From the NCBI GenBank assembly GCA_022563505.1, contig JADFNG010000005.1, positions 1-64,000 on the forward strand: a stretch of 64,000 nt of DNA. The letters are read 5' to 3'. The first letter of the stretch is position 1. Every line of letters begins with the position of its first letter. The translations under genes were made by a program, and so were the position numbers. Below the pieces are notes generated by a model, which saw nothing but the letters and a program-made list of their open reading frames with translations, ran no database searches and was not told the DNA's origin. Of this stretch, positions 1-64,000 are shown one piece after another. Source of the stretch: Pseudomonadota bacterium (GTDB taxonomy: Bacteria; Pseudomonadota; Gammaproteobacteria; Steroidobacterales; Woeseiaceae).

Positions 1-1095
1 TTTTCGTACCGTGCTGCCGAGGCTAACGTTGGCAAGAAGAATTCCACCTCGATTCGCCCGCACCCAGGTAGACCGGTAATAGATCGGTTCGGGATCGCCC
101 CAAAAACGTACTTTCCTGATCATGCCGAGTGAATGCAACAAGGTCTCTATGCCCTTGACGACGTGTTTTACCTCGGCAAGTTCCAGTATCGACGGGCCAC
201 CTGCCTCTATCGTGACCGTGGGTATTCCTGCAGCCGTGGCTGCATGGCGTAACGTTCCGGATGACGGATCGCTGTGCAACACCACCATTGACCCGAAACC
301 CTGCGTCAGTGTCACGACGTCGCGATTGCGCAAATCTGCCCGCAGCTGGGGAAGATTGGCTCGCTCGAAGGAGCCGGTATGCAAATCAACCAGCGCATCG
401 CAGTGGCGCACTATCTCGTTGAAAAAGGAAAATGCAATGCGGGACGCGGCGCTGCCGGTCCGATTGCCCGGAAAATACCGGTTCAGGTCGCGCCGATCCG
501 GCAAGTACCTCGAAGCACGCCTGAATCCCTGCAGATTGACGATTGGCACACCGATAACGGCTCCGGATAACTTGCGCGGATTGATGCCATGCAATACGCG
601 CCGCACAATCTCGATACCGTTGATTTCATCACCGTGAATCGCAGCAGTGAGGCAAAGCGTTGGTCCGGGCAGTCGACCGTTAACCACCAGCACGGGCGCC
701 GCAACGGGCACCCCTTCAAAAAGCTCCGTCGCGGTCCACGATAATCGCTGAAAGTTGCCGGGTGGCACCGTTGCGTTAAGAAGGCTCAGCGGTTTTGCTT
801 CACCCTCCGCAACAGTTACCGCGCTCGCGAGCGCTACCATAGCCTTGGCATTCCCGGTAACATCCGCCGCCACCGAATCAGTCGCTGGTATTTCGTCGGC
901 TGCGGCAAGGCCTGCGTCTGACTCGGCCAGTGCAGGTACTTCGGAACGTAATTCCACGCCTGCGGTCTGATCCTCAGCGGGCGATTGCGTCGTTGCAATC
1001 TCCGCCTCGCTCGCGGCGAACTCGCCGGACAGTAACAATGACGCCAGCGTCACGAAAACAATGAGAGGCAGGGAATTTGAACGAAATAGTGTCAT
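1..1095 (-). CDS. Succinylglutamate desuccinylase/aspartoacylase-family (M14) zinc carboxypeptidase-like protein, exported; 3' end cut by window edge
   Basis: Minus-strand reading from ATG at 1095 gives a signal-like N-terminus (MTLFRSNSLPLIVFVTLASLLLSG) and motifs LCLTAAIHGDEINGIEIVRRVLHGINP, GVPIVNLQGFRRASRYLPDRRDLNRYFPG and DALVDLHTGSFERANLPQLR. Frame stays open to position 1. Confidence 0.85.
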   Translation of the reverse strand, partial: MTLFRSNSLPLIVFVTLASLLLSGEFAASEAEIATTQSPAEDQTAGVELRSEVPALAESDAGLAAADEIPATDSVAADVTGNAKAMVALASAVTVAEGEAKPLSLLNATVPPGNFQRLSWTATELFEGVPVAAPVLVVNGRLPGPTLCLTAAIHGDEINGIEIVRRVLHGINPRKLSGAVIGVPIVNLQGFRRASRYLPDRRDLNRYFPGNRTGSAASRIAFSFFNEIVRHCDALVDLHTGSFERANLPQLRADLRNRDVVTLTQGFGSMVVLHSDPSSGTLRHAATAAGIPTVTIEAGGPSILELAEVKHVVKGIETLLHSLGMIRKVRFWGDPEPIYYRSTWVRANRGGILLANVSLGSTVRK

Positions 1096-1214
1096 GGCAA
1101 TGTGTTTTGAGTGGCTACGCCTTCCAGCGAACCCTAAAATACCTTATAAAAGGGTGCTCATCTGTGAACCATTACAGGTATTTACAGCAATTTCCTCGAA
1201 TGAAACCATAATCT

Positions 1215-3155
1215 GTGAAAATGACCAGTCCGATTCGATATCTGTGCATTATCTTCACTGTCCTGTTGGCGACGACTGCGATTGCCGCGAACAGCCTTTT
1301 TCCGCAACCCGCCGAACTTGATCGTGATGTCGACTTCTGGAAAGCGATCTTCTCGGAGTACAGTACCGACGAAGGAGCTTTGCACGATAATCGAAATCTG
1401 TCCGTCGTCTATGAACGCATGGACATGCCCTCGACCGTCAGTCGACGTGAACGTAATCGTCGAGTTGGGATAAGACGCAAGCATTACCAGAAAGTTCTGC
1501 GGACGCTTGCGGACGGCAGGCGAGATAATCTTGATGCTGAAGAACAGCGCATCCTCGACCTGTGGCCCGGCAATGTCAGCGATGCGACATTGCGAGCCGC
1601 TGCCGGCCAAATTCGTTTTCAGCACGGCCTGTCCGATCGATTTGAGAAGAGCCTGCAGCGCGCCGGCCGCTGGCGGGCACACGTGAATACCACTTTTTCC
1701 CGATTGAACGTGCCCATCGAGCTTGCGGCATTGCCACACGTCGAGTCATCTTATAATCCCGCAGCGCGGTCACATGTCGGTGCATCCGGCATCTGGCAAT
1801 TCACGCGCAGCACGGGTCGGCGCTTCTTGCAGGTCGATCATGTGCTCGACGAACGCAATGATCCATTCAGAGCAACAGAAGCTGCCGGCAAATTGCTGGC
1901 CTACAATTATTCCATTGTGGGCAACTGGCCGATGGCAATCACCGCATACAATCACGGGCTTGCCGGGGTACGCCGGGCGATGCGGCAGTATGGGGATACG
2001 GCCTATACGGACATCCTCCGCAATTACAAAGGCCGGACTTTCGGTTTCGCCTCGCGAAATTTCTACGTAGCGTTCCTGGCGGCGATGCAGATCGATCAGC
2101 ATCCGGAGCGGTATTTTCCCGGTGTCACACCAGATCTTGCGGTGAATTACGATACGTTCATGTTTGACGATTACGTGCCTGCCGATGCGATTGCAACGGC
2201 GCTCGGCATCAGTGAGCGAGATCTCGCGAAATACAACCCGGCTATGCAGGCGACAATTTGGGAGGGCAGCAAGTATGTGCCACGCGACTTTGAAGCCCGC
2301 GTGCCACGGGATCGGATCTCGGCTCCTGCGCAGCAATTGCTGGCAAGCATTGCACCCGACCAACATTTCGCGAAGCAGCTTCCGGATTTGTATCATATGA
2401 TCGCACGGGGGGATACGTTATCCGCGATTGCCGCTGAGTACGGAACACGCGTTTCGACGCTGGCAGCATTGAACAATCTTGGCAGCCGCCACCGCATTCG
2501 TGCAGGACAGCGATTACGTTTACCGGCAGCAGGGCCGGTTGCCGAGATCGTGGCAGCGAAAGAGAAAGCAGCGGCCGCCACGCCGCCTGTCGCCATTATT
2601 GCCAATGTGCCGACAACTGCAGCAGGCCCGGAGTTACCCGGAAGCGACGAGGAAACTGTGGGGTTTCTGGGTGAACGCATCGCGGATACCCTGATGGGGG
2701 CTCTGCAATCCGCATTGCTGTCGGATCCCAGCGATTACGATGTCGCTGCCGACAAGACGATTGAGGTGCATCCCATGGAGACGCTTGGCCACTACGCCGA
2801 CTGGCTGGGTATCAAAACCCAGCGATTACGCGATATCAATGGTCTGGCGTTCCGCACTCCGGTTGTCGTCGGACAACGTATCAAACTGGATCTGAGCCAG
2901 GTGAATCCGGCAGATTTTGAGGCGCTGCGCAGCACCTATCATCGCGAGTTGCAGGATGCGTTTTTCCGCAACAACACAATTACCGGAATCCAGGAGCACA
3001 CGGTGGCGAGTGGTGAGTCTGTCTGGATTCTTTCATTGCGTCAGTACAGCGTTCCAATTTGGTTGTTCCGGCAATACAACCCGACACTGGATATGTCCAG
3101 GGTGGCTGCAGGCACGCGCATTCGATTTCCCATCCTGGTCAGCAACCACGGCTAG
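1215..3155 (+). CDS. mltD: Membrane-bound lytic murein transglycosylase D with LysM domains
   Basis: ALPHVESSYNPAARSHVGASGIWQFTRSTGRRF (SLT motif) and LysM-type segments (YHMIARGDTLSAIAAEYGTRVSTLAALN). Confidence 0.93.
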   Translation: MKMTSPIRYLCIIFTVLLATTAIAANSLFPQPAELDRDVDFWKAIFSEYSTDEGALHDNRNLSVVYERMDMPSTVSRRERNRRVGIRRKHYQKVLRTLADGRRDNLDAEEQRILDLWPGNVSDATLRAAAGQIRFQHGLSDRFEKSLQRAGRWRAHVNTTFSRLNVPIELAALPHVESSYNPAARSHVGASGIWQFTRSTGRRFLQVDHVLDERNDPFRATEAAGKLLAYNYSIVGNWPMAITAYNHGLAGVRRAMRQYGDTAYTDILRNYKGRTFGFASRNFYVAFLAAMQIDQHPERYFPGVTPDLAVNYDTFMFDDYVPADAIATALGISERDLAKYNPAMQATIWEGSKYVPRDFEARVPRDRISAPAQQLLASIAPDQHFAKQLPDLYHMIARGDTLSAIAAEYGTRVSTLAALNNLGSRHRIRAGQRLRLPAAGPVAEIVAAKEKAAAATPPVAIIANVPTTAAGPELPGSDEETVGFLGERIADTLMGALQSALLSDPSDYDVAADKTIEVHPMETLGHYADWLGIKTQRLRDINGLAFRTPVVVGQRIKLDLSQVNPADFEALRSTYHRELQDAFFRNNTITGIQEHTVASGESVWILSLRQYSVPIWLFRQYNPTLDMSRVAAGTRIRFPILVSNHG

Positions 3156-3166
3156 CCGGTTTCGCC

Positions 3167-3568
3167 ATGGTGAGAATCACAACTCTGCACTTTGTCCGGC
3201 TACTGCCCGTGCTGCTGCTGGCCATGGCCGCCGCGGCCTACGTCTTCTACATCGAAGGTGAACACGCATACGCACATCGAAATGTTGCGCCAATGCTGGT
3301 TGTGGTTTTGCTGGCAATCATTTCACTGCTTCGAGGTTCCGGTCACTGGGCAGGAAGTGGCTGGAGTTGGCCGTTGGCAACGTTCGGTTTCGCCATACCG
3401 GCGATCGGCTTATCCATTTACCTGCATTATGGTTATGCGACTGATTTGCACGGCATGTACAGCAATGCGGTCTATCCAAAAGAACTGTTCCGCTATCTGC
3501 CGATGTACACATTGTTTGCCGGTGGCATCGGTTTCGCCATTGGCTGGATCGTGGGGAGAGAAATTTGA
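3167..3568 (+). CDS. Small multi-pass membrane protein, unknown function
   Basis: Internal ATG at 3167 of the 3059..3568 ORF (MVRITTLHFVRLLPVLLLAMAAAAYVF...); several hydrophobic segments. Confidence 0.65.
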   Translation: MVRITTLHFVRLLPVLLLAMAAAAYVFYIEGEHAYAHRNVAPMLVVVLLAIISLLRGSGHWAGSGWSWPLATFGFAIPAIGLSIYLHYGYATDLHGMYSNAVYPKELFRYLPMYTLFAGGIGFAIGWIVGREI

Positions 3569-3648
3569 GCCAATTTTGTGAGCCGTCAGATTTGCAGGCC
3601 GTGTCGGGTCTGCTAGTCTTTCCTCGATTAAACTTCAGCGGCTAAGCG

Positions 3649-4179
3649 GTGATGCACGGGAAAAAGCGCGGAATATGGGCTGGCATTCTGCTGTTATCAG
3701 TGGTGATGGCAATAGCGTCTTTCGCCCCATCGACCGCAATTGCCGGTGATTTCCCGGTGGCCGACAAAGTGCTGATTGAAAAAGAGAAACGTAAATTGCA
3801 TCTGATGAGGGATGGCAAGCCGTTTCGCACTTTCGATATTGCGCTGGGCATGGCACCGATTGGTGACAAGAACGAGGAAGGCGATTTCAAGACGCCGGAA
3901 GGTTCTTATTTGCTGGATGCGCGAAACCCGAACAGTGACTATTTCCTGTCCATACACATTTCCTACCCGAACAGAGCCGACCGCACGACTGCCAGAAAGA
4001 AGGGTGTCAATCCCGGTGGGGAAATCATGATTCACGGCCAGCCGAATACGCCAACCTACTCGGCGGGTTATTACAAATTGGCGGACTGGACCAACGGCTG
4101 CATTGCTGTATCGAATTCTGACATGATTGATATCTGGCTGATGACGCCTGACAGCGTTGCCATCGAGATCTTGCCCTGA
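3649..4179 (+). CDS. L,D-transpeptidase (YkuD family), exported
   Basis: Signal peptide; KVLIEKEKRKLHLMRDGKPFRTFDIALG; IHGQPNT...WTNGCIAVSN catalytic Cys motif. Confidence 0.9.
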   Translation: MMHGKKRGIWAGILLLSVVMAIASFAPSTAIAGDFPVADKVLIEKEKRKLHLMRDGKPFRTFDIALGMAPIGDKNEEGDFKTPEGSYLLDARNPNSDYFLSIHISYPNRADRTTARKKGVNPGGEIMIHGQPNTPTYSAGYYKLADWTNGCIAVSNSDMIDIWLMTPDSVAIEILP

Positions 4180-4240
4180 TCGTTCGTGTCCCATTTAGCA
4201 GCGGACGCACTTGCAGGGAATAATTTTCTAAGGAGTTGCA

Positions 4241-5653
4241 TTGCAACCAATACACATAGCAAGCAGTACCGAAATCCGAGTTGATAGTGATGAAGTGATC
4301 GACGCGGAAGTTTGGCCGGAGGGCAGCCTGGAGGTGCTTTCCCAGGTCGAGGTTGAGCAGCTTCGCAGTCAGGGCGAACATGGGCTCTATACAATACTGC
4401 GTCGCTGCATCCTGGCAGTGCTGAATTCCGGTGGGTGTACGGACGATGCTCGCGAAATTCTTGCCAAGCACAAGGATTTCAGTGTTGGTTTTATCCAGCA
4501 GGATCGTGGCCTGAAAGTCACCATCAAGAGCGCGCCCGCCTCGGCATTTGTCGATGGTGTCATGATTCGTGGTATCCGCGAGCTGGTATTCGCAGTCTTG
4601 CGGGATATTGTCTTTACCCATAACGAGATTCGGGAAAGTGCACGTTTCGATTTGCAAACTTCCGAGAACATTACCAATGCTGTGTTTCACATCGTTCGTA
4701 ATGCGCGACTGCTGGAAGTGCCGTCGGAGCCGAAACTGGTGGTTTGCTGGGGCGGCCACGCAATCAGTCGCGACGAGTACGAATACACCAAGAAGGTCGG
4801 TTATGAACTTGGCCTGCGCGCGTTGAATGTATGCACCGGTTGCGGCCCTGGAGCCATGAAGGGTCCGATGAAGGGAGCTACCATCGGTCATGCGAAGCAG
4901 CGGATTCGTGACGGCCGATATATTGGCATCACTGAACCGGGCATCATCGCGGCAGAATCTCCGAATCCGATTGTCAATTCACTGGTGATCATGCCGGACA
5001 TGGAAAAACGTCTCGAAGCGTTTGTGCGTGTCGGGCACGGTATTGTGGTTTTTCCAGGGGGCGTGGGCACAGCCGAAGAAATACTTTACGTACTCGGCAT
5101 ATTGCTGCATCCGGACAATCGTCATTTGCCGATGCCGCTGATCATGTCGGGAACCCGAAGCAGCGAAGCGTACTTTCGCCAGATAAACGAATTCATTGGC
5201 GAGACTCTGGGTCCGGAAGCACAAGGTCGCTACAAAATCATCATTGACGATGCAGAAGCGGTGGCCAGAGCGATGCTGGCTGGTTTGGCGGAGGTAAAAC
5301 AATTTCGTAAACAAAATGGCGATGCCTATTACTACAATTGGCGCTTGAAGATCGATCACGAATTCCAGATACCATTTGAAGCGAGCCATGAAGCAATGGC
5401 TGCTCTGCAAATTGCCGAGGACATGCCGGTGCATTTGCTTGCGGCGAATTTACGCAAGGCATTTTCCGGCATTGTTTCGGGAAATGTACGCGAGGATGCG
5501 ATTTTGTCAATCGAGGAGTTGGGGCCTTATGAAATTACCGGTTCGGCACGCATCATGGGTTTGCTGGACCGACTGCTGGCCGCATTTGTCAAGCAGGGGC
5601 GTATGAAACTTGCCGCCGATCGATATTCGCCCTGTTATCGCGTGAAAGCATAA
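4241..5653 (+). CDS. ppnN: Nucleotide 5'-monophosphate nucleosidase, LOG/YgdH family
   Basis: 470 aa; PGGVGTAEEILYVLG (PGGxGTxxE) and full-length PpnN-like architecture. Confidence 0.9.
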   Translation: MQPIHIASSTEIRVDSDEVIDAEVWPEGSLEVLSQVEVEQLRSQGEHGLYTILRRCILAVLNSGGCTDDAREILAKHKDFSVGFIQQDRGLKVTIKSAPASAFVDGVMIRGIRELVFAVLRDIVFTHNEIRESARFDLQTSENITNAVFHIVRNARLLEVPSEPKLVVCWGGHAISRDEYEYTKKVGYELGLRALNVCTGCGPGAMKGPMKGATIGHAKQRIRDGRYIGITEPGIIAAESPNPIVNSLVIMPDMEKRLEAFVRVGHGIVVFPGGVGTAEEILYVLGILLHPDNRHLPMPLIMSGTRSSEAYFRQINEFIGETLGPEAQGRYKIIIDDAEAVARAMLAGLAEVKQFRKQNGDAYYYNWRLKIDHEFQIPFEASHEAMAALQIAEDMPVHLLAANLRKAFSGIVSGNVREDAILSIEELGPYEITGSARIMGLLDRLLAAFVKQGRMKLAADRYSPCYRVKA

Positions 5654-5883
5654 ATCACGGCGCATCGAATTCGCGCCTGGCCGACGCGCAGCATGAATTC
5701 TCGGCAACGGCTCACTGGCGTTTTGTTAAATGGACTTGCCCAATCGCCTGATTAAGTAAAAAAGTGACCATAGTACACTGATTTTTATGTAAAAAATCAC
5801 GCTTTGCATTGTGAGCCAGTTCCTGTGCCCCCGCTCTTTCCCAACGTACTATTTGTGCAAAGGGAAGTGTGAGGTAATGTCTG

Positions 5884-6141
5884 ATGCAGGACAGCAAAGA
5901 CAACAATTGGGCAGGTGATTACGGCAATTCCGTTGAGTCACGTGCCAAAGCATCCGCAAGCGAATCCGGGTTGCACGCGGCCCCATCGGCCGAAGTCTAT
6001 GGCTGGCAACAGTACCGTCGCTGGATTTCAAAAGTGCCGGCTCCTCATGTTCGCCGCACCGGCGTCGATCCATCCCTGTATACCTGGAAAGGCTATCGCA
6101 AATGGACCGAGCAGGTTAAACGCAACTGGACCGACAGCTAG
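5884..6141 (+). CDS. Small protein of unknown function
   Basis: 85 aa; two similar segments YGWQQYRRWISKV and YTWKGYRKWTEQV; AGGT-rich leader upstream. Confidence 0.55.
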   Translation: MQDSKDNNWAGDYGNSVESRAKASASESGLHAAPSAEVYGWQQYRRWISKVPAPHVRRTGVDPSLYTWKGYRKWTEQVKRNWTDS

Positions 6142-6400
6142 CCAGACCAGGAACTGCCCGGGGCTTGTCAAGAATCAATCCAGGTATTTTAGCCGCTCCC
6201 TCCTGCCCGTCCACCAGCGCCGGTAACGAGCAGGCATTTTCCTTCTTGCTATTGCCGTTTGATGCTGTCCAGTCAGTTTGGCTGCGCGCGCAACATAAGG
6301 TCACAATGATCTCTCTGCAGAAAAAAACTGTGATCTTTCTCGCCTGGAAAATGTCGACCACTTCGCTCATTACGAAAAAATATTAAAATCAAAATGAAGC

Positions 6401-6416
6401 TGTGATGTATCTCACG
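6401..6416 (+). promoter_or_regulatory. Candidate CRP/Vfr binding site
   Basis: TGTGATGTATCTCACG matches TGTGA-N6-TCACA at 9 of 10 half-site bases; ~60 bp upstream of ORF 6479..6670. Confidence 0.5.
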
Positions 6417-6478
6417 GTGCACAAAAATCGACACGACTATAGTTATCCCACTGAAGCACCCACCGCGAATAATCACGT

Positions 6479-6670
6479 ATGTCCAGCAAGCTTTCACAAT
6501 CCGAATCACCCGTAGCCGGGCTCAAAAATGAAGCATCGCGGCAGCGATGGGAACTGTTTCATCGTGCGATCGCACATGCGAAACAATCGAATTCCGACGC
6601 GATGCAACAAGCGTTGCCCGATGATGCCGATTCCAGGCATCGTCGACCCGTTTTGACAATCGCCAAATAG
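6479..6670 (+). CDS. Small hypothetical protein (63 aa)
   Basis: ORF downstream of the CRP-like site; tandem with 6687..6947. Confidence 0.4.
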   Translation: MSSKLSQSESPVAGLKNEASRQRWELFHRAIAHAKQSNSDAMQQALPDDADSRHRRPVLTIAK

Positions 6671-6686
6671 CCGCATTGCGCCACCG

Positions 6687-6947
6687 ATGGAACGCCTGAT
6701 TCAATATCTCGACGTCCTGGAAGATACCTGGTACATGGTCGCTTTGCTGGCAGAGCGCATCAGAAAGATTGCGCTGCAGTTGGCTATTTTCGGAATGATG
6801 GCCGTCACAAGCGGCCTTGGATTCATGCTCGCATTGACTGCGCCTCCCGTCGGCTTCGCAGTGGCAGCCCTGCTCACGGTCACCGTGCTGTATCGCTCCG
6901 CGACTGCTCGCACACCGCTTGCATACCCCCTGTCGCACAGCGGCTAA
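6687..6947 (+). CDS. Small two-TM membrane protein (86 aa)
   Basis: LQLAIFGMMAVTSGLGFMLALTAPPVGFAVAALLTVTVLY hydrophobic hairpin. Confidence 0.5.
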   Translation: MERLIQYLDVLEDTWYMVALLAERIRKIALQLAIFGMMAVTSGLGFMLALTAPPVGFAVAALLTVTVLYRSATARTPLAYPLSHSG

Positions 6948-7088
6948 GAAAGAGCCGGATCAGCAAGATAGAAAGCGCCATGCGACGAACCGTGGCAACC
7001 GTCAGTGTGGTGCCGCGCCGCCGTCGGCAGCGCACGAGTCCATAGCACTCCCCCTGCCGCGGAATTGGCTTCTTCGCCGCGCGAGCAC

Positions 7089-7116
7089 CTTGAAAAATCC
7101 CGACTTGCCCCTATGG
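7089..7116 (+). promoter_or_regulatory. Candidate sigma-32 heat-shock promoter of htpG
   Basis: CTTGAAA-N12-CCCCTATGG, close to CTTGAAA-N(11-15)-CCCCATNT; ~60 bp upstream of the htpG start. Confidence 0.7.
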
Positions 7117-7176
7117 TGTGTGCTTATTCCCGTGTGCCAGAGGCGGGATCCAGACAAGCATCAGGAGGCAGAATTC

Positions 7177-9078
7177 GTGGGCAAGAAAGCCAGTCCGGAA
7201 ACAATGGGGTTTCAGACCGAGGTGCGCCAGTTGCTGCATCTCATGATCCATTCTCTCTATAGCAACAAAGAAATTTTCCTGCGCGAACTGATTTCAAATG
7301 CGTCGGATGCGGTCGACAGGCTGCGCTTCGAAGCGCTGGCAAATCCGGATCTCCTGACGGGTGACGCCGACCTGAGCATTCGCGTCGTGCTGGATAAAGA
7401 GGCAAAGACGATAGCGGTTACCGACAACGGCATTGGCATGTCGCGAGAGGACTTGATCGAAAACCTCGGCACGATAGCCAAATCGGGGACAGCCGATTTC
7501 CTGCAGCAGATGACGGGAGATGACAAGAAGGATGCACAACTGATCGGTCAATTCGGCGTTGGTTTTTATTCGTCGTTCATCGTTGCCGACAAGGTGGTTG
7601 TAGAGACACGGCGAGCAGACCTTGAGGCGAAGGATGCGGTTCGCTGGGAGTCGGATGGGCAGGGTGAGTTTACGGTTGAGCCAATTGAACGTGTGGAGCG
7701 GGGTACGACGGTTACTCTGCACCTTAAGGAGACGGAAGCGGAATTTTCAGAGCTGTTGCGGCTCGAAACACTGATTCGAAAATACTCCGATCACATCGCA
7801 TTCCCGGTACTGCTGGAGGGCGGCGCGGAGGACGATAAAGAGCCACGCACCGTAAACTCGGCAACGGCCCTGTGGATGAGATCACGCTCGGAAGTGGATG
7901 ATGATGAATACAAGGAATTTTACAAGTACTTGTCGCATGACTTTGTGGACCCGATTACATGGAGTCACAACCGGGTGGAGGGCAAGCGAGAATACACGAG
8001 CCTCCTCTATATTCCGGCGAATGCGCCATTTGATCTGTGGAACCGGGAAGTACCGCGGGGCTTGAAGCTTTATGTGCAGCGCGTCTTTATCATGGATGAT
8101 GCGGAGCAATTTCTGCCACTTTACCTGCGCTTCGTAAAGGGTATCGTTGATTCCTCCGACTTGCCACTCAATGTGTCGCGTGAGTTATTGCAGAACAATC
8201 CGCAGTCGGCGGCGATGAAGACTGCGATCACGCGGCGTGTTCTGGATATGCTGGCCAGGCTGTCAACGGCCGATTCGAAGGAAGATCGCGAGATCTACCA
8301 GAAGTTCTGGAAGGAGTTCGGTCAGGTCATAAAAGAAGGCCTTGTCGAGGATTCTCAGAATGCCGACAAGCTGATGAAACTGCTTCGCTTTACCACGACG
8401 CGCAGCGATGGCGACCTCCAGGATCAGTCGCTAGCGGATTATTTGGGGCGTGCGATTCCGAAGCAGGACAAGATTTACTATTTGCTGGCCGATACTTACG
8501 CGACGGCGAAATCGAGTCCGCATCTCGAACAACTGGCCAAAAACGGCATAGAGGTCCTGTTGCTTGCCGACAGGATTGACCCGTGGATGGTTGATCACTT
8601 GGCCGATTTTGAAGGCAAAAGTTTTCAGGATGTGGGCCGCGGTCAGTTGTCGTTGCCAGAGGGTGACGGCACTATCACACAGGAAACAATGAACGAGGAG
8701 CACAAGCCGCTGCTCAAGAAAATCCAGAAAAAGCTCAAGGACAGAATTACAGCGGTCAATGTCAGCCAAAGATTGATTGATTCACCCGCGTGCGTGGTAA
8801 CAGCGGACCAGGATCTGACGCCCCAGCTCAGGCGAATGCTGGAAGCGAGCGGCCAGAAACTACCCGACTCGAAACCGAACTTTGAGATCAACGTCGAACA
8901 CCCGTTGGTGCAAAGGTTGTCAGCAGAGCGCGACGACGAGCGCTTCGGCCAGCTGGCGAATATTCTGCTTGATCATGCGTTGCTGGCGGAGGGCGCACAG
9001 CTTGAGAATCCCGCTGCTTATGTGCAGCGTATGAACAGCCTGCTGCTCGATATGGGCACGCAGGAGGTTAAGAAATAG
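7177..9078 (+). CDS. htpG: Molecular chaperone HtpG (Hsp90)
   Basis: GFQTEVRQLLHLMIHSLYSNKEIFLRELISNASDA; GTG start at 7177 preceded by AGGAGG. The 6919 start of the ORF track is probably too long because it spans the heat-shock promoter. Confidence 0.95.
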   Translation: MGKKASPETMGFQTEVRQLLHLMIHSLYSNKEIFLRELISNASDAVDRLRFEALANPDLLTGDADLSIRVVLDKEAKTIAVTDNGIGMSREDLIENLGTIAKSGTADFLQQMTGDDKKDAQLIGQFGVGFYSSFIVADKVVVETRRADLEAKDAVRWESDGQGEFTVEPIERVERGTTVTLHLKETEAEFSELLRLETLIRKYSDHIAFPVLLEGGAEDDKEPRTVNSATALWMRSRSEVDDDEYKEFYKYLSHDFVDPITWSHNRVEGKREYTSLLYIPANAPFDLWNREVPRGLKLYVQRVFIMDDAEQFLPLYLRFVKGIVDSSDLPLNVSRELLQNNPQSAAMKTAITRRVLDMLARLSTADSKEDREIYQKFWKEFGQVIKEGLVEDSQNADKLMKLLRFTTTRSDGDLQDQSLADYLGRAIPKQDKIYYLLADTYATAKSSPHLEQLAKNGIEVLLLADRIDPWMVDHLADFEGKSFQDVGRGQLSLPEGDGTITQETMNEEHKPLLKKIQKKLKDRITAVNVSQRLIDSPACVVTADQDLTPQLRRMLEASGQKLPDSKPNFEINVEHPLVQRLSAERDDERFGQLANILLDHALLAEGAQLENPAAYVQRMNSLLLDMGTQEVKK

Positions 9079-9153
9079 CGCTTGACCCGTAATCTGCACG
9101 GTATGCGAAGAAGCGGGTTGAAATTCTGCCTTGGTGAGTGAGGTTCACAGCAA

Positions 9154-9552
9154 ATGAGCAATAAAGCGACGGAGGATAGCGACCTCAAATCCCGCCTGAC
9201 AGAGGAGCAATTTGAGGTTACGCAAAGCCAGGCGACCGAAAGGCCATATACAGGGAAGTATGTCGACAACAAGGACGACGGTACCTATCGATGCATCTGC
9301 TGCAACTCGGAGCTCTTCAGCTCGGAGCATAAATACGATTCGGGCTCGGGCTGGCCCAGTTTCTGGCTTCCGTTGGCCGGCGACAACGTGCGCACCATAA
9401 AGGACATGAGTCTTGGCATGGTTCGTACAGAGGTCACCTGCAATCGTTGTGGTGCACACCTTGGACATGTGTTTGAGGACGGCCCGCAGCCGTCGGGTTT
9501 GCGTTATTGCATCAATTCCGCATCGCTCGACTTTGAGAAATCGGACAACTAA
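9154..9552 (+). CDS. msrB: Peptide-methionine (R)-S-oxide reductase
   Basis: Zn-binding CxxC pairs, [17 protein letters not shown] motifs. Confidence 0.95.
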
Positions 9553-9595
9553 TATCGACCCCCTATCGACTACTACTGGAACCAAAGGACTGACA

Positions 9596-10120
9596 ATGAA
9601 TAAAACAAGACTGGGTTTTCTGCTTGCCTCAATGATTCTGTTCGTAGCTTGCAGCCAGGAGAGCGCCGAGGTCAACGTCAAAGACAGCTCAGGTAGCGCG
9701 GAAGTTGCGCCAACAGAGGGACAGGTTGTTGGCGATCCGGTGGTTGTCGAGATTGTGCCGGGACTGACAATGCGCATCTTGCGAGAAGGCAATGGCGCTG
9801 TGGCGGCGGTTGGCCAGGTTGTGAGCGTTCATTACACCGGCTGGCTGTATGACGCAGAGGCTGAAAACGCACGCGGTCAAAAATTTGACAGCTCCGTCGA
9901 TCGGGACCAGCATTTCGAGTTTCCCCTTGGAGCGGGTCAAGTCATCAAGGGTTGGGACAGCGGTGTCGCTGGCATGAAGGTTGGTGAAATTCGCGAGCTG
10001 ACCATTGCACCGGAAATGGCTTATGGTGACAGGGGTTCCGGAAGCGTCATTGGGCCGGGTTCCACATTGGTGTTCGAAGTCGAACTGGCCGGTCTGAGCG
10101 GTGGTGCAGCGCAGGAATAA
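9596..10120 (+). CDS. FKBP-type peptidyl-prolyl isomerase, lipoprotein
   Basis: Lipobox [15 protein letters not shown]...FDSS...[29 protein letters not shown]. Confidence 0.9.
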
Positions 10121-10128
10121 GCTCTCAT

Positions 10129-10968
10129 TCAAGGCACGATCATTTCAAGGTCGGCACGCCGGCTGGATTGACGGGAAAGGGCGCCGGAGGCGTCAGTAGC
10201 CGACGGTGCCGGGATAGCGAGGGCGGCTTCGAACTGTTTGACAGGCACGCCGTGGTCGGTCATGTATGCAATGACTCTCATGGCGCGTGCCTGTCCCAAT
10301 GCCTGGTTTGCCGCTGCATCGCCGCTACTGTCGGTATGACCTGTGACGCGAATGGTTGTTGCGGGGCAGTCAATGGCGATTTCAATGAGAGCATCGAGCA
10401 GCGGTGCCACATTCTGGCTGAAATCCGCCGTTGATACGGCGAATTCGATCGTGCCACTTTTCTCGGTCATGCTGAATCGTGCCCGGCACAACTCGTCAAA
10501 TGACGTGTTTGAGGCGATGCCGGAGACCTTCGATACCATAGACATGTTTTCCGGCAATACGGATTCAATGCGTTGCAGTGCTGCGGCATATGCGTTTGTC
10601 TGCGTGGTCACGCCCTCGATGCTTATGGCTGAGGCGGTCATGCTGGCTCGTGCAGCATCGGTATGCGCAAGTGCTCGCAGCACCAGATCCGTTATCAGCG
10701 CCCAGCCAGGAGGTGTATGTATCCCGGTATCAAGATCCATGACGATGGTTGTGTCGCCGAAATATCGCTGCGCCGTCCGCCGCAGCATGATTTCGTGAGC
10801 GGTCGAGCTGGCGATTCCCCGGATCCTCAGAGCCTGCGGATTCTTGTCGATCATCAACAGCAGCGGTGAATCGGAGCGATCTGTCATGCTTTCGGCAGCA
10901 TCAACAGACACGGGCATCAGGTGCGATGCCGCGACAATCGTTATGGCGGTGAGAAGCAAGCCACGCAC
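10129..10968 (-). CDS. OmpA-like C-terminal domain protein
   Basis: TTIRVTGHTDSSGDAAANQALGQARAMRVIAYMTDHGV. Confidence 0.8.
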   Translation of the reverse strand: MRGLLLTAITIVAASHLMPVSVDAAESMTDRSDSPLLLMIDKNPQALRIRGIASSTAHEIMLRRTAQRYFGDTTIVMDLDTGIHTPPGWALITDLVLRALAHTDAARASMTASAISIEGVTTQTNAYAAALQRIESVLPENMSMVSKVSGIASNTSFDELCRARFSMTEKSGTIEFAVSTADFSQNVAPLLDALIEIAIDCPATTIRVTGHTDSSGDAAANQALGQARAMRVIAYMTDHGVPVKQFEAALAIPAPSATDASGALSRQSSRRADLEMIVP

Positions 10969-10971
10969 GGA

Positions 10972-11988
10972 CTAGCCAGGATCGTTATTTTTCTGGTGTT
11001 CCAGACTACGGGCCTGACCGACCCAGTCTTCCCGATAGATTCGACTGCGGAAGCCTCTTAATTGTTGCGCAACACGATCTATGTCGAACTCGCTCATTTC
11101 TGCGATCTGGCTAAAACGAAAAATACCAAGACTATTCAAGGTCTTTTCAATGGCCGGTCCGACGCCCCGGATTAATCTCAGGTCGTCGGTCTGCGGGTTG
11201 TCCGCCGCGTCCATCGCCGTTTCACCGACACTCTCGGCTTCTGTAGCATCGATTGCCGCTGCTTGATCGCCATTTACTGCGGCTTCGTGCTGCTCGTCCG
11301 GTGCCGACAGGGAGTGTTCGGCAGTTTCTTCATATTGATCATTGCTGGCATTGAGATCGCCTGCGATCGCATCGCTGCCGACCGACTCGATATGCGCCTG
11401 ATTCGAATCCAACTGGCCTTCTAACTCGCCAATACGCTCTTTTGCCTTGTTTAACTCGAGTTCTATTTCCTGGGCTTCAAGGTCGCGTATTCGAAATCGT
11501 TCAACCAGGGGTGGTACGCGATCCTGCCAGCTTTGCAGTTCACGACTGAGATAAAAAATCTTGTCGTCTTTTTCCTTGATGTTGTTGCTAATATCAGTTA
11601 CGCCATCGGCATTGCTATGGATATTCTCGCGCAGCTTGTCGCGCTGTGCAATGGCAAGGTCCAGCTTGCCGCGAACGTCCTTGAGTTGACGTTGCAGTTC
11701 GTCGCGTCGTTCAAAGGTCTCCTTGAGCGCGTCCGAGAGTTCCTGTGCACGCATCTTGGAGTCCTTATGCGCTGCCTGGTTTTCGCTGATTTGCTCCATC
11801 AAACGCTTGTTTTGTTGCACCAGCCGCTCGTGTTCGGATCTCTGCGCAGCGAGCTGTTCCTGCCACCCCGCATTGATGGCAATTTTCTCTTGCCTGGATC
11901 GGCCGCCTCTTGCCAGCCACCCGAGCACCAGTCCCAGGAGCAGAAAAATTCCCAGCAAGCCGTACTCGATAGCAGTTAAATCAGGCAT
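10972..11988 (-). CDS. Membrane-anchored coiled-coil protein with C-terminal helix-hairpin-helix domain
   Basis: N-terminal TM; long Glu/Arg/Gln coiled coil; DDLRLIRGVGPAIEKTLNSLGIFRFSQIAEM. Confidence 0.75.
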   Translation of the reverse strand: MPDLTAIEYGLLGIFLLLGLVLGWLARGGRSRQEKIAINAGWQEQLAAQRSEHERLVQQNKRLMEQISENQAAHKDSKMRAQELSDALKETFERRDELQRQLKDVRGKLDLAIAQRDKLRENIHSNADGVTDISNNIKEKDDKIFYLSRELQSWQDRVPPLVERFRIRDLEAQEIELELNKAKERIGELEGQLDSNQAHIESVGSDAIAGDLNASNDQYEETAEHSLSAPDEQHEAAVNGDQAAAIDATEAESVGETAMDAADNPQTDDLRLIRGVGPAIEKTLNSLGIFRFSQIAEMSEFDIDRVAQQLRGFRSRIYREDWVGQARSLEHQKNNDPG

Positions 11989-12263
11989 TAGCGGATCCTA
12001 TTCTGGCTTGAGTATTCGCGCAATAAATCTTATAAGGTCATAATTTTACACCAATAACAAGCAGACAGGCATAGTGGGGTCACGGAAATAAAATTCCGCA
12101 TGCAGGATCACGATGATTTGCGTGGGCTGTCCAGTGGACGGTATACAATGCCGGTTCATGAACGATATCGACGAAATTGTTTTCGGTGTGGCGTATCGGC
12201 AGACGGAGTTTGTCGGCGGCCTGCGGTGCTCAACATGCGGCTCGGTGCCGCTGGATGTAGAAA

Positions 12264-12911
12264 TTGTCCCGGCAGCCGCGGCCTGAAGCGCTTTTGATCG
12301 ATGGACCGGCGGGCCACCTGGAGTGCCTGCTTGAGCTGCCGGCTAATGCGGCGCCGCGTGCCGTGGCCGTCGTGTGCCACCCGCATCCAATGCACGGTGG
12401 CACGATGCAAAACAAAGTTGCCCATACTTTGTCCAGGGCCTTCATCGCTCGGGAATTCAGTACGCTGAGATTCAATTTTCGCGGTGTAGGGAAGAGTGAA
12501 GGAGTATTTGACGACGGCGATGGTGAGCTTATGGATGTGTTAGCCGCCGTCGAATTCATGCGTGCGCGTTTCCCCGGCACAGCCGTGTGGCTGGGCGGTT
12601 TTTCGTTCGGTGCCGCGATGGCCGTGCGTGCTGCCGTGGCAACGGACGCCGCAGGTTTGGTGAGCATCGCCCCTGCTGCATCTCGCCTCAGCGGCAACGA
12701 TTCGGTGCCGCCGAGCTGCCCATGGCTTATCGTACAGGGCGAGAATGATGAACTCGTGGATATAGATGACACCATCAAGTGGCTGAACTCGCTGGCGCCG
12801 GGACCGGAGCTATGCGTGTTCCCCGATACCACCCATTTTTTTCATGGCAAGCTGATCAGGTTGCGTGAGGTTGTCATGGCATTTGTGGATCAGCACGAGC
12901 ATCAGCCATAA
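12264..12911 (+). CDS. Alpha/beta hydrolase
   Basis: HPHPMHGGTMQNKV, GVGKSEG and GGFSFGAAMA nucleophile elbow. Confidence 0.85.
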   Translation: MSRQPRPEALLIDGPAGHLECLLELPANAAPRAVAVVCHPHPMHGGTMQNKVAHTLSRAFIAREFSTLRFNFRGVGKSEGVFDDGDGELMDVLAAVEFMRARFPGTAVWLGGFSFGAAMAVRAAVATDAAGLVSIAPAASRLSGNDSVPPSCPWLIVQGENDELVDIDDTIKWLNSLAPGPELCVFPDTTHFFHGKLIRLREVVMAFVDQHEHQP

Positions 12912-12936
12912 AAAAACCGGGCACACCTGGCCCGGC
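12911..12936 (-). terminator. Rho-independent terminator (minus strand)
   Basis: Minus strand CCGGGC-caggtgt-GCCCGG followed by TTTTTTT; just beyond the HU-like remnant. Confidence 0.75.
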
Positions 12937-12964
12937 TTGCCTGTTGCAGTCAGCGATTGCGCGC

Positions 12965-13215
12965 TTAGACCATGTCCTGCAAACCTTTCAGTGCGACCAC
13001 CTTGACGGTTTTTGACGCTGGTTTGGCTTTGAACATCATCTCTTCGCCGGTAAACGGATTGATTCCCTTGCTGGCTTTTCTGGCCGGCTTTTTCACGACG
13101 CGCATCGTCAGCAGGCCCGGATGGTGAACATGCCCGGGGCAACACGTCCGCCAAGATTCTTTTTGATGAGGCCCGAAAGCACATTAAAAACTGCGGCAAC
13201 GGCTCTCACAAGCGA
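12965..13215 (-). pseudogene. HU-family DNA-binding protein remnant (5'-truncated and frameshifted)
   Basis: Minus strand: RAVAAVFNVLSGLIKKNLGGRVAPGMFTI, then a -1 shift near 13114-13121, then PGLLTMRVVKKPARKASKGINPFTGEEMMFKAKPASKTVKVVALKGLQDMV*. Confidence 0.8.
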
Positions 13216-13229
13216 ACATTGCCGCTGTC

Positions 13230-13703
13230 CTAGTCCGAGTAGAATTGTCGTTTGAAACGTACCTCGGAGGTCTTTGTCGCACCTTCGGGAGTCACACTAA
13301 TGTCGAAAATCAGGGTTTCTCGATTAGCTACCGGCGTTTCACCAATATAATAGATGGCCTCCTGCTCTTCGATTTTTCGCATCGTTACCGTTTTCAGCTG
13401 ACCGGTGAGATTCACTGTCTTGACCGTCACGACCGCAGTCACCGCTGTTCCGGTTTCTGCATCAAGGACGGACACGTTGAGCATAGCTCGATTCTTGCTG
13501 CGCACGATCTTGTAGGCACGCGCCACTTCGGGCGGTATGCGGTCTGTGGATAATGCGCTGAAATGCACGACGTGATCGCCGATATTAGCGGATGAGACAC
13601 CGGCCGGTTCGGCCTCCGGAATGCTGGCGGAACTGCCCGGCCCACCGCAGGCAGCAAGCAATGATAGAAATGACAGCGTGATAATAGTTTTTGTGGTCAG
13701 CAT
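13230..13703 (-). CDS. Hypothetical lipoprotein
   Basis: MLTTKTIITLSFLSLLAACGG lipobox. Confidence 0.75.
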   Translation of the reverse strand: MLTTKTIITLSFLSLLAACGGPGSSASIPEAEPAGVSSANIGDHVVHFSALSTDRIPPEVARAYKIVRSKNRAMLNVSVLDAETGTAVTAVVTVKTVNLTGQLKTVTMRKIEEQEAIYYIGETPVANRETLIFDISVTPEGATKTSEVRFKRQFYSD

Positions 13704-13922
13704 GATTCCGGACCCCCGATACGGCTCATTGAACTGTCTAAACTATAACGGATTGTGGCCGCTTGTCCTAACCCGGACAGGATTCGATTGCACGTCGCTG
13801 GCGCAGATCAGGCGTAAGTCCTGTGAATAACCGGGTCCAACCGGGGGTGCCGGTACGCTACAAGCTTTCGCAAGCTGTCTGGCAATGTCAGCAGCGGTCT
13901 GACGTCGCGTCATTGTCCACAG

Positions 13923-14471
13923 TCAGATCGGCAGGGGTTTTAGTGTTTGCAGGTAAATTTCGACCGCCTTCAGAATAACGATGGCAAGAATGGGTGATAC
14001 ATCCAGGCCACCCATCGACGGTAACAGGCGTCGAAACGGTCGCAGCACCGGTTCTGCCATCGATGACGCAATCGCACTGACCGGGTTGTAAGTGTGTGGC
14101 GCCACCCAGCCCAATATGATCTTGATCAGGATGGCGTAGAAAAACAAATTCAGGCTGAGAATGCAGAGATTCAGAAGAGAAGTCACTGCGATGACCAGCG
14201 GGCTTGCCATTGACTGCATGATCAGCAACAAAATGAGTACGACCAGGTACTGGATGGCATAGGTCACAATGACGACGGCTGTATCGAGTCGGCCAACGGA
14301 AGGGATGAAACGCCGTGCCGGGATGATCAGTGGCGAAGTGAGACGCATCACGCCCTGTGCAATCGGGTTTCGAAAGTCTGCTTGTACCAGCGGCAACCAC
14401 AGGCGCAGGAGATAGAGCAGTAAAAAAAGCGACGTAAGTGCTTTGACGATATACAGAAGTGCCAGAGTCAT
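13923..14471 (-). CDS. yggT: YggT family membrane protein
   Basis: Two YGGT repeats; internal ATG at 14471 (MTLALLYIVKALTSLFLLLYLLRL); adjacent to proC. Confidence 0.9.
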   Translation of the reverse strand: MTLALLYIVKALTSLFLLLYLLRLWLPLVQADFRNPIAQGVMRLTSPLIIPARRFIPSVGRLDTAVVIVTYAIQYLVVLILLLIMQSMASPLVIAVTSLLNLCILSLNLFFYAILIKIILGWVAPHTYNPVSAIASSMAEPVLRPFRRLLPSMGGLDVSPILAIVILKAVEIYLQTLKPLPI

Positions 14472-14481
14472 GGGATTCGGA

Positions 14482-15324
14482 TTACCTGTTCGGAGTGCTG
14501 GAGCTGGCTTCTTCGCCCAGCTCGATGGCGCGTTTTCGGGCAGCCTCAATGGCTGCCGCAAAGATACCACGAGCATCGGATTTATCCAGATGCTCGAATG
14601 CGGCTGTAGTCGTGCCCCCGGGTGAGCGCACGCGATCGATCATGGCTGACATGGACTCCGTTTCTGCCGTGGCCAGCGCTGCCGCGCCACGCGCTGTCTC
14701 GACGGCGAGCGTACGCGCGACCTCGGGATTCAAGCCGAATTTAATTGCCGCTTGAATCAGGATGTCGATCAGCAGGTAAAAGTAGGCGGGACCGGTACCC
14801 GACACGGCGGTGACCGCGTCCATCTCGGCTTCATTGCTTAACCAGACGACCTGGCCGACGGCCGACATGATGCGCTCTGCCAGTTCACGGTGCCTGGCAT
14901 GGGTCAATGGATTGGCGAACAGGGCGGATATACCCTGGTCGATCAACGCAGGCTGATTTGGCATGACGCGCACGACGCTCAGGTTGCCACCCAGCCAGCT
15001 ATTGATGTCATCGATTCTGGGTCCGGCGGCAATGGACATGATGAGTGGTCTGGTCGCCTGGACAATATCCTTGAGGTCGGTACAAACCGACCGCAGAATC
15101 TGTGGCTTGACGGCAAATAACAGTACTTCGGCTTCCCTGGCGACGATGGTGTTGTCTTCGCTCACCAGGGCGCCATACAGTTCCTCGCGCAAGCTCGCGC
15201 ACTGCTCGGCTCGGGGCTCGGCGATGAGGACGTCGGTGGCGTGCATGCCCCCGCGCAGCAGACCGCCGGCGATTGCGCGGGCCATATTGCCGCCGCCAAT
15301 AAATCCGACCTTGTGACTAATCAT
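14482..15324 (-). CDS. proC: Pyrroline-5-carboxylate reductase
   Basis: VGFIGGGNMARAIAGGL; VSGTGPAYFYLLIDILIQAA; SPGGTTTAAFEHLD. Confidence 0.95.
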   Translation of the reverse strand: MISHKVGFIGGGNMARAIAGGLLRGGMHATDVLIAEPRAEQCASLREELYGALVSEDNTIVAREAEVLLFAVKPQILRSVCTDLKDIVQATRPLIMSIAAGPRIDDINSWLGGNLSVVRVMPNQPALIDQGISALFANPLTHARHRELAERIMSAVGQVVWLSNEAEMDAVTAVSGTGPAYFYLLIDILIQAAIKFGLNPEVARTLAVETARGAAALATAETESMSAMIDRVRSPGGTTTAAFEHLDKSDARGIFAAAIEAARKRAIELGEEASSSTPNR

Positions 15325-15357
15325 GTGTTCTCCCAAAAACCTTAATGCAGCGGACGG

Positions 15358-16041
15358 CTATTCGCGTTTGCCGAACAATGCAGTGCCAATGCGCACGATC
15401 GTGGCCCCTTCGTGGATCGCAGCAGCATAGTCGGCCGTCATGCCCATCGATAGCGTATCAAGATTGAGCCCGGATTTCGTCAACGCCTCAAGTTCCTTTC
15501 TGAGTTTGGCGAAGGGTTTGCGCTGCTCCTCGAGGGTCTCCTGAACGGCCGGTATGCACATGAGTCCGCGCAGTCGCAGCCTGGGCAAAGGCGCGATTGC
15601 GTGTGCGAGCTCCGCGAGATCTTCCACCATCACGCCGGACTTGCCCTCTTCACGGTCAATGTTGACCTGGATGCAGATATTCAGGTCGTCGGCATAGTAA
15701 GGCCGCTGCCGGCTAAGACGCTGTGCAATTTTCAGGCGATCGACCGTATGAACCCAATGAAAATGTTCGGCAACAGGCCGGCTTTTATTGGCCTGCAAAT
15801 GGCCGATGAAGTGCCAGATGATGTCGTTATTCGCGGTCTCCTCGATTTTCGCAAGGCCTTCCTGGACGAAGTTTTCGCCGAAATCGCGCTGTCCGGCCGC
15901 CAGGGCTTCAAGGATCGCCTCGAGCGGTTTTCGCTTGCTCACGGCCAACAGGCATACCGACTTGGCGGGACGCCCCGCGTCCAGCGCCGCATTGGCGAGC
16001 AAATCCTGAATAATTCGAAAGTTTTCCGTGACTCTTATCAC
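15358..16041 (-). CDS. yggS: YggS family PLP homeostasis protein
   Basis: LLAVSKRKP, FGENFVQEG, WHFIGHLQANKSR, SMGMTADYAAAIHEGATIVRIGTALFG. Confidence 0.95.
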   Translation of the reverse strand: MIRVTENFRIIQDLLANAALDAGRPAKSVCLLAVSKRKPLEAILEALAAGQRDFGENFVQEGLAKIEETANNDIIWHFIGHLQANKSRPVAEHFHWVHTVDRLKIAQRLSRQRPYYADDLNICIQVNIDREEGKSGVMVEDLAELAHAIAPLPRLRLRGLMCIPAVQETLEEQRKPFAKLRKELEALTKSGLNLDTLSMGMTADYAAAIHEGATIVRIGTALFGKRE

Positions 16042-16127
16042 GTTTTGCTCGCATTGCTTCGCTATACTAGGCAGCCAGAGGGTCCAAGTTATGGTAAGTC
16101 AGGCCATTTACATCCAGAGGAATAAAC

Positions 16128-17168
16128 ATGGCAGTTGATGTTGCTCAACTATTGTCATTTTCGGTGAAGAACAACGCGTCTGACCTGCACCTGTCTGCCG
16201 GTGTTCCACCTATGATCCGCGTTGATGGTGACATCAAACGCATCAACATGCCCGCGCTGACGCATAAAGATGTCAATAGCATGGTGTACGACATCATGAA
16301 TGACAAGCAGCGCAAAGACTATGAAGAGTTCCTGGAAACCGATTTTTCCTTCGAGATTCCGAAACTGGCTCGTTTTCGCGTCAATGCATTTAACCAGAAT
16401 CGTGGTTCGGCCGCCGTGTTCAGAACCATTCCGTCCGAGATCCTGTCGCTTGACGATTTGGGCGCGCCACAAATTTTCAAAGATCTTGCAATGTATCCGC
16501 GCGGGATCGTGCTGGTTACCGGGCCGACCGGATCCGGCAAGTCGACGACGCTGGCGGCGATGGTCGATTACATCAACGATCACAAGCCGGATCATATTCT
16601 GACCATTGAGGACCCGATCGAATTCGTTCACGAAAGCAAGAAGTCGCTCATCAATCAGCGCGAAGTTCACCGTGACACGCTGGGCTTCAATGAGGCCTTG
16701 CGGTCGGCGTTGCGCGAAGATCCGGACGTGATCCTGGTGGGTGAGTTGCGCGATCTTGAGACCATTCGCCTGGCGTTGACGGCCGCGGAAACGGGTCACC
16801 TGGTGTTTGGAACCCTGCATACCAGTTCCGCTGCGAAAACGATCGATCGCATCGTCGATGTATTTCCTGCTGCGGAAAAAGAAATGGTGCGTGCAATGTT
16901 ATCTGAGTCGCTGCGCGCAGTGATCTCGCAGACGCTGCTCAAGAAAGTCGGTGGTGGCCGAATCGCCGCGCACGAGATCATGATCGGGACGCCGGCAATC
17001 CGGAACCTGATTCGCGAAGGCAAGATTGCGCAGATGTATTCAGCTATCCAGACAGGTCAGGCGTCCGGTATGCAGACGCTGGACCAAAACCTGAGCGAGC
17101 TGATGAAGAAGGGTCTCATCAATAAGGAAGAGGCGCGCTACCGTGCGACCAATAAAGAAAATTTCTAG
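16128..17168 (+). CDS. pilT: Type IV pilus retraction ATPase PilT
   Basis: GPTGSGKSTTLAAMVD Walker A; IEDPIEFVH; HLVFGTLHTSSAAKTIDRIVDVFP. Confidence 0.95.
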   Translation: MAVDVAQLLSFSVKNNASDLHLSAGVPPMIRVDGDIKRINMPALTHKDVNSMVYDIMNDKQRKDYEEFLETDFSFEIPKLARFRVNAFNQNRGSAAVFRTIPSEILSLDDLGAPQIFKDLAMYPRGIVLVTGPTGSGKSTTLAAMVDYINDHKPDHILTIEDPIEFVHESKKSLINQREVHRDTLGFNEALRSALREDPDVILVGELRDLETIRLALTAAETGHLVFGTLHTSSAAKTIDRIVDVFPAAEKEMVRAMLSESLRAVISQTLLKKVGGGRIAAHEIMIGTPAIRNLIREGKIAQMYSAIQTGQASGMQTLDQNLSELMKKGLINKEEARYRATNKENF

Positions 17169-17214
17169 GTGTGTCCGGCAGGATGCCGGTCATGTGGTGG
17201 CAGGAGAGTAGGCA

Positions 17215-18372
17215 ATGGAACGCGAACAAGCGGTACGACTGACACAGAATCTGTTGAAAAAGATGGTCGAGAAGGACGGTTCCGACCTGTTTCTCACTTG
17301 TGGTTTCCCGCCGGCAATCAAGGTCGACGGTCAGATACATAAAGCCACGGATACAGCGCTGACAGCTGAACAGTCAGCGATGATGGTTCGTTCGATCATG
17401 AACGACAAACAAATCAAAGAGTTTGATGCAACGAAGGAATGCAATTTCGCGATCAGCCCGCAAGGCATCGGGCGATTTCGCGTAAGCGCATTCATTCAGC
17501 AGGGGCTCGTAGGGGCTGTCCTGCGTACGATTACGACCGAGATCCCGACGCTGAATGGGCTCGAATTGCCGCCGATCCTGAAAGATGTCGTCATGAACAA
17601 ACGAGGTCTGGTGATTGTCGTCGGTGGCACGGGGTCGGGGAAGTCAACGACAATGGCCGCCATGATCGGTCACCGGAATGCCAATTCGAAAGGCCATATC
17701 ATTTCGATCGAAGACCCAATCGAGTATGTCCACCCTCACCAGGGTTGCGTCATTACACAGCGAGAAGTGGGTGTCGATACGGAGTCCTGGTACGCTGCTT
17801 TGAAAAATACGCTGCGCCAGGCACCGGACGTCATCGTCATCGGTGAAATTCGCGACCGGGAGACGATGGAGTATGGTATTCAATTTGCTGAAACCGGTCA
17901 CCTGTGTCTCGCTACGCTGCATGCCAATAGTGCCAACCAGGCCCTGGATCGCATTATTAACTTCTTCTCGGAAGAGCGCCGCCAGCAATTGTTGATGGAC
18001 CTGTCGCTCAATTGCAAGGCCATCGTTTCGCAGCGCCTGATTCTCAGGGAAGGAGGCGTAGGTCGGGTCGCAGCGATGGAGATCATGTTGAATTCGCCGT
18101 TAATTGCAGATCTGATATTCAAGGGCGACGTCGCCATGATCAAGGAAATCATGGCGAAGTCGACGCGACTCGGGATGCAAACATTTGATCAGTCGTTGTT
18201 CACCCTGTACGAGGATTCGATGATTTCGTACGATGATGCGATGCGTAATGCAGACTCCAAAAATGAATTACGCCTGAAAATCAAGCTGCAGAGCAAGCGC
18301 GATTCGTCGCTCGACATAGAACAGGGTAAGACCCTGAACATCCTGGAAGAGGACACTGCCCAGACTTTCTGA
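17215..18372 (+). CDS. pilU: Type IV pilus retraction ATPase PilU
   Basis: GGTGSGKSTTMAAMIGHRN; SIEDPIEYVHPHQGCVITQREVGVDT; PilU-like C-terminal extension. Confidence 0.93.
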   Translation: MEREQAVRLTQNLLKKMVEKDGSDLFLTCGFPPAIKVDGQIHKATDTALTAEQSAMMVRSIMNDKQIKEFDATKECNFAISPQGIGRFRVSAFIQQGLVGAVLRTITTEIPTLNGLELPPILKDVVMNKRGLVIVVGGTGSGKSTTMAAMIGHRNANSKGHIISIEDPIEYVHPHQGCVITQREVGVDTESWYAALKNTLRQAPDVIVIGEIRDRETMEYGIQFAETGHLCLATLHANSANQALDRIINFFSEERRQQLLMDLSLNCKAIVSQRLILREGGVGRVAAMEIMLNSPLIADLIFKGDVAMIKEIMAKSTRLGMQTFDQSLFTLYEDSMISYDDAMRNADSKNELRLKIKLQSKRDSSLDIEQGKTLNILEEDTAQTF

Positions 18373-18393
18373 GATTAACAGCACGGACCCGCT

Positions 18394-19452
18394 ATGAACG
18401 TAAAACCACTGTTTAAATTGATGGTTGAGAAAAAGGCCTCCGACCTTTTTTTCGCACCGTTTACACCCGCAAAGATCAAGATTGACGGCAAGATCATGCC
18501 GGTTAACAAACTCGAAATGACGCCGAAAATGGTTAAACAGGCGGCGATCGAATTAATGGATGAAGACTTGCTTGAAGAGTTCTCTCGTGAACTTGAAGTC
18601 GACTTCGCAATCTCGGAGCCCGGGTTGGGGCGATTTCGCGTAAACGTCTTCCATCAGCGCGGCAACGTTGCCATGGTGTTGCGTTACATCACTGCGGAGA
18701 TGCCGACGCTCGAAGAGCTCGGCATGCCGAAACAGCTGGAAGAACTGGTCATGCTGAAGCGTGGCCTCGTTTTGATGGTTGGCGCCAGCGGCGCCGGCAA
18801 ATCGACAACGCTGGCGGCCATGATCAACCACCGCAACGAGAAAACATCCTCACACATCATTACGATCGAAGACCCGATCGAATTCCTGCACCCGAACAAG
18901 CAGTCGATCGTCAATCAGCGCGAGGTTGGTCTCGATACCAAGAGCTACGCGCGCGCCCTCAAGAGCGCCATGCGGGCCGCACCCGACGTCATTCTGATCG
19001 GCGAGATTCGTGACCGCGAATCAATGCAAAGTGCCATCGATATGGCGGGTACGGGCCATCTGGTTCTGGCGACGCTGCACGCGAATAATGCGCCGGAAAC
19101 ACTGGATCGAATTATCAACATGTTTCCGCAGGCGCAACATCGGCAGGTATTCACGGATCTCGCTCATTATCTGCGTGCCATTATCTCACAACGTCTGGTG
19201 CTTACGAGAACCGGTAAGCGCGTTGCTGCCGTTGAGTTAATGTTGAATACACCGCACATCAAGGAACTGATCATGAAGGGCGAAATTTCCGGCCTGAAAG
19301 AGGCGCTGCAGGACAGCGGCGACCCGGGTGTGCTGGGTTTCGACGAAGCACTACTGAATCTGTACAAGGCAGGAACCATCACCCTTGAAGAGGCAATGAC
19401 GCACGCAGATTCACGTTCGAATCTGGAAGCGAAAGTCAATTTCGGTGGCTGA
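18394..19452 (+). CDS. Third PilT/PilU-family ATPase
   Basis: GASGAGKSTTLAAMINHRN; TIEDPIEFLHPNKQSIVNQREVGLDT; HLVLATLHANNAPETLDRIINMFP; by eye closer to PilU than to PilT. Confidence 0.92.
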   Translation: MNVKPLFKLMVEKKASDLFFAPFTPAKIKIDGKIMPVNKLEMTPKMVKQAAIELMDEDLLEEFSRELEVDFAISEPGLGRFRVNVFHQRGNVAMVLRYITAEMPTLEELGMPKQLEELVMLKRGLVLMVGASGAGKSTTLAAMINHRNEKTSSHIITIEDPIEFLHPNKQSIVNQREVGLDTKSYARALKSAMRAAPDVILIGEIRDRESMQSAIDMAGTGHLVLATLHANNAPETLDRIINMFPQAQHRQVFTDLAHYLRAIISQRLVLTRTGKRVAAVELMLNTPHIKELIMKGEISGLKEALQDSGDPGVLGFDEALLNLYKAGTITLEEAMTHADSRSNLEAKVNFGG

Positions 19453-19565
19453 TTGCCGGCGCTCACTGCGCTTTGGCGAACAGGTAATGCGCAGGGCGGA
19501 ACAAACTGTCGACAATGCACTCTGAGTAAAGCGATACTGAAGCGCTTTTCCAGGGAGATGAATCG

Positions 19566-20075
19566 ATGCTCAAACGTGCTGCACTACTGATTATTCTTAT
19601 TGGCTTGGCCGTTCCGACGGTGGCTGTCGAGACCGGTGCAATTGCACCCGCCTGGATTGGCGTGGATTATTCAGGCGGCGAAGTCGATTTCCCATCCGTC
19701 ATTGATGGCAAGCCGACGGTCGTGGTTTTCTGGGCCACATGGTGTTCCTACTGCAAAGCATTCATGCCCTACCTGAAAGGAATTCAGCGAGATTACGGTG
19801 AGCAGAAAATCAATATTCTCGTCATCAATGCAAAAGAAAGAGGTGCCGGCGACCCTGCCGCCTATGTCGACAAGCTGGGTTTCCCGTTAATTGCGGTTGC
19901 GGATGGTGATGAGATTGCCGACGCCTACGGAATTCGATTTATTCCAGGCCTGCTGATCGTCGATGGGCAGGGTGATCTTGCGTGGCAGCGAGCGTCGACC
20001 GACTTGCCGGCGGGCAAGACCGTCGCCGAGTTATGGGACCAGCAGGTTCGCGAGCAACTGGACCGTCTGCTTTAG
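19566..20075 (+). CDS. TlpA-like thioredoxin-fold protein, exported
   Basis: Signal peptide; VVFWATWCSYCKAFMPYL (WCxxC). Confidence 0.88.
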   Translation: MLKRAALLIILIGLAVPTVAVETGAIAPAWIGVDYSGGEVDFPSVIDGKPTVVVFWATWCSYCKAFMPYLKGIQRDYGEQKINILVINAKERGAGDPAAYVDKLGFPLIAVADGDEIADAYGIRFIPGLLIVDGQGDLAWQRASTDLPAGKTVAELWDQQVREQLDRLL

Positions 20076-20962
20076 CAATCCGGAAAGACGTCAGTGGCCT
20101 GGAACACCGGGCCATCGATACAGACCCGCTTCATTGCCGACCCTTCGCTGGTCTGGACCAACACGGTGCAGCCCGCACAGCCACCAACGCCGCAAGCCAT
20201 GTATTCCTCCAGCGACACCTGGCATGGCAGTTCGAATTTGTTCGCCAGCGAGGCGACGGCTTTGAGCATTGGCGTGGGTCCACAGGAAAAAATTTCCGTT
20301 TCGGCGAGCTCATCTTTCGTGAGTGATGTGAGGTATTTCTCGGCAACGTCGGTGACGTAGCCGCGATAGGTTCCGGGAAGACTGGCAAGACTCGCAAGCT
20401 TGACAGGTATGCCCCAGTTTTCGAGTAATGGCATCGTGGCGTCAGCACCTTGCGGCAGCCAGTCACAGGCAATGGCTGTTTGGGCACACTCGAAGGGAAA
20501 CGGTATTTCCGAACCCATGATCACCAGTGGTTGCCAGTTGTGGCGGTCACGATTGAGTGTTTCAGCAAGGAATATCATGGGCGGAATGCCGACGCCGCCA
20601 CCGATAAGCAAGGGTCGGCGGTGCGCAGGTGTTGTTTTAAATCCGTGGCCAATCGGGCCGATCGAACTCATCCTGTCGCCCGGTTGTTTGTTCGCGAGTG
20701 ATTTCAGGCCCTGGCCGACAACCTTGAAAAGAATCTCGATCCAACCCGCGTCCGCATCAGCCCGCATGATCGACATTGGACGCCGCAGTGGAATGCTTGC
20801 ATCGCATTGCAAATGCACGAAGCTGCCTGCCGTTGCGTGTGCCGCACATTTTGGTGATTGCAGCCGCAGTCGGTATTGTTTGCCAGGATAGCTTTTGATC
20901 GAATTTACTTCAGCATCCTCGACAAACAACGTTCCGCGCAGTGACCGTGTTGATGCCGTCAT
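20072..20962 (-). CDS. PyrK-like dihydroorotate dehydrogenase electron-transfer subunit (FAD / 2Fe-2S)
   Basis: RPMSIMRADADAGWIEILFKVVGQG; IGGGVGIPPMIFLAE; CGVGGCAGCTV cluster ligands; adjacent to pyrB. Confidence 0.8.
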   Translation of the reverse strand: MTASTRSLRGTLFVEDAEVNSIKSYPGKQYRLRLQSPKCAAHATAGSFVHLQCDASIPLRRPMSIMRADADAGWIEILFKVVGQGLKSLANKQPGDRMSSIGPIGHGFKTTPAHRRPLLIGGGVGIPPMIFLAETLNRDRHNWQPLVIMGSEIPFPFECAQTAIACDWLPQGADATMPLLENWGIPVKLASLASLPGTYRGYVTDVAEKYLTSLTKDELAETEIFSCGPTPMLKAVASLANKFELPCQVSLEEYMACGVGGCAGCTVLVQTSEGSAMKRVCIDGPVFQATDVFPDC

Positions 20963-21954
20963 CGGGACTGCCGTGATTCCATGACGGCGGCCAGTATGGC
21001 CATGCGCACGGCGACGCCATTCGTCACTTGCCGGGTAATCACCGATTGCGGGCTATCGGCCAGGCTTGACTCAATCTCAATGCCGCGATTCATGGGTCCC
21101 GGATGCATGACAATCGCATCCGGTGCCGCCAGTTTCATTCGTTCGTGGCTGATGCCATAGCGCGCATAGTATTCCTCCACACCCGGAATGCCCTGCACAT
21201 CATCGATGCGTTCTCGCTGGATACGCAATGCCATGACGACATCGGCGCCACGCAGGCCCTTGTCGAGATCGTGCATGATCACGGCCTGCGGCATTAATGC
21301 CGGATCCGGTGCCAATGCCGGTGGTGAGACCAGGCGCAGTTCGCCAACACCCATCGTGGTCAGGCCTTCGGCGGCTGAGCGAGCAACGCGTGAATGCGCG
21401 ATGTCGCCAACAATCGTGACGGTCAGGTTCTCAAATGACCCCTTGCACTGTCGGATGGTCAACAGGTCCAGCAATCCCTGCGTCGGGTGCGAAATGTCCG
21501 CTTCGCCGGCATTCAGGATGCTGATGTGGGGGGCAACATTGTCCACGATATACGCGGGTACTCCCGCACTGGCATCGCGCACGACGAATATATCGATCTG
21601 CATCGCCTGCAACGTATATATGGTGTCAAGAATGCTTTCGCCCTTCTTTCGCGACGAGGTGTTGACGTCAAGATTGAGTACGTCCGCACCCAGTCGTTTG
21701 GCCGCCAGCTCGAATGAGGCGCGCGTGCGGGTGCTGGGCTCGAAGAACAGGTTGGCAATGGTCCGGCCTGTCAGCAGGTTTGTGCGCACAGGGGCATCAC
21801 CAAGCGGACTCAGGTAAGCCTCGGATTGATCGAGGATTTCGCTGAGCAGACGCCGCTCAAGACCGCGCAGGGACAGCAAATGATGCAAGCCACCTTGCGG
21901 CGTTAACTGCAGATTCATGGGATCCGGCAGGTCGTTGCTATTCATGGCTGACAT
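20959..21954 (-). CDS. pyrB: Aspartate carbamoyltransferase catalytic subunit
   Basis: FFEPSTRTRASFELAAKRLGA; HPTQGLLDLLTI; HPGPMNRGIEI. Confidence 0.95.
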   Translation of the reverse strand: MSAMNSNDLPDPMNLQLTPQGGLHHLLSLRGLERRLLSEILDQSEAYLSPLGDAPVRTNLLTGRTIANLFFEPSTRTRASFELAAKRLGADVLNLDVNTSSRKKGESILDTIYTLQAMQIDIFVVRDASAGVPAYIVDNVAPHISILNAGEADISHPTQGLLDLLTIRQCKGSFENLTVTIVGDIAHSRVARSAAEGLTTMGVGELRLVSPPALAPDPALMPQAVIMHDLDKGLRGADVVMALRIQRERIDDVQGIPGVEEYYARYGISHERMKLAAPDAIVMHPGPMNRGIEIESSLADSPQSVITRQVTNGVAVRMAILAAVMESRQSR

Positions 21955-21990
21955 TGGTGCCGAATTCTACCCTGAACGCGACGCTGTTTT

Positions 21991-22437
21991 TCAGCTATTT
22001 TGTGACAACCAGCGTTCCGCGATCAACATGGCTGCTGTGGCATCGATGGTTTCTTTGTCAATCCGGCCGCGGCGTCCCGATGCGCGTTCGCGTTTCAGCA
22101 TTTCCCTTGCCTCGAGCGAGGAGTAGCGTTCATCGATTGACTCAATGGGTCGCTCGAATCTGGCGAGTTCATTGATGAAGCCCTGCGTGTCCTGCGACAT
22201 ATCGGAGGGCGTGCCGTCTGCATGCAAGGGCAGGCCGACGATCAGGCGATCGGGTTGCCACTCGTCGATCCAACGGGATATTTTTGGCCAATCCGGACCC
22301 GCGGGGCCATTGGTCGCAGTGCCCAGCGGACGGGCTGAAGCAGTAATCTGCTGCCCGACTGCCACGCCGATGCGGCGATGCCCGAAGTCGAATGCAAGCA
22401 ACGTTTCAGTCCGCAAGGGCTCAGGCGTGTCCGGCAT
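21991..22437 (-). CDS. ruvX: Putative Holliday junction resolvase RuvX/YqgF
   Basis: LLAFDFGHRRIGVAVG; DRLIVGLPLHADG; IDERYSSLEA; start MPDTPEPLR at 22437. Confidence 0.93.
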   Translation of the reverse strand: MPDTPEPLRTETLLAFDFGHRRIGVAVGQQITASARPLGTATNGPAGPDWPKISRWIDEWQPDRLIVGLPLHADGTPSDMSQDTQGFINELARFERPIESIDERYSSLEAREMLKRERASGRRGRIDKETIDATAAMLIAERWLSQNS

Positions 22438-22984
22438 CGGGCGAAAGGTTGCCGATATCAATGCCCAACACGTTCGCGGCGGAGCGCCAGCGGTGCTCAA
22501 AGGGCACATCGAATACTAATTCAGGGCTGGCCGGCACGCTCAGCCAGGTATTGGCGAGCATCTCTGCTTCAAGTTGGCCTGCATCCCAACCCGCATAGCC
22601 GAGGGCGACGATGGACTTGTCCGGACCGTGACCGGATGCAATGGCATCCAGCACATCCCGCGATAGCGTCATTTGTATATCCGGTGATACACGCACCGAA
22701 TGCTCGAAATCGTCGCATGGGCTGTGCAATACGAAGCCCCGTTCAGTAGCGACCGGGCCGCCATCCAGTATTGGCGCGGCAGCGATGGCTGCATCAGCAT
22801 GCTTTAAGTCCAGTTGTTTGAACAGGCCACCCAGATTCAAGGTCAGCGGTCGATTGATGATGATACCGAGCGCGCCATCGGCATTGTGTTCGCATACCAG
22901 GGTGACCGTGGTACTGAAATTCGGATCCGCCATTCCCGGCATGGCGATCAATAGCTGATTATTGAATGATGCCGCTTGTCGCAT
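22421..22984 (-). CDS. yqgE: YqgE/AlgH family protein
   Basis: FNNQLLIAMPGMADPNFSTTVTLVCEHNADGALGIIINRPL; start MRQAASF at 22984. Confidence 0.93.
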   Translation of the reverse strand: MRQAASFNNQLLIAMPGMADPNFSTTVTLVCEHNADGALGIIINRPLTLNLGGLFKQLDLKHADAAIAAAPILDGGPVATERGFVLHSPCDDFEHSVRVSPDIQMTLSRDVLDAIASGHGPDKSIVALGYAGWDAGQLEAEMLANTWLSVPASPELVFDVPFEHRWRSAANVLGIDIGNLSPDAGHA

Positions 22985-23043
22985 ACCCGCAGTATCAACG
23001 CTGGGAGCCCAAGACTCAACTCCATGCGGGTTTTCGGGGGGTG

Positions 23044-23979
23044 CTAATTGATGCTGGCTGTTGCAGGTACGCCTATGTCGCTGAAGCGCCATTTGTACAC
23101 AAAGTTGAGTTCTGTGTGGTCGAGCCGCACGGCTTCCGGAAACGGATCGAAGGGCGCCGCGCGACGTAGAATATTCAGGGCGGCCTGATCCAGCAATTTC
23201 GATCCCGACGATTCGCGGATGATGACTTCGGCAAGCTGCCCGGATGCACTGATAGTTACTTCAAGCGTGGGGCTGCCGGTCAATCCCTGCAGTGCCGCCT
23301 GCTCGGGAAGATAGCGTCCACCAACGGCCTCTATTTTTCTTTTCCAGCGACTCACATAGCCGGCGATGTTCGATTCCCGGGTATCTGCGCTGATGAGAAT
23401 GCGCCGTTTGTTCTTGTCACGAACCAGGAAATTGGCCTGTATCTCCTGCGGAAGTGGCAAGCTCGCTGCGGCACCGGCTAGCAAGAGCGCCGCCCGTGAT
23501 TCGAGGGGTGTGGGTTCATTGCGAGGATCGTTGTCGACACTGGTGTCCTGATCCGAGGCAGTGACCAGCACCTCGTCTGCCAGGGCGTTTTGAGCGAGAG
23601 AGTCTTTAAGACCATTGCCGTCTTCGCTGCCGGCATTGTCTACCGGAACGCTGCTTTCCAGCGGCGCGGAAGGTCGGGACTGCTCATCGGTATTGCCACC
23701 ACCCAGTTGACTCGCTTGTGCCAGGTAGGCCGCGTCATCCAGTCGTTCAAAATTATTGTCAGGATTGGCAACGATGGTCACTTCCAGGGAGACGACATCG
23801 GAAAGAGCATCACCGATAACGGCGTTGAACGTAATGCCAATGATCAGCACTCCGTGTATCAATGCCGAGAGAAACAGCATGGGCGGGAGCCGATCGGGCC
23901 GTTGCCCGAGCGTCAGTTCGAACGGGTCGAGGGGTGCTTGAACTCCGGCCTCTGCCGCTTTTGAATCTTGTTCAGCCAT
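23044..23979 (-). CDS. TonB-like energy transducer
   Basis: N-terminal TM and C-terminal TonB-type domain (PTLEVTISASGQLAEVIIRESSGSKLLDQAALNILRRAAPFDPFP); upstream of yqgE as in pseudomonads. Confidence 0.85.
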   Translation of the reverse strand: MAEQDSKAAEAGVQAPLDPFELTLGQRPDRLPPMLFLSALIHGVLIIGITFNAVIGDALSDVVSLEVTIVANPDNNFERLDDAAYLAQASQLGGGNTDEQSRPSAPLESSVPVDNAGSEDGNGLKDSLAQNALADEVLVTASDQDTSVDNDPRNEPTPLESRAALLLAGAAASLPLPQEIQANFLVRDKNKRRILISADTRESNIAGYVSRWKRKIEAVGGRYLPEQAALQGLTGSPTLEVTISASGQLAEVIIRESSGSKLLDQAALNILRRAAPFDPFPEAVRLDHTELNFVYKWRFSDIGVPATASIN

Positions 23980-24024
23980 CGGTTTTTAAGGTGTTTGATC
24001 CCAGGTTATCGCACAAACATTGAT

Positions 24025-25065
24025 CTATCGAAGCCAGTTTACTCGCCTGTCCATGTCCGGTGTGAGACGCAGTTCACCGGACGAATTGATAAGAACGGCC
24101 TGCTGAATGCCCAATGCAGCGCAAGTTTGGTCAAATTCGGCCATTCCTGCAACCACCAGGGCGGTAGCGGCGGCATCGGCGAGTATCGGGTCGCGGTGAA
24201 TGACCGTCACCGAGGCAGTGTGGCGTATGGGAAAGCCGCTCTTCGGGTCGAGGATATGCTGGTATTTCTGGCCCTGGTACTCGAAAAATCGCTCGTAATC
24301 GCCGGATGTGACCACGGTCTCTCCGTCGGCAACATTCAGCCAGCCAATCGGCGTATCGGCGATGGGAGAGCGAATGCCTATTTTTGCCGCACGCCCATGG
24401 ATGTCACCGAGGACGGCAAGATCGCCACCAATATTGATGATCGCGTTGTCCACGCCGCCTTCTTTAAGCAGGGCGATGGTGAGATCAAGTATCGCGCCTT
24501 TGGCGATGCCCCCCAGGTCGATTTGCGTGACGGTTGAGCGGCTGCTGAGTGTGTCGTTTTCCCACCGCAGGTGATCGCTGCCCGGCGCGAGTGCGACAAG
24601 CGCCCGTACCGCAGCGTCAGAGGGTGGTGCCCAGGTTTCCCGCAAGACGTTGTCGAAGCCCCACAACCGGGTCAGCCTGCCGATGCCCGGGTTAAATTTC
24701 CCCCGCGAGCGTTTCTCGATGACTGCTGCGCGCCGGATCAGGCGCGCGAGCTCCGGGCTGACATCAATCGACTGCCCGGAAGCGAGCGCTGCATTGATAC
24801 GCTGTAACTCACCCAAACCGGAAAAAGATGCGCGCGCCCAGGGATACCAGTCACGATCCACTTCACGATAGCGTGCTTCGATACGCGCCATAACGCTCCG
24901 GACTTGTCCGGCATCGCTACCGTATATGTTCAGCTCTACTCGCGTGCCGAAGGCAAACAATTGATGCAATGAATCCTCCTGCTGCGTCTCGCAGGATGCA
25001 GCGAGGCAGGTAGTCAGCAGGCAAAGTACTCTGAATTCAGCCCAGCTTCTTTTCGATAGCATCAA
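24025..25065 (-). CDS. apbE: FAD:protein FMN transferase (ApbE family)
   Basis: IDLGGIAKGAILDLTIALLKEGGVDNAIINIGGDLAVLG; HILDPKSGFP. Confidence 0.93.
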   Translation of the reverse strand: MMLSKRSWAEFRVLCLLTTCLAASCETQQEDSLHQLFAFGTRVELNIYGSDAGQVRSVMARIEARYREVDRDWYPWARASFSGLGELQRINAALASGQSIDVSPELARLIRRAAVIEKRSRGKFNPGIGRLTRLWGFDNVLRETWAPPSDAAVRALVALAPGSDHLRWENDTLSSRSTVTQIDLGGIAKGAILDLTIALLKEGGVDNAIINIGGDLAVLGDIHGRAAKIGIRSPIADTPIGWLNVADGETVVTSGDYERFFEYQGQKYQHILDPKSGFPIRHTASVTVIHRDPILADAAATALVVAGMAEFDQTCAALGIQQAVLINSSGELRLTPDMDRRVNWLR

Positions 25066-25993
25066 ACAAGGTGCCCGCGATATTCAAGTGAAAAATATTG
25101 TCCAACTCGCGGATTCCGGTCGGGCTCGTCGAGTTGATTTCCGTCATGTAGTCGCCGATAACGTCGATGCCGCAGAAAATGACGCCTTTTTCCTTGAGGA
25201 CCGGGCCCACCTGGCTGCAAATCCAGCGGTCGCGTTCGGTCAGTTCCCGACCTTCTGCCGCCGCACCCATGACGAGGTTGCCGCGATGGTCGTCACCGGC
25301 CGGGATGCGTGCGAGTGAATAAGGAATGGCTTCTCCGTCAATCAACAAAATGCGCTTGTCGCCCTTGCTTATCTCAGGGATGAAGACCTGGGCCATCGCG
25401 AATCTCGTGCCGTAATCGGTCAATGTTTCGATGATGACGTTGGTGTTATCGTCACCCTTGTTGATCACGAAAATTGATTTTCCGCCCATGCCATCCAGTG
25501 GTTTAACGACGATTTTCTTGTGCTCTTCCACAAAGCGCTTCACATCGGCCATCGAACGGGTAATCAGCGTTAGCGGCGCGCAATCGGAAAACCACGCCGT
25601 GTACGCTTTTTCATTCATGTCGCGCAGCGCCTGAGGGCTGTTGACGATCAGGGCGCCCGCCATTTCGGCTCGCTCCAGGATATAGCTGGTGTAGATATAT
25701 TCCATGTCGAACGGCGGGTCTTTGCGCATCAGGATGACGTCGAGTTCACCCAGGCTAATATTCTGTTCTTCGCCGAGGTCAAACCAGTCATCGAGATCAT
25801 CCCGGACATGCAACCGTCGGCAATGCCCAATGGCTTCGCCGGCCACCAGTTTGAGGTCTGCCTGCTGCATGTAGTGAAGTTCGTAGCCGCGGCGCTCTGC
25901 TTCCAGCAGCATTGCCAGCGAGCTGTCTTTCTTCGCTGAGATCGCCTCAATCGGGTCCATGACAATTCCGAGTCGAATCTTTTTGTTCGGCAT
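25037..25993 (-). CDS. gshB: Glutathione synthetase
   Basis: LGIVMDPIEAISAKKDSSLAMLLEAERRGYELHYM; VVKPLDGMGGKSIFVI; EINSTSPTGIREL; start MPNKKIRLG at 25993. Confidence 0.95.
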   Translation of the reverse strand: MPNKKIRLGIVMDPIEAISAKKDSSLAMLLEAERRGYELHYMQQADLKLVAGEAIGHCRRLHVRDDLDDWFDLGEEQNISLGELDVILMRKDPPFDMEYIYTSYILERAEMAGALIVNSPQALRDMNEKAYTAWFSDCAPLTLITRSMADVKRFVEEHKKIVVKPLDGMGGKSIFVINKGDDNTNVIIETLTDYGTRFAMAQVFIPEISKGDKRILLIDGEAIPYSLARIPAGDDHRGNLVMGAAAEGRELTERDRWICSQVGPVLKEKGVIFCGIDVIGDYMTEINSTSPTGIRELDNIFHLNIAGTLFDAIEKKLG

Positions 25994-26329
25994 ATGCGCC
26001 CTGTCTGCTGGTTTGGAGAAAGCTTGCTGCCCCTGTATGGGGCAACCCATGATCTGCGAAGGTAACTATACAGTGTGGGTCGGCTTCACCAAACTGAAAA
26101 CGGCCGCCTCAGCGCGGTTTTGCGTGGCTCGGCAGGCATCAATACCCGTGTTGCGAAGTGCCCGCTCTCCAGCACCGAATACGCTGTGGTCATGCGGGCT
26201 GCCGAGCATGTCGTAGCGGCAAAATGGTCAATGTGGTACAAGTTATTCTGCACAGGCTTAATATTATGGAAACTAGTACTCCGTCAAGGTGATAATTGCG
26301 GACGGCCACAAATTGGGCGAGGATATCCA

Positions 26330-26731
26330 GTGTCAACCAATGCAGTTCGCAGTCTGAACGGACTCAAGATACTTGTTGTGGACGATAGCAAGACCATCCG
26401 TCGTACGGCGGAAACGCTGCTATCCAAGGAGGGTTGCCAGGTCATCACGGCCATTGACGGTTTTGATGCCTTGTCGAAGATAGCGGATCACCAACCGGAC
26501 ATTATTTTTGTGGACATCATGATGCCCCGGCTCGACGGTTATCAGACCTGTTCCCTGATCAAGCACAACAAGGTTTTCAAGGAAACGCCGGTCATTATGC
26601 TGTCGAGCAAAGACGGCTTGTTCGATCGGGCGCGCGGACGGATTGTCGGCTGCGATGAGTACCTGACCAAACCGTTCACCAAGGACGAATTGCTCGGCGC
26701 GATTTCAAACCAGATCAACAAGGGAGTTTGA
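26330..26731 (+). CDS. pilG: Twitching motility response regulator PilG
   Basis: LKILVVDDSKTIRRTAETLLSKEGC...FVDIMMPRLDGYQTC; GTG start inferred at 26330. Confidence 0.92.
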   Translation: MSTNAVRSLNGLKILVVDDSKTIRRTAETLLSKEGCQVITAIDGFDALSKIADHQPDIIFVDIMMPRLDGYQTCSLIKHNKVFKETPVIMLSSKDGLFDRARGRIVGCDEYLTKPFTKDELLGAISNQINKGV

Positions 26732-26733
26732 GT

Positions 26734-27099
26734 ATGGCTCTGGTTCTCATTATCGACGACTCGCCAACAGAGCTGCATCTGTTCCAGAACATGCTGGAGA
26801 AGCACGGTTTTCAGACGCTGGTTGCTGACAGTGGCGAGGACGGCATACGCCAGGCGCAGACAGCCGCCCCTGACTGCATTCTGATGGACGTTGTCATGCC
26901 GGGCATGAACGGCTTCCAGGCCACGCGCAAGTTGTCCAAGGACCCCGGCACTGCCAACATCCCGGTCATCATGATAACCAGCAAGGATGCGGATACCGAC
27001 AAGATATGGGGTATGCGGCAAGGCGCGGTGGAGTATCTCGTCAAGCCGGTGACAGACAAGCAACTGGTTGAAAAAATTAATGCCGCGCTGGCCGGCTAA
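26734..27099 (+). CDS. pilH: Twitching motility response regulator PilH
   Basis: MALVLIIDDSPTELHLFQNMLEKHGF...LMDVVMPGMNGFQATR. Confidence 0.93.
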   Translation: MALVLIIDDSPTELHLFQNMLEKHGFQTLVADSGEDGIRQAQTAAPDCILMDVVMPGMNGFQATRKLSKDPGTANIPVIMITSKDADTDKIWGMRQGAVEYLVKPVTDKQLVEKINAALAG

Positions 27100-27663
27100 A
27101 TGAACGAAGCGGTGGATCTCGAGGCGCTGGTTGATCAGCCGTTTGCGCTTTTGCAGGAAATGGAGAAACGCAGTCGTGCTGCTGTTGCGGGCAAAGACGC
27201 GGGCGAGTTGCCGGAGGAGTGGGTTGGTATCGGTTTTCGGATCGGCCAGGAGCAATTCGTCGCGGACCGCGACCAGGTGCGTGAGGTGCTGATGTTGCCC
27301 GAATTGATGACCCGTGTTCCCGGCGCAAAACGTTGGGTACTTGGCATTGCCAATCTTCGCGGTCACCTGCTGCCACTGATCGATCTGAAAATGTTACTGG
27401 GCAGCGGCCGGACCACATTGCGTCGCGCGACGCGGGTGATATCGGTCAATCACCGCGATATTCCCGCCGGGCTGGTCGTCGACGAAGTGTTCGGATTTCG
27501 ACGCTTTACCCGTCATGAATTTAGCGGTGAACCACCGGACACGGCGGTTCGTTGTGATCGTTTTCTGCACGGTGCGTATCAGCGCGGCCAGGATAACTGG
27601 CCGGTGTTCGGCCTGTACGACCTGATTGAAAGCGGTTCGTTTCTTCAGGCCGCTGCCGACTGA
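27100..27663 (+). CDS. pilI: CheW-like chemotaxis protein PilI
   Basis: CheW-like domain (RVPGAKRWVLGIANLRGHLLPLIDLKMLLG) between pilH and pilJ. Confidence 0.9.
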   Translation: MNEAVDLEALVDQPFALLQEMEKRSRAAVAGKDAGELPEEWVGIGFRIGQEQFVADRDQVREVLMLPELMTRVPGAKRWVLGIANLRGHLLPLIDLKMLLGSGRTTLRRATRVISVNHRDIPAGLVVDEVFGFRRFTRHEFSGEPPDTAVRCDRFLHGAYQRGQDNWPVFGLYDLIESGSFLQAAAD

Positions 27664-27704
27664 TGGCGCAGCGATTGACAATATGAGTGACTGATTGAAA
27701 AGCC

Positions 27705-29699
27705 ATGGCTGAAAATTCCAAGAATGCATCCACTTTTAAAGTTATTACGGCGATTCTGGTCGTTCTTATATTGGCTGCGGCTGCCCTGATGTATCTGCAG
27801 CCTGGCAAGGGTGACGGTGTTGATGCGTCACAATTGACGCTCGCGGTGCTGTCGCAAGGCATTCCGTTGCATGCCAATGATGCTCTGGCGGGCGGTGCAA
27901 GCGGATTCCAGCGCCTCGAAGCCGACTTGAACGAGCTGCGTTCGTTACGGGGATCGACGTCAGGTGCTCGCAAGCAATGGGACCAGCTCTCCAGGGGTGC
28001 CAACGCGGTTCTTGAACGGCGAGCATCTCTGCAGGCGATCCATAATGCCGCGGCCTTTGTGGAGCAGGGTATGCCACGTCTGCTGACGGCGGCCGACGAT
28101 CTGCTTGACGAGTCCGGCGCAACCGCGATCATCCAGCAATTTCAGCAGCGCGGCGCTGCCTTGCAACGCGCACTCAGTGATCTGCAGCACAGCGCTGACG
28201 CAGCGACTGCCGCAGCGGACATCGCCACAAACCTGGTTTTTCTGCGCCAGGTGATCGACGCTTTGTCGGCTGCTGACAGTGACCTGGATGTCGCGGCGCT
28301 GAATGCCGGCATCATTGAGGCGACGCTCACGCCCATGGCGGCTGATCTTGCGGAAATCGAATTACAGATCAACCAGGCATTGAGCGGCATTGACGCGCTC
28401 GATGGTTTGCGGGCCGATATCGATGCAGTGAACGCTGCCGCCAGCTCACTTTATGATGCTGCACTCTCGGGTGCATCCCGTTCATCCCTGCCCGCCTTCC
28501 TCGCGCAGCCCATTATCTGGCTTGGCATGCTGGGCGCTGCATTGATTCTGTTGCTTGTCTTGTTCGTGCTGTATTCAAAGTCTGCCGTATTCGAGCAAAT
28601 GGCGCGTGTTCAGGCCGAGCAGAACGATCGCAATCAGCAGGCCATTCTCCGTTTGCTGGATGAGCTTGGCAGCCTTGCCGACGGCGACCTCACGGTTGAG
28701 GCGACGGTTACCGAAGATATTACCGGCGCGATCGCAGATTCCATCAATTACGCCATCGAAAAATTGCGCGAACTGGTTGCAACAATCAATGAGACGGCAA
28801 TCCTGGTTGATTCGGCCGCGAAACAGACGGAGAGCATGGCAACCCAACTCTCGAAGGCATCGGAAAATCAGAGTCGGGAAATCGCGGCAGCCACGGAATC
28901 CATCGTCTCAATGGCTGGCTCGATCGAGGAAGTATCCGGAGACGCAGAGCGCTCATCCGACGTTGCACGCCATTCCGTGGATGTCGCGCACAAGGGCGGT
29001 GTGGCAGTCAGGCGGACGATTGAGGGCATGAATACGATTAGAGAGACTATTCAGGATACGTCCAAACGCATCAAACGACTGGGTGAAAGCTCGCAGGAAA
29101 TCGGCAATATCGTAGAACTCATCAATGACATCGCCGAGCAAACCAACATCCTCGCACTGAACGCCTCAATCCAGGCCTCCATGGCGGGCGAAGCCGGCCG
29201 CGGTTTTGCCGTGGTTGCGGACGAAGTGCAGCGGCTCGCGGAGCGATCCACCAATGCCACCCGGCAGATTGAAGTCCTGGTGCGAACCATTCAGGCAGAC
29301 ACCAATGAGGCCGTGGTCTCAATGGAACGGAGTACGACCGACGTGGTCGGCGGGGCGCTGCTGGCAGAAAATGCCGGTGCCGCACTTGATGAGATCGAGC
29401 AGGTGTCCAACCAGATCGCCAATTTGGTGCAAAACATTTCGGGTTCGGCCCGGCAACAGGCCGCTGCTGCCGCAGACGTGACCCGGCGGACATCCAGGCT
29501 GAAGGAAATCGGCGATCAGACGGCTCGCGCGACAACCGCGACCGCCGCATCTATTTCAAAGCTGTCAGTGCTTGCGACGCAACTCAGACAGACGGTGGCT
29601 GGCTTCACACTGCCTAGCTCGTCACTGGAAACCAGTGCTTTAGCGGGCTCCAGAGCCCCTGTTCCGCAATTATCGGTCGGGGATAAGGCGACGGGCTGA
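27705..29699 (+). CDS. pilJ: Methyl-accepting chemotaxis protein PilJ
   Basis: Two TMs; MCP signalling hairpin (IAEQTNILALNASIQASMAGEAGRGFAVVADEVQRLAERS). Confidence 0.94.
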   Translation: MAENSKNASTFKVITAILVVLILAAAALMYLQPGKGDGVDASQLTLAVLSQGIPLHANDALAGGASGFQRLEADLNELRSLRGSTSGARKQWDQLSRGANAVLERRASLQAIHNAAAFVEQGMPRLLTAADDLLDESGATAIIQQFQQRGAALQRALSDLQHSADAATAAADIATNLVFLRQVIDALSAADSDLDVAALNAGIIEATLTPMAADLAEIELQINQALSGIDALDGLRADIDAVNAAASSLYDAALSGASRSSLPAFLAQPIIWLGMLGAALILLLVLFVLYSKSAVFEQMARVQAEQNDRNQQAILRLLDELGSLADGDLTVEATVTEDITGAIADSINYAIEKLRELVATINETAILVDSAAKQTESMATQLSKASENQSREIAAATESIVSMAGSIEEVSGDAERSSDVARHSVDVAHKGGVAVRRTIEGMNTIRETIQDTSKRIKRLGESSQEIGNIVELINDIAEQTNILALNASIQASMAGEAGRGFAVVADEVQRLAERSTNATRQIEVLVRTIQADTNEAVVSMERSTTDVVGGALLAENAGAALDEIEQVSNQIANLVQNISGSARQQAAAAADVTRRTSRLKEIGDQTARATTATAASISKLSVLATQLRQTVAGFTLPSSSLETSALAGSRAPVPQLSVGDKATG

Positions 29700-29704
29700 T
29701 CTCG

Positions 29705-32700
29705 ATGAGCGCTGATTCAGGCATCCAGGAACAGATCAATGCAGACGACGCCGACGACGTGGCGGAAAACGCGCTGGCAGTAATCAGTGTTGAGTTGCTG
29801 GAAACCATCCGCAACAGTGAGCTGGCTCTGGAAGATTGCGTCGATGGACGCGGTGGTTCGGCATCGCTGGTGCGCAGTGGCCAATTGCTGCACCAGGTCG
29901 GCGGCGCACTGCGCATGACGGAAACCTACGGTGCCGCGCTGCTTACCGAGGAAATGGAGGGTGTCTGCAGTTACCTGGCCAATCTTCGCGCCGGCAAAGG
30001 CCGCGAAGACGGGCTTGAGGCACTCACCCGGGCAATGGTTCAGTTGCCTATATACATAGAGCGTTTGCTTGCCGGTGGTCGCGATATCGCTCTCGTCTTG
30101 TTGCCGATGTTGAATGATCTTCGTGCAGCGCGCGGGCAGCCATTGCTTTCCGAGAGCACGCTGCTGCTGCTCAATCTATCGCCTTCGAGCAGGCCGGGAC
30201 GCAAAGGAAAGCGGCCAAAAAGTGACGAAGATCCTGTAAAGCTGGCGGCCAGATTGCGTCCAAGATTTCAGCTGGCGCTGCTCGGATGGATTAAGGGAGG
30301 CGATACCGGGCGTTACCTGAGAACGCTGAGCGATGTTGTGGCCAAACTGGAGGCTGCGTCGATTCGTGACGACATGCATCAGCTTTGGTGGGTGGTCGGA
30401 GGCTTGCTGGAGTCGTTGCAAAATGGTGGCTTGAAGACTTCCATCGCCCTGAAGCGACTCCTCGGCCAGACCGACCGGCAGATGAAGCGACTCATCGATG
30501 AAGGGCCGCAGGCGTTCGACAATCATCCCGTCACCGATCTTCTCAACAATCTCCTGTATTACGTTGCGCGCTCCAGCAATGCAGGACCGCGTATCAGCGA
30601 GATTCGTGCCGCATTCAATCTCTCCGAATTACTGCCCGGAGATGAGCAGGTTGAACAGGCAAGGGAAAATCTTGCTGCACCCAGTGCCAAACTGATGCAA
30701 ACCGTCGCTTCGGCTATCAAGGAAGATCTCGGTCGCGTAAAAGACGTGCTCGATATTTACGTTCGCACCGGCATGAACAAGTCATCGGACCTGGTGCCGC
30801 AGCTCGATTTGCTGAAGAAAATCAGCGATACGCTCGGTGTGCTTGGCCTTGGGCGACTGCGCGGCGATGTCAAGCTGGAGATAGACCGGCTGAAAGACGT
30901 CGTCAGCCAGGGAGGTGTCGCCGACGAGGAAACCGTCCTGGAGATTGCGTCAACCTTGCTCAGGGTCGAGGATCAACTGGACCAGCAACTCATGCGCCTG
31001 ATCGTGCCGCGGGAGACCGTGGGAGCCGATGCTGGCGCAGAATTGCCGGAAGATGAAGATGCCGATTACAAGAAGGTCATCAGTGCCGTCATGCGCGAGA
31101 GCATCATCAATCTTGCGCGGATAAAAGAAACATTCAGCCAGGGGCTGGAATCGTCCGGAAATTCGTCGGGAATTGACAGCGTCCCGGCTCTGATTCGTGG
31201 CATCAAGGCGGGTCTCATGATGCTCAACAAGACGCGGGCGATGGACGTGGTTGGGCGGGCGGGTGAGATATTGATACTGGCCTTGAGCGGCGCCGGGCCG
31301 TCGCGCATGACACACAGAGAAACCGATCGACTGGCGGATGCCATTGTCAGCATCGAGTACTACATGGAAACGGTGAAGGCCGGTCGCAGAGAACCCTGGT
31401 ACATGCTCGACAATGCCGAGGCCTGCCTGACCGTTCTTGAGGAAATGGCCGTTCGCCTCCGGGCGGCGCCGTCCGATGTCAGGGACACGATCGGAGCAAA
31501 TAAAGGCACACCGACCGAAAAGCCGCACCGTCCTGAGCCGGGTATGCGCGCAACGGAAGTGATGCCAATGCCGGTTGTCGCCAGTGATGCGGAGCACCTG
31601 GATCCCGAGCTACTGGAATTATTTATCGAAGAGGCGAAGGAAGAAGTCGCCTCGATCAAACGTCATCTGCCACAATGGGCCGAATCTCCGAACGATATTG
31701 AAACGCTTATTACGGTGCGGCGTTCGTTCCACACGCTGAAAGGCAGCGGCCGCATGGTCGGTGCAGAACGCATTGGTGAATACTGCTGGGCAATTGAAAA
31801 TCTGCTCAACAAACTTATCAATCGAACCTTGATTCGTACCCCGCCGATGATTGCATTCATTCGCGACGCGGCCGACGTTGTCCCGGAACTGATTGAGGAA
31901 CTCGAGGTTGGTACCGTGCCAACGGCAAATGTCGCGCTCTTCATGGCTCGTAGTAGCGCTTTTGCTGACGGTGATCCGAATGCGGCTGTGCTGACGATAT
32001 CGACACCGCAAGAACAAGCTCCGGTGGAGGAGCCTGCGGCGCTGGAAATGGATCCGGTGCTCCTGGATATATTCTCCAAAGAGACGACGGGCCATCTAAG
32101 CGTGATCCGGGATTACCTGGAAGCATGCAGCGGTTACAGTCCTCCCTTTCAGGTCAGCGACAAGTTGTATCGCGCTTGCCATACGCTGCACGGCAGCACC
32201 AACATGGCAAATGTTGAACGTGGTGTTGCCGTTGCCGGCGCCCTCAATCGATTCGTGCGTCGCATCTATGATCACAGGGTGGGTTTCCAGCAATCCGGTC
32301 TTGACGTACTCGGTGCGGCGGCGAAGGCGCTCCAAGGCATTGTTGGCGATATTAACAAGGCCGATACCAATCGATCTGACTTCGGCGTATTGATCGAGCA
32401 CATCAATAAGCTGACCGATGCTGTCCAGCTGCCGGAAGACGTGCAGAAGTCACCGGCAGTATCCGTGGAGCCGGTTGAAGATGCTGCCGCGTCACCTGTC
32501 GAAGATATCGCCTACGACGCCGAAATAGCGGCGATATTCTCGGAAGAAGCGGCCGAGCTGCTGCAAGCAGCGGATCGGGCGCTGGCAAACTGGAGCGCAA
32601 ATAAAGGCGCGAAAGAACACCTCGAGGAACTCAAGCGACACTTGCATACGCTCAAAGGCGGTGCGCGCATGGCTGGCATTGCCGCCATGGGCAACCTGAG

Positions 32701-35137
32701 TCACGAAATCGAAACTTTGCTGATCGCGCTCGACAGCGGTCGATTAACATCCTCGTCACGACTCGACGAACTCTTGCAGCAGAGCATCGATGAACTGCAT
32801 CGGATGCGGGACGACGTGATTGCGGGCAAACGGATGGCGAGGGCGACCGAACTCGAGCAACGAATTCGAGCCGTGTGTGCGGGCGGTGAGGCAGCCGAGC
32901 AAGCATTGCCGCAAGTCGAAGAGCCGGCTGACGATGTGGATAGCAGCGAATCGGTTTCCGTCGAGTTCACGATCGAGCCGGAAGATACCGTCAGCATGAT
33001 TATCGTCGATTCGCCGCTGAACGAAGAAATTGCCCGCATGGCACCGGTCACGGAGCGAAGCGAAGCGCCCAGGGAATCATCACCGGCAATAGAAGACGAA
33101 GAAGCGGGTGAGGAGCCGATAGTCACACCTGCCGCTGACGAGAATTTGCAAGACGTGTTAACTCTTGAGCAATCGCCGGTCGAGGCAGCGGAGAGTCAAG
33201 CGGCGGCCACGACTGCAACAGCCAGTGACGTTCAGGAAGAAATAACGGCAGAAGAGCCCGTCGAGGATGCCCGCCAAGTGGATCGTCGTCAGGGGCCCGC
33301 GCGTCAAGCGGGTGATCAACGCCCGGAATTTGCACGTATCGATACCGAGCTTCTTGAGGATTTGCTGAATGCCGCCGGGGAAATCAGCATTTATCAATCA
33401 CGGCTGAGACAGCAGATAGGAAATATTGAATTCCACGTCGACGAAATGGAACAAACCGTGGCGCGGCTGCGGGAGCAACTGCGCAAACTCGAAATAGAGA
33501 CAGAAGCGCAAATCATGCATGGGCACCAGGAAACGCTGGTCGTGCAGGATTTCGATCCGCTCGAGATGGATCGCTATTCCAACATCCAGCAATTGTCACG
33601 GGCGCTGGCCGAGACCGCGAGCGATATGGCCAGTTTGAAAGACCTGTTGCAGGCGGTGACAACGGAAGCCGAGACGCTGCTTGTACAGCAATCGCGGGTG
33701 ACGGCCGAGTTGCAGGATGGCCTGATGCGTGCCCGAATGGTGCCATTCCAGCAGCATGTACCTCGCCTCACGCGCCTGGTTCGGCAAGTCGCCAAGGAAG
33801 CGGGCAAACGCGTCGAACTGGCCGTTGAAGGGGCATCAGGTGAGCTTGATCGCCAGGTGCTCGAAAAAATGCTGCCGCCCCTCGAACACATGATGCGCAA
33901 CGCGGTGGTGCACGGTATTGAGTCAGCCGAGGCTCGGCAGGCGGCGGGCAAACCGGCGACCGGGCGCATCACCATACGCCTGCATCGAGACGGTTCGGAA
34001 ATGGTGATCGATGTCGCCGATGACGGAGCCGGGCTGGACGTTGACGCAATCCGACGCAAGGCATTTGAACGCGGCTTGCTGAAACCGGATGCGAAAGTGA
34101 GCGACGAGGAAATCATGAACCTGATTCTGACGCCCGGGTTCAGTACGGCGGAAGTAGTCACGCAAACGGCGGGACGCGGTGTCGGTATGGATGTCGTTGC
34201 GAACGAGGTGAAACAGCTCGGAGGATCGTTGCAAATTTCATCCGTGACAGGTCAGGGCACTAATTTCACGGTACGTTTGCCATTTACGCTGGCCATAACA
34301 CAAGCACTGATCGTGCGGACCGGAGAAGAAATCTATGCCTTGCCTCTGCCCACCGTCGAAGGTGTTGTGCGGATCGCGCGCACAGAGCTTGAGACGATAT
34401 TGAGCCAGAGCGAGCCCAGCTACGAATACGGCGAGCAAAGCTACCGCTTCCGGCATCTCGGCATGTATCTCGGCGGACAGGCTGCGCAGTTGCCCGAAGA
34501 TGAATCTCATGTATCCGTCATCCTGGTGCGGGCTGGCGAAAATTCTGCTGCGTTGCTGACGGATGAAATGCTGGCAAGCCAGGAGATCGTTGTTAAGACG
34601 GTCGGCCCGCAACTGGCGAGTGTGAAAGGCATTGCCGGCGCGACGATTCTGGGTGACGGCAGCGTGGTGCTGATTCTGGACATCATGGCGCTGGTGCGCG
34701 GTGGCGCGCCGATTGCCGAATTGAAAAACGCAATACCGACGCCGACTGACAGCCGGCCACTGGCGATGGTGGTTGATGATTCCATTACCGTGCGTCGTGT
34801 CATGGAACGATTCCTGGAGCGCAACGGCTTGCGGGTGGTGACCGCCAGAGACGGTCTCGATGCGATCAGTGTATTGCGTGATCACAAACCGGACATTATT
34901 TTGCTTGATATCGAGATGCCGCGAATGGACGGTTACGAATTTGCTTCACACGTGCGTAATGATGAACGCATATCGGACGTGCCGATTATCATGATTACAT
35001 CCAGAGTCGGTGACAAGCATCGCGCACGGGCCATCGAGATCGGCGTGAATGACTACCTGGGCAAACCTTATCAGGATGCAAAACTGCTGGATGCCGTCAC
35101 ACGCCTCCTTGAAGAGCGCGGCGTGATCTTGCGATGA
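29705..35137 (+). CDS. chpA: Hybrid histidine kinase ChpA (PilL), multi-HPt / CheA / receiver
   Basis: 1810 aa; HPt motifs FHTLKGSGRMVG, CHTLHGSTNMAN, LHTLKGGARMAG; HATPase core HMMRNAVVHGIESAEAR and DDGAGLD; CheW domain; C-terminal receiver (LDIEMPRMDGYEF). Confidence 0.95.
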   Translation: MSADSGIQEQINADDADDVAENALAVISVELLETIRNSELALEDCVDGRGGSASLVRSGQLLHQVGGALRMTETYGAALLTEEMEGVCSYLANLRAGKGREDGLEALTRAMVQLPIYIERLLAGGRDIALVLLPMLNDLRAARGQPLLSESTLLLLNLSPSSRPGRKGKRPKSDEDPVKLAARLRPRFQLALLGWIKGGDTGRYLRTLSDVVAKLEAASIRDDMHQLWWVVGGLLESLQNGGLKTSIALKRLLGQTDRQMKRLIDEGPQAFDNHPVTDLLNNLLYYVARSSNAGPRISEIRAAFNLSELLPGDEQVEQARENLAAPSAKLMQTVASAIKEDLGRVKDVLDIYVRTGMNKSSDLVPQLDLLKKISDTLGVLGLGRLRGDVKLEIDRLKDVVSQGGVADEETVLEIASTLLRVEDQLDQQLMRLIVPRETVGADAGAELPEDEDADYKKVISAVMRESIINLARIKETFSQGLESSGNSSGIDSVPALIRGIKAGLMMLNKTRAMDVVGRAGEILILALSGAGPSRMTHRETDRLADAIVSIEYYMETVKAGRREPWYMLDNAEACLTVLEEMAVRLRAAPSDVRDTIGANKGTPTEKPHRPEPGMRATEVMPMPVVASDAEHLDPELLELFIEEAKEEVASIKRHLPQWAESPNDIETLITVRRSFHTLKGSGRMVGAERIGEYCWAIENLLNKLINRTLIRTPPMIAFIRDAADVVPELIEELEVGTVPTANVALFMARSSAFADGDPNAAVLTISTPQEQAPVEEPAALEMDPVLLDIFSKETTGHLSVIRDYLEACSGYSPPFQVSDKLYRACHTLHGSTNMANVERGVAVAGALNRFVRRIYDHRVGFQQSGLDVLGAAAKALQGIVGDINKADTNRSDFGVLIEHINKLTDAVQLPEDVQKSPAVSVEPVEDAAASPVEDIAYDAEIAAIFSEEAAELLQAADRALANWSANKGAKEHLEELKRHLHTLKGGARMAGIAAMGNLSHEIETLLIALDSGRLTSSSRLDELLQQSIDELHRMRDDVIAGKRMARATELEQRIRAVCAGGEAAEQALPQVEEPADDVDSSESVSVEFTIEPEDTVSMIIVDSPLNEEIARMAPVTERSEAPRESSPAIEDEEAGEEPIVTPAADENLQDVLTLEQSPVEAAESQAAATTATASDVQEEITAEEPVEDARQVDRRQGPARQAGDQRPEFARIDTELLEDLLNAAGEISIYQSRLRQQIGNIEFHVDEMEQTVARLREQLRKLEIETEAQIMHGHQETLVVQDFDPLEMDRYSNIQQLSRALAETASDMASLKDLLQAVTTEAETLLVQQSRVTAELQDGLMRARMVPFQQHVPRLTRLVRQVAKEAGKRVELAVEGASGELDRQVLEKMLPPLEHMMRNAVVHGIESAEARQAAGKPATGRITIRLHRDGSEMVIDVADDGAGLDVDAIRRKAFERGLLKPDAKVSDEEIMNLILTPGFSTAEVVTQTAGRGVGMDVVANEVKQLGGSLQISSVTGQGTNFTVRLPFTLAITQALIVRTGEEIYALPLPTVEGVVRIARTELETILSQSEPSYEYGEQSYRFRHLGMYLGGQAAQLPEDESHVSVILVRAGENSAALLTDEMLASQEIVVKTVGPQLASVKGIAGATILGDGSVVLILDIMALVRGGAPIAELKNAIPTPTDSRPLAMVVDDSITVRRVMERFLERNGLRVVTARDGLDAISVLRDHKPDIILLDIEMPRMDGYEFASHVRNDERISDVPIIMITSRVGDKHRARAIEIGVNDYLGKPYQDAKLLDAVTRLLEERGVILR

Positions 35138-35604
35138 ATGCTGAAGCAGAAGAGCTGTACAGCCTGCTTGTCCCGCTCAGTGATGACCGGTTGATTGTGC
35201 CGCGAACCTGCGTTGCCGAAGTCATTCGCTTTACCAAACCCGAGCGTCGCGAAGGCAGCCAGGAATGGATGTTGGGCACCATCGGCTGGAACGGACGTGA
35301 TTTGCCGGTGGTCGCCTTTGAAGGAACCATCGGCAAAGACGTGCCCGCCATTACCGGTCGTACTCGTATTGTTGTCTTTTATGCGGGCAGCAGCAGGATC
35401 AAGAGTGGCCATCTGGGGATCGTGACCCAAGGTTTCCCGCAGCTTGTACGAGTTAACCGCGAGGTGTTACGGCGCGACCCGGCTGAGGGTTGGCCCGAAG
35501 GTGCGCCCGTGTTGTGTCGAGTGAAAATGATCAATGAGTTTCCATTGATACCTCATCTGCAAAGGCTCGAGTCCATGATCGTTGAAGAATCGATTCAGGC
35601 GTAG
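35134..35604 (+). CDS. chpC: CheW-domain protein ChpC
   Basis: 4-bp overlap with chpA; CheW-like domain (YSLLVPLSDDRLIVPRTCVAEVIRF). Confidence 0.85.
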   Translation: MNAEAEELYSLLVPLSDDRLIVPRTCVAEVIRFTKPERREGSQEWMLGTIGWNGRDLPVVAFEGTIGKDVPAITGRTRIVVFYAGSSRIKSGHLGIVTQGFPQLVRVNREVLRRDPAEGWPEGAPVLCRVKMINEFPLIPHLQRLESMIVEESIQA

Positions 35605-35631
35605 CACAAAGGGATCGGATCCGGTCCCTCC

Positions 35632-36363
35632 TTACAGGTCACCCCACATCGCTTGCAGGATCGCCACGGCGGCTAATGCGGCCGTCTCGGTGCGCAGTGC
35701 TCTGGGTCCCAGTGAAACGGCATTAAAACCGGCGTCGAGCAACATTTCAGTCTCCATGTCGCTGATGCCGCCTTCCGGGCCGATCAGGAGATCAATGGTC
35801 GATTTCGCTGTGTCGACCTGGTGCAACGAAGTGCCGGCCGACGGTTGCAACATCAAGCGGCATTCTGCCGGTATGTTCGCGCGCAGGAAATCATGCAGCA
35901 CTGACGGTTCATCAATGACCGGTATCCTGCTGCGACCGCATTGTTCACAGGCGCTTTGCGCAATCTTGTTCCAGTGCGCCAGGCGACGGGAGGCCCGGTC
36001 TGCCGGTAATTTGACGACCGAAAATTCGGTCAGCACCGGTGAGATCCGCTGGACGCCGAGTTCGGTTGCTTTCTGGATGACAAAGTCCATGCGCTCTCCG
36101 CGGGAAATGCTTTGCACCAGGCGAATCTGCAGGGGCGACTCGACATTGCGCAGGATGGGCGTGCCGGGTCGCAACAAGACCCGTTTTTTGTCGACTTCGG
36201 TGATGAGGGATGGGTATTCGTAGCCGCTACCGTCAAAGAGCAAGATCTCACTGCCCGCTTTCAGTCGCAGGACACGGCTGAGATAATGAGCCTGCTCGGC
36301 GTCCAGACAGAGCTCCTCGCCATCGGCTATTGGCTGAGGAATAAACAGTCGGTGCCTGGACAT
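35632..36363 (-). CDS. rsmE: 16S rRNA (uracil1498-N3)-methyltransferase RsmE
   Basis: YLSRVLRLKAGSEILLFDGSG; LLIGPEGGISDMETEMLLDAGFNAVSLGPRALRTETAALAA. Confidence 0.95.
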   Translation of the reverse strand: MSRHRLFIPQPIADGEELCLDAEQAHYLSRVLRLKAGSEILLFDGSGYEYPSLITEVDKKRVLLRPGTPILRNVESPLQIRLVQSISRGERMDFVIQKATELGVQRISPVLTEFSVVKLPADRASRRLAHWNKIAQSACEQCGRSRIPVIDEPSVLHDFLRANIPAECRLMLQPSAGTSLHQVDTAKSTIDLLIGPEGGISDMETEMLLDAGFNAVSLGPRALRTETAALAAVAILQAMWGDL

Positions 36364-36438
36364 GGGGTAGCGCCTCCACAAAGTATTGGTCAGAATATGC
36401 GCATTGAGAGCGATCAGGTTCAAGGGTATCAAGACGCA

Positions 36439-37014
36439 ATGAGTGGTACGCAAGAATTGCAATATTCAGTCACGGTCGATGATGGCCTGATACAGCCCGC
36501 AGAATGTGAATTATCGCCCCATCAGGATGAGCGTCCGGATGGGTGCAAACCCGAACTGCTTGTTATCCATGGCATCAGTTTGCCTCCCGGTGAATTTGGC
36601 GGACCCCATATTGAGCAATTGTTCGCGAATCGCCTGGATTGGGATGCGCATCCGTATTTCTCGGAATTACGTGGCATGGAGGTATCGGCACATCTTCTGA
36701 TCAGGCGCGACGGTCGATTGCTGCAGTTCGTGCCCTTTCATTGTCGTGCCTGGCATGCAGGCGCCTCTTCGTTCCGGGGACGCAAGCATTGCAATGACTT
36801 TTCGATTGGCATTGAGCTGGAGGGCAGCGATGAGACAGACTACGCCGATGCCCAGTACGAGTGCCTCGCCGCTGTGATTCGGGCGCTTTGGCTTGCATAT
36901 CCTGATCTGAATGCGCGCAGTATCGCCGGGCATTGTGACGTAGCACCCGGCCGAAAAACCGATCCCGGTCCTGCTTTCGACTGGCTGCGCTTGTATGATG
37001 GACTCACTGCGTAA
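36439..37014 (+). CDS. ampD: 1,6-anhydro-N-acetylmuramyl-L-alanine amidase AmpD
   Basis: LLVIHGISLPPGEFGG; SIGIELEGSDETDYADAQY; IAGHCDVAPGRKTDPGPAFDW. Confidence 0.95.
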   Translation: MSGTQELQYSVTVDDGLIQPAECELSPHQDERPDGCKPELLVIHGISLPPGEFGGPHIEQLFANRLDWDAHPYFSELRGMEVSAHLLIRRDGRLLQFVPFHCRAWHAGASSFRGRKHCNDFSIGIELEGSDETDYADAQYECLAAVIRALWLAYPDLNARSIAGHCDVAPGRKTDPGPAFDWLRLYDGLTA

Positions 37015-37044
37015 CTTTTTTGCGCGCGTAAAGACTGAACCGCT

Positions 37045-37965
37045 ATGAATCTGATCGCACTGCTCGTGGGACTGATCGTCGAGCGCCTGGCGACGCAGCT
37101 TTTTCATTTGCGACAGCTGCGCTGGTTCGACCGGGTAATTGATGCAGGGTTTCGCCTGGCGCAGCGATTCGACCGCTGGCCCGCAATCATTCCCGTACTG
37201 TTGCTGGCGGCGGTACTGGTGTTGCCGGTTTACCTGGTGATGTTCGGTCTTGGCATTGCCTTATACGGTTTCCCTTACATGATTCTTGCGATCATCGTGC
37301 TGTTTTTCTCACTGGGCCCGAAAGACATTGGCGAAGAAGTGAGTGAATACTGTCGCGCGATCGAGGCTGACGACGATGAACGCATCCAGATAACGGCCAA
37401 GGCCCTGCTTGAAAAAGAGGTGCCCGCGGACCCAATGGAGTGCGTGCGGCAGGTGGAGGCTGCGGTTTTTGTGCAGGCCAATAATCGCCTGTTCGCGGTC
37501 ATTTTCTGGTTCGTGCTGCTGGGCCCTTATGGGCCACTGGGTGCCTGGGCGTACCGTGTCACCGACCTGATTCGCCGCCGAGCTGCATTTAATGCGATGC
37601 GGGGCGGGGATGACGGTGAGGCGGTGCAGCAAATCGCCGTCACCGTGAGCAGGTTGCACGGATGGCTGGCATGGATTCCTGCGCGCTTGACCGTTCTGGG
37701 TTACGCGCTGGCCGGAAATTTTGATGGTGCCATCGCCGCATGGCGAGGGGGTGATTCAGGCAAGGCGGGGTCGCCGGGCGAACAGAACGAAAACTTGCTG
37801 GCGCGTGTCGGTACTGCGGCCATGGCGGTGGTACGCGAGGATGGAGAGAGTGTCCACGATCGAGGTATACGCGGCGCGACGGCCGCTACCGGCCTCGTTC
37901 TGCGGTTGCTCGGCATCTGGGCATTCGTGATTGCTGCGATGACGCTGTACGGCTGGTCTTTGTGA
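37045..37965 (+). CDS. ampE: AmpE-like inner membrane protein
   Basis: Directly downstream of ampD; multi-TM; LGPYGPLGAWAYRVTDL. Confidence 0.88.
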   Translation: MNLIALLVGLIVERLATQLFHLRQLRWFDRVIDAGFRLAQRFDRWPAIIPVLLLAAVLVLPVYLVMFGLGIALYGFPYMILAIIVLFFSLGPKDIGEEVSEYCRAIEADDDERIQITAKALLEKEVPADPMECVRQVEAAVFVQANNRLFAVIFWFVLLGPYGPLGAWAYRVTDLIRRRAAFNAMRGGDDGEAVQQIAVTVSRLHGWLAWIPARLTVLGYALAGNFDGAIAAWRGGDSGKAGSPGEQNENLLARVGTAAMAVVREDGESVHDRGIRGATAATGLVLRLLGIWAFVIAAMTLYGWSL

Positions 37966-38954
37966 GACGCCTGCGTTCGATCGTATTCATATCGCTATTT
38001 TTTCTTGCCCTGCTTTCTGCCTGCACTGACCGGCCGAATTCTACATCCCTGTCTGACGAGGACAACACAGTCCCTTTGCGCATTGTGACGCTGGCGCCGC
38101 ACCTGGCGGAACTGGTGTATGCGGTGGGCGCAGAGGAGTCTCTGGTTGGCGTTAGTGCGTACAGTAATTTCCCGCAAGCGGTCACAGAACTGCCACAAAT
38201 CGGCGATGCTTTTCTGATTGACCAGGAACGATTGCTGTTGCTTCGACCGGATATGCTGCTGGCCTGGAAAAGCGGTACCGCAGCACACACGGTGGATGAG
38301 TTGCGCGGTCGTGGTTATCGCGTGGAGGTGATTGCCACTGATGCGCTGAAGGACATCGCGGCCGCGCTGAAAACGATTGGGCGATTGACGGGTCATGCGG
38401 CGAAAGCAGATTCAGTCGCCGCTGAATTCCTTGCCGACATAAATCGAATGCGCGCCGCTGCCGCATACGATGATGCCATCCGTGTCTTCTATCAGGTTTC
38501 ATCCCGTCCACTGTATACGGTGAACGGCGATCACTACATCAGCGAATTGATCGAATTGTGCGGTGGTAAAAATATTTTTTCCGACCTCGGTACGCTGGCA
38601 CCTCTGGTATCGGAAGAAGCCGTGCTTGTGCGTGATCCTGAGGTGATGATCGCAGGCCGAATCTCGCCGGATCAACTTGTGCTAAGTGAATGGCAGCGCT
38701 GGCCTGCGCTAAGCGCCAACAGACTGGACAATTTCTTTTATATACCGGCCGACCTGCTTGCGCGACCAACCCCGCGACTGGTGGAGGCTGGAACAATGAT
38801 ATGTGCGCTGCTGGAAAGGGCGCGCATGCACAAGGCTGAGCAACTCGTGACCAGTCTGGTCATGCCTGTTCCTCGAACGGGAGAAATCATGTACGGCTCC
38901 GATCCCACAGCACTTCCGCTCCGTTCTCGGCCCGCACCACCTGCCGGGCGATGA
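37962..38954 (+). CDS. btuF: Cobalamin-type ABC transporter substrate-binding protein (BtuF-like)
   Basis: Lipobox LLSACTD; RIVTLAPHLAELVYAVGAEESLVGVSAYSNFPQ; class III periplasmic binding protein. Confidence 0.87.
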   Translation: MRRLRSIVFISLFFLALLSACTDRPNSTSLSDEDNTVPLRIVTLAPHLAELVYAVGAEESLVGVSAYSNFPQAVTELPQIGDAFLIDQERLLLLRPDMLLAWKSGTAAHTVDELRGRGYRVEVIATDALKDIAAALKTIGRLTGHAAKADSVAAEFLADINRMRAAAAYDDAIRVFYQVSSRPLYTVNGDHYISELIELCGGKNIFSDLGTLAPLVSEEAVLVRDPEVMIAGRISPDQLVLSEWQRWPALSANRLDNFFYIPADLLARPTPRLVEAGTMICALLERARMHKAEQLVTSLVMPVPRTGEIMYGSDPTALPLRSRPAPPAGR

Positions 38955-39438
38955 CGAAAAGCAGATCGGAAAGGCGATTGAGGTAGCGTATTACTTCATC
39001 GCGGACATCCTCGTTCCGCTTCAAAGTAACCGTCCTGCGTTCCGCGCGGCGCACGATGGTCCGGGCGACATGGCAGGCGGCGGTTGCGGGACCTCCCCCG
39101 GGCAGGATGAAGTCTTTCAGCGGTGGCAGATCTGCATTGAATGCATCCAGGTCTGTTTCGAGGCGATCGACAAAGGACTGCTCGATCGCCGCGTGCCCCG
39201 GAATGCACAACTCGCCACCGAGTTCGAACAGGTCGTGCTGCACCGCAACCAGGCAGCGACGAATAGGTTCCGGCAATAATGGTGCCGCAAGGATCGTACC
39301 GATCGCACTGTTTGCTTCATCGACCGTGCCGAATGCTTCAACACGTGCGTCGTCTTTGGGGATTCGTCGCCCATCGCCAAGGCCGGTCGTTCCATCGTCG
39401 CCGGTGCGTGTGTAGATCTTGCTGAGCCGATTACCCAT
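38887..39438 (-). CDS. ATP:cob(I)alamin adenosyltransferase, PduO type
   Basis: KIYTRTGDDGTTGLGDGRRIPKDDARVEAFGTVDEANSAIG; CHVARTIVRRAERR; YLNRLSDLLFVIAR. Confidence 0.95.
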   Translation of the reverse strand: MGNRLSKIYTRTGDDGTTGLGDGRRIPKDDARVEAFGTVDEANSAIGTILAAPLLPEPIRRCLVAVQHDLFELGGELCIPGHAAIEQSFVDRLETDLDAFNADLPPLKDFILPGGGPATAACHVARTIVRRAERRTVTLKRNEDVRDEVIRYLNRLSDLLFVIARQVVRAENGAEVLWDRSRT

Positions 39439-39499
39439 ATGCCTGCCCTTCGTTTGCACGTGCTTATTGTGTTGCCGGGTACGAATGCTGGGGGAAGAG

Positions 39500-39627
39500 G
39501 GGGAGACCTGCGCGCTCCCGACCGGTCGCCCACCGTTGCGGGGGCAGCATCAGGATTCTGCAAATGTGCGTCGTCACCGACTTCCCGTTGAGCCGAAAAA
39601 ACGTCTATTCAGATTCACCTGGTGCCG
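39500..39627 (-). promoter_or_regulatory. Cobalamin riboswitch (divergent or partial)
   Basis: Minus strand CAACGGGAAGTCGGTG...GAATCCTGATGCTGCCCCCGCAACGGTGGG matches the conserved cobalamin riboswitch core, upstream of the adenosyltransferase gene. The canonical 3' B12 box was not found. Confidence 0.72.
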
Positions 39628-39632
39628 GAGCG

Positions 39633-39661
39633 ACAATAGAATTGATACCAGTCGCTGTCAA
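39633..39661 (-). promoter_or_regulatory. Sigma-70 promoter driving the riboswitch/adenosyltransferase transcript
   Basis: Minus strand TTGACA-N17-TATTGT ending ~10 nt before the riboswitch 5' end. Confidence 0.65.
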
Positions 39662-39724
39662 CAAGCGCTCTTGTTTCCGCGTGCGTCACCCGCCATAGTG
39701 CATATTTTTTGCAGGAGTCTGCTG

Positions 39725-40519
39725 TTGAACGTATCGTTGCCGCAAAATGGGTCCGCAGAATTGCGCGTCGCATTCGAGGCCGTGGCGGCAGCCGCGAAAA
39801 TCAGTCGCGAATATTATCGGGGAAACTTTACGGTTACCACGAAGGATGACATGACGCCGGTAACACAGGCGGATGTGGAGTGCGAGGAAGCGATAAAACG
39901 CATCATTCTGGACGCGTTTCCGGCGCATGGTTTTTTTGGCGAGGAAACGGGGCGGACAAAAACCGATACAGAATTCTTGTGGCTGGTTGACCCAATCGAT
40001 GGTACCAAGGCGTTTGTCCGCCAGTACCCGATGTTCTCGACACAGATTGCTCTGATGCATGACGGTGAGTTTGTGTTGGGTGTCTCGAGTGGAACGATGT
40101 TTGACGAACTCGCGTGGGCGGAGCGCGGGCGAGGTGCCTGGCTCAATGGCGAGCGACTTGCCGTCAGCGACATCGCTGAACTCGGACGAGGGGCGATTTC
40201 CACCGGCAATCTGAAATCGCTGGCGCAATCGGACCGGTGGTCGAGCCTGGGGAAAATCGTTGCTACTGCAGATCGTATCCGCGGTTACGGCGATTTTTAT
40301 CATTATCATCTGCTCGCTGCGGGAAAAATTGACGCTGTTATCGAGTCCGACGTCAATATTCTCGATGTTGCGGCCTTGTCCGTGATCGTCGAGGAAGCCG
40401 GAGGCGTGTTTACCGATTTGAACGGCGCCAGGATCGACCTGCAGATTCGCTCGGTGCTGGCCGCGAATGCCGCTATGCACGCGAAATTACTGAGCGAATT
40501 ACAGGGATGCCTGGGCTGA
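39725..40519 (+). CDS. Inositol monophosphatase family protein (histidinol-phosphatase HisN-like)
   Basis: DMTPVTQADVECEEAI; GFFGEETG; WLVDPIDGTKAFVRQYP; TTG start with AGGAG upstream. Confidence 0.88.
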   Translation: MNVSLPQNGSAELRVAFEAVAAAAKISREYYRGNFTVTTKDDMTPVTQADVECEEAIKRIILDAFPAHGFFGEETGRTKTDTEFLWLVDPIDGTKAFVRQYPMFSTQIALMHDGEFVLGVSSGTMFDELAWAERGRGAWLNGERLAVSDIAELGRGAISTGNLKSLAQSDRWSSLGKIVATADRIRGYGDFYHYHLLAAGKIDAVIESDVNILDVAALSVIVEEAGGVFTDLNGARIDLQIRSVLAANAAMHAKLLSELQGCLG

Positions 40520-41347
40520 CTCCAGCGCATACATGCTGCTCCTGCATTCGCTGGCGCTGCCGCCGGCGGCGATGAAGAGCGTTATGCCACGCCAGTCAAT
40601 CGCTTCCATTTTTACCTGGTAAAGTTCTGACAAACGCTCTTCCGAAAGCACGTCTCTGGACTTGCCAAGATGCCAGCGTCCATCGCCGTAAAGCAACAGG
40701 CAGCGGTCTGCAAAGCGGGCGGCAAGATTGACGTCGTGCAGGCAGGCAATAATACCGGCCCCGCGTCGGGCCCGCTCGACAAACAGTTCGAGTACATCGA
40801 GTTGGTGCTGTGGATCGAGATGATTCGTTGGCTCATCCAGGAGGAAAATTTTCGGATCCTGGGCGAGTGTCTGGGCGATCGCCAGCCGCCTTCGTTCACC
40901 ACCGGAAAGCGTGGCAATCTCGCGATCGGCTAGTTCAGCCAGGTCCATTTTCTGTAAACAGTCTTCTGCGAACCGCCGGTCTTGCGTGCTTTCCCAGCGT
41001 AATGCCTCGATGTGGGGATGACGTCCGATGAGCACCGTGTCGAACACGGTTGCCGGAAAAATGTCCTCGGAATTTTGCGGCAATAATGCCAATCGCTGCG
41101 CGACTGCTTTGCGGGAAAAAGCGCCGATCGGTTTGCCCTCGAGTTGGATGCGGCCGGCGTCAGCTTCTCTCAAACCGCCCAGAGTGTGCAGCGTGAGTGA
41201 TTTTCCGGCGCCGTTTTGCCCGAGAATTGCAATGATCTCACCCGCTTCGAGTTCGAAATCGAGCTCCCGGACCAGTGTTCTGCCTGGCACGCTGACGGTC
41301 AGATTGGTGGCCGAAAACAGGGGTTTGGTCGGTGGCGTCATGATCAC
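40499..41347 (-). CDS. btuD: ABC transporter ATPase (BtuD/FecE type)
   Basis: ILGQNGAGKSLTLHTLGG; LSGGERRRLAIAQTLAQDPKIFLLDEPTNHLD. Confidence 0.88.
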   Translation of the reverse strand: MIMTPPTKPLFSATNLTVSVPGRTLVRELDFELEAGEIIAILGQNGAGKSLTLHTLGGLREADAGRIQLEGKPIGAFSRKAVAQRLALLPQNSEDIFPATVFDTVLIGRHPHIEALRWESTQDRRFAEDCLQKMDLAELADREIATLSGGERRRLAIAQTLAQDPKIFLLDEPTNHLDPQHQLDVLELFVERARRGAGIIACLHDVNLAARFADRCLLLYGDGRWHLGKSRDVLSEERLSELYQVKMEAIDWRGITLFIAAGGSASECRSSMYALESAQASL

Positions 41348-41405
41348 AGCCTAGCCTGAATAGTGTCGGCTGCCAACGTGAAGACACGCAATACGTTAAC
41401 CGCGA

Positions 41406-42173
41406 TCAGCGCAGCTGAATTTCCTCGGCCGTTTGTTCGCCAATCACCGCGTAGCGCAAGCTCTTCGGTACCATGGCGTCCAGTTTCGAGATGGCGATGC
41501 GACCGCCCATGATCTCGGCATAGCGCTGCGGAAACAGCGGGCGTCGATCGGGTTCGCCGTAGCCGTGTGGAAAAGTGGGATTGCCGTCTGCCGAATCGTA
41601 TTTGTCTGTTGCTCCGAGCGTGTGCAGAAACTCGTGCGCAATGATAACGTTGTTCCTGCCTTTTTGGCGGCGGCTGGCGAATGCGTTAACAATACCGACC
41701 ATGCCTTTCTGCAAGCCAACGGAATTCTCGAGATGAAATGCGTCGCTTGGCGAGTGGTAGCGCACGAAAATTCGGACATCGGGTGCCGGGTCATCCTGGT
41801 CTTTGGTCACCGAACTTGCCCACCAGCGAATTTTCAGACTCCATAACAGCACACGCCAAGCGGTTGGCTCGCCGCCGAGTGCGGGTGGTTGCTCAGTGAT
41901 TTCGCGACCCAGTTCGATGCGGACCGGGCGTCTCAGATCGTGTCCGTATTTGGCGATTTCCCGGACGACAAACTCCTCAATACCGCTGAAGGTTTTGACC
42001 TTGAGCTTGTCGATATAGCGGCTGCTTACATCACTGCCATCGGCGTTAATCGGATAAATTTTTACCCACAGACTGCTGTCCCAATCCGTGCTTCGCGCCT
42101 GCGTGAGTAGGGTGCTCACGGCAACGAAGAAAAGGACAAACAGCAAGATACCTATGCGTATGGCTTTGAACAT
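41406..42173 (-). CDS. Putative secreted zinc metalloprotease (HExxHxxGxxD metzincin-like)
   Basis: Signal/TM N-terminus; IIAHEFLHTLGATDKYD. Confidence 0.6.
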   Translation of the reverse strand: MFKAIRIGILLFVLFFVAVSTLLTQARSTDWDSSLWVKIYPINADGSDVSSRYIDKLKVKTFSGIEEFVVREIAKYGHDLRRPVRIELGREITEQPPALGGEPTAWRVLLWSLKIRWWASSVTKDQDDPAPDVRIFVRYHSPSDAFHLENSVGLQKGMVGIVNAFASRRQKGRNNVIIAHEFLHTLGATDKYDSADGNPTFPHGYGEPDRRPLFPQRYAEIMGGRIAISKLDAMVPKSLRYAVIGEQTAEEIQLR

Positions 42174-42264
42174 CAGCGGACCTCAGCACCAATGTGACCG
42201 GTGGCGAATCCCCTATTAAGCTCCCGAACAGGTGCCGGCCACAGTGTGGGAGTCCCAGTTTTTG

Positions 42265-43833
42265 TTACTGAAGCTGGGGCGCGTGCCGCGCCTTGCTGGC
42301 TTGCTCGTACGCATAGGCAATTTGAATGATCTGCACCTCACTGAAAGCGCCGCCGATAAACGATATGCCCACCGGCAGCCCAAACACGTACCCGGACGGT
42401 ACGGTGATGCTTGCGTACCCCGAAACGGCGGCTAACGCCGAGCTGCCAACGCTGAAATGATCGCTGTTGACATGATCGGTCATCCACGCCGGGCCATTGG
42501 TTGGCGCAACCAGGGCATCAAGCTTATGCTGCTGCAATGTCTTGTTTATTCCGTCCTGTGCAATTCGTTTGCTGGTCTCCAGCGCCTCGAGATAGGCCGG
42601 CTCCGTCAGCGGACCTTTGGCCTCCGCCATAATCATGATGTCCTGGCCGAAAAATGGCATGACGGTATCCGCATGCGCCGTATTGAACGCAATTATTTCC
42701 GCAAGCGTCTTCACCGGAGCATTTGAATCAGCCAGGTAGCCGTTGAGGTCCGCTTTGAATTCGTACAACAGGACTTCATATTCGGCAGCACCCATACCGT
42801 CCGTGTCGATCTCAATCGGGTCGACGATGACGGCGCCTTTGGCGCGGAGCAACTCCACTGCGCGGTCAAAATTATCATCGATATAGGGATTGTCGCCGGC
42901 GCCCGAGTAGCTTCGAATGACTCCGATGCGCTTGCCGGCCAGGCCATCTGTACTCAAGTTGTCGGCGTAATCTGTCGACGGTGTTCCTCGTCCGGCCGTC
43001 GCAGGATCCGACGGGTCGGCAGCACTCATCGCCGCAAGCATGAGTGCTGCGTCCCTCACTGTGCGTGCCATCGGGCCAGCCGTATCCTGACTGTGGGCAA
43101 GTGGAATAATTCCGGCGCGGCTGACGAGGCCCAGGGTTGGCTTGATGCCAACAATGCCGTTGATTCCCGCCGGACAAATCACGGACCCATCGGTTTCGGT
43201 ACCAATGGCAAGTACGGCGAGATTGGCCGCAACTGCGACTGCAGAACCGCTCGATGATCCACAGGGGTTCCGGGCAGTATCGTAGGCGTTGCGTGTTTGT
43301 CCACCGATACTGCTCCAGCCGCTGGACGAACGGGTTGAACGAAAATTCGCCCATTCACTGAGATTTGTTTTCGCGAGAATAATGGCACCGGCATTGCGGA
43401 GTTCACGGACGAGAAACGCATCCTCAGCAACGTGGTGATCGGCGAGCGCGAGTGAACCGGCAGTGGTTGCCAACGAGTCACCCGTGCCGACGTTTGCCTT
43501 CAAAACAATCGGGATACCATGCAACGGTCCGCGTATCTTGCCGTTTCGTCGTTCAGCATCGAGCGCATCGGCAATGGATTGCGCATCTGGATTGATCTCA
43601 ATGATCGAGCGGAGTTCGGGCCCGGAGCGATCGATGGCATCAATGCGTTTCAGGTAATAGTCGACGAGTTCTCTTGCAGTCAGTGCGCCTGACTCCATCG
43701 CATCTTGCAGCATGCTGATGTCGAACTCATCATATTGGTTTGCCGCCGCTGCTGGCTGAGCTGCGCAAGCCAGTAGTATCAAGCTTGTGATGCCAGTTAG
43801 AAAAATGTGTCGATGCATGATTTTTTGTCCCAC
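42265..43833 (-). CDS. Amidase (amidase signature family), exported
   Basis: VLKANVGTGDSLATTAGS; NPCGSSSGSAVAVAANLAVLAIGTETDGSVICPA. Confidence 0.93.
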   Translation of the reverse strand: MGQKIMHRHIFLTGITSLILLACAAQPAAAANQYDEFDISMLQDAMESGALTARELVDYYLKRIDAIDRSGPELRSIIEINPDAQSIADALDAERRNGKIRGPLHGIPIVLKANVGTGDSLATTAGSLALADHHVAEDAFLVRELRNAGAIILAKTNLSEWANFRSTRSSSGWSSIGGQTRNAYDTARNPCGSSSGSAVAVAANLAVLAIGTETDGSVICPAGINGIVGIKPTLGLVSRAGIIPLAHSQDTAGPMARTVRDAALMLAAMSAADPSDPATAGRGTPSTDYADNLSTDGLAGKRIGVIRSYSGAGDNPYIDDNFDRAVELLRAKGAVIVDPIEIDTDGMGAAEYEVLLYEFKADLNGYLADSNAPVKTLAEIIAFNTAHADTVMPFFGQDIMIMAEAKGPLTEPAYLEALETSKRIAQDGINKTLQQHKLDALVAPTNGPAWMTDHVNSDHFSVGSSALAAVSGYASITVPSGYVFGLPVGISFIGGAFSEVQIIQIAYAYEQASKARHAPQLQ

Positions 43834-43867
43834 GGTTCAATAATAAAATGTGCAAACCAAAGCTTTT

Positions 43868-44677
43868 CTAGATGGGCTTGCGGAATCTCAATACAAAACG
43901 ATCTGTCTTGCCGCGTGTTTCCGGAGCGAATACGTTCTTCGCATAATCATCGTCGTCATTGCGAAGAATATCGCTGCGCCCGTCAAGGATAAACCCAGCC
44001 GCTTCCACCTCGCGTATGACGAGATTCACATCGATACGGTGCGTGGTGTTACCGGTCTCCGCGGGCGAATCCGGTGCCGCATTGTGATCGACGATTCCGA
44101 GTACGGCGCCGCTCTTCATGCCCTTGTACAGTTCGGCGAGCAATTTCGGGCCATCGATGAGCGGCCATCCGTCGTCTGCTCCATCGTAGTAAATGTCGTG
44201 GTACGCCAGAATCATTGTCACGGCATCGTAGGTGTCGGCTTCAAGCGCAAGCTCATTATTTTCCGCCATGAGTATCGATGTGTTCGGCAGCCGATTGTCC
44301 AGGTAGCGCGCGCTTGATTCCTCGCCGGAAAAACTCAAATACGCTTTGTTACTCTGCGCCGTTATCTTTCCATCGGGTCCGACCACGTTGGACAGTATCT
44401 CGGTGTAATACCCTCCGCCGGAAAACATATCGAGTACGTGCATACCGGGTTCAATGGCAAAAAATTCCATGACTTCAGCTGGTTTTCGGCCTGCGTCCCG
44501 AGCGACATCAGCGGGCGTGCGCTGCGCGCTATTGACCGCGCTTCGATAGATATTTTCCGTTAACGCGGCCGTAGCCTGTGTTGGCTCTTCTGCCGTCTTC
44601 GTCGTTTCAGCAGGTTCGGGTGCATTGCAGCCGCTGACAACAAGCGCTGCAATTATTGCTATCGATTTGAACGTCAT
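43868..44677 (-). CDS. Lipoprotein with SAM-dependent methyltransferase-like fold
   Basis: Start at 44677 (MTFKSIAIIAALVVSGCNAPEP, lipobox); HVLDMFSGGGYYTEILSNVVGPDGKITAQ resembles SAM motif I. Confidence 0.8.
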   Translation of the reverse strand: MTFKSIAIIAALVVSGCNAPEPAETTKTAEEPTQATAALTENIYRSAVNSAQRTPADVARDAGRKPAEVMEFFAIEPGMHVLDMFSGGGYYTEILSNVVGPDGKITAQSNKAYLSFSGEESSARYLDNRLPNTSILMAENNELALEADTYDAVTMILAYHDIYYDGADDGWPLIDGPKLLAELYKGMKSGAVLGIVDHNAAPDSPAETGNTTHRIDVNLVIREVEAAGFILDGRSDILRNDDDDYAKNVFAPETRGKTDRFVLRFRKPI

Positions 44678-44726
44678 TGCTGCAATCTCCAAGCATCTTG
44701 ATGGCGTGATCTTACGCGACAATGGC

Positions 44727-44812
44727 TTAAGGAACCTCTGATCTATTCGTGAACTCGTATCTTGGGCCCAAAATATCCAGCTTCGGCGTTGCGAAGCTTC
44801 GCAATGACCATG
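44727..44812 (+). repeat. MITE-like repeat, copy A (half element, ~85 bp)
   Basis: TTAAGGAACCTCTGATCTATTCGTGAACTCGTATC...CCAGCTTCGGCGTTGCGAAGCTTCGCAATG matches the first half of copies B and C. Confidence 0.85.
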
Positions 44813-44817
44813 GGCCA

Positions 44818-45023
44818 ATAAAAAGCCCCGCAGCGGATGCGGCGGGGCTAATATCTCTTTTTTACAAAAGAGGTAACTGGGAATTCGGCAACCAGATACT
44901 TACCTGTCGTTATTATTATCGGATCCGGATCTCATTATTTTTATTGTTTTTGTTCTTCTGGCGTCTAAATCCTGGCTGTACCGATCGTTCAATTACCAAG
45001 TCCAGTTACATTTCGCTTGGGCG
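44818..45023 (-). ncRNA. Candidate sigma-54-dependent small RNA (~200 nt) with A-rich Hfq/Crc-type motifs
   Basis: Starts ~12 nt after a consensus sigma-54 element; contains AAGAACAAAAACAATAAAAATAATGAG and GATAATAATAACG (AANAANAA-like); then hairpin CTCTTTT-gta-AAAAGAG and a terminator; no substantial ORF. Confidence 0.55.
44820..44849 (-). terminator. Rho-independent terminator of the candidate sRNA
   Basis: Minus strand AGCCCCGC-cgcatccgct-GCGGGGCT followed by TTTTATT. Confidence 0.8.
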
Positions 45024-45033
45024 TGATCTTAAA

Positions 45034-45049
45034 AGCAAGTCTTGTGCCA
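45034..45049 (-). promoter_or_regulatory. Sigma-54 (RpoN) promoter -24/-12
   Basis: Minus strand TGGCACAAGACTTGCT fits TGGCACR-N4-TTGCW exactly. Confidence 0.75.
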
Positions 45050-45152
45050 GAGTTCATAAAATTTATAATTATCATTCGCTTATCGTAAATCGCAGAAGCA
45101 GATGATTAACACGCCGAGGCGATCTGTAAAATCCCCCGACAATTTCCACCAG

Positions 45153-45172
45153 ATAGGCAAAATACTGCCTAT
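45153..45172. promoter_or_regulatory. Inverted repeat, candidate enhancer-binding-protein site
   Basis: ATAGGCA-aaatac-TGCCTAT, ~105 bp upstream of the sigma-54 -24 element. Confidence 0.4.
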
Positions 45173-45309
45173 AAACAACAGCTTGTAAGATCTTGCAAAG
45201 TGAAAGTTTTCCGCCTGGACTAAGGATATGCAGGCTGTGAAATCGCCATCTTATGTCTCCTCGACGCCTGCATTGGGCTGCGGGTATTTCCCGCGTGTAT
45301 TTTGTCAAA

Positions 45310-47286
45310 TTATTCGACGCTCTCGGTCATCTGCGCCCGCTCCAGGAGGCTGACCAGACTGAAAAATCGCCCATTGCGGACCACCGCGATAATGTTCAGT
45401 GCATCCGCTACATTGATCAGCGGATCGCCGGATACCAGGATCAGGTCCGCACGTGCGCCGGGTGTGATTTGACCGATTTTGCCACCGAGGCCAAGAATCC
45501 GCGCCGCATTCCGGCCCGCTGCCTTGAGCACCTGGTCGCCGCTCAGGCCTGCTGCCGATAATGCTCGCAATTCGGCGTGCAGTGCGAGTCCGGGCGGCAT
45601 TCCATTGGGCTTGCTAGCGAGAACGATCGACGACAGGCCTACGTCGATTTTCGGCATCGAGGTCAGGCGGCGGCGCGTCAAAACCTGGCCGCGGTATCGC
45701 GATGCCTGTCTCGAGCGGTAGAGTGCGGCCAGGCCGGGAGTACCTTCCCCCGCGAGCCCCGAAAGCAGCGCAAGCGGATCGCCAATCGGCGGACCCTGCC
45801 TGTCCTGGTAGCGATTGCCAAGCGGAGACGGCGGCATCGTGTTCGCGGCGAGCAGCAGGCTCGCACCGATGCTCCGCCCGACAACCCTGTTTTCGGCCAA
45901 TACCGGCGTGCCGCGTTCTTGCCAGAGTTGTACCTGCTCGCGTTGTTCGGGATCTCCGCGGGCTTCTGCCGTCACGGCGATAAGATAGATCGGTTCCTCG
46001 ACTTCCTGCGGTGTCAGTGCCGCAAGATTTGCGGCACGCAATATTCGAGGTCCGGGGTATTGTTCGTCATCCCACATCTCGAATTCCTGCGTCGATGCAG
46101 CCGTGGACACGAGGGTGGTCACGCCGTAGGCCAGCAATTCGGCGCCGCTGCGGGTCGGTGGCCCATCCGGTAGTGCCGAGTAAGCATCGATGAAACCGGG
46201 TAGCAGGGTCGCACTCCCCACATCGAGTACGGTGATCTCCGGCCAGTCCTGGCGTGGCACCACTGCTGCAATGATGCCGCCATCGAGGAGGACATCCATG
46301 CTGTCGCGGTAGCCGCGAGCAAGCCCGTCGAACAGGCGCGACGAACGTATGACGAGTTTTCCCGACGGAGGTGTGAGCAACGGTAAATCGTGCTCGGCAA
46401 TGGTGAATCCCGGACGCGGATCGGGCTTGCCAATGGTTGCGCGAAAGTTGATCCGACGGGATCGCCACTCACCGAAGCCGCGCGTTTTTATCCGTCCATC
46501 GGCTGTGTAGTAAAGGTGGTTCCGATCGAGCCAGCTCACCGGCGCCAGAAAATAATCTTCACTGCCGCCAAGTTCTCGTTCAAGCACGGGTTCGGACAAT
46601 ATGGCCATCTGCAAAGCATAGCCGTGCGCTGACTTTTTGAGAAAAGTGATCAGCGTGCCATCGGGTCGCCAGGACGGAGAGGCCAATGGCGTGTCGGACA
46701 CGATCAGGTCAGTGTCCGGTTCACCAAAGCGACGCAAAACCAGCGTCCATGTATTGCCCTCATGGTGGATGTAAGCAAGGTGGCGACCATCCGCCGACCA
46801 GGCGGCTTCAGTCTCATCACCAGGTTTGTCACTCAGCCGCCATTCCATGCCTGTATGCAGGTCCAGTTCCCAGATGTCGAGGCCGCTGTTGCGGCGCCAC
46901 GATGAAAAAATAATGCGCTCGCCGTCCGGATGCCAGGCGGCTTGCTGGTAACGTTCCTCGGGCTGCCCGAGCTGGATGCTGCGTCCCGTGGCGACCTCGG
47001 CGAGCCATAACTGGCTCGTGTCGATCCCGGTGGTTTGATACAGAATCTGCAATCCGTCGGGGGACCAGCGGGGACGCCTGGCCGGCAGCACAGTATCGAT
47101 TAACTTCAATGCCGCACCGCCGGCAGGCGGCAACAGCCAGATGCTGCCAAAAAGATCCATCGCAATACGCCCATCGGTGCGCGAGACGTCCGCCGCCAGG
47201 TGGTCCCCTTGCGTTGCGATAATCTGACCCGCAACAGGCTGGCTGAGCAAGAGCAATACGAGCCAGAGTGCCGTGCGCATGCTCAT
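45310..47286 (-). CDS. Secreted amidohydrolase-like protein with TolB/WD40-type beta-propeller
   Basis: Repeated PRWSPDG / AAWHPDGERIIFSSW / AAWSADGRHLAYI blades; LLPGFIDAYSALPDG and GARADLILVSGDPLINVADA of the amidohydrolase fold. Confidence 0.85.
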   Translation of the reverse strand: MSMRTALWLVLLLLSQPVAGQIIATQGDHLAADVSRTDGRIAMDLFGSIWLLPPAGGAALKLIDTVLPARRPRWSPDGLQILYQTTGIDTSQLWLAEVATGRSIQLGQPEERYQQAAWHPDGERIIFSSWRRNSGLDIWELDLHTGMEWRLSDKPGDETEAAWSADGRHLAYIHHEGNTWTLVLRRFGEPDTDLIVSDTPLASPSWRPDGTLITFLKKSAHGYALQMAILSEPVLERELGGSEDYFLAPVSWLDRNHLYYTADGRIKTRGFGEWRSRRINFRATIGKPDPRPGFTIAEHDLPLLTPPSGKLVIRSSRLFDGLARGYRDSMDVLLDGGIIAAVVPRQDWPEITVLDVGSATLLPGFIDAYSALPDGPPTRSGAELLAYGVTTLVSTAASTQEFEMWDDEQYPGPRILRAANLAALTPQEVEEPIYLIAVTAEARGDPEQREQVQLWQERGTPVLAENRVVGRSIGASLLLAANTMPPSPLGNRYQDRQGPPIGDPLALLSGLAGEGTPGLAALYRSRQASRYRGQVLTRRRLTSMPKIDVGLSSIVLASKPNGMPPGLALHAELRALSAAGLSGDQVLKAAGRNAARILGLGGKIGQITPGARADLILVSGDPLINVADALNIIAVVRNGRFFSLVSLLERAQMTESVE

Positions 47287-48024
47287 TCAGGGTTGCAGTC
47301 GGGTGCCGGTCCAGGCGGTGACGCTGAATTCGCCTTCGGCTTTGCGGGTCAGTTTTCTCGTCCATAAGGCACGGTCGTGAATGCGATCCGTGCCCTCGAT
47401 CCATAACTCGATGCTGGACGCCCAGATTCGCATGCCGCCCCAATGCGGCGGGCGGGCAATCGCAGCGGAGTCTTCCGCAACCCGCGTGCCGTGGTCCTCG
47501 GCCAACGACACACCCTGTTCTGCAGCACGGCCGCGGATCTGCCTGATCAGTGCCTCGTGGGATTCGATTGGCCGGCTTTGATCGCTTCCCCAGGCGCCAA
47601 GCTGGCTGCCTCCATCGCGCGATGCGAAATAGGCATCGCTTTCCGCTGCCGGTGATTGTACTGCGGTACCATCGATACGGATTTGTCGTCCCATGCTGTC
47701 CCAGTGGAACAAAACGCAGACATTGGGGTTTTGCTCCATTTCCCGGCATTTGTGCGATTGGTAATTCGTGTACATGACCAGGTAGCCCGGGTCTGCTTCA
47801 AAGGACTTGCACAGCACAATGCGGGCAGAGGGCTTGCCATCCGAACCGACCGTTACCAATGACATTGAATTCGGGTTGCGCTGAACCTTGTCGCTTGTCG
47901 CTGCCGCCAACCAGGCGGCCGCCCAATGCATCGGCTCCGATGGCAGCGTCTCGGGGAGATGATCAGCAAGATATTTGTTGGCCACGCAGTACTCCGGTAT
48001 CAGTCTGGATATGTATGTCATCAC
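47287..48024 (-). CDS. pdxH: Pyridoxamine 5'-phosphate oxidase
   Basis: SMSLVTVGSDGKPSARIVLCKSFEADPGYLVMYTNYQSHKCREMEQNP; C-terminal SVTAWTGTRLQP. Confidence 0.93.
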   Translation of the reverse strand: MMTYISRLIPEYCVANKYLADHLPETLPSEPMHWAAAWLAAATSDKVQRNPNSMSLVTVGSDGKPSARIVLCKSFEADPGYLVMYTNYQSHKCREMEQNPNVCVLFHWDSMGRQIRIDGTAVQSPAAESDAYFASRDGGSQLGAWGSDQSRPIESHEALIRQIRGRAAEQGVSLAEDHGTRVAEDSAAIARPPHWGGMRIWASSIELWIEGTDRIHDRALWTRKLTRKAEGEFSVTAWTGTRLQP

Positions 48025-48051
48025 GCTCGCTAACGATTGCGCCGGAGAATA

Positions 48052-48222
48052 TCAAACCGTCGCTTGCCGTTCAGCCCCGGAGAGTGTGAATGCATCCGCA
48101 TGGCAGATGCCCGTGGCGACGATTCGCAGCAGCACCTCGCCTTCTTTGGGCCCGGCGATGTCAATTTCTTCAATTTCGAGGGGTTTGCCTGCTTCCCAGG
48201 CTACGGCGGCACGGGTTTTCAT
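48052..48222 (-). pseudogene. 5' fragment of a class III alcohol dehydrogenase / S-(hydroxymethyl)glutathione dehydrogenase gene (frmA/adhC)
   Basis: Minus-strand [59 protein letters not shown]: typical N-terminus, then a stop. Confidence 0.85.
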
Positions 48223-48412
48223 TCAATAGTGGCCTTTGCTGTGAGTGGCGTTGCTTGGGTTTTTATAGTCGCATGATTGTGTTGATGGTGCTACGGACAC
48301 GCGTGTCCTTGATTGTGGCTCGCCAGTTCGTACATTGATGGTGGGCCCGGGCCATTTGTCGATAGAATACCTACCTTGTTGGACCACTAGTCAACTAGAA
48401 GGATTGACAAAA

Positions 48413-49498
48413 ATGAGTTTGGAAAAACTGCGCGAGCGACTGTCGGCACTGGACGTTGAGCTCATTTCGGTGATTGCGGAAAGGCAGCGAGTGGTCGCCG
48501 AGATCGGTCGTGACAAACGGAGCAGGGGGCAGGCAACGCGGGATTATCAGCGCGAGAAAGTTGTCCTGAGTCGGGCGCGGGAACAGGCGGAAGCGCACGG
48601 CATCGATCCGGGTGTCGCCGAGGACATCATGAGTCTGCTGATTCGATCGTCATTGACCAGCCAGGAGCGTGATCGGGTGGTTGCCGAGGGCAAAGGGGAT
48701 GGCCGTACGGTGCTGGTGATCGGCGGTTTGGGCAAAATGGGTGGCTGGTTCGTGGACTTCTTTCGTTCGCAGGGGTTTGTGGCGGATATTGCGGATCGGC
48801 GGGTTGAGTCAGGGCCCGGTCGATGCAGGGATTGGCAGGATGCGCCGTTGGATTACGACATTATTGTTGTGGCAACACCGCTTGCCATTTCGGCCGGTAT
48901 TTTGGAGGAGCTTGCTGAGCGCAGGCCGAGCGCGCTGATTTTTGACATCGGCTCACTCAAGACTCCGTTGCGCAGCGGTCTCAAAGCGCTGTTCGATGCC
49001 GGCTGCAAAGTCACGTCTTTGCATCCGATGTACGGTCCTGGAACGAAATTATTATCCGGGCGCCACCTCATTTTCGTTGATGTCGGCGTGCCGGAGGCAA
49101 CCGCTGCAGCCAAAGAGCTGTTTGCTGCAACGATGGTCGAGCAGCTGGACATGGCGCTGGACAATCACGATCGTCTTATTGCCTATGTACTGGGATTGTC
49201 CCATGCCTTGAACATCGCCTTCGTAATGGCGTTGGCCGAAAGCGGCGAGGCGGCACCGCAGCTCGCGAAGCTGTCGTCGACGACCTTCGATGCCCAGTTG
49301 CTGGTCTCCGCGACGGTGGCCAGTGACAACCCGCATCTCTATTTCGAGATCCAGAACCTCAACGAGTACGGACTTCGCCCCCTGGAGGCGCTATGCCAGT
49401 CCGCCGATAAGATTCGCAAGCTGGTCGCCGCGGGAGACGAGTCCGGATTCGTTGCCATGATGGAAAAGGGACGTGCCTATCTGGCGACGCGGGAGTAG
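48413..49498 (+). CDS. tyrA: Bifunctional chorismate mutase/prephenate dehydrogenase (T-protein)
   Basis: [34 protein letters not shown] (CM) then [23 protein letters not shown] (PDH); LHPMYGPGT. Confidence 0.93.
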
Positions 49499-49575
49499 GG
49501 GCTCGTCGCCATGCAGCGATTTGCGCGTAATTTGCCAGGCTGGAGCCTTTAGTCAGCGACACGGAGTCACGTTTT

Positions 49576-50718
49576 TTGGTAAAAGATGCTATTGGGGGAA
49601 TCGAGCGGGAAGCGATGGAATCGCAGGATAAGCTGACAGCAGAGCTTGCGCGTGCAAAACGCCTGTTAGCGGTGCTCACCGAAGAGGTCGAGAAAAATGG
49701 CGACATCTTGCAACGATCCCAGCAGCGTGAGCTGGCACTGCTGCAAGCGGACGATCTTGCGGCTTTGTTTAAACAACTGCTGTTTGGCCTCAAAGAAAGC
49801 TACCGCCTGGATGCGGTTACGGTGGTCCTGTGCGATCCGGATCACGATATTCGGCACCTCCTGCTTGCCACCGGGGCAGGCATGGATGAGTTTCCAGGGC
49901 TTATTTTCATTGATGCGCTGGCCGGACTGTCGCCGCAATATGTCGCCCTGAGACACCCTTGGCTCGGCGCCTATTCCGCGCCAGATCATCAGCTGATTTT
50001 GCCGCAAACGGAGACCAACGCGTCCATTGCGATGATTCCGCTGCAACACAAGGGAAAACTTCTGGGGAGCATCAATTTCTGCAGCGCAGATGCCGAGCGC
50101 TTCACGCCCGTATATGCCATCGATTTTTTCGATCATCTCGGTGTGATCGCCTCATTTGCACTGGAGAATGCCGTTAACCGGGCTCGTTTGCGGAGAAGTG
50201 GCTTTACGGATGTTCTGACGGGGTGGAACAATCGTCGTTATCTCCAGGTGAGACTGGTCGAAGAATTGGCGCGTGCCAGGCGGGACGCCACAATGTTGAT
50301 CTGCCTGATGCTTGATATCGATTATTTCAAGCGGATCAACGACACCTTCGGCCATGCCGCCGGCGATGAGGTGCTCAAGGAAATTGCACAGCGCATTGAG
50401 TCGCAGGTTCGCGCGAGCGACGTGGCTGCGCGCTATGGTGGTGAAGAGTTTGTCATTCTGCTGCCGAATACGGACGCGGCGTCCGGGGAGTTACTGGCCG
50501 AACGCATCCGTACCGAGATCGCATCGATACCTGTCGATATTGGCAGGCAGGAGGGCGTGACAGTGACAGTATCGATTGGTATTGCCGGCATAGCGCCACA
50601 ACGGGACGATCTGGATCTCAAGACGGTCGGCGAGTCGCTCATTGCACGCGCCGATGTTGCACTGTATCGAGCAAAATCAGCCGGGCGTGATCAGATCGCG
50701 GTGGATACAGAGGGATAA
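49576..50718 (+). CDS. Diguanylate cyclase with N-terminal coiled-coil and GAF-like sensor
   Basis: GGEEF active site; RASD I-site five residues upstream (RASDVAARYGGEEF). Confidence 0.88.
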   Translation: MVKDAIGGIEREAMESQDKLTAELARAKRLLAVLTEEVEKNGDILQRSQQRELALLQADDLAALFKQLLFGLKESYRLDAVTVVLCDPDHDIRHLLLATGAGMDEFPGLIFIDALAGLSPQYVALRHPWLGAYSAPDHQLILPQTETNASIAMIPLQHKGKLLGSINFCSADAERFTPVYAIDFFDHLGVIASFALENAVNRARLRRSGFTDVLTGWNNRRYLQVRLVEELARARRDATMLICLMLDIDYFKRINDTFGHAAGDEVLKEIAQRIESQVRASDVAARYGGEEFVILLPNTDAASGELLAERIRTEIASIPVDIGRQEGVTVTVSIGIAGIAPQRDDLDLKTVGESLIARADVALYRAKSAGRDQIAVDTEG

Positions 50719-50725
50719 GCTGCCG

Positions 50726-51754
50726 ATGTGCGGTTTGAGATCAAGCAGCAAAGTGGGTGTTTTGGTGGCAGTTGCCTGCCTGACCGTGGCATCCTGCAGC
50801 CCGGATAAAGCGGCATCGGACGCCACATCCGCGGCCGTCCAGCCATTGATTCTCTATTCGTCATTGCCTGCAGAAAGAGTCCAGGTCATTACCGCGGCGT
50901 ACACTGAGGCGAGCGGTGTTGCGATGCATTACATGCTGGATTCCCCAGCCGTTCTCATCGAAAAACTCGTGACCAAAGCCCATCGGCCTAGCGCGGATGT
51001 GCTTCTCATTGCCGATGTTGGCCTGCTCGCAGTGGCAGTGGAAGCCGATGTTTTGCGGCCGACGCGGGCAGCCAGCATAGCGGCCAATATTCCGCTTGCC
51101 CTGCGCGATCCGGACAACTACTGGTTCGGACTATCCTTGCGAGCCATCACCATAGTGTATGACACCCGCTCGGTTGATCCCGCGAAGCTCGGCGGCTATG
51201 CATCGCTGGGCGACGAGGAGTGGTTGGGGCGAATCTGTTTGCTGAGTTCGAAGGCTGAAAGCAGTCAGACGCTGGTCGCGTTTTTAATAGCGGTTCTTGG
51301 AGATCGCAATGCCGAACTCGTTGTCCGGCAATGGCGCAAGAATCTTGTGCGCCCGGTATTCTCGAATGGGCGTGATTTGTTGCTGGCAATCGAGGCGGGG
51401 GTTTGTGAGGTGGGTATTGTTGGCAGCGATGCAGTTGCCGAGTTCGCCGCAGATCCGCGTGTGGGGCATGTCGCATCCTATTGGCCGTCGACGGCTGACG
51501 GTGGTGTCGTGTTGAACCTGACCGGCGCAGGCGTGACGCGTCATGCGTCAAATCCGCAAAGGGCCGTTGCGTTTCTTGAATGGCTGGCGGCGCCGGACGG
51601 ACAGAGGATTCTGAATTCTTCGGGTCGGGACTACCCTGCCAATCCACGGCTCGATGCATGGCCGGAGTTTGATATTAGCCCCGTCGATTCGGCGCGGCTT
51701 GGTTACCTGCTGCCGGACGTATTGAGATTGGTCGAGCGTGCCCGCTATCGGTGA
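50726..51754 (+). CDS. Extracellular solute-binding lipoprotein (iron FbpA/FutA-like)
   Basis: Lipobox TVASCS; LILYSSLPAERVQVITAAYTEASGV; VLLIADVGLL. Confidence 0.82.
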   Translation: MCGLRSSSKVGVLVAVACLTVASCSPDKAASDATSAAVQPLILYSSLPAERVQVITAAYTEASGVAMHYMLDSPAVLIEKLVTKAHRPSADVLLIADVGLLAVAVEADVLRPTRAASIAANIPLALRDPDNYWFGLSLRAITIVYDTRSVDPAKLGGYASLGDEEWLGRICLLSSKAESSQTLVAFLIAVLGDRNAELVVRQWRKNLVRPVFSNGRDLLLAIEAGVCEVGIVGSDAVAEFAADPRVGHVASYWPSTADGGVVLNLTGAGVTRHASNPQRAVAFLEWLAAPDGQRILNSSGRDYPANPRLDAWPEFDISPVDSARLGYLLPDVLRLVERARYR

Positions 51755-51848
51755 TGCCGGGGTCGCGTGTCAGGTCATGCTTCCACACAACCGCTGATAG
51801 AAAAATTGTAGGCGCGTGACCCGACACGCGATCCGCATGAACATGCAG

Positions 51849-52823
51849 TCAGGACGGCTTCTTGCCCCGATTCATTAATAACAGGAACAGCGGCACGCCG
51901 ATTGCTGCGGTGAGGGCGCCGACCGGTAATTGACGCGGTGCCAGCACAGTGCGGGCCAGAGTGTCCGCGACGACCAGCAGAGAGCCACCAGCCAGTGCGG
52001 CGGCTGGAATCAGGACACGATGTTTGCTGCCCGCCAGGAGACGAATAAGATGCGGAATGACCAGCCCGATAAACCCGATGACGCCAACGGCAGTTACCGA
52101 CACGGCCGTTGCCAGCGCCGTGACGGCAAAAATAATGAGGCGCACAGGCACCACAGGCAGACCCAGTATGGCCGCCGGCAGATCACCCCGGGAAAGAACA
52201 TCGAGGTGCCGGGCACCGGCGACACCGGCGAGCGTGAGAACGGCCAGGAACCAGAGCAGTCTCTGCGGTGCGTAAGCGTAGCTCAGGTCTCCCATCAACC
52301 AGAAAAGCATGCCACGCAGATTTTGCTCCGGGCTTAACGCGAGCAGCAGCGTCGTCGCAGCACTGAGTCCGGCAGCAAGTACGACGCCGGTCAACAACAG
52401 CCGTGTCGGCGTCCAGCTACCCGTTCCCTGGGCGATCGAAAATACCAGTAGCGTCGCTGCCATGGCGCCGCAAAAAGCGGCAACATCGATCCAGGCAGCC
52501 CCCCATCCGAGCATCATGCCCATAAGGGCGGCAACGGCTGCGCCACCCGAGGTACCCAGGATATAAGGCTCCGCAAGCGGGTTTCGGAGCAATACCTGCA
52601 TCAGGACGCCGGCGACCGCTAGCAGGCCGCCGACCGCATAGGCCGTCAACGCCCGCGGGACACGCAATTCGAATACCAGTGAGCGAATGTTTTCCGCGCC
52701 TCCAAACAACGACAGCCAGGCATCGTAAGCGCTTATTTGAGCGCTGCCGGACAACAATGCGATCAGCAGCACGCCCGCTGATAGCAGCGTCAGGCCGGTA
52801 AAAAGTGCGCCGGGACGGGTCAT
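51849..52823 (-). CDS. btuC: FecCD-family ABC permease (BtuC-like)
   Basis: RVPRALTAYAVGGLLAVAGVLMQVLLRNPLAEPYILGTSGGAAVAAL; FIGLVIPHLIRLLAGSKHR. Confidence 0.9.
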   Translation of the reverse strand: MTRPGALFTGLTLLSAGVLLIALLSGSAQISAYDAWLSLFGGAENIRSLVFELRVPRALTAYAVGGLLAVAGVLMQVLLRNPLAEPYILGTSGGAAVAALMGMMLGWGAAWIDVAAFCGAMAATLLVFSIAQGTGSWTPTRLLLTGVVLAAGLSAATTLLLALSPEQNLRGMLFWLMGDLSYAYAPQRLLWFLAVLTLAGVAGARHLDVLSRGDLPAAILGLPVVPVRLIIFAVTALATAVSVTAVGVIGFIGLVIPHLIRLLAGSKHRVLIPAAALAGGSLLVVADTLARTVLAPRQLPVGALTAAIGVPLFLLLMNRGKKPS

Positions 52824-52972
52824 TGATTCGGTTCCTTTACAGAAATCAGGTCGGCACGCCGTGATGGCAGGCTCACAGCACTAGCATACAGGCGAGAACC
52901 TGCGGCGCGAGACGACAGGCAAAAGTACCGTCTGGACACAAAGTGAGATTTATGCAAAATGAATAGCTACTT

Positions 52973-53542
52973 ATGAGTACCGATCAGATCGATTCAGACG
53001 GCTTCCGGGCGAACGTTGGCATTATTCTCGCCAATGACAAGGGCGCCTTATTGCTGGCCGGCCGCCTGGGCAGCAAGGGCTGGCAGTTCCCGCAGGGCGG
53101 CGTGCACGTGAGCGAAAGTGCCGAGGAGGCAATGTATCGCGAGCTGTATGAAGAGGTGGGCCTGGTGGCAGAGGATGTGCAGATCCTGGGTGCCACGACG
53201 GACTGGCTCAAGTATCGTTTGCCGAGGAAATATGTGCGCCGCAACAGCAAACCGCTGTGCATCGGGCAAAAACAGCGCTGGTTTCTGTTGCGTCTTCTGG
53301 GTGCCGATGACAAGGTTTGTCTGAATCGTTGCGAACGCCCGGAGTTCGATCGCTGGCGGTGGGTCGACTTCTGGCGCCCGGTAAACGAGGTCATCTATTT
53401 CAAGCGGCGCGTCTATGTGCGCGCGCTGCAGGAACTCGGGCCGCACCTGCATCCGCAAGGATTGCCGCCCCGCCCCCGGTGGTGGCCGCAGCGTTGGCAC
53501 ACGGTATTCGACGAAGATGCCGAGCGGGCGCCGCAAGATTAG
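52973..53542 (+). CDS. rppH: RNA pyrophosphohydrolase
   Basis: Nudix box [24 protein letters not shown]-terminal [12 protein letters not shown]. Confidence 0.93.
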
Positions 53543-53556
53543 GGCACTGCCGAAGA

Positions 53557-53725
53557 CTTAAGGAGCCTCTGATCTATTCGTGAACGCGTATCCTGGCTGT
53601 AAAATATCCAGCTTCGGCGTTGCGAATCTTCGCAATGGCCAGCCATTACGGGCGATCCGCGCCTTGAATCTGAATATTTTGACTCCCAATCTACTTCGCC
53701 CAGAATAAATCAGAGGTTCCTTAAG
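53557..53725 (+). repeat. MITE-like repeat, copy B (full length, ~169 bp)
   Basis: Termini CTTAAGGAGCCTCTGATCTATTC ... ATAAATCAGAGGTTCCTTAAG; internal TTGCGAA-tc-TTCGCAA hairpin; ~90% identical by eye to the reverse complement of copy C. Confidence 0.92.
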
Positions 53726-54152
53726 ACGGTTTTACAATCGCCAGCGCAATAATCACCAGCAGGAACAACACCGGAATTTCGTTGAACCAGCGCATGCCCC
53801 TGGTATTTTGCGTTTGGTATCCGTTTTGCAGCTGTTCGATCCAGAGCCAGCAGCGGAAATGGAAGACGCTGAGGCCAAACAGGAACAGAACTTTGACCTG
53901 AAACCAAGTTTGCTGCATCAATCCCGGATGCAGCCACAGCAGCACGAGACCGAAGACGAGCGCAAGGACGGCACCGAGCGTCATGATGGCGAACAGTCTT
54001 CGTTCCATGACTGTGAAACGACTGCGCCCCTGTTCATCGTCGGCCTGTGCATGGTAAATAAACAGTCGCGGCAGGTAGAACAGGCCGGCGAACCAGGTCA
54101 CCATGAAGGCCAGGTGCAGTGCCTTGATCCAAAGATACGCTGAATGCTGCAT
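53721..54152 (-). CDS. hemJ: HemJ-like protoporphyrinogen oxidase / CopD-type membrane protein
   Basis: YLWIKALHLAFMVTWFAGLFYLPRLFIYHA; four TMs; stop codon lies in the end of repeat B. Confidence 0.88.
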   Translation of the reverse strand: MQHSAYLWIKALHLAFMVTWFAGLFYLPRLFIYHAQADDEQGRSRFTVMERRLFAIMTLGAVLALVFGLVLLWLHPGLMQQTWFQVKVLFLFGLSVFHFRCWLWIEQLQNGYQTQNTRGMRWFNEIPVLFLLVIIALAIVKPS

Positions 54153-54272
54153 TCAGGCTTGCCTCCCAGGCTGTTGCCAGTCTGATATATAACCAATTTC
54201 GTGATCTGCTGCACTTCTGTTTGATCGTGTCGCCGCGTACCATACTGGATTCTCATGGTTTGAGGTACGACG

Positions 54273-54992
54273 GTGGTGGCAGCAAGAAATCCAGCAAACA
54301 TCAGCGGTATTCCGGTCTGGCTGCTTAGAGGCGGGATTCTGCTGGCGCTGGTCGCCGGTGGCTACCTGGTTTTCGAGTTGGGTCGAATTCAGGCGAGTTA
54401 CAGCATTGTCGACAGCTTTGTGGAACGGCAGGTCTTTCACGAGGAGATTACCGGTCTTGAGGCGCAAATTATCGGGCTTAATGAGGAAGTGACGCTGCTC
54501 GAAACCCATCGCGATATTGATCGGGAGGCCTACAGGGATGTCGAGGTCAACCTCACCGAATTGCAGCGAAAGATTCAGGAGCAGAGTGACGCGATCGCAT
54601 TTTATCGTGGCATCGTGTCACCGGCAGACGGCGGGCGTGGCCTGCGCGTGCAGAATCTCAAGCTGAAGAAGGGCAAAGAGGAGCGCTCGTATATTGTGCG
54701 ACTGGTGCTGATTCAAGTTATGCAGCATGATCGTTCCGTGAAGGGTAATGTGAACTTTAGTATTGAGGGTGAGCAGGACGGCGTTGCCACGACGTACACG
54801 TTGCAGCAGCTTGTTCCACCTGATGAGGACAGCAACTGGCCATTTTCTTTTCGATATTTTCAGGACTTCGATCGGAAGGTTGTGTTGCCGGACGGGTTTA
54901 CGCCGGAACGAATCAATATTGAAGTGAAATCGCGAACCAAGTCGATCGCCAGTATTGAGCAAAGTTTTCTTTGGCAGACAGGCCAAAGCTAA
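54273..54992 (+). CDS. DUF6776-like membrane-anchored coiled-coil protein
   Basis: N-terminal TM, coiled coil, conserved-looking C-terminal domain; precedes bactofilin. Family name recalled, not searched. Confidence 0.65.
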   Translation: MVAARNPANISGIPVWLLRGGILLALVAGGYLVFELGRIQASYSIVDSFVERQVFHEEITGLEAQIIGLNEEVTLLETHRDIDREAYRDVEVNLTELQRKIQEQSDAIAFYRGIVSPADGGRGLRVQNLKLKKGKEERSYIVRLVLIQVMQHDRSVKGNVNFSIEGEQDGVATTYTLQQLVPPDEDSNWPFSFRYFQDFDRKVVLPDGFTPERINIEVKSRTKSIASIEQSFLWQTGQS

Positions 54993-55153
54993 GGAACCTC
55001 TGATCCATTCGTGGACGAAGTAGATTGGGAGTCAAGATATTCAGATTCAAGGCGCGGATCGCCCGTAATGGCTAGCCATTGCGAAGATTCGCAACGCCGA
55101 AGCTGGATATTCTGCAGCCAGGATACGAGTTCACGAATGGATCAGAGGTTCCC
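54990..55153 (-). repeat. MITE-like repeat, copy C (full length, inverted relative to B)
   Basis: TAAGGAACCTCTGATCCATTCGTGGACGAAGTAGATTGGGAGTC...GAGTTCACGAATGGATCAGAGGTTCC. Confidence 0.92.
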
Positions 55154-55168
55154 TGAAGGAGGAATTGC

Positions 55169-55597
55169 ATGTTTGGGCGAAAACAACGCCGGCACAGCGT
55201 GATAGACACGCTAATCGGCTCGAATTCAAAGGTAAATGGCGATCTGATTTTTCACGGTGGCTGCCACATTGACGGTGCCGTTAAAGGCAGTGTTTCTGCC
55301 GATGCCGATTCCGATTCTGCGCTCAGTATTTCGCAAGACGGATCCGTTGAGGGCGGCGTATCGGTTCCTTATGTCGTATTGAAGGGCATTGTGCGCGGTG
55401 ACGTCGTCGCATCACAGCGAGTGGAACTGGGCTCGACAGCGCGTGTCATAGGAAATGTGTACTACAATCTGATAGAAATGGCGATTGGCGCCGAGATTAA
55501 CGGTAAACTGGTGCATCAGCCGGAGGGCCAGGTGCCGCTGCTTGAGCAGGAAGCAAGCAATGCGCCGTCAGCGATGCCGGCACACGGCACCAGTTAA
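55169..55597 (+). CDS. Bactofilin (polymer-forming cytoskeletal protein)
   Basis: DTLIGSNSKVNGDLIFHGGCHIDGAVKGSVSADADSDSALSISQDGSVEGGVSVPYVVLKGIVRGDVV. Confidence 0.93.
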   Translation: MFGRKQRRHSVIDTLIGSNSKVNGDLIFHGGCHIDGAVKGSVSADADSDSALSISQDGSVEGGVSVPYVVLKGIVRGDVVASQRVELGSTARVIGNVYYNLIEMAIGAEINGKLVHQPEGQVPLLEQEASNAPSAMPAHGTS

Positions 55598-55615
55598 GAG
55601 AGAGCAGAGAAAATC

Positions 55616-55984
55616 ATGGCAACAACGACACCAACCATCGGCTCAACAGGGGTTCCACCTCCACTGGTTTTTACGGACGCAGCGGCGGACAAGGTGGCTG
55701 AACTGATCCGGGAAGAAGATAACCCCGAGCTGAAGCTGCGAGTATTCGTCAGCGGCGGCGGCTGTTCGGGTTTTCAGTACGGCTTTACCTTCGATGAGAA
55801 AATCGAGGAAGGTGACAGCCGGGTTGAAAATCGCGGGGTTACCTTGATCATTGACCCGATGAGCGTGCAATACCTGATGGGTGCCGAGATTGATTACAAG
55901 GAAGATCTCCAGGGTGCCCAGTTCGTAATCCGCAACCCGAATGCAGCCACCACATGCGGCTGCGGCTCGTCCTTTTCCGTATGA
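55616..55984 (+). CDS. erpA: Iron-sulfur cluster insertion protein ErpA
   Basis: [44 protein letters not shown]-terminal CGCGSSF. Confidence 0.95.
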
Positions 55985-56034
55985 TGGAACGTCATTCCTG
56001 GTTCCGGTCAGCGGGGTTAGTCAGGGAGTAGACC

Positions 56035-57591
56035 ATATTCAACGTCGCTGCCGATTCGACGGCACCCGCGGCCGACAGGCACTCTGCCCCCGAGGTCCTC
56101 GCTGCCGTTGACCTGGGCTCCAACAGTTTTCACATGATCGTCGGCGAGCTGCGCCACGGCCAGCTCGTCATAATCGACCGCCTCAAGGAAACGGTGCGCT
56201 TGTCGGAGGGTCTTGACGAGAGCGGTGAACTGACGCGCGCTGCGCGCGACCGGGCGCTTGAATGTTTATCGCGCTTTGGCGAGCGGTTGCGTCATATCCA
56301 GGCATCGAATGTACGCGCGGCCGGCACCAGTACTTTTCGTCGCGCCAAAAACAGCCACGTGTTTTGCAAAGAGGCTGAGCAGGCGCTGGGTCATCCGCTG
56401 GAAATCATATCCGGCCTTGAAGAAGCACGGCTAATCTATGCCGGCGTGACGCATAGCATGCCACCGCATGATGGTTCGCGCCTGGTACTGGACATTGGTG
56501 GTGGCAGCACAGAGCTAATTCTTGGGGAGTCAAACAGACCCCGTGCGCTCGAAAGCCTGCATATGGGCTGCGTCGTCATGACCGAACGATATTTTGGAGA
56601 TGGCAGGGTCAGTCGCGCTGCATTTGATAAAGCACGACTTGCGGTTCGCCTGAAGCTACGACCGGTGAAGGCATTCTTTCGTGACACGCCCGGGATCGAG
56701 GTAATCGGCACATCCGGAACGATCCGGGCGACAGAAACGGTGGCACGGGAACTGGGGCTTATTGAAGCGGAACTGACGCGCAGCGCAGTGCAGCAGTTGA
56801 TTGAACGCTTGTGCGAATTCGATCTCATCGCGTCTGTTTCGCTGCCCGGTCTTCCCGAACGGCGTGCGCAGGTCTGGCCGGGAGGACTCGCCATTCTGGT
56901 CGAATTGCTGGGCGTGCTTCGCATCGATCGGCTCAGGACATCCGACGGCGCTCTTCGTGAAGGTCTCCTGTACGACAGCCTGGGACGATTGCAACATGAA
57001 GATGCGCGCGAACGCAGCGTGCAAGCGCTTGCCCGGCGTTACAATGTTGATCCTGGGCAGGCGCAGCGTGTCGCCGAAACTGCCAATGGTCTGCTCGGGC
57101 AGTGTGCCGGCGATTGGGATCTGGCCTCACCGCTGGTAACACGCATGCTCAAGTGGTCGGCGCTCCTGCACGAGATCGGGCTGGATATTTCCCACGACGG
57201 CTTTCATCGGCACGGTGCTTATATCGCCGCCAATGCGGACCTGCCTGGATTTCCCCGGGCAGAGCAGCAATTCCTGGCATTTCTGATCGCCAGCCAGAGG
57301 CGGCACATCGATGAAGATCTGCGCCATGAGCTGCCGTCGAAATGGCAAGGAAAGGCTCTGCGGTTGTCTGTGGTTCTGCGCCTGGCCGTTCTGTTGAATC
57401 GAAGTCGCAGTAACGCGGCGTTACCGGAAATCGAATTTGATGTTGCCGAGAATGGCCTGACCCTCGGTTTTCCGGATGGCTGGCTGGAGCAGAATCCGCT
57501 GACTCGCGCCGATCTGGAAAGAGAGAAAGATTACCTGCTCAGCTCGGGGTATGCGCTGTCTGTTCGCGTGCCTGCTGAAATATCAGGTTGA
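56035..57591 (+). CDS. ppx: Exopolyphosphatase (Ppx/GppA family), probable non-canonical start
   Basis: AAVDLGSNSFHMIVGEL lies partly upstream of the first ATG (56134); DIGGGSTEL; GTSGTIRATETVARE; AGGGAG 6 nt before ATA at 56035. Confidence 0.88.
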   Translation: MFNVAADSTAPAADRHSAPEVLAAVDLGSNSFHMIVGELRHGQLVIIDRLKETVRLSEGLDESGELTRAARDRALECLSRFGERLRHIQASNVRAAGTSTFRRAKNSHVFCKEAEQALGHPLEIISGLEEARLIYAGVTHSMPPHDGSRLVLDIGGGSTELILGESNRPRALESLHMGCVVMTERYFGDGRVSRAAFDKARLAVRLKLRPVKAFFRDTPGIEVIGTSGTIRATETVARELGLIEAELTRSAVQQLIERLCEFDLIASVSLPGLPERRAQVWPGGLAILVELLGVLRIDRLRTSDGALREGLLYDSLGRLQHEDARERSVQALARRYNVDPGQAQRVAETANGLLGQCAGDWDLASPLVTRMLKWSALLHEIGLDISHDGFHRHGAYIAANADLPGFPRAEQQFLAFLIASQRRHIDEDLRHELPSKWQGKALRLSVVLRLAVLLNRSRSNAALPEIEFDVAENGLTLGFPDGWLEQNPLTRADLEREKDYLLSSGYALSVRVPAEISG

Positions 57592-59676
57592 TGATTTACT
57601 GAGAGTGGCGAGCTTGTTGAGGAACGAATCCTGCGCCGATTTGGGTGCGTCGCTGCCGGGGCTTAATTTTTCGTAAGTGCCATCTTGCCGCAGCTCCCAA
57701 GCCTGGCAATTATCGGCGAGAAATAATTCGAGATCTGCTTTCAGGCGATCTTTAAGCGGGCGCTGGCGTATGGGGAAACAGGTTTCCGTGCGACGGAAAA
57801 AATTTCGATCCATCCAGTCTGCGCTTGAACAGAAAAACTCCTCCTTGCCGTCGTTCAAAAAATAGAAAATACGGGAGTGCTCCAGAAAACGTCCAACGAT
57901 CGAGCGCACGCGAATATTCTCGGACAATCCGGGAACGCCCGGTCGCAGCGAGCAAATGCCGCGCACGATGAGGTCGATCTGGACCCCGGCTGCCGACGCT
58001 CGATACAACGCATCGATGATTCGAGGCGCCGTTAGCGCATTTATTTTCGCGATGATACGAGCGTCGATTCCCGCCTCCGCGTAAGCGATTTCACGGTCTA
58101 TGCGCATGATCATTTCGTCAAACAACAGGAAGGGCGCTGTCAGAATTCGGTCAAGATCTACCGCCGCCGTCAGGCTTGTCAACTGCATGAAAATTTTATG
58201 CACGTCTTCGCCCAGCTTCTGACTGCTGCTGAAATAGCTGTAGTCCGTATAAACTCGTGCAGTGCCGGGGTGGTAGTTGCCAGTGCCGAGATGCACATAG
58301 CGCCGCATCTTGCCCTGCTCTCGCCGCACAACCAGAGACATCTTCGCGTGTGTCTTGTAGCCCACCAGGCCGTAAATCACATGCGCTCCGGCTTCCTGCA
58401 GGCGATTGGCCAGCGAAATATTGGCTGCTTCATCGAAACGTGCCATGAGTTCAATGATTGCAGTCACTTCCTTGCCCGCAGTTGCCGCCCTGACCAAATG
58501 TTCGACGATGGGGGAATCCGCCCCGGTACGGTAGAGCGTCTGCTTGATCGCGAGCACATCAGGATCGGTCGCTGCGGTGGCGATGAATTCGATGACCGGG
58601 GCAAATGACTGGTAGGGGTGCTGCAGCAATATGTTGCGATTGTTCAACACCGTAAACAGGCTGGCGTCCGTCTTTAACGACCGCGGCAAGCCCGGCGTAA
58701 AAGCCGGATAACAGAGTTCCGGGCGTTCTGCCATGTCGCAGACTGCTACCAGGCGATTCAGGTTGACCGGCCCATCGACGGTGAAAAGATCGGCCTGGTC
58801 CAGAGAAAAATGATCCAGCAGGAAGTCGCACAAATCCTGTGGGCAGCGGTGGCTGATCTCCAGACGCACGGCGGCACCGTAACGACTGGCTGCGAGCTGT
58901 CCTTCCAGCGCGTGGATCAGGTCTTCGACTTCTTCATTATCCACATAGAGATTGCTGTTACGCGTCACTCGAAACTGGTAGCACCCGTCGACCTGCATCT
59001 GCGGAAATAAATCATCCACGTGCGCATGGATGATCGATGACAGGAAAACGAAGTTACTGCAACCTGGCTCACTAAGATGTTCGGGTAGTCGGATGATTCG
59101 CGGCAGGGAGCGCGGTGCCTGCACGATCGCCCGGTGCCTGCGTCGGCCGAAAGCATCCTTGCCATCGAGCCGGACGATGAAGTTCAGGCTCTTGTTCAGG
59201 ATTTTCGGGAACGGTCGAGATGGATCGAGCGTGAGTGGCGTCAGAACCGGCACAATTTCATCATGAAAAAATGCGGTCAGCCAATGTTTCTGATTTGCGG
59301 TCCAGTCTTCCCGCTTCGGGAAGAAAATATGCTCTTTCGCCAGCTCCGGGAAGATCACCGCGTTCAACATTTCGTACTGTTGGTCGACCAGTATCAGCGC
59401 CCGGCGCCGCAACTCGTCAAAAAGTTGCTGTGGCGCCAGCTTGTCAGGCCCCTGGGTTGGCGCACCGATTTCGAGCCTCTGTTTCAGGGCGGCGACACGC
59501 ACCTCGAAAAACTCATCCAGATTGGTGCAAGAGATACACAGGAATCGCAGTCGCTCAAGAATCGGTGTGTCCGAAATTGCCGCCTGATCGAGCACGCGAT
59601 AATTGAACTCGAGCATGCTGAGTTCACGATTGATGTACGGATCGGTTGGCAGGGACGCAGCGTCCACGATGGGCAC
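57583..59676 (-). CDS. ppk1: Polyphosphate kinase 1
   Basis: YINRELSMLEFNYRVLDQA; LIELMARFDEAANISLANRLQEAGAHVIYGLVGYKTHAKMSLVVRRE. Confidence 0.96.
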   Translation of the reverse strand: MPIVDAASLPTDPYINRELSMLEFNYRVLDQAAISDTPILERLRFLCISCTNLDEFFEVRVAALKQRLEIGAPTQGPDKLAPQQLFDELRRRALILVDQQYEMLNAVIFPELAKEHIFFPKREDWTANQKHWLTAFFHDEIVPVLTPLTLDPSRPFPKILNKSLNFIVRLDGKDAFGRRRHRAIVQAPRSLPRIIRLPEHLSEPGCSNFVFLSSIIHAHVDDLFPQMQVDGCYQFRVTRNSNLYVDNEEVEDLIHALEGQLAASRYGAAVRLEISHRCPQDLCDFLLDHFSLDQADLFTVDGPVNLNRLVAVCDMAERPELCYPAFTPGLPRSLKTDASLFTVLNNRNILLQHPYQSFAPVIEFIATAATDPDVLAIKQTLYRTGADSPIVEHLVRAATAGKEVTAIIELMARFDEAANISLANRLQEAGAHVIYGLVGYKTHAKMSLVVRREQGKMRRYVHLGTGNYHPGTARVYTDYSYFSSSQKLGEDVHKIFMQLTSLTAAVDLDRILTAPFLLFDEMIMRIDREIAYAEAGIDARIIAKINALTAPRIIDALYRASAAGVQIDLIVRGICSLRPGVPGLSENIRVRSIVGRFLEHSRIFYFLNDGKEEFFCSSADWMDRNFFRRTETCFPIRQRPLKDRLKADLELFLADNCQAWELRQDGTYEKLSPGSDAPKSAQDSFLNKLATLSKSST

Positions 59677-59734
59677 ACAACACCATTGGCTTCAGTCGGC
59701 CGATCAGTATAACAAGCTCTGCATTACAAAATGC

Positions 59735-60865
59735 TTAAGCAGCGCACACATATATCCCCCCGAGTATTTCCGGCTGCCTCGCGCCGGTTACAGAGGGCAA
59801 GTTTCCCGGCTGTCCGAGGATGGTTTGCCGGGCGAGCCACGCAAATGCGGTGGCTTCGACGTAGTCCGGGTCAAGGCCATGATCGCTGGTTGATGACCAT
59901 TTGACGGAGAGCGCCAATCGAGACAGGCCGTCCATCAAGGCGATATTGTGCACGCCACCGCCGCACACGAGAATTTCCTGTGAGCCGGCTGCATACTGGC
60001 TGACCGCGTCGCCGATCGACTGGACCGTGAGGGCGAGCAGTGTCGTCTGGATGTCGGTGGCCGAAAACGACTGGCCACCGGCATAGCCTTCAAGCCAGTC
60101 AATATTGAAATATTCGAAGCCGGTACTCTTTGGGGGCGACATGGAGAAGTAATCGTCCTGGAGCATTCGCGACAGCAAATCCGGCAGCACTTCTCCACTG
60201 CGGGCCCAGGCGCCGCCGTCATCGAACGGCCGGTCCTGTTCCTGTTGCGTCCACGCATCGAGCAGAACGTTGCCGGGGCCGGTATCGAAACCGGTAACAT
60301 CACTACCGCCTTCGGGCAGCACCGTAATATTGGCGATGCCGCCGATATTCAATACAACACGAGCATCTTTTTCGTCTGCAAAAAGCCACTGGTGAAAGGC
60401 CGGCGTGAGGGGTGCGCCTTCACCACCGGCGGCAAGATCACGTCGCCTGAAATCGGCAACGGTGGTGATCCCGGTGCCGCTGGCAATGATATTCGGGTCG
60501 CCTATCTGTAGTGTGAATGGACGATCGCTATGGGGGCAGTGTCGTATCGTCTGGCCATGACTGCCGATTGCCCGCACCCGTGAGGACGCTGTTCCCGCTG
60601 CATCCAGCAATGACGTTGCAGCGTCGCGAAAACAGGTGCCTACCCAATGGTCAAGTTTGCCGAGCGTATTAATCGTTGTTTCATCGGGCTTCCGGCTGGA
60701 GTTGATCAATGCCTCACGCAATTCGCTGGGATAGGCATAGCTTGCGGCAGCAATGGTTTCGCAATTCTTGTCGTCCAGTCGAACCAGCGCCGCGTCGATG
60801 CCATCCATACTGGTGCCGGACATCAGGCCGATATAAAGAGAACAGGGGTTCTCAGTGTCTGACAT
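59735..60865 (-). CDS. anmK: Anhydro-N-acetylmuramic acid kinase
   Basis: YIGLMSGTSMDGIDAALVRLD; GSHGQTIRHCP; VLNIGGIANITVLP; DTGPGNVLLDAW. Confidence 0.95.
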   Translation of the reverse strand: MSDTENPCSLYIGLMSGTSMDGIDAALVRLDDKNCETIAAASYAYPSELREALINSSRKPDETTINTLGKLDHWVGTCFRDAATSLLDAAGTASSRVRAIGSHGQTIRHCPHSDRPFTLQIGDPNIIASGTGITTVADFRRRDLAAGGEGAPLTPAFHQWLFADEKDARVVLNIGGIANITVLPEGGSDVTGFDTGPGNVLLDAWTQQEQDRPFDDGGAWARSGEVLPDLLSRMLQDDYFSMSPPKSTGFEYFNIDWLEGYAGGQSFSATDIQTTLLALTVQSIGDAVSQYAAGSQEILVCGGGVHNIALMDGLSRLALSVKWSSTSDHGLDPDYVEATAFAWLARQTILGQPGNLPSVTGARQPEILGGIYVCAA

Positions 60866-60870
60866 GGTGG

Positions 60871-62346
60871 TTAGTTGAACGAAAGCGAAGCGATTTGCGT
60901 GCGCTTGTAGCGGAGGAGTTCGTCGAGAATCGGTTGCACGGTCGCGAGAAATTCCGCGCGATATTCAGCCTTGATCGGTTCAGCTTGCGGCAGCGATACA
61001 GTCCGAGGATTACGATGCACGCCATTTACGCGGTACTCATAGTGCAGGTGATTTGCAGTCGCCAGTCCGGTGCTGCCAACGAAGCCGATCGTCTGTCCCT
61101 GTCGTACGCGTTTTCCGATGCGGGCGGATTTCGCGAATCCTGACAGGTGTGCGTAAAGCGTTGTGATATTGCCACCGTGTTGCAGGATGATGGCATTGCC
61201 ATAGCCGTTCTTGACGCCTCGAAAGATCACTTTGCCATCACCCGCTGCCATGATGGCGGTACCCTTTGGCGCCGCGTAATCCACGCCGCGATGCGCCCGA
61301 ATGGTATTGAGAACAGGGTGCCGACGTCTTGGATTGAAACTGGAGCTGATGCGCGTGAAATCGACGGGTGCCCGGACAAAAGCCTTGCGGACACTGTGGC
61401 CGTCGGGCGTGAAGTAGTCGGAACGATTGTCGCTGTCGATATAGCGAATGGCCTGGAACTTGCGGCCGTTATTATTGAATTCCGCCGCAACGATTTCACC
61501 GTCGGAAACGAATTCACCGTCTTGCCAAATTTCCTCATAAAGGACGTAGTAATTGTCGCCCCTACGAATGTCGAGGACGAAATCGACATCCCAGGCAAAA
61601 ATGCCCGCCAGGTCCATGATGAGCTTGTCGCTCAGGCCGGCTTCGGCGCCGCTCAGGAAGAGTGAACTGTCGATGCGCCCGTATGCCAGCGTCTTTTTCA
61701 TTTCGATCTGTCGATCGATAAATTCGGCCTGGAAGCCATCCGTTGCTTGCGTGATCAGTAACGAACGGGTCAGACTGAGTTCCCGGTAGAGGCTGATCAG
61801 GTTGCCGTCATCATGTTGAATTTCGAGTTCGTCGCCGGGTTTCAGCATGCGCAGGTAATCGCTTACGTCAGGCAAGCGGACGATTTCTGCGAGATGGCCA
61901 AGACTGATCTTGTGTTTGCGGAACAGTCCGTCGAGCGTGTCGCCAGAGGAGATCGTCCATGTAATCCGATCGTATTCGGGCTCCGGGAGCATGAGTGGGG
62001 GATGAAACGAAGACGGGCTAACCAACGTAGCGGTACCCGCTGCAACCTGGAACGGGCCATCGATGCCGAGCGAAACGGACGGCTCTGCAACAACGACCTC
62101 ATCGCTAATGTCCGCCACCGGCGGCACAGCGGTACCGGCAACATCATCGCGCGAGAGCAGCAATGCGATGCCGACCAGCGGCAATCCCAGCCCGACGGCG
62201 AACCACTGCACGGCTTTGGGCTTTCTTGATCTGGGTTTTGCAGACGACTTGTAGTCGTGGAGTAGCGGACTTACTGGACGACTCAACGCGGCGCCTCCCC
62301 AATCGCTCGAAGTCGCTACTCTACAGTGACACCAACGGCCCGTCAA
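60871..62346 (-). CDS. M23 peptidase, MepM/OapA-type (LysM-like + LytM)
   Basis: ISSSFNPRRRHPVLNTIRAHRGVDYAAPKGTAIMAAGDGKV; LHYEYRVNG. Start may be TTG at 62286. Confidence 0.92.
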   Translation of the reverse strand: MTGRWCHCRVATSSDWGGAALSRPVSPLLHDYKSSAKPRSRKPKAVQWFAVGLGLPLVGIALLLSRDDVAGTAVPPVADISDEVVVAEPSVSLGIDGPFQVAAGTATLVSPSSFHPPLMLPEPEYDRITWTISSGDTLDGLFRKHKISLGHLAEIVRLPDVSDYLRMLKPGDELEIQHDDGNLISLYRELSLTRSLLITQATDGFQAEFIDRQIEMKKTLAYGRIDSSLFLSGAEAGLSDKLIMDLAGIFAWDVDFVLDIRRGDNYYVLYEEIWQDGEFVSDGEIVAAEFNNNGRKFQAIRYIDSDNRSDYFTPDGHSVRKAFVRAPVDFTRISSSFNPRRRHPVLNTIRAHRGVDYAAPKGTAIMAAGDGKVIFRGVKNGYGNAIILQHGGNITTLYAHLSGFAKSARIGKRVRQGQTIGFVGSTGLATANHLHYEYRVNGVHRNPRTVSLPQAEPIKAEYRAEFLATVQPILDELLRYKRTQIASLSFN

Positions 62347-62515
62347 AAAAACTGTTAAAACTCATAGCTTTAAAGTCCAATACTAAATGCAATTCTCAAT
62401 ACGGACAGGACCCTGCGGTCTTGTCTTGCAGCCTGAGAAAAATACTGCAATCGAGTCTCCCCTCAGCCGTGCAGAATGCTAAAGTTCCGCGCCAAAGGAG
62501 CAAAGCAAAATACCC

Positions 62516-63715
62516 ATGATTGATATCAACGAACAACTTGCCGAACTGGCACGCGGAACGCAGGAAATTCTGCCGCAGGATTCACTTGCCAAGCGGCTCG
62601 CGAAGAAGAAGAAACTGGTCGTAAAAGCGGGGTTTGATCCAACCGCGCCCGATTTGCACATTGGCCATACCGTCCTGATCAACAAAATGCGCCAGTTTCA
62701 GGAGTTTGGGCATGATGTCGTTTTCTTGATCGGTGATTTCACCGGCATGATTGGCGATCCAAGCGGCAAGAACAGTACGCGCGCGCCACTGACCACGGAG
62801 CAGATTGCCGAGAATGCAGCAACCTACGAGACGCAGATCTTCAAGATTCTCGATCCGGAACGAACTCGCATCGAATTCAATTCAACGTGGATGTCGAAAA
62901 TGGGTGCCGAAGGAATGGTGCGCCTGGCGGCGCAACATACGGTTGCACGGATGCTGGAGCGCGACGATTTCCATAAGCGATTCAGCAATGGACAGCCGAT
63001 TTCCATTCACGAGTTCCTCTATCCGCTGGTACAGGGATATGACTCGGTAGCACTGCAGGCCGATGTCGAGCTGGGTGGTACCGATCAGAAATTCAATCTG
63101 CTGGTCGGTCGGCAGTTGCAGCAGAACTACGGTCAGGATCCACAGATCGTGATAACGACGCCATTGCTGGAAGGCCTCGACGGCGTGCAGAAAATGTCGA
63201 AATCCCTGAACAATTACATCGGCATCACAGAACCGCCCGGAGAGATGTTTGGCAAGGTCATGTCGATCTCCGATGATTTAATGTGGCGCTATTTCGAAGT
63301 GCTGAGCTTTCGACCGTTGCAGGAAATTGCCGCTTTGAAAACCGCCGTGGATGAGGGCAGGAATCCCCGCGACGTCAAGTTTGAATTGGCACAGGAGATT
63401 GTGGCCCGGTTCCACGATGCGGTTGCAGCGTCGCGCTCGCAAGCGGAATTCATTGCCCGCTTTCAGAAAGGGGCTATGCCGGAAGATATTCAGGAGATGG
63501 AAATTTCGAGTAATGATGGCAAGCTGGGCATTGCCCACCTTCTCAAGGCCGCCGGCCTGGTCAGCAGCACCTCGGACGCGTTCAGAATGATCAAGCAGGG
63601 TGCCGTCAGGATCGATGGTGAGCGGGTCGAGAGTCGTGATCTGAGCATTGCGGCCGGGACGACGCATATATATCAGGTCGGGAAGCGCAAATTTGCGAAG
63701 GTTGAGCTGACCTGA
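62516..63715 (+). CDS. tyrS: Tyrosyl-tRNA synthetase
   Basis: [22 protein letters not shown] (HIGH); [11 protein letters not shown] (KMSKS); C-terminal S4 domain. Confidence 0.96.
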
Positions 63716-64000
63716 CGGGGGTCGCCCTTGGTTACGGGTATATCGCTGTTGTGGTATCCGCTGAAATGCTGCGCGGCTGGATGCGGCAGCGGGGATTGCC
63801 CGTGACGCAGGCTGAATCGGCCCGTTGCTCAAGCAGGACTGCCCAGTGATCGCGCCCCGGCCGGAAGGCAGAAAAACAGGGAAACACCTGTATTTACCGG
63901 CAAATAGGCCGCTTTTTGCCATCGTGGGGAGAGTCAGCAACGGGCCTCCCGGCATGGATCTCATCCCACAGCAAAATATTGCCAGAAGTAGTTGACGGGC

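Follow-up and report, generated by a model that had tools for sequence, protein, structure and literature searches.

Does the intergenic DNA between an amidohydrolase gene and a lipoprotein methyltransferase gene in this Woeseiaceae genome hold a small-RNA gene of its own, and if so, which regulatory programme does it serve? The original prediction, made on the 64,000-nucleotide stretch that was analysed (the window), placed a sigma-54 promoter on the minus strand, driving an RNA that ends at an intrinsic terminator and resembles CrcZ/CrcY of Pseudomonas. A sigma-54 match alone is weak evidence, since near-consensus sites are expected about seven times in the window (nine were found with at most one mismatch, against 7.4 expected). 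What makes the case for an sRNA gene decisive is the conservation of the whole block from the -24 box to the terminator.

A conserved block in the Woeseiaceae

When the 451 bp of intergenic DNA served as query against 101 Woeseiaceae genomes (12 genera sampled), about 80 of them gave strong homologues. Nearly all alignments run from query position 192 to the terminator; position 192 corresponds to base 45049, the T in the -24 box. The claim that a small-RNA gene lies here, driven by a sigma-54 promoter and closed by an intrinsic terminator, is upheld by this conserved block. The -24/-12 element TGGCACAAGACTTGC is present on the minus strand as claimed (45035-45049), and its TGGCA and TTGC are invariant in the 79 distinct homologues of alignments A1 and A3. 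An exact TGGCACN5TTGC occurs twice in the window, one of the two being this promoter, and TGGCACAAGACTTGCT is unique in the genome. Judging from the -12 spacing and the terminator, the transcript would be about 205 nt long (44820-45024, minus strand).

Synteny is fixed among the Woeseiaceae homologues. An amidohydrolase with beta-propeller repeats (45310-47286) and a PNPOx (47287-48024) are the upstream neighbours in all loci, and downstream lie a PCMT-like lipoprotein methyltransferase, an amidase, an uncharacterised protein and an ABC ATPase. The sRNA is single copy in nearly all family genomes with a homologue. In the named genome collection, 73 contigs contain the 20-mer GGATTTAGACRCCAGAAGAA; they are titled as Woeseiaceae, Woeseia, and unclassified (Gamma)proteobacteria or Chromatiales MAGs. 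Searches with covariance model R1 under strict filters found the sRNA only in Woeseiaceae: in 197 genomes of the order, just one match lay outside the family (G248, 21 bits, E = 0.063), and 369 genomes of the class yielded no homologue beyond it. To judge from these comparisons, this is a real, free-standing and previously unlisted small-RNA gene, specific to Woeseiaceae. Elsewhere in the window, a 255-aa protein with no Pfam match (41406-42173, minus strand) is also encoded at the same position across the family.

The statement that the RNA has no real ORF was borne out, as no long ORF is present and none is conserved among the 79 homologues, in which start codons are scattered or absent; the possible 11-codon ORF is not conserved either. 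A longer ORF, or relatives revealing the 5′ UTR of a deleted gene, had been named in advance as grounds for abandoning the idea, and the search in relatives instead found the block at one conserved position, without a conserved ORF, in about 80 of 101 genomes. The sRNA does lie upstream of the methyltransferase-like gene in the same direction, as a leader or 5′ UTR of that gene would, or the remnant of a lost protein gene. We regard such a reading as highly improbable: a strong terminator closes the RNA in the homologues, the first downstream gene varies by genome (cluster 5, 7, 3 or 6), no start codon or ORF is conserved, part of the indels in the A-rich stretch are not multiples of three, and 21 of the 79 homologues carry a separate promoter-like motif 3′ of the terminator. 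The last of these, GGCACTT-N13/17-GTCY (often GCACTTTGCCCTTT...GTCCGAATAGGATCA), occurs in 0.1% of shuffles, lies up to ~100 nt past the terminator at loci that include L037:6243+, L051, L065, L068 and L092, and resembles a promoter of the ECF sigma type that would serve the gene behind it; no copy was seen in the window.

An enhancer and promoter shared with PEP-CTERM genes

The inverted repeat ATAGGCA-N6-TGCCTAT is present at 45153-45172, but the enhancer role proposed for it was dropped, as only 1 of 79 homologues keeps the repeat. The true enhancer-like site, which the earlier reading had missed, appears to be GTCGGGGGATTTTACA (45125-45140, minus strand), a GTCG-N6-TTTACA element 75-76 bp upstream of the -24 element and a predicted binding site of PrsR. 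It is conserved as GTCGR-N5-TTTACA in 74 of 78 homologues, in almost all of which TTTAC lies 80-82 bp upstream of the -24 T, and its pattern occurs once in the window against 0.09 expected by chance. Between enhancer and promoter lies an IHF-like site, TAAGCGAATGATA (45070-45082, minus strand); YAANNNNTTGATW with at most one mismatch was found in 60 of 78 homologues and in 1.9% of shuffles.

This arrangement matches a described promoter code. Motif 1, a 17-nt element ending in TTTACA and separated by a 32-92 nt spacer from a sigma-54 site, precedes 99 of 167 proteobacterial PEP-CTERM genes, and PrsR was predicted to be its reader (Haft et al. 2006, PMC1569441). At the sRNA, GTCGGGGGATTTTACA stands at a spacer of 75-76 nt, near the long end of that range. 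In Aquincola, pepA is RpoN-dependent (PMC9850573), and DAP-chip in Desulfovibrio showed a PrsR-type regulator binding PEP-CTERM genes (PMC3333781). Within the family, the combined enhancer and sigma-54 pattern occurs in 75 of 101 genomes, and the reversed-pattern control gave 0. Besides the sRNA locus, two genome scans yielded 16 sites followed by an intact gene. The products of nine of these genes are PEP-CTERM proteins over the TIGR02595 cut-off and those of two more have PEP-CTERM-like ends, so that the motif pair does stand before PEP-CTERM genes of the same family, as expected of a PrsR/RpoN PEP-CTERM regulon. The remaining genes encode PagP (two), SbnA-like proteins (two) and a haem peroxidase. 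The PagP-like lipid A palmitoyltransferase genes come from two genera (L210 in G002, L213 in G026), suggesting that outer-membrane remodelling may be part of the PEP-CTERM regulon, and the SbnA-like 2,3-diaminopropionate synthase genes lie at L176 (G073) and L177 (G016).

The proteins that would read this code are common in the family. PrsR was found over its curated cut-off in 71 of 101 Woeseiaceae genomes and in 0 of 14 control genomes, exosortase was found over cut-off in several family genomes, and G002, which belongs to the same genus as the window's genome, has both. The window's genome encodes RpoN (G000:C68), but its own assembly (82.5% complete) has neither PrsR nor exosortase over cut-off, which leaves the case for this particular genome genuinely incomplete. 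Across the 101 genomes, RNA and PrsR were both found in 70, neither in 18, only the RNA in 12 and only PrsR in one. Among genomes at least 90% complete, four have the RNA without PrsR over cut-off and one, G044, shows the reverse; with genus g4 left out, co-occurrence in this set gave P = 0.01, a value that is optimistic because the genomes counted are related. Many of the double negatives come from g4, a genus of reduced genomes (G004, G014, G019 and G022 among them; 1.1-2.0 Mb) with no sRNA and no PrsR over cut-off. Hfq too is missing from the sampled g4 genomes, as is RpoN from those tested; g4 appears to be a reduced lineage in which the entire circuit has been lost.

Because its promoter carries the same switch as the PEP-CTERM genes, the sRNA is probably the RNA arm of the PEP-CTERM (exosortase-sorted, extracellular-matrix) system. 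No sRNA was linked to PEP-CTERM/exosortase systems in the literature searched.

A conserved scaffold presenting an A-rich loop

The 210-nt RNA folds more stably than its dinucleotide shuffles (-59.4 versus a mean of -44.1 kcal/mol, z = -3.8). The 79 homologues share a fold in which a long helix, GUAACUG/CAGUUAC, closes the structure, followed inwards by two variable helices and then by a GGAUUU/AGAUCC helix with an apical loop at its end. Of the cells in this pairing scheme, 91.4% hold standard pairs, whereas sliding the partners by 1-3 columns leaves 24-43%. Both partners have changed at 19 of the 38 pairs, which was matched by 0 of 500 shuffles; a separate alignment of 31 sequences that was not fitted to the model gave the same picture of covariation. 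In the closing helix P1 (minus strand, 45003-45009 with 44873-44879), 96.5% of cells are paired and four pairs have changed on both sides. The two 3′ hairpins of the original prediction are both present and conserved. The small hairpin ACCUCUUUU/AAAAGAGAUA (44852-44875, minus strand) keeps its CUCU...AGAG in all aligned homologues, and the terminator (44820-44849, minus strand; GC stem 44824-44849 followed by a T-run) shows compensatory changes at several stem pairs.

The GGAUUU strand (44967-44972, minus strand) pairs with (A)GAUCC at 44921-44926 in 98.9% of cells. It belongs to a nearly invariant AGGAU, and CAGGAU resembles CsrA sites, which raises the idea of a CsrA/RsmA-sequestering RNA. 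CsrA sponges display many GGA motifs in loops. In this RNA a single GGA is conserved, and it lies within a helix (mean unpaired probability 0.12), so this reading was dropped and has very little chance of being right.

The apical loop holds nine A-A-N triplets, AAG AAC AAA AAC AAT AAA AAT AAT GAG (44931-44957, minus strand), with a mean unpaired probability of 0.92, and is a predicted Hfq distal-face site; the A-R-N repeat is a ligand of that face (PMC4063720). A second, short A-rich run, ATAATAATAAC (44909-44919, minus strand), reads AAYAAYAAUAA in most homologues and is missing from L046 and L048. Both A-rich clusters of the original prediction are therefore present, and their repeat type fits the Hfq distal face as predicted. 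A single-loop shuffle test of the A-R-N run was weak (24 of 79 at 5%), because A-richness by itself yields long A-R-N runs in many shuffles, and it was replaced by a column test, whose pattern alone is strong: over the 79 sequences, column entropy by triplet phase was 0.23, 0.14 and 1.04 bits, indicating that the A-A-N register is under selection. Triplet periodicity with third-position variation is also what codon wobble would produce in a small Asn/Lys-rich peptide read in the frame CAG-AAG-AAY-AAY-...-TAA, and a TAA run does stand in frame after the array. Translation is nevertheless a most unlikely explanation, since 36 of 79 homologues have an upstream in-frame stop before any start, 22 have no start inside the RNA and the remainder have scattered ones, and L033, L034, L036 and L113 carry frameshifting indels. 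The predicted Hfq partner is encoded in the window's genome (G000:C49) and in every Woeseiaceae genus sampled except g4 and g5, the latter represented by one 82%-complete assembly.

Near the 5′ end of the RNA, the invariant segment GCCCAAGCGAA (45012-45022, minus strand) is a candidate base-pairing seed. It includes GCCCAAGC, found in 79 of 79 homologues, and has a mean unpaired probability of 0.67, against 0.48 for the whole RNA. A far more diverged locus occurs in G007 of genus g7 (L187:5710-6033), where the enhancer, promoter, first ~12 nt, A-R-N run, terminator and gene order are retained. The covariance model did not convincingly find this RNA and its orthology rests on synteny and promoter, but GUGCCCAAGCGA of the 5′ segment is still there despite the diverged body. 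The otherwise unrelated RNA body of G007 looks like a case of rapid sRNA turnover.

Mode of action and relation to known systems

We propose, with a probability of about 0.7, that the locus encodes a Woeseiaceae-specific, Hfq-binding sRNA that is activated by PrsK/PrsR and RpoN and tied to the exosortase/matrix programme. In this model, which we infer from comparative data as regards transcription, PrsR binding and Hfq binding alike, the PrsK-PrsR two-component system would sense a surface or envelope signal, PrsR would bind GTCG-N6-TTTACA, IHF would bend the DNA between enhancer and promoter, and the RpoN holoenzyme would start the ~205-nt RNA that ends at the terminator. As the A-R-N loop and the U-tail form the class II arrangement (PMC8294330), Hfq could bind through both of its faces, and the RNA would then act post-transcriptionally during PEP-CTERM protein production.

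How it would act is the point on which the main rival differs. We favour base pairing by the invariant 5′ segment, with Hfq titration less likely, because the segment and the scaffold outlast divergence. Target searches gave no support: outside its own gene, perfect complements of UGCCCAAGCGAA (12 nt) were no commoner than those of the reversed control, and in duplex energies against 13 co-regulated start regions, shuffled segments did as well in 26%, 13% and 35% of cases. Negative target searches are what would be expected of a CrcZ-like sponge, an abundant RNA that titrates Hfq through its A-R-N loop, frees Hfq-repressed mRNAs and has no pairing targets. The selected A-A-N register, the two to five AANAANAA motifs in each RNA and the sub-threshold CrcZ matches, which in 8 of 19 homologues cover the A-rich stretch, also speak for such a decoy. 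However, the RNA has just a single long array plus a short run, whereas CrcZ has six A-rich stretches (PMC4063720), the gene is single copy in nearly all genomes, and an invariant 5′ segment and a covarying scaffold would be superfluous in a pure sponge, so we consider the decoy doubtful as the main mode of action. A bolder idea, which we hold only tentatively and at somewhat less than even odds, covers pairing and decoy alike: the RNA would serve the PEP-CTERM/exosortase system as its dedicated arm for post-transcriptional control, with PrsR using one enhancer code to make both the matrix proteins and an RNA that reprogrammes Hfq-dependent expression in the switch from planktonic to matrix-embedded life. 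If the idea holds, exosortase systems would have their first regulatory RNA.

Bacteria of biofilms, flocs and sediments widely carry PEP-CTERM/exosortase systems, and the PrsK-PrsR system is little understood, so a conserved RNA under the PEP-CTERM enhancer would add a post-transcriptional layer and a testable handle. For the Woeseiaceae, which are abundant and mostly uncultured marine-sediment bacteria, it provides a defined regulatory RNA family that could be followed directly in metatranscriptome data and is a candidate for submission to Rfam.

Rfam covariance models assigned the window and 19 homologues to no family at threshold. CrcZ/CrcY (RF01675), the family to which the original prediction had pointed, scored 23.8 bits in the window and 21-27.5 bits in 8 of the 19 homologues against a gathering score of 95, and its matches land on the A-rich stretch, so the score appears to reflect a shared motif and not membership. 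Other sub-threshold matches (anti-hemB, Betaproteobacteria toxic sRNA, DsrA and others) map to the terminator hairpin and seem to have arisen by chance.

CrcZ/CrcY of Pseudomonas and Azotobacter nevertheless share with this RNA a free-standing gene, RpoN dependence (here read from the invariant -24/-12 element and the RpoN gene) and A-rich motifs of the Hfq distal-face type, and they too are activated by a two-component enhancer-binding protein, as we infer for the sRNA. The proposed likeness in architecture thus stands for the sigma-54 promoter, terminator and A-rich repeats, but not for a CbrB/CrcZ-type circuit: the enhancer is motif 1 with PrsR as predicted reader in place of a CbrB site, the locus is not downstream of cbrAB, and CbrAB-CrcZ has been reported only from Pseudomonadaceae (PMC8871633). 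CrcZ is 407 nt long with its six A-rich stretches, the sRNA ~205 nt with one long array, and beyond the shared motif there is no detectable homology.

Class II Hfq sRNAs of E. coli, such as CyaR and 3′ETS-leuZ, likewise carry an A-R-N stretch upstream of the terminator U-tail, so that both Hfq faces can be engaged (PMC8294330), and the sRNA has both elements. They have no sequence relation to the sRNA, whose Hfq binding is predicted. We know of no class II sRNA under sigma-54 and PrsR-type control. GlmY/GlmZ, Qrr and NrsZ are short, terminated RNAs made by RpoN with a response-regulator activator; their activators and sequences differ from those of the sRNA, and to our knowledge none is tied to PEP-CTERM/exosortase systems. 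The PrsK-PrsR-RpoN regulon of PEP-CTERM genes has the same order of motif 1, spacer and sigma-54 promoter as the sRNA, whereas its described members are protein genes. By its sequence and setting, the RNA represents a new family of sigma-54-driven, Hfq-type sRNAs, in a regulon for which we neither knew nor found another RNA.

Follow-up and report, generated by a model that had tools for sequence, protein, structure and literature searches.

We asked why two neighbouring genes of the window, a 64,000-nt stretch of a contig from a member of the Woeseiaceae, both end exactly where a copy of the same short repeat begins. These genes, hemJ and a DUF6776 gene, are transcribed outward, and for the repeats three questions arise: what they are, whether they provided the stop codons, and how they came to lie there.

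Two copies of a foldback element flank hemJ and a DUF6776 gene

The original prediction of two near-identical, inverted elements around hemJ and the DUF6776 gene was confirmed. Copies B and C are inverted relative to each other and share ~93% identity, with lengths of 159 and 160 bp instead of the ~165 bp given at first (Table 1). Their terminal inverted repeats of 23-24 nt are 91-96% complementary and contain the core GGAACCTCTGATNNATTC. No coding capacity was found in B or C (159/160 bp), and in line with the earlier statement neither has a transposase coding region.

Each copy lies between 4-bp direct repeats (TTAA/TTAA for B, CTAA/CTGA for C), and the TAA stop codon of each gene is located inside the duplication next to it. 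The TTAA/TAA at the gene ends had been taken as the end of the element itself; it is the duplicated target and lies outside the element. A half copy of the same element is present elsewhere in the window, between two minus-strand genes and near a G+C-rich hairpin with a T-run.

Table 1. Elements, target duplications and adjoining genes in the window
Feature	Position	Strand	Length	Remarks
Half copy of the B/C element	44731-44806	(-)		one terminal repeat retained, TTAA flank
Copy B, left target duplication	53558-53561			TTAA
MITE copy B	53562-53720	(-)	159 bp	foldback element, GGAACCTCTGATNNATTC family
Copy B, right target duplication	53721-53724			TTAA; 53721-53723 on the minus strand is the hemJ TAA stop
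hemJ-like gene	53721-54152	(-)		UPF0093, PF03653, E 4e-43; TIGR00701, 124.9 bits, slightly under the cut-off
DUF6776 gene	54273-54992	(+)		PF20567, E 3e-43
Copy C, left target duplication	54989-54992			CTAA; 54990-54992 is the DUF6776 gene TAA stop
MITE copy C	54993-55152	(+)	160 bp
Copy C, right target duplication	55153-55156			CTGA, one change from CTAA

The stop codons are older than the insertions

The elements had been proposed to supply the stop codons of both genes, a proposal that sister strains ending at the same codons without the repeat would contradict. In the sister genome G001, the DUF6776 orthologue (84% identical) ends with FLWQTGQS* at the same codon, there a TAG, without an element, and the spacing between this gene and the following bactofilin gene is 13 nt compared to 177 nt in the window. 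The hemJ gene of G001 also stops at the same codon, followed by a different, perfect hairpin of 35 nt (L121, about 910-946). Because this hairpin has IS-like ends, the G001 hemJ locus is not a clean empty site. At its start (CTAG, then CAGCCTGTTGAAAAAC), the hairpin is similar to two other IS elements, L294 and L295, in their ends and CTAG flanks; it seems that elements of two unrelated families inserted at one hemJ stop codon, one in the window genome and one in G001. In further relatives, too, hemJ terminates at the equivalent KPF codon, and the sequence that follows is a different one. A third case is an insertion at a gene on contig C27 of the window's own genome (G000), where the G001 gene again ends at the same codon without the element. 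Since the stop codon is at the same place in orthologues that lack this MITE, the stops pre-existed and were then duplicated.

The repeats belong to a dispersed family

A BLAST search of the own genome, a draft assembly of 2.6 Mb in 135 contigs that is 82.5% complete, gave 29 matches, many of them full length, with 90-94% identity; this number includes fragments and the near-palindrome matching its own reverse strand. The 18-bp end pattern occurred 46 times at ≤2 mismatches, and the same pattern reversed, used as a control, had 0 matches in this genome. The repeats thus exceed chance by far. When ends were paired, about 16 two-ended elements were accepted plus fragments, in forms of 159 bp, 58 bp (five copies) and 42 bp. 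This is an undercount, because several contigs end within a copy.

Copies also occur in the genus; family members were present in 10 of the 107 genomes of the bacterial family and, at the level of the order, in 16 of the 296 genomes sampled. A form of 206-207 bp was found in G054, G057 and G060; where it is 206 bp long (L299 2036-2241 and L309 2036-2241), ~48 additional internal bases are located near the hairpin tip. A search of plasmids gave no match, nor did a search of viral contigs with a core pattern.

One insertion, at the stop codon of rpoN, is common to G000 and G001. Its TTAG duplications are identical and its flanks alignable. It is shared by descent and predates the split of the two species. 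Some copies are thus old, while the copy at the DUF6776 gene is absent from G001. In G060, the rpoN-hpf-ptsN cluster was hit independently, between hpf and ptsN. Elements were seen in this cluster in three genomes (L081 2270-2428, L095 2057-2215 and L313 2006-2212).

Among 54 elements with paired ends, identical 4-bp duplications were retained in 16, and 45 had a YTAR tetramer on one or both sides. Together with the multiple copies, these duplications support the earlier description of the repeats as MITE-like. Decay of the duplications was biased in the flanks of copies from G000, G001, G004, G054, G057, G060 and others: YTAG had changed to YCAG at 21 of 55 ends and YTAA to YCAA at 2 of 31 (Fisher P 0.002). 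The bias resembles very-short-patch repair of CTAGG, and a wider sample was without it. Such repair was rejected as an explanation for the decay from CTAG to CCAG because 13 genomes yielded no Vsr gene.

Relatives carry an IS5-family element with the same ends

We scanned loci carrying the MITE ends for complete elements. In relatives, we found IS elements of ~1190 bp (1188-1195 bp) that contain a single long frame for the transposase (320 aa in L142). The 18-bp ends of copy B are identical to those of the IS copies in L142 and L151, and other IS ends are identical or nearly so. The IS copies in L142 and L274 are flanked by CTAG on both sides. The L142 transposase belongs to the IS5 family (NF033581, 357 bits against a cut-off of 140) and contains DUF772 and DDE_Tnp_1. 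The same type of transposase is present in G003, G049, G053, G054 and G059, and at 51% identity in G028; G054 carries both the IS and the MITE. Beyond the terminal 20-26 bp, the element has no long match to the IS copies.

Neither the own assembly (82.5% complete) nor G001 (98%) yielded an L142-type transposase, and the mover is for this reason inferred from relatives. In the own genome, searches with DUF772 and with the cognate transposase itself gave no match, and a search with DDE_Tnp_1 gave two matches.

The repeats have matching ends, a YTAR duplication, a short length without a transposase gene, a dispersed distribution with element-free sites in relatives, and an autonomous partner in relatives, as is characteristic of IS5-group MITEs. 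From these sequence comparisons, we consider it very probable (roughly 0.93) that they are non-autonomous IS5-group MITEs moved in trans by an IS5-family transposase whose own elements have the same 18-bp ends.

Insertions are in excess at stop codons

To score positions, genes were called with a home-made, simple coding-score caller, sites were rebuilt without the element, and each target tetramer was scored as the stop of a called gene or not. Among 42 non-coding insertions with a YTAR target (unclustered), 20 were at stop codons, compared to 18% of comparable YTAR sites and to 9.3 insertions expected after correction for the tetramer. Measured against non-coding YTAR sites near a gene end, 48% of the insertions in this unclustered set were at stops compared to 25% of the sites. 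Once insertions whose flanks were similar had been merged, 18 of the 39 independent ones were at stops, where 8.8 were expected (P about 0.0005). Two subset tests, both post hoc, pointed in the same direction: the 159-bp form alone had 9 of 23 at stops (4.8 expected, P 0.03), and the own genome alone had 5 of 14 (2.1 expected, P 0.04), a modest excess. In the wider sample, 10.8% of ends were at stops compared to 2.7%, a rough value from a gene model pooled across phyla that serves as support only. Inside genes, we found 3 of 45 insertions, compared to 64% of YTAR sites.

The proposed preference for stop-codon TAA sites therefore holds as an excess at TAA and TAG stops, and the random placement relative to stops that would have spoken against it was not what the 18 of 39 insertions gave. 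The copies have no constant polarity. B and C show the same end to their own genes, as was originally noted, whereas the 21 stop-codon insertions across relatives are split 10 to 11. Some copies are located between genes or upstream of them, in a variety of arrangements that include divergent intergenic regions.

The hairpin is conserved along the whole element

Each copy folds as a whole into one long hairpin (z about -11). In an alignment of 29 copies, 95.3% of pair cells were standard pairs and paired changes were seen at 15 of 49 pairs; when the partners were slid by 1-3 columns as a control, 35-45% pairs remained. The interior without the terminal repeats behaved alike, with 95.8% standard pairs and paired changes at 9 of 31. 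The foldback is thus maintained, either by selection or by palindrome correction.

Transcribed into mRNA, each copy would fold into a long hairpin at the 3′ end, which might influence transcript ends or stability, and a terminator or 3′-UTR role, as originally suggested, is possible. Neither element has the form of an intrinsic terminator, a G+C-rich hairpin followed by a T-run: no U-tract or T-run follows the hairpin of B or C, and no terminator-like site was called at either. An Rfam search gave no match up to E = 1.

Copies at stops might still be retained by selection as functional 3′-UTR parts, with the hairpin ending or protecting the transcript. The conserved pairing, in the interior as in the whole element, would fit this explanation, as would the retention of the rpoN-stop copy since before the species split and the other perfect hairpin directly 3′ of the hemJ stop in G001. 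Template-switching correction of palindromes can yield paired changes without selection, however, and neither the lack of a U-tract, nor the random gene-facing end, nor the copies upstream of or between genes and in divergent intergenic regions would be expected of such parts, so that we regard this explanation as rather unlikely. Still less likely, in our estimate, is the further idea of a widespread MITE family in which selection keeps the full-length hairpin and the element acts as a portable 3′-UTR module; a transposase that targets YTAR would deliver it to stop codons, where it would add a structure to the transcript end with the protein unchanged.

Target choice and loss of harmful insertions as the likeliest source of the excess

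Stop codons could also be overrepresented if the transposase or a partner actively targeted gene 3′ ends or stop contexts beyond YTAR. The roughly twofold excess persists after tetramer correction and is also seen in the unclustered comparison with non-coding sites adjoining a gene end, as active targeting would predict. An equal excess could arise from selection against insertions in promoters or leaders, though, and the independent events are few; we consider active targeting improbable. A classification of the repeats as REP/BIME-like palindromes or as ordinary duplicated terminators, and not as transposable elements, as hairpin form and gene-end location might suggest, is refuted by the precise 4-bp target duplications, by the terminal repeats in common with full IS5-family elements, and by the fixed 159-bp length with precise ends, and has hardly any probability left.

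Our preferred reading, a MITE moved by an IS5-family transposase, would account for the stop codons as follows. The transposase of IS5-family elements with matching ends would act on the MITE in trans, cutting YTAR and duplicating it. As YTAR is a pyrimidine followed by TAA or TAG, a gene ending in YTAR could be hit exactly at its stop, and the duplication would leave this stop intact. Insertions in coding regions would mostly be lost by selection, and survivors would gather at gene ends. The old ends of the genes are preserved because the insertion site contains the stop codon and is copied. The likeliest source of the excess at stops is the target sequence combined with the loss of harmful insertions.

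Relation to described elements

The nearest described element is MITEPsy1 of Pseudomonas syringae, which is 100 nt long, has 18-nt terminal repeats (GGAAGGTCTGAAAAAGCC / GTATCCTCTGAAAAAGCC), lacks a transposase, duplicates 4 nt of CTAG or YTAA, is attributed to the IS5-like parent ISPsy2 and has been demonstrated to move in vivo (PMC3189936). Our element is likewise short and without a transposase, with a 4-bp duplication, an IS5-type parent and a TCTGA core in the terminal repeats. Compared by length and ends, it differs in being 159 nt long and in its terminal repeats outside the TCTGA core. Membership in MITEPsy1 was rejected on these two grounds, and the element represents a new IS5-group MITE family.

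With the IS5 family (IS5 group; NF033581) it has in common the YTAR target and the 18-bp ends, which are those of the complete relatives, but it lacks a transposase gene, and the foldback sequence in its interior is unrelated. IS5 of E. coli duplicates Py-T-A-Pu, mostly CTAG (PMC5493358; PMC10359306); the likeness to our element rests on this 4-bp target duplication, and unlike our element E. coli IS5 is autonomous. The link to stop codons is a consequence of this already known target. In a partial literature search, we found no published description of a link between the IS5-type target and stop codons.

These data offer a clear and testable explanation for the accumulation of IS5-type elements at gene ends: a stop codon is part of the tetramer that serves as target, and duplicating this tetramer leaves the protein unchanged. 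The excess at gene ends is unusually clear for a bacterial mobile element of this kind, and the hairpin conserved over the full length raises the question whether such elements shape the 3′ ends of transcripts.
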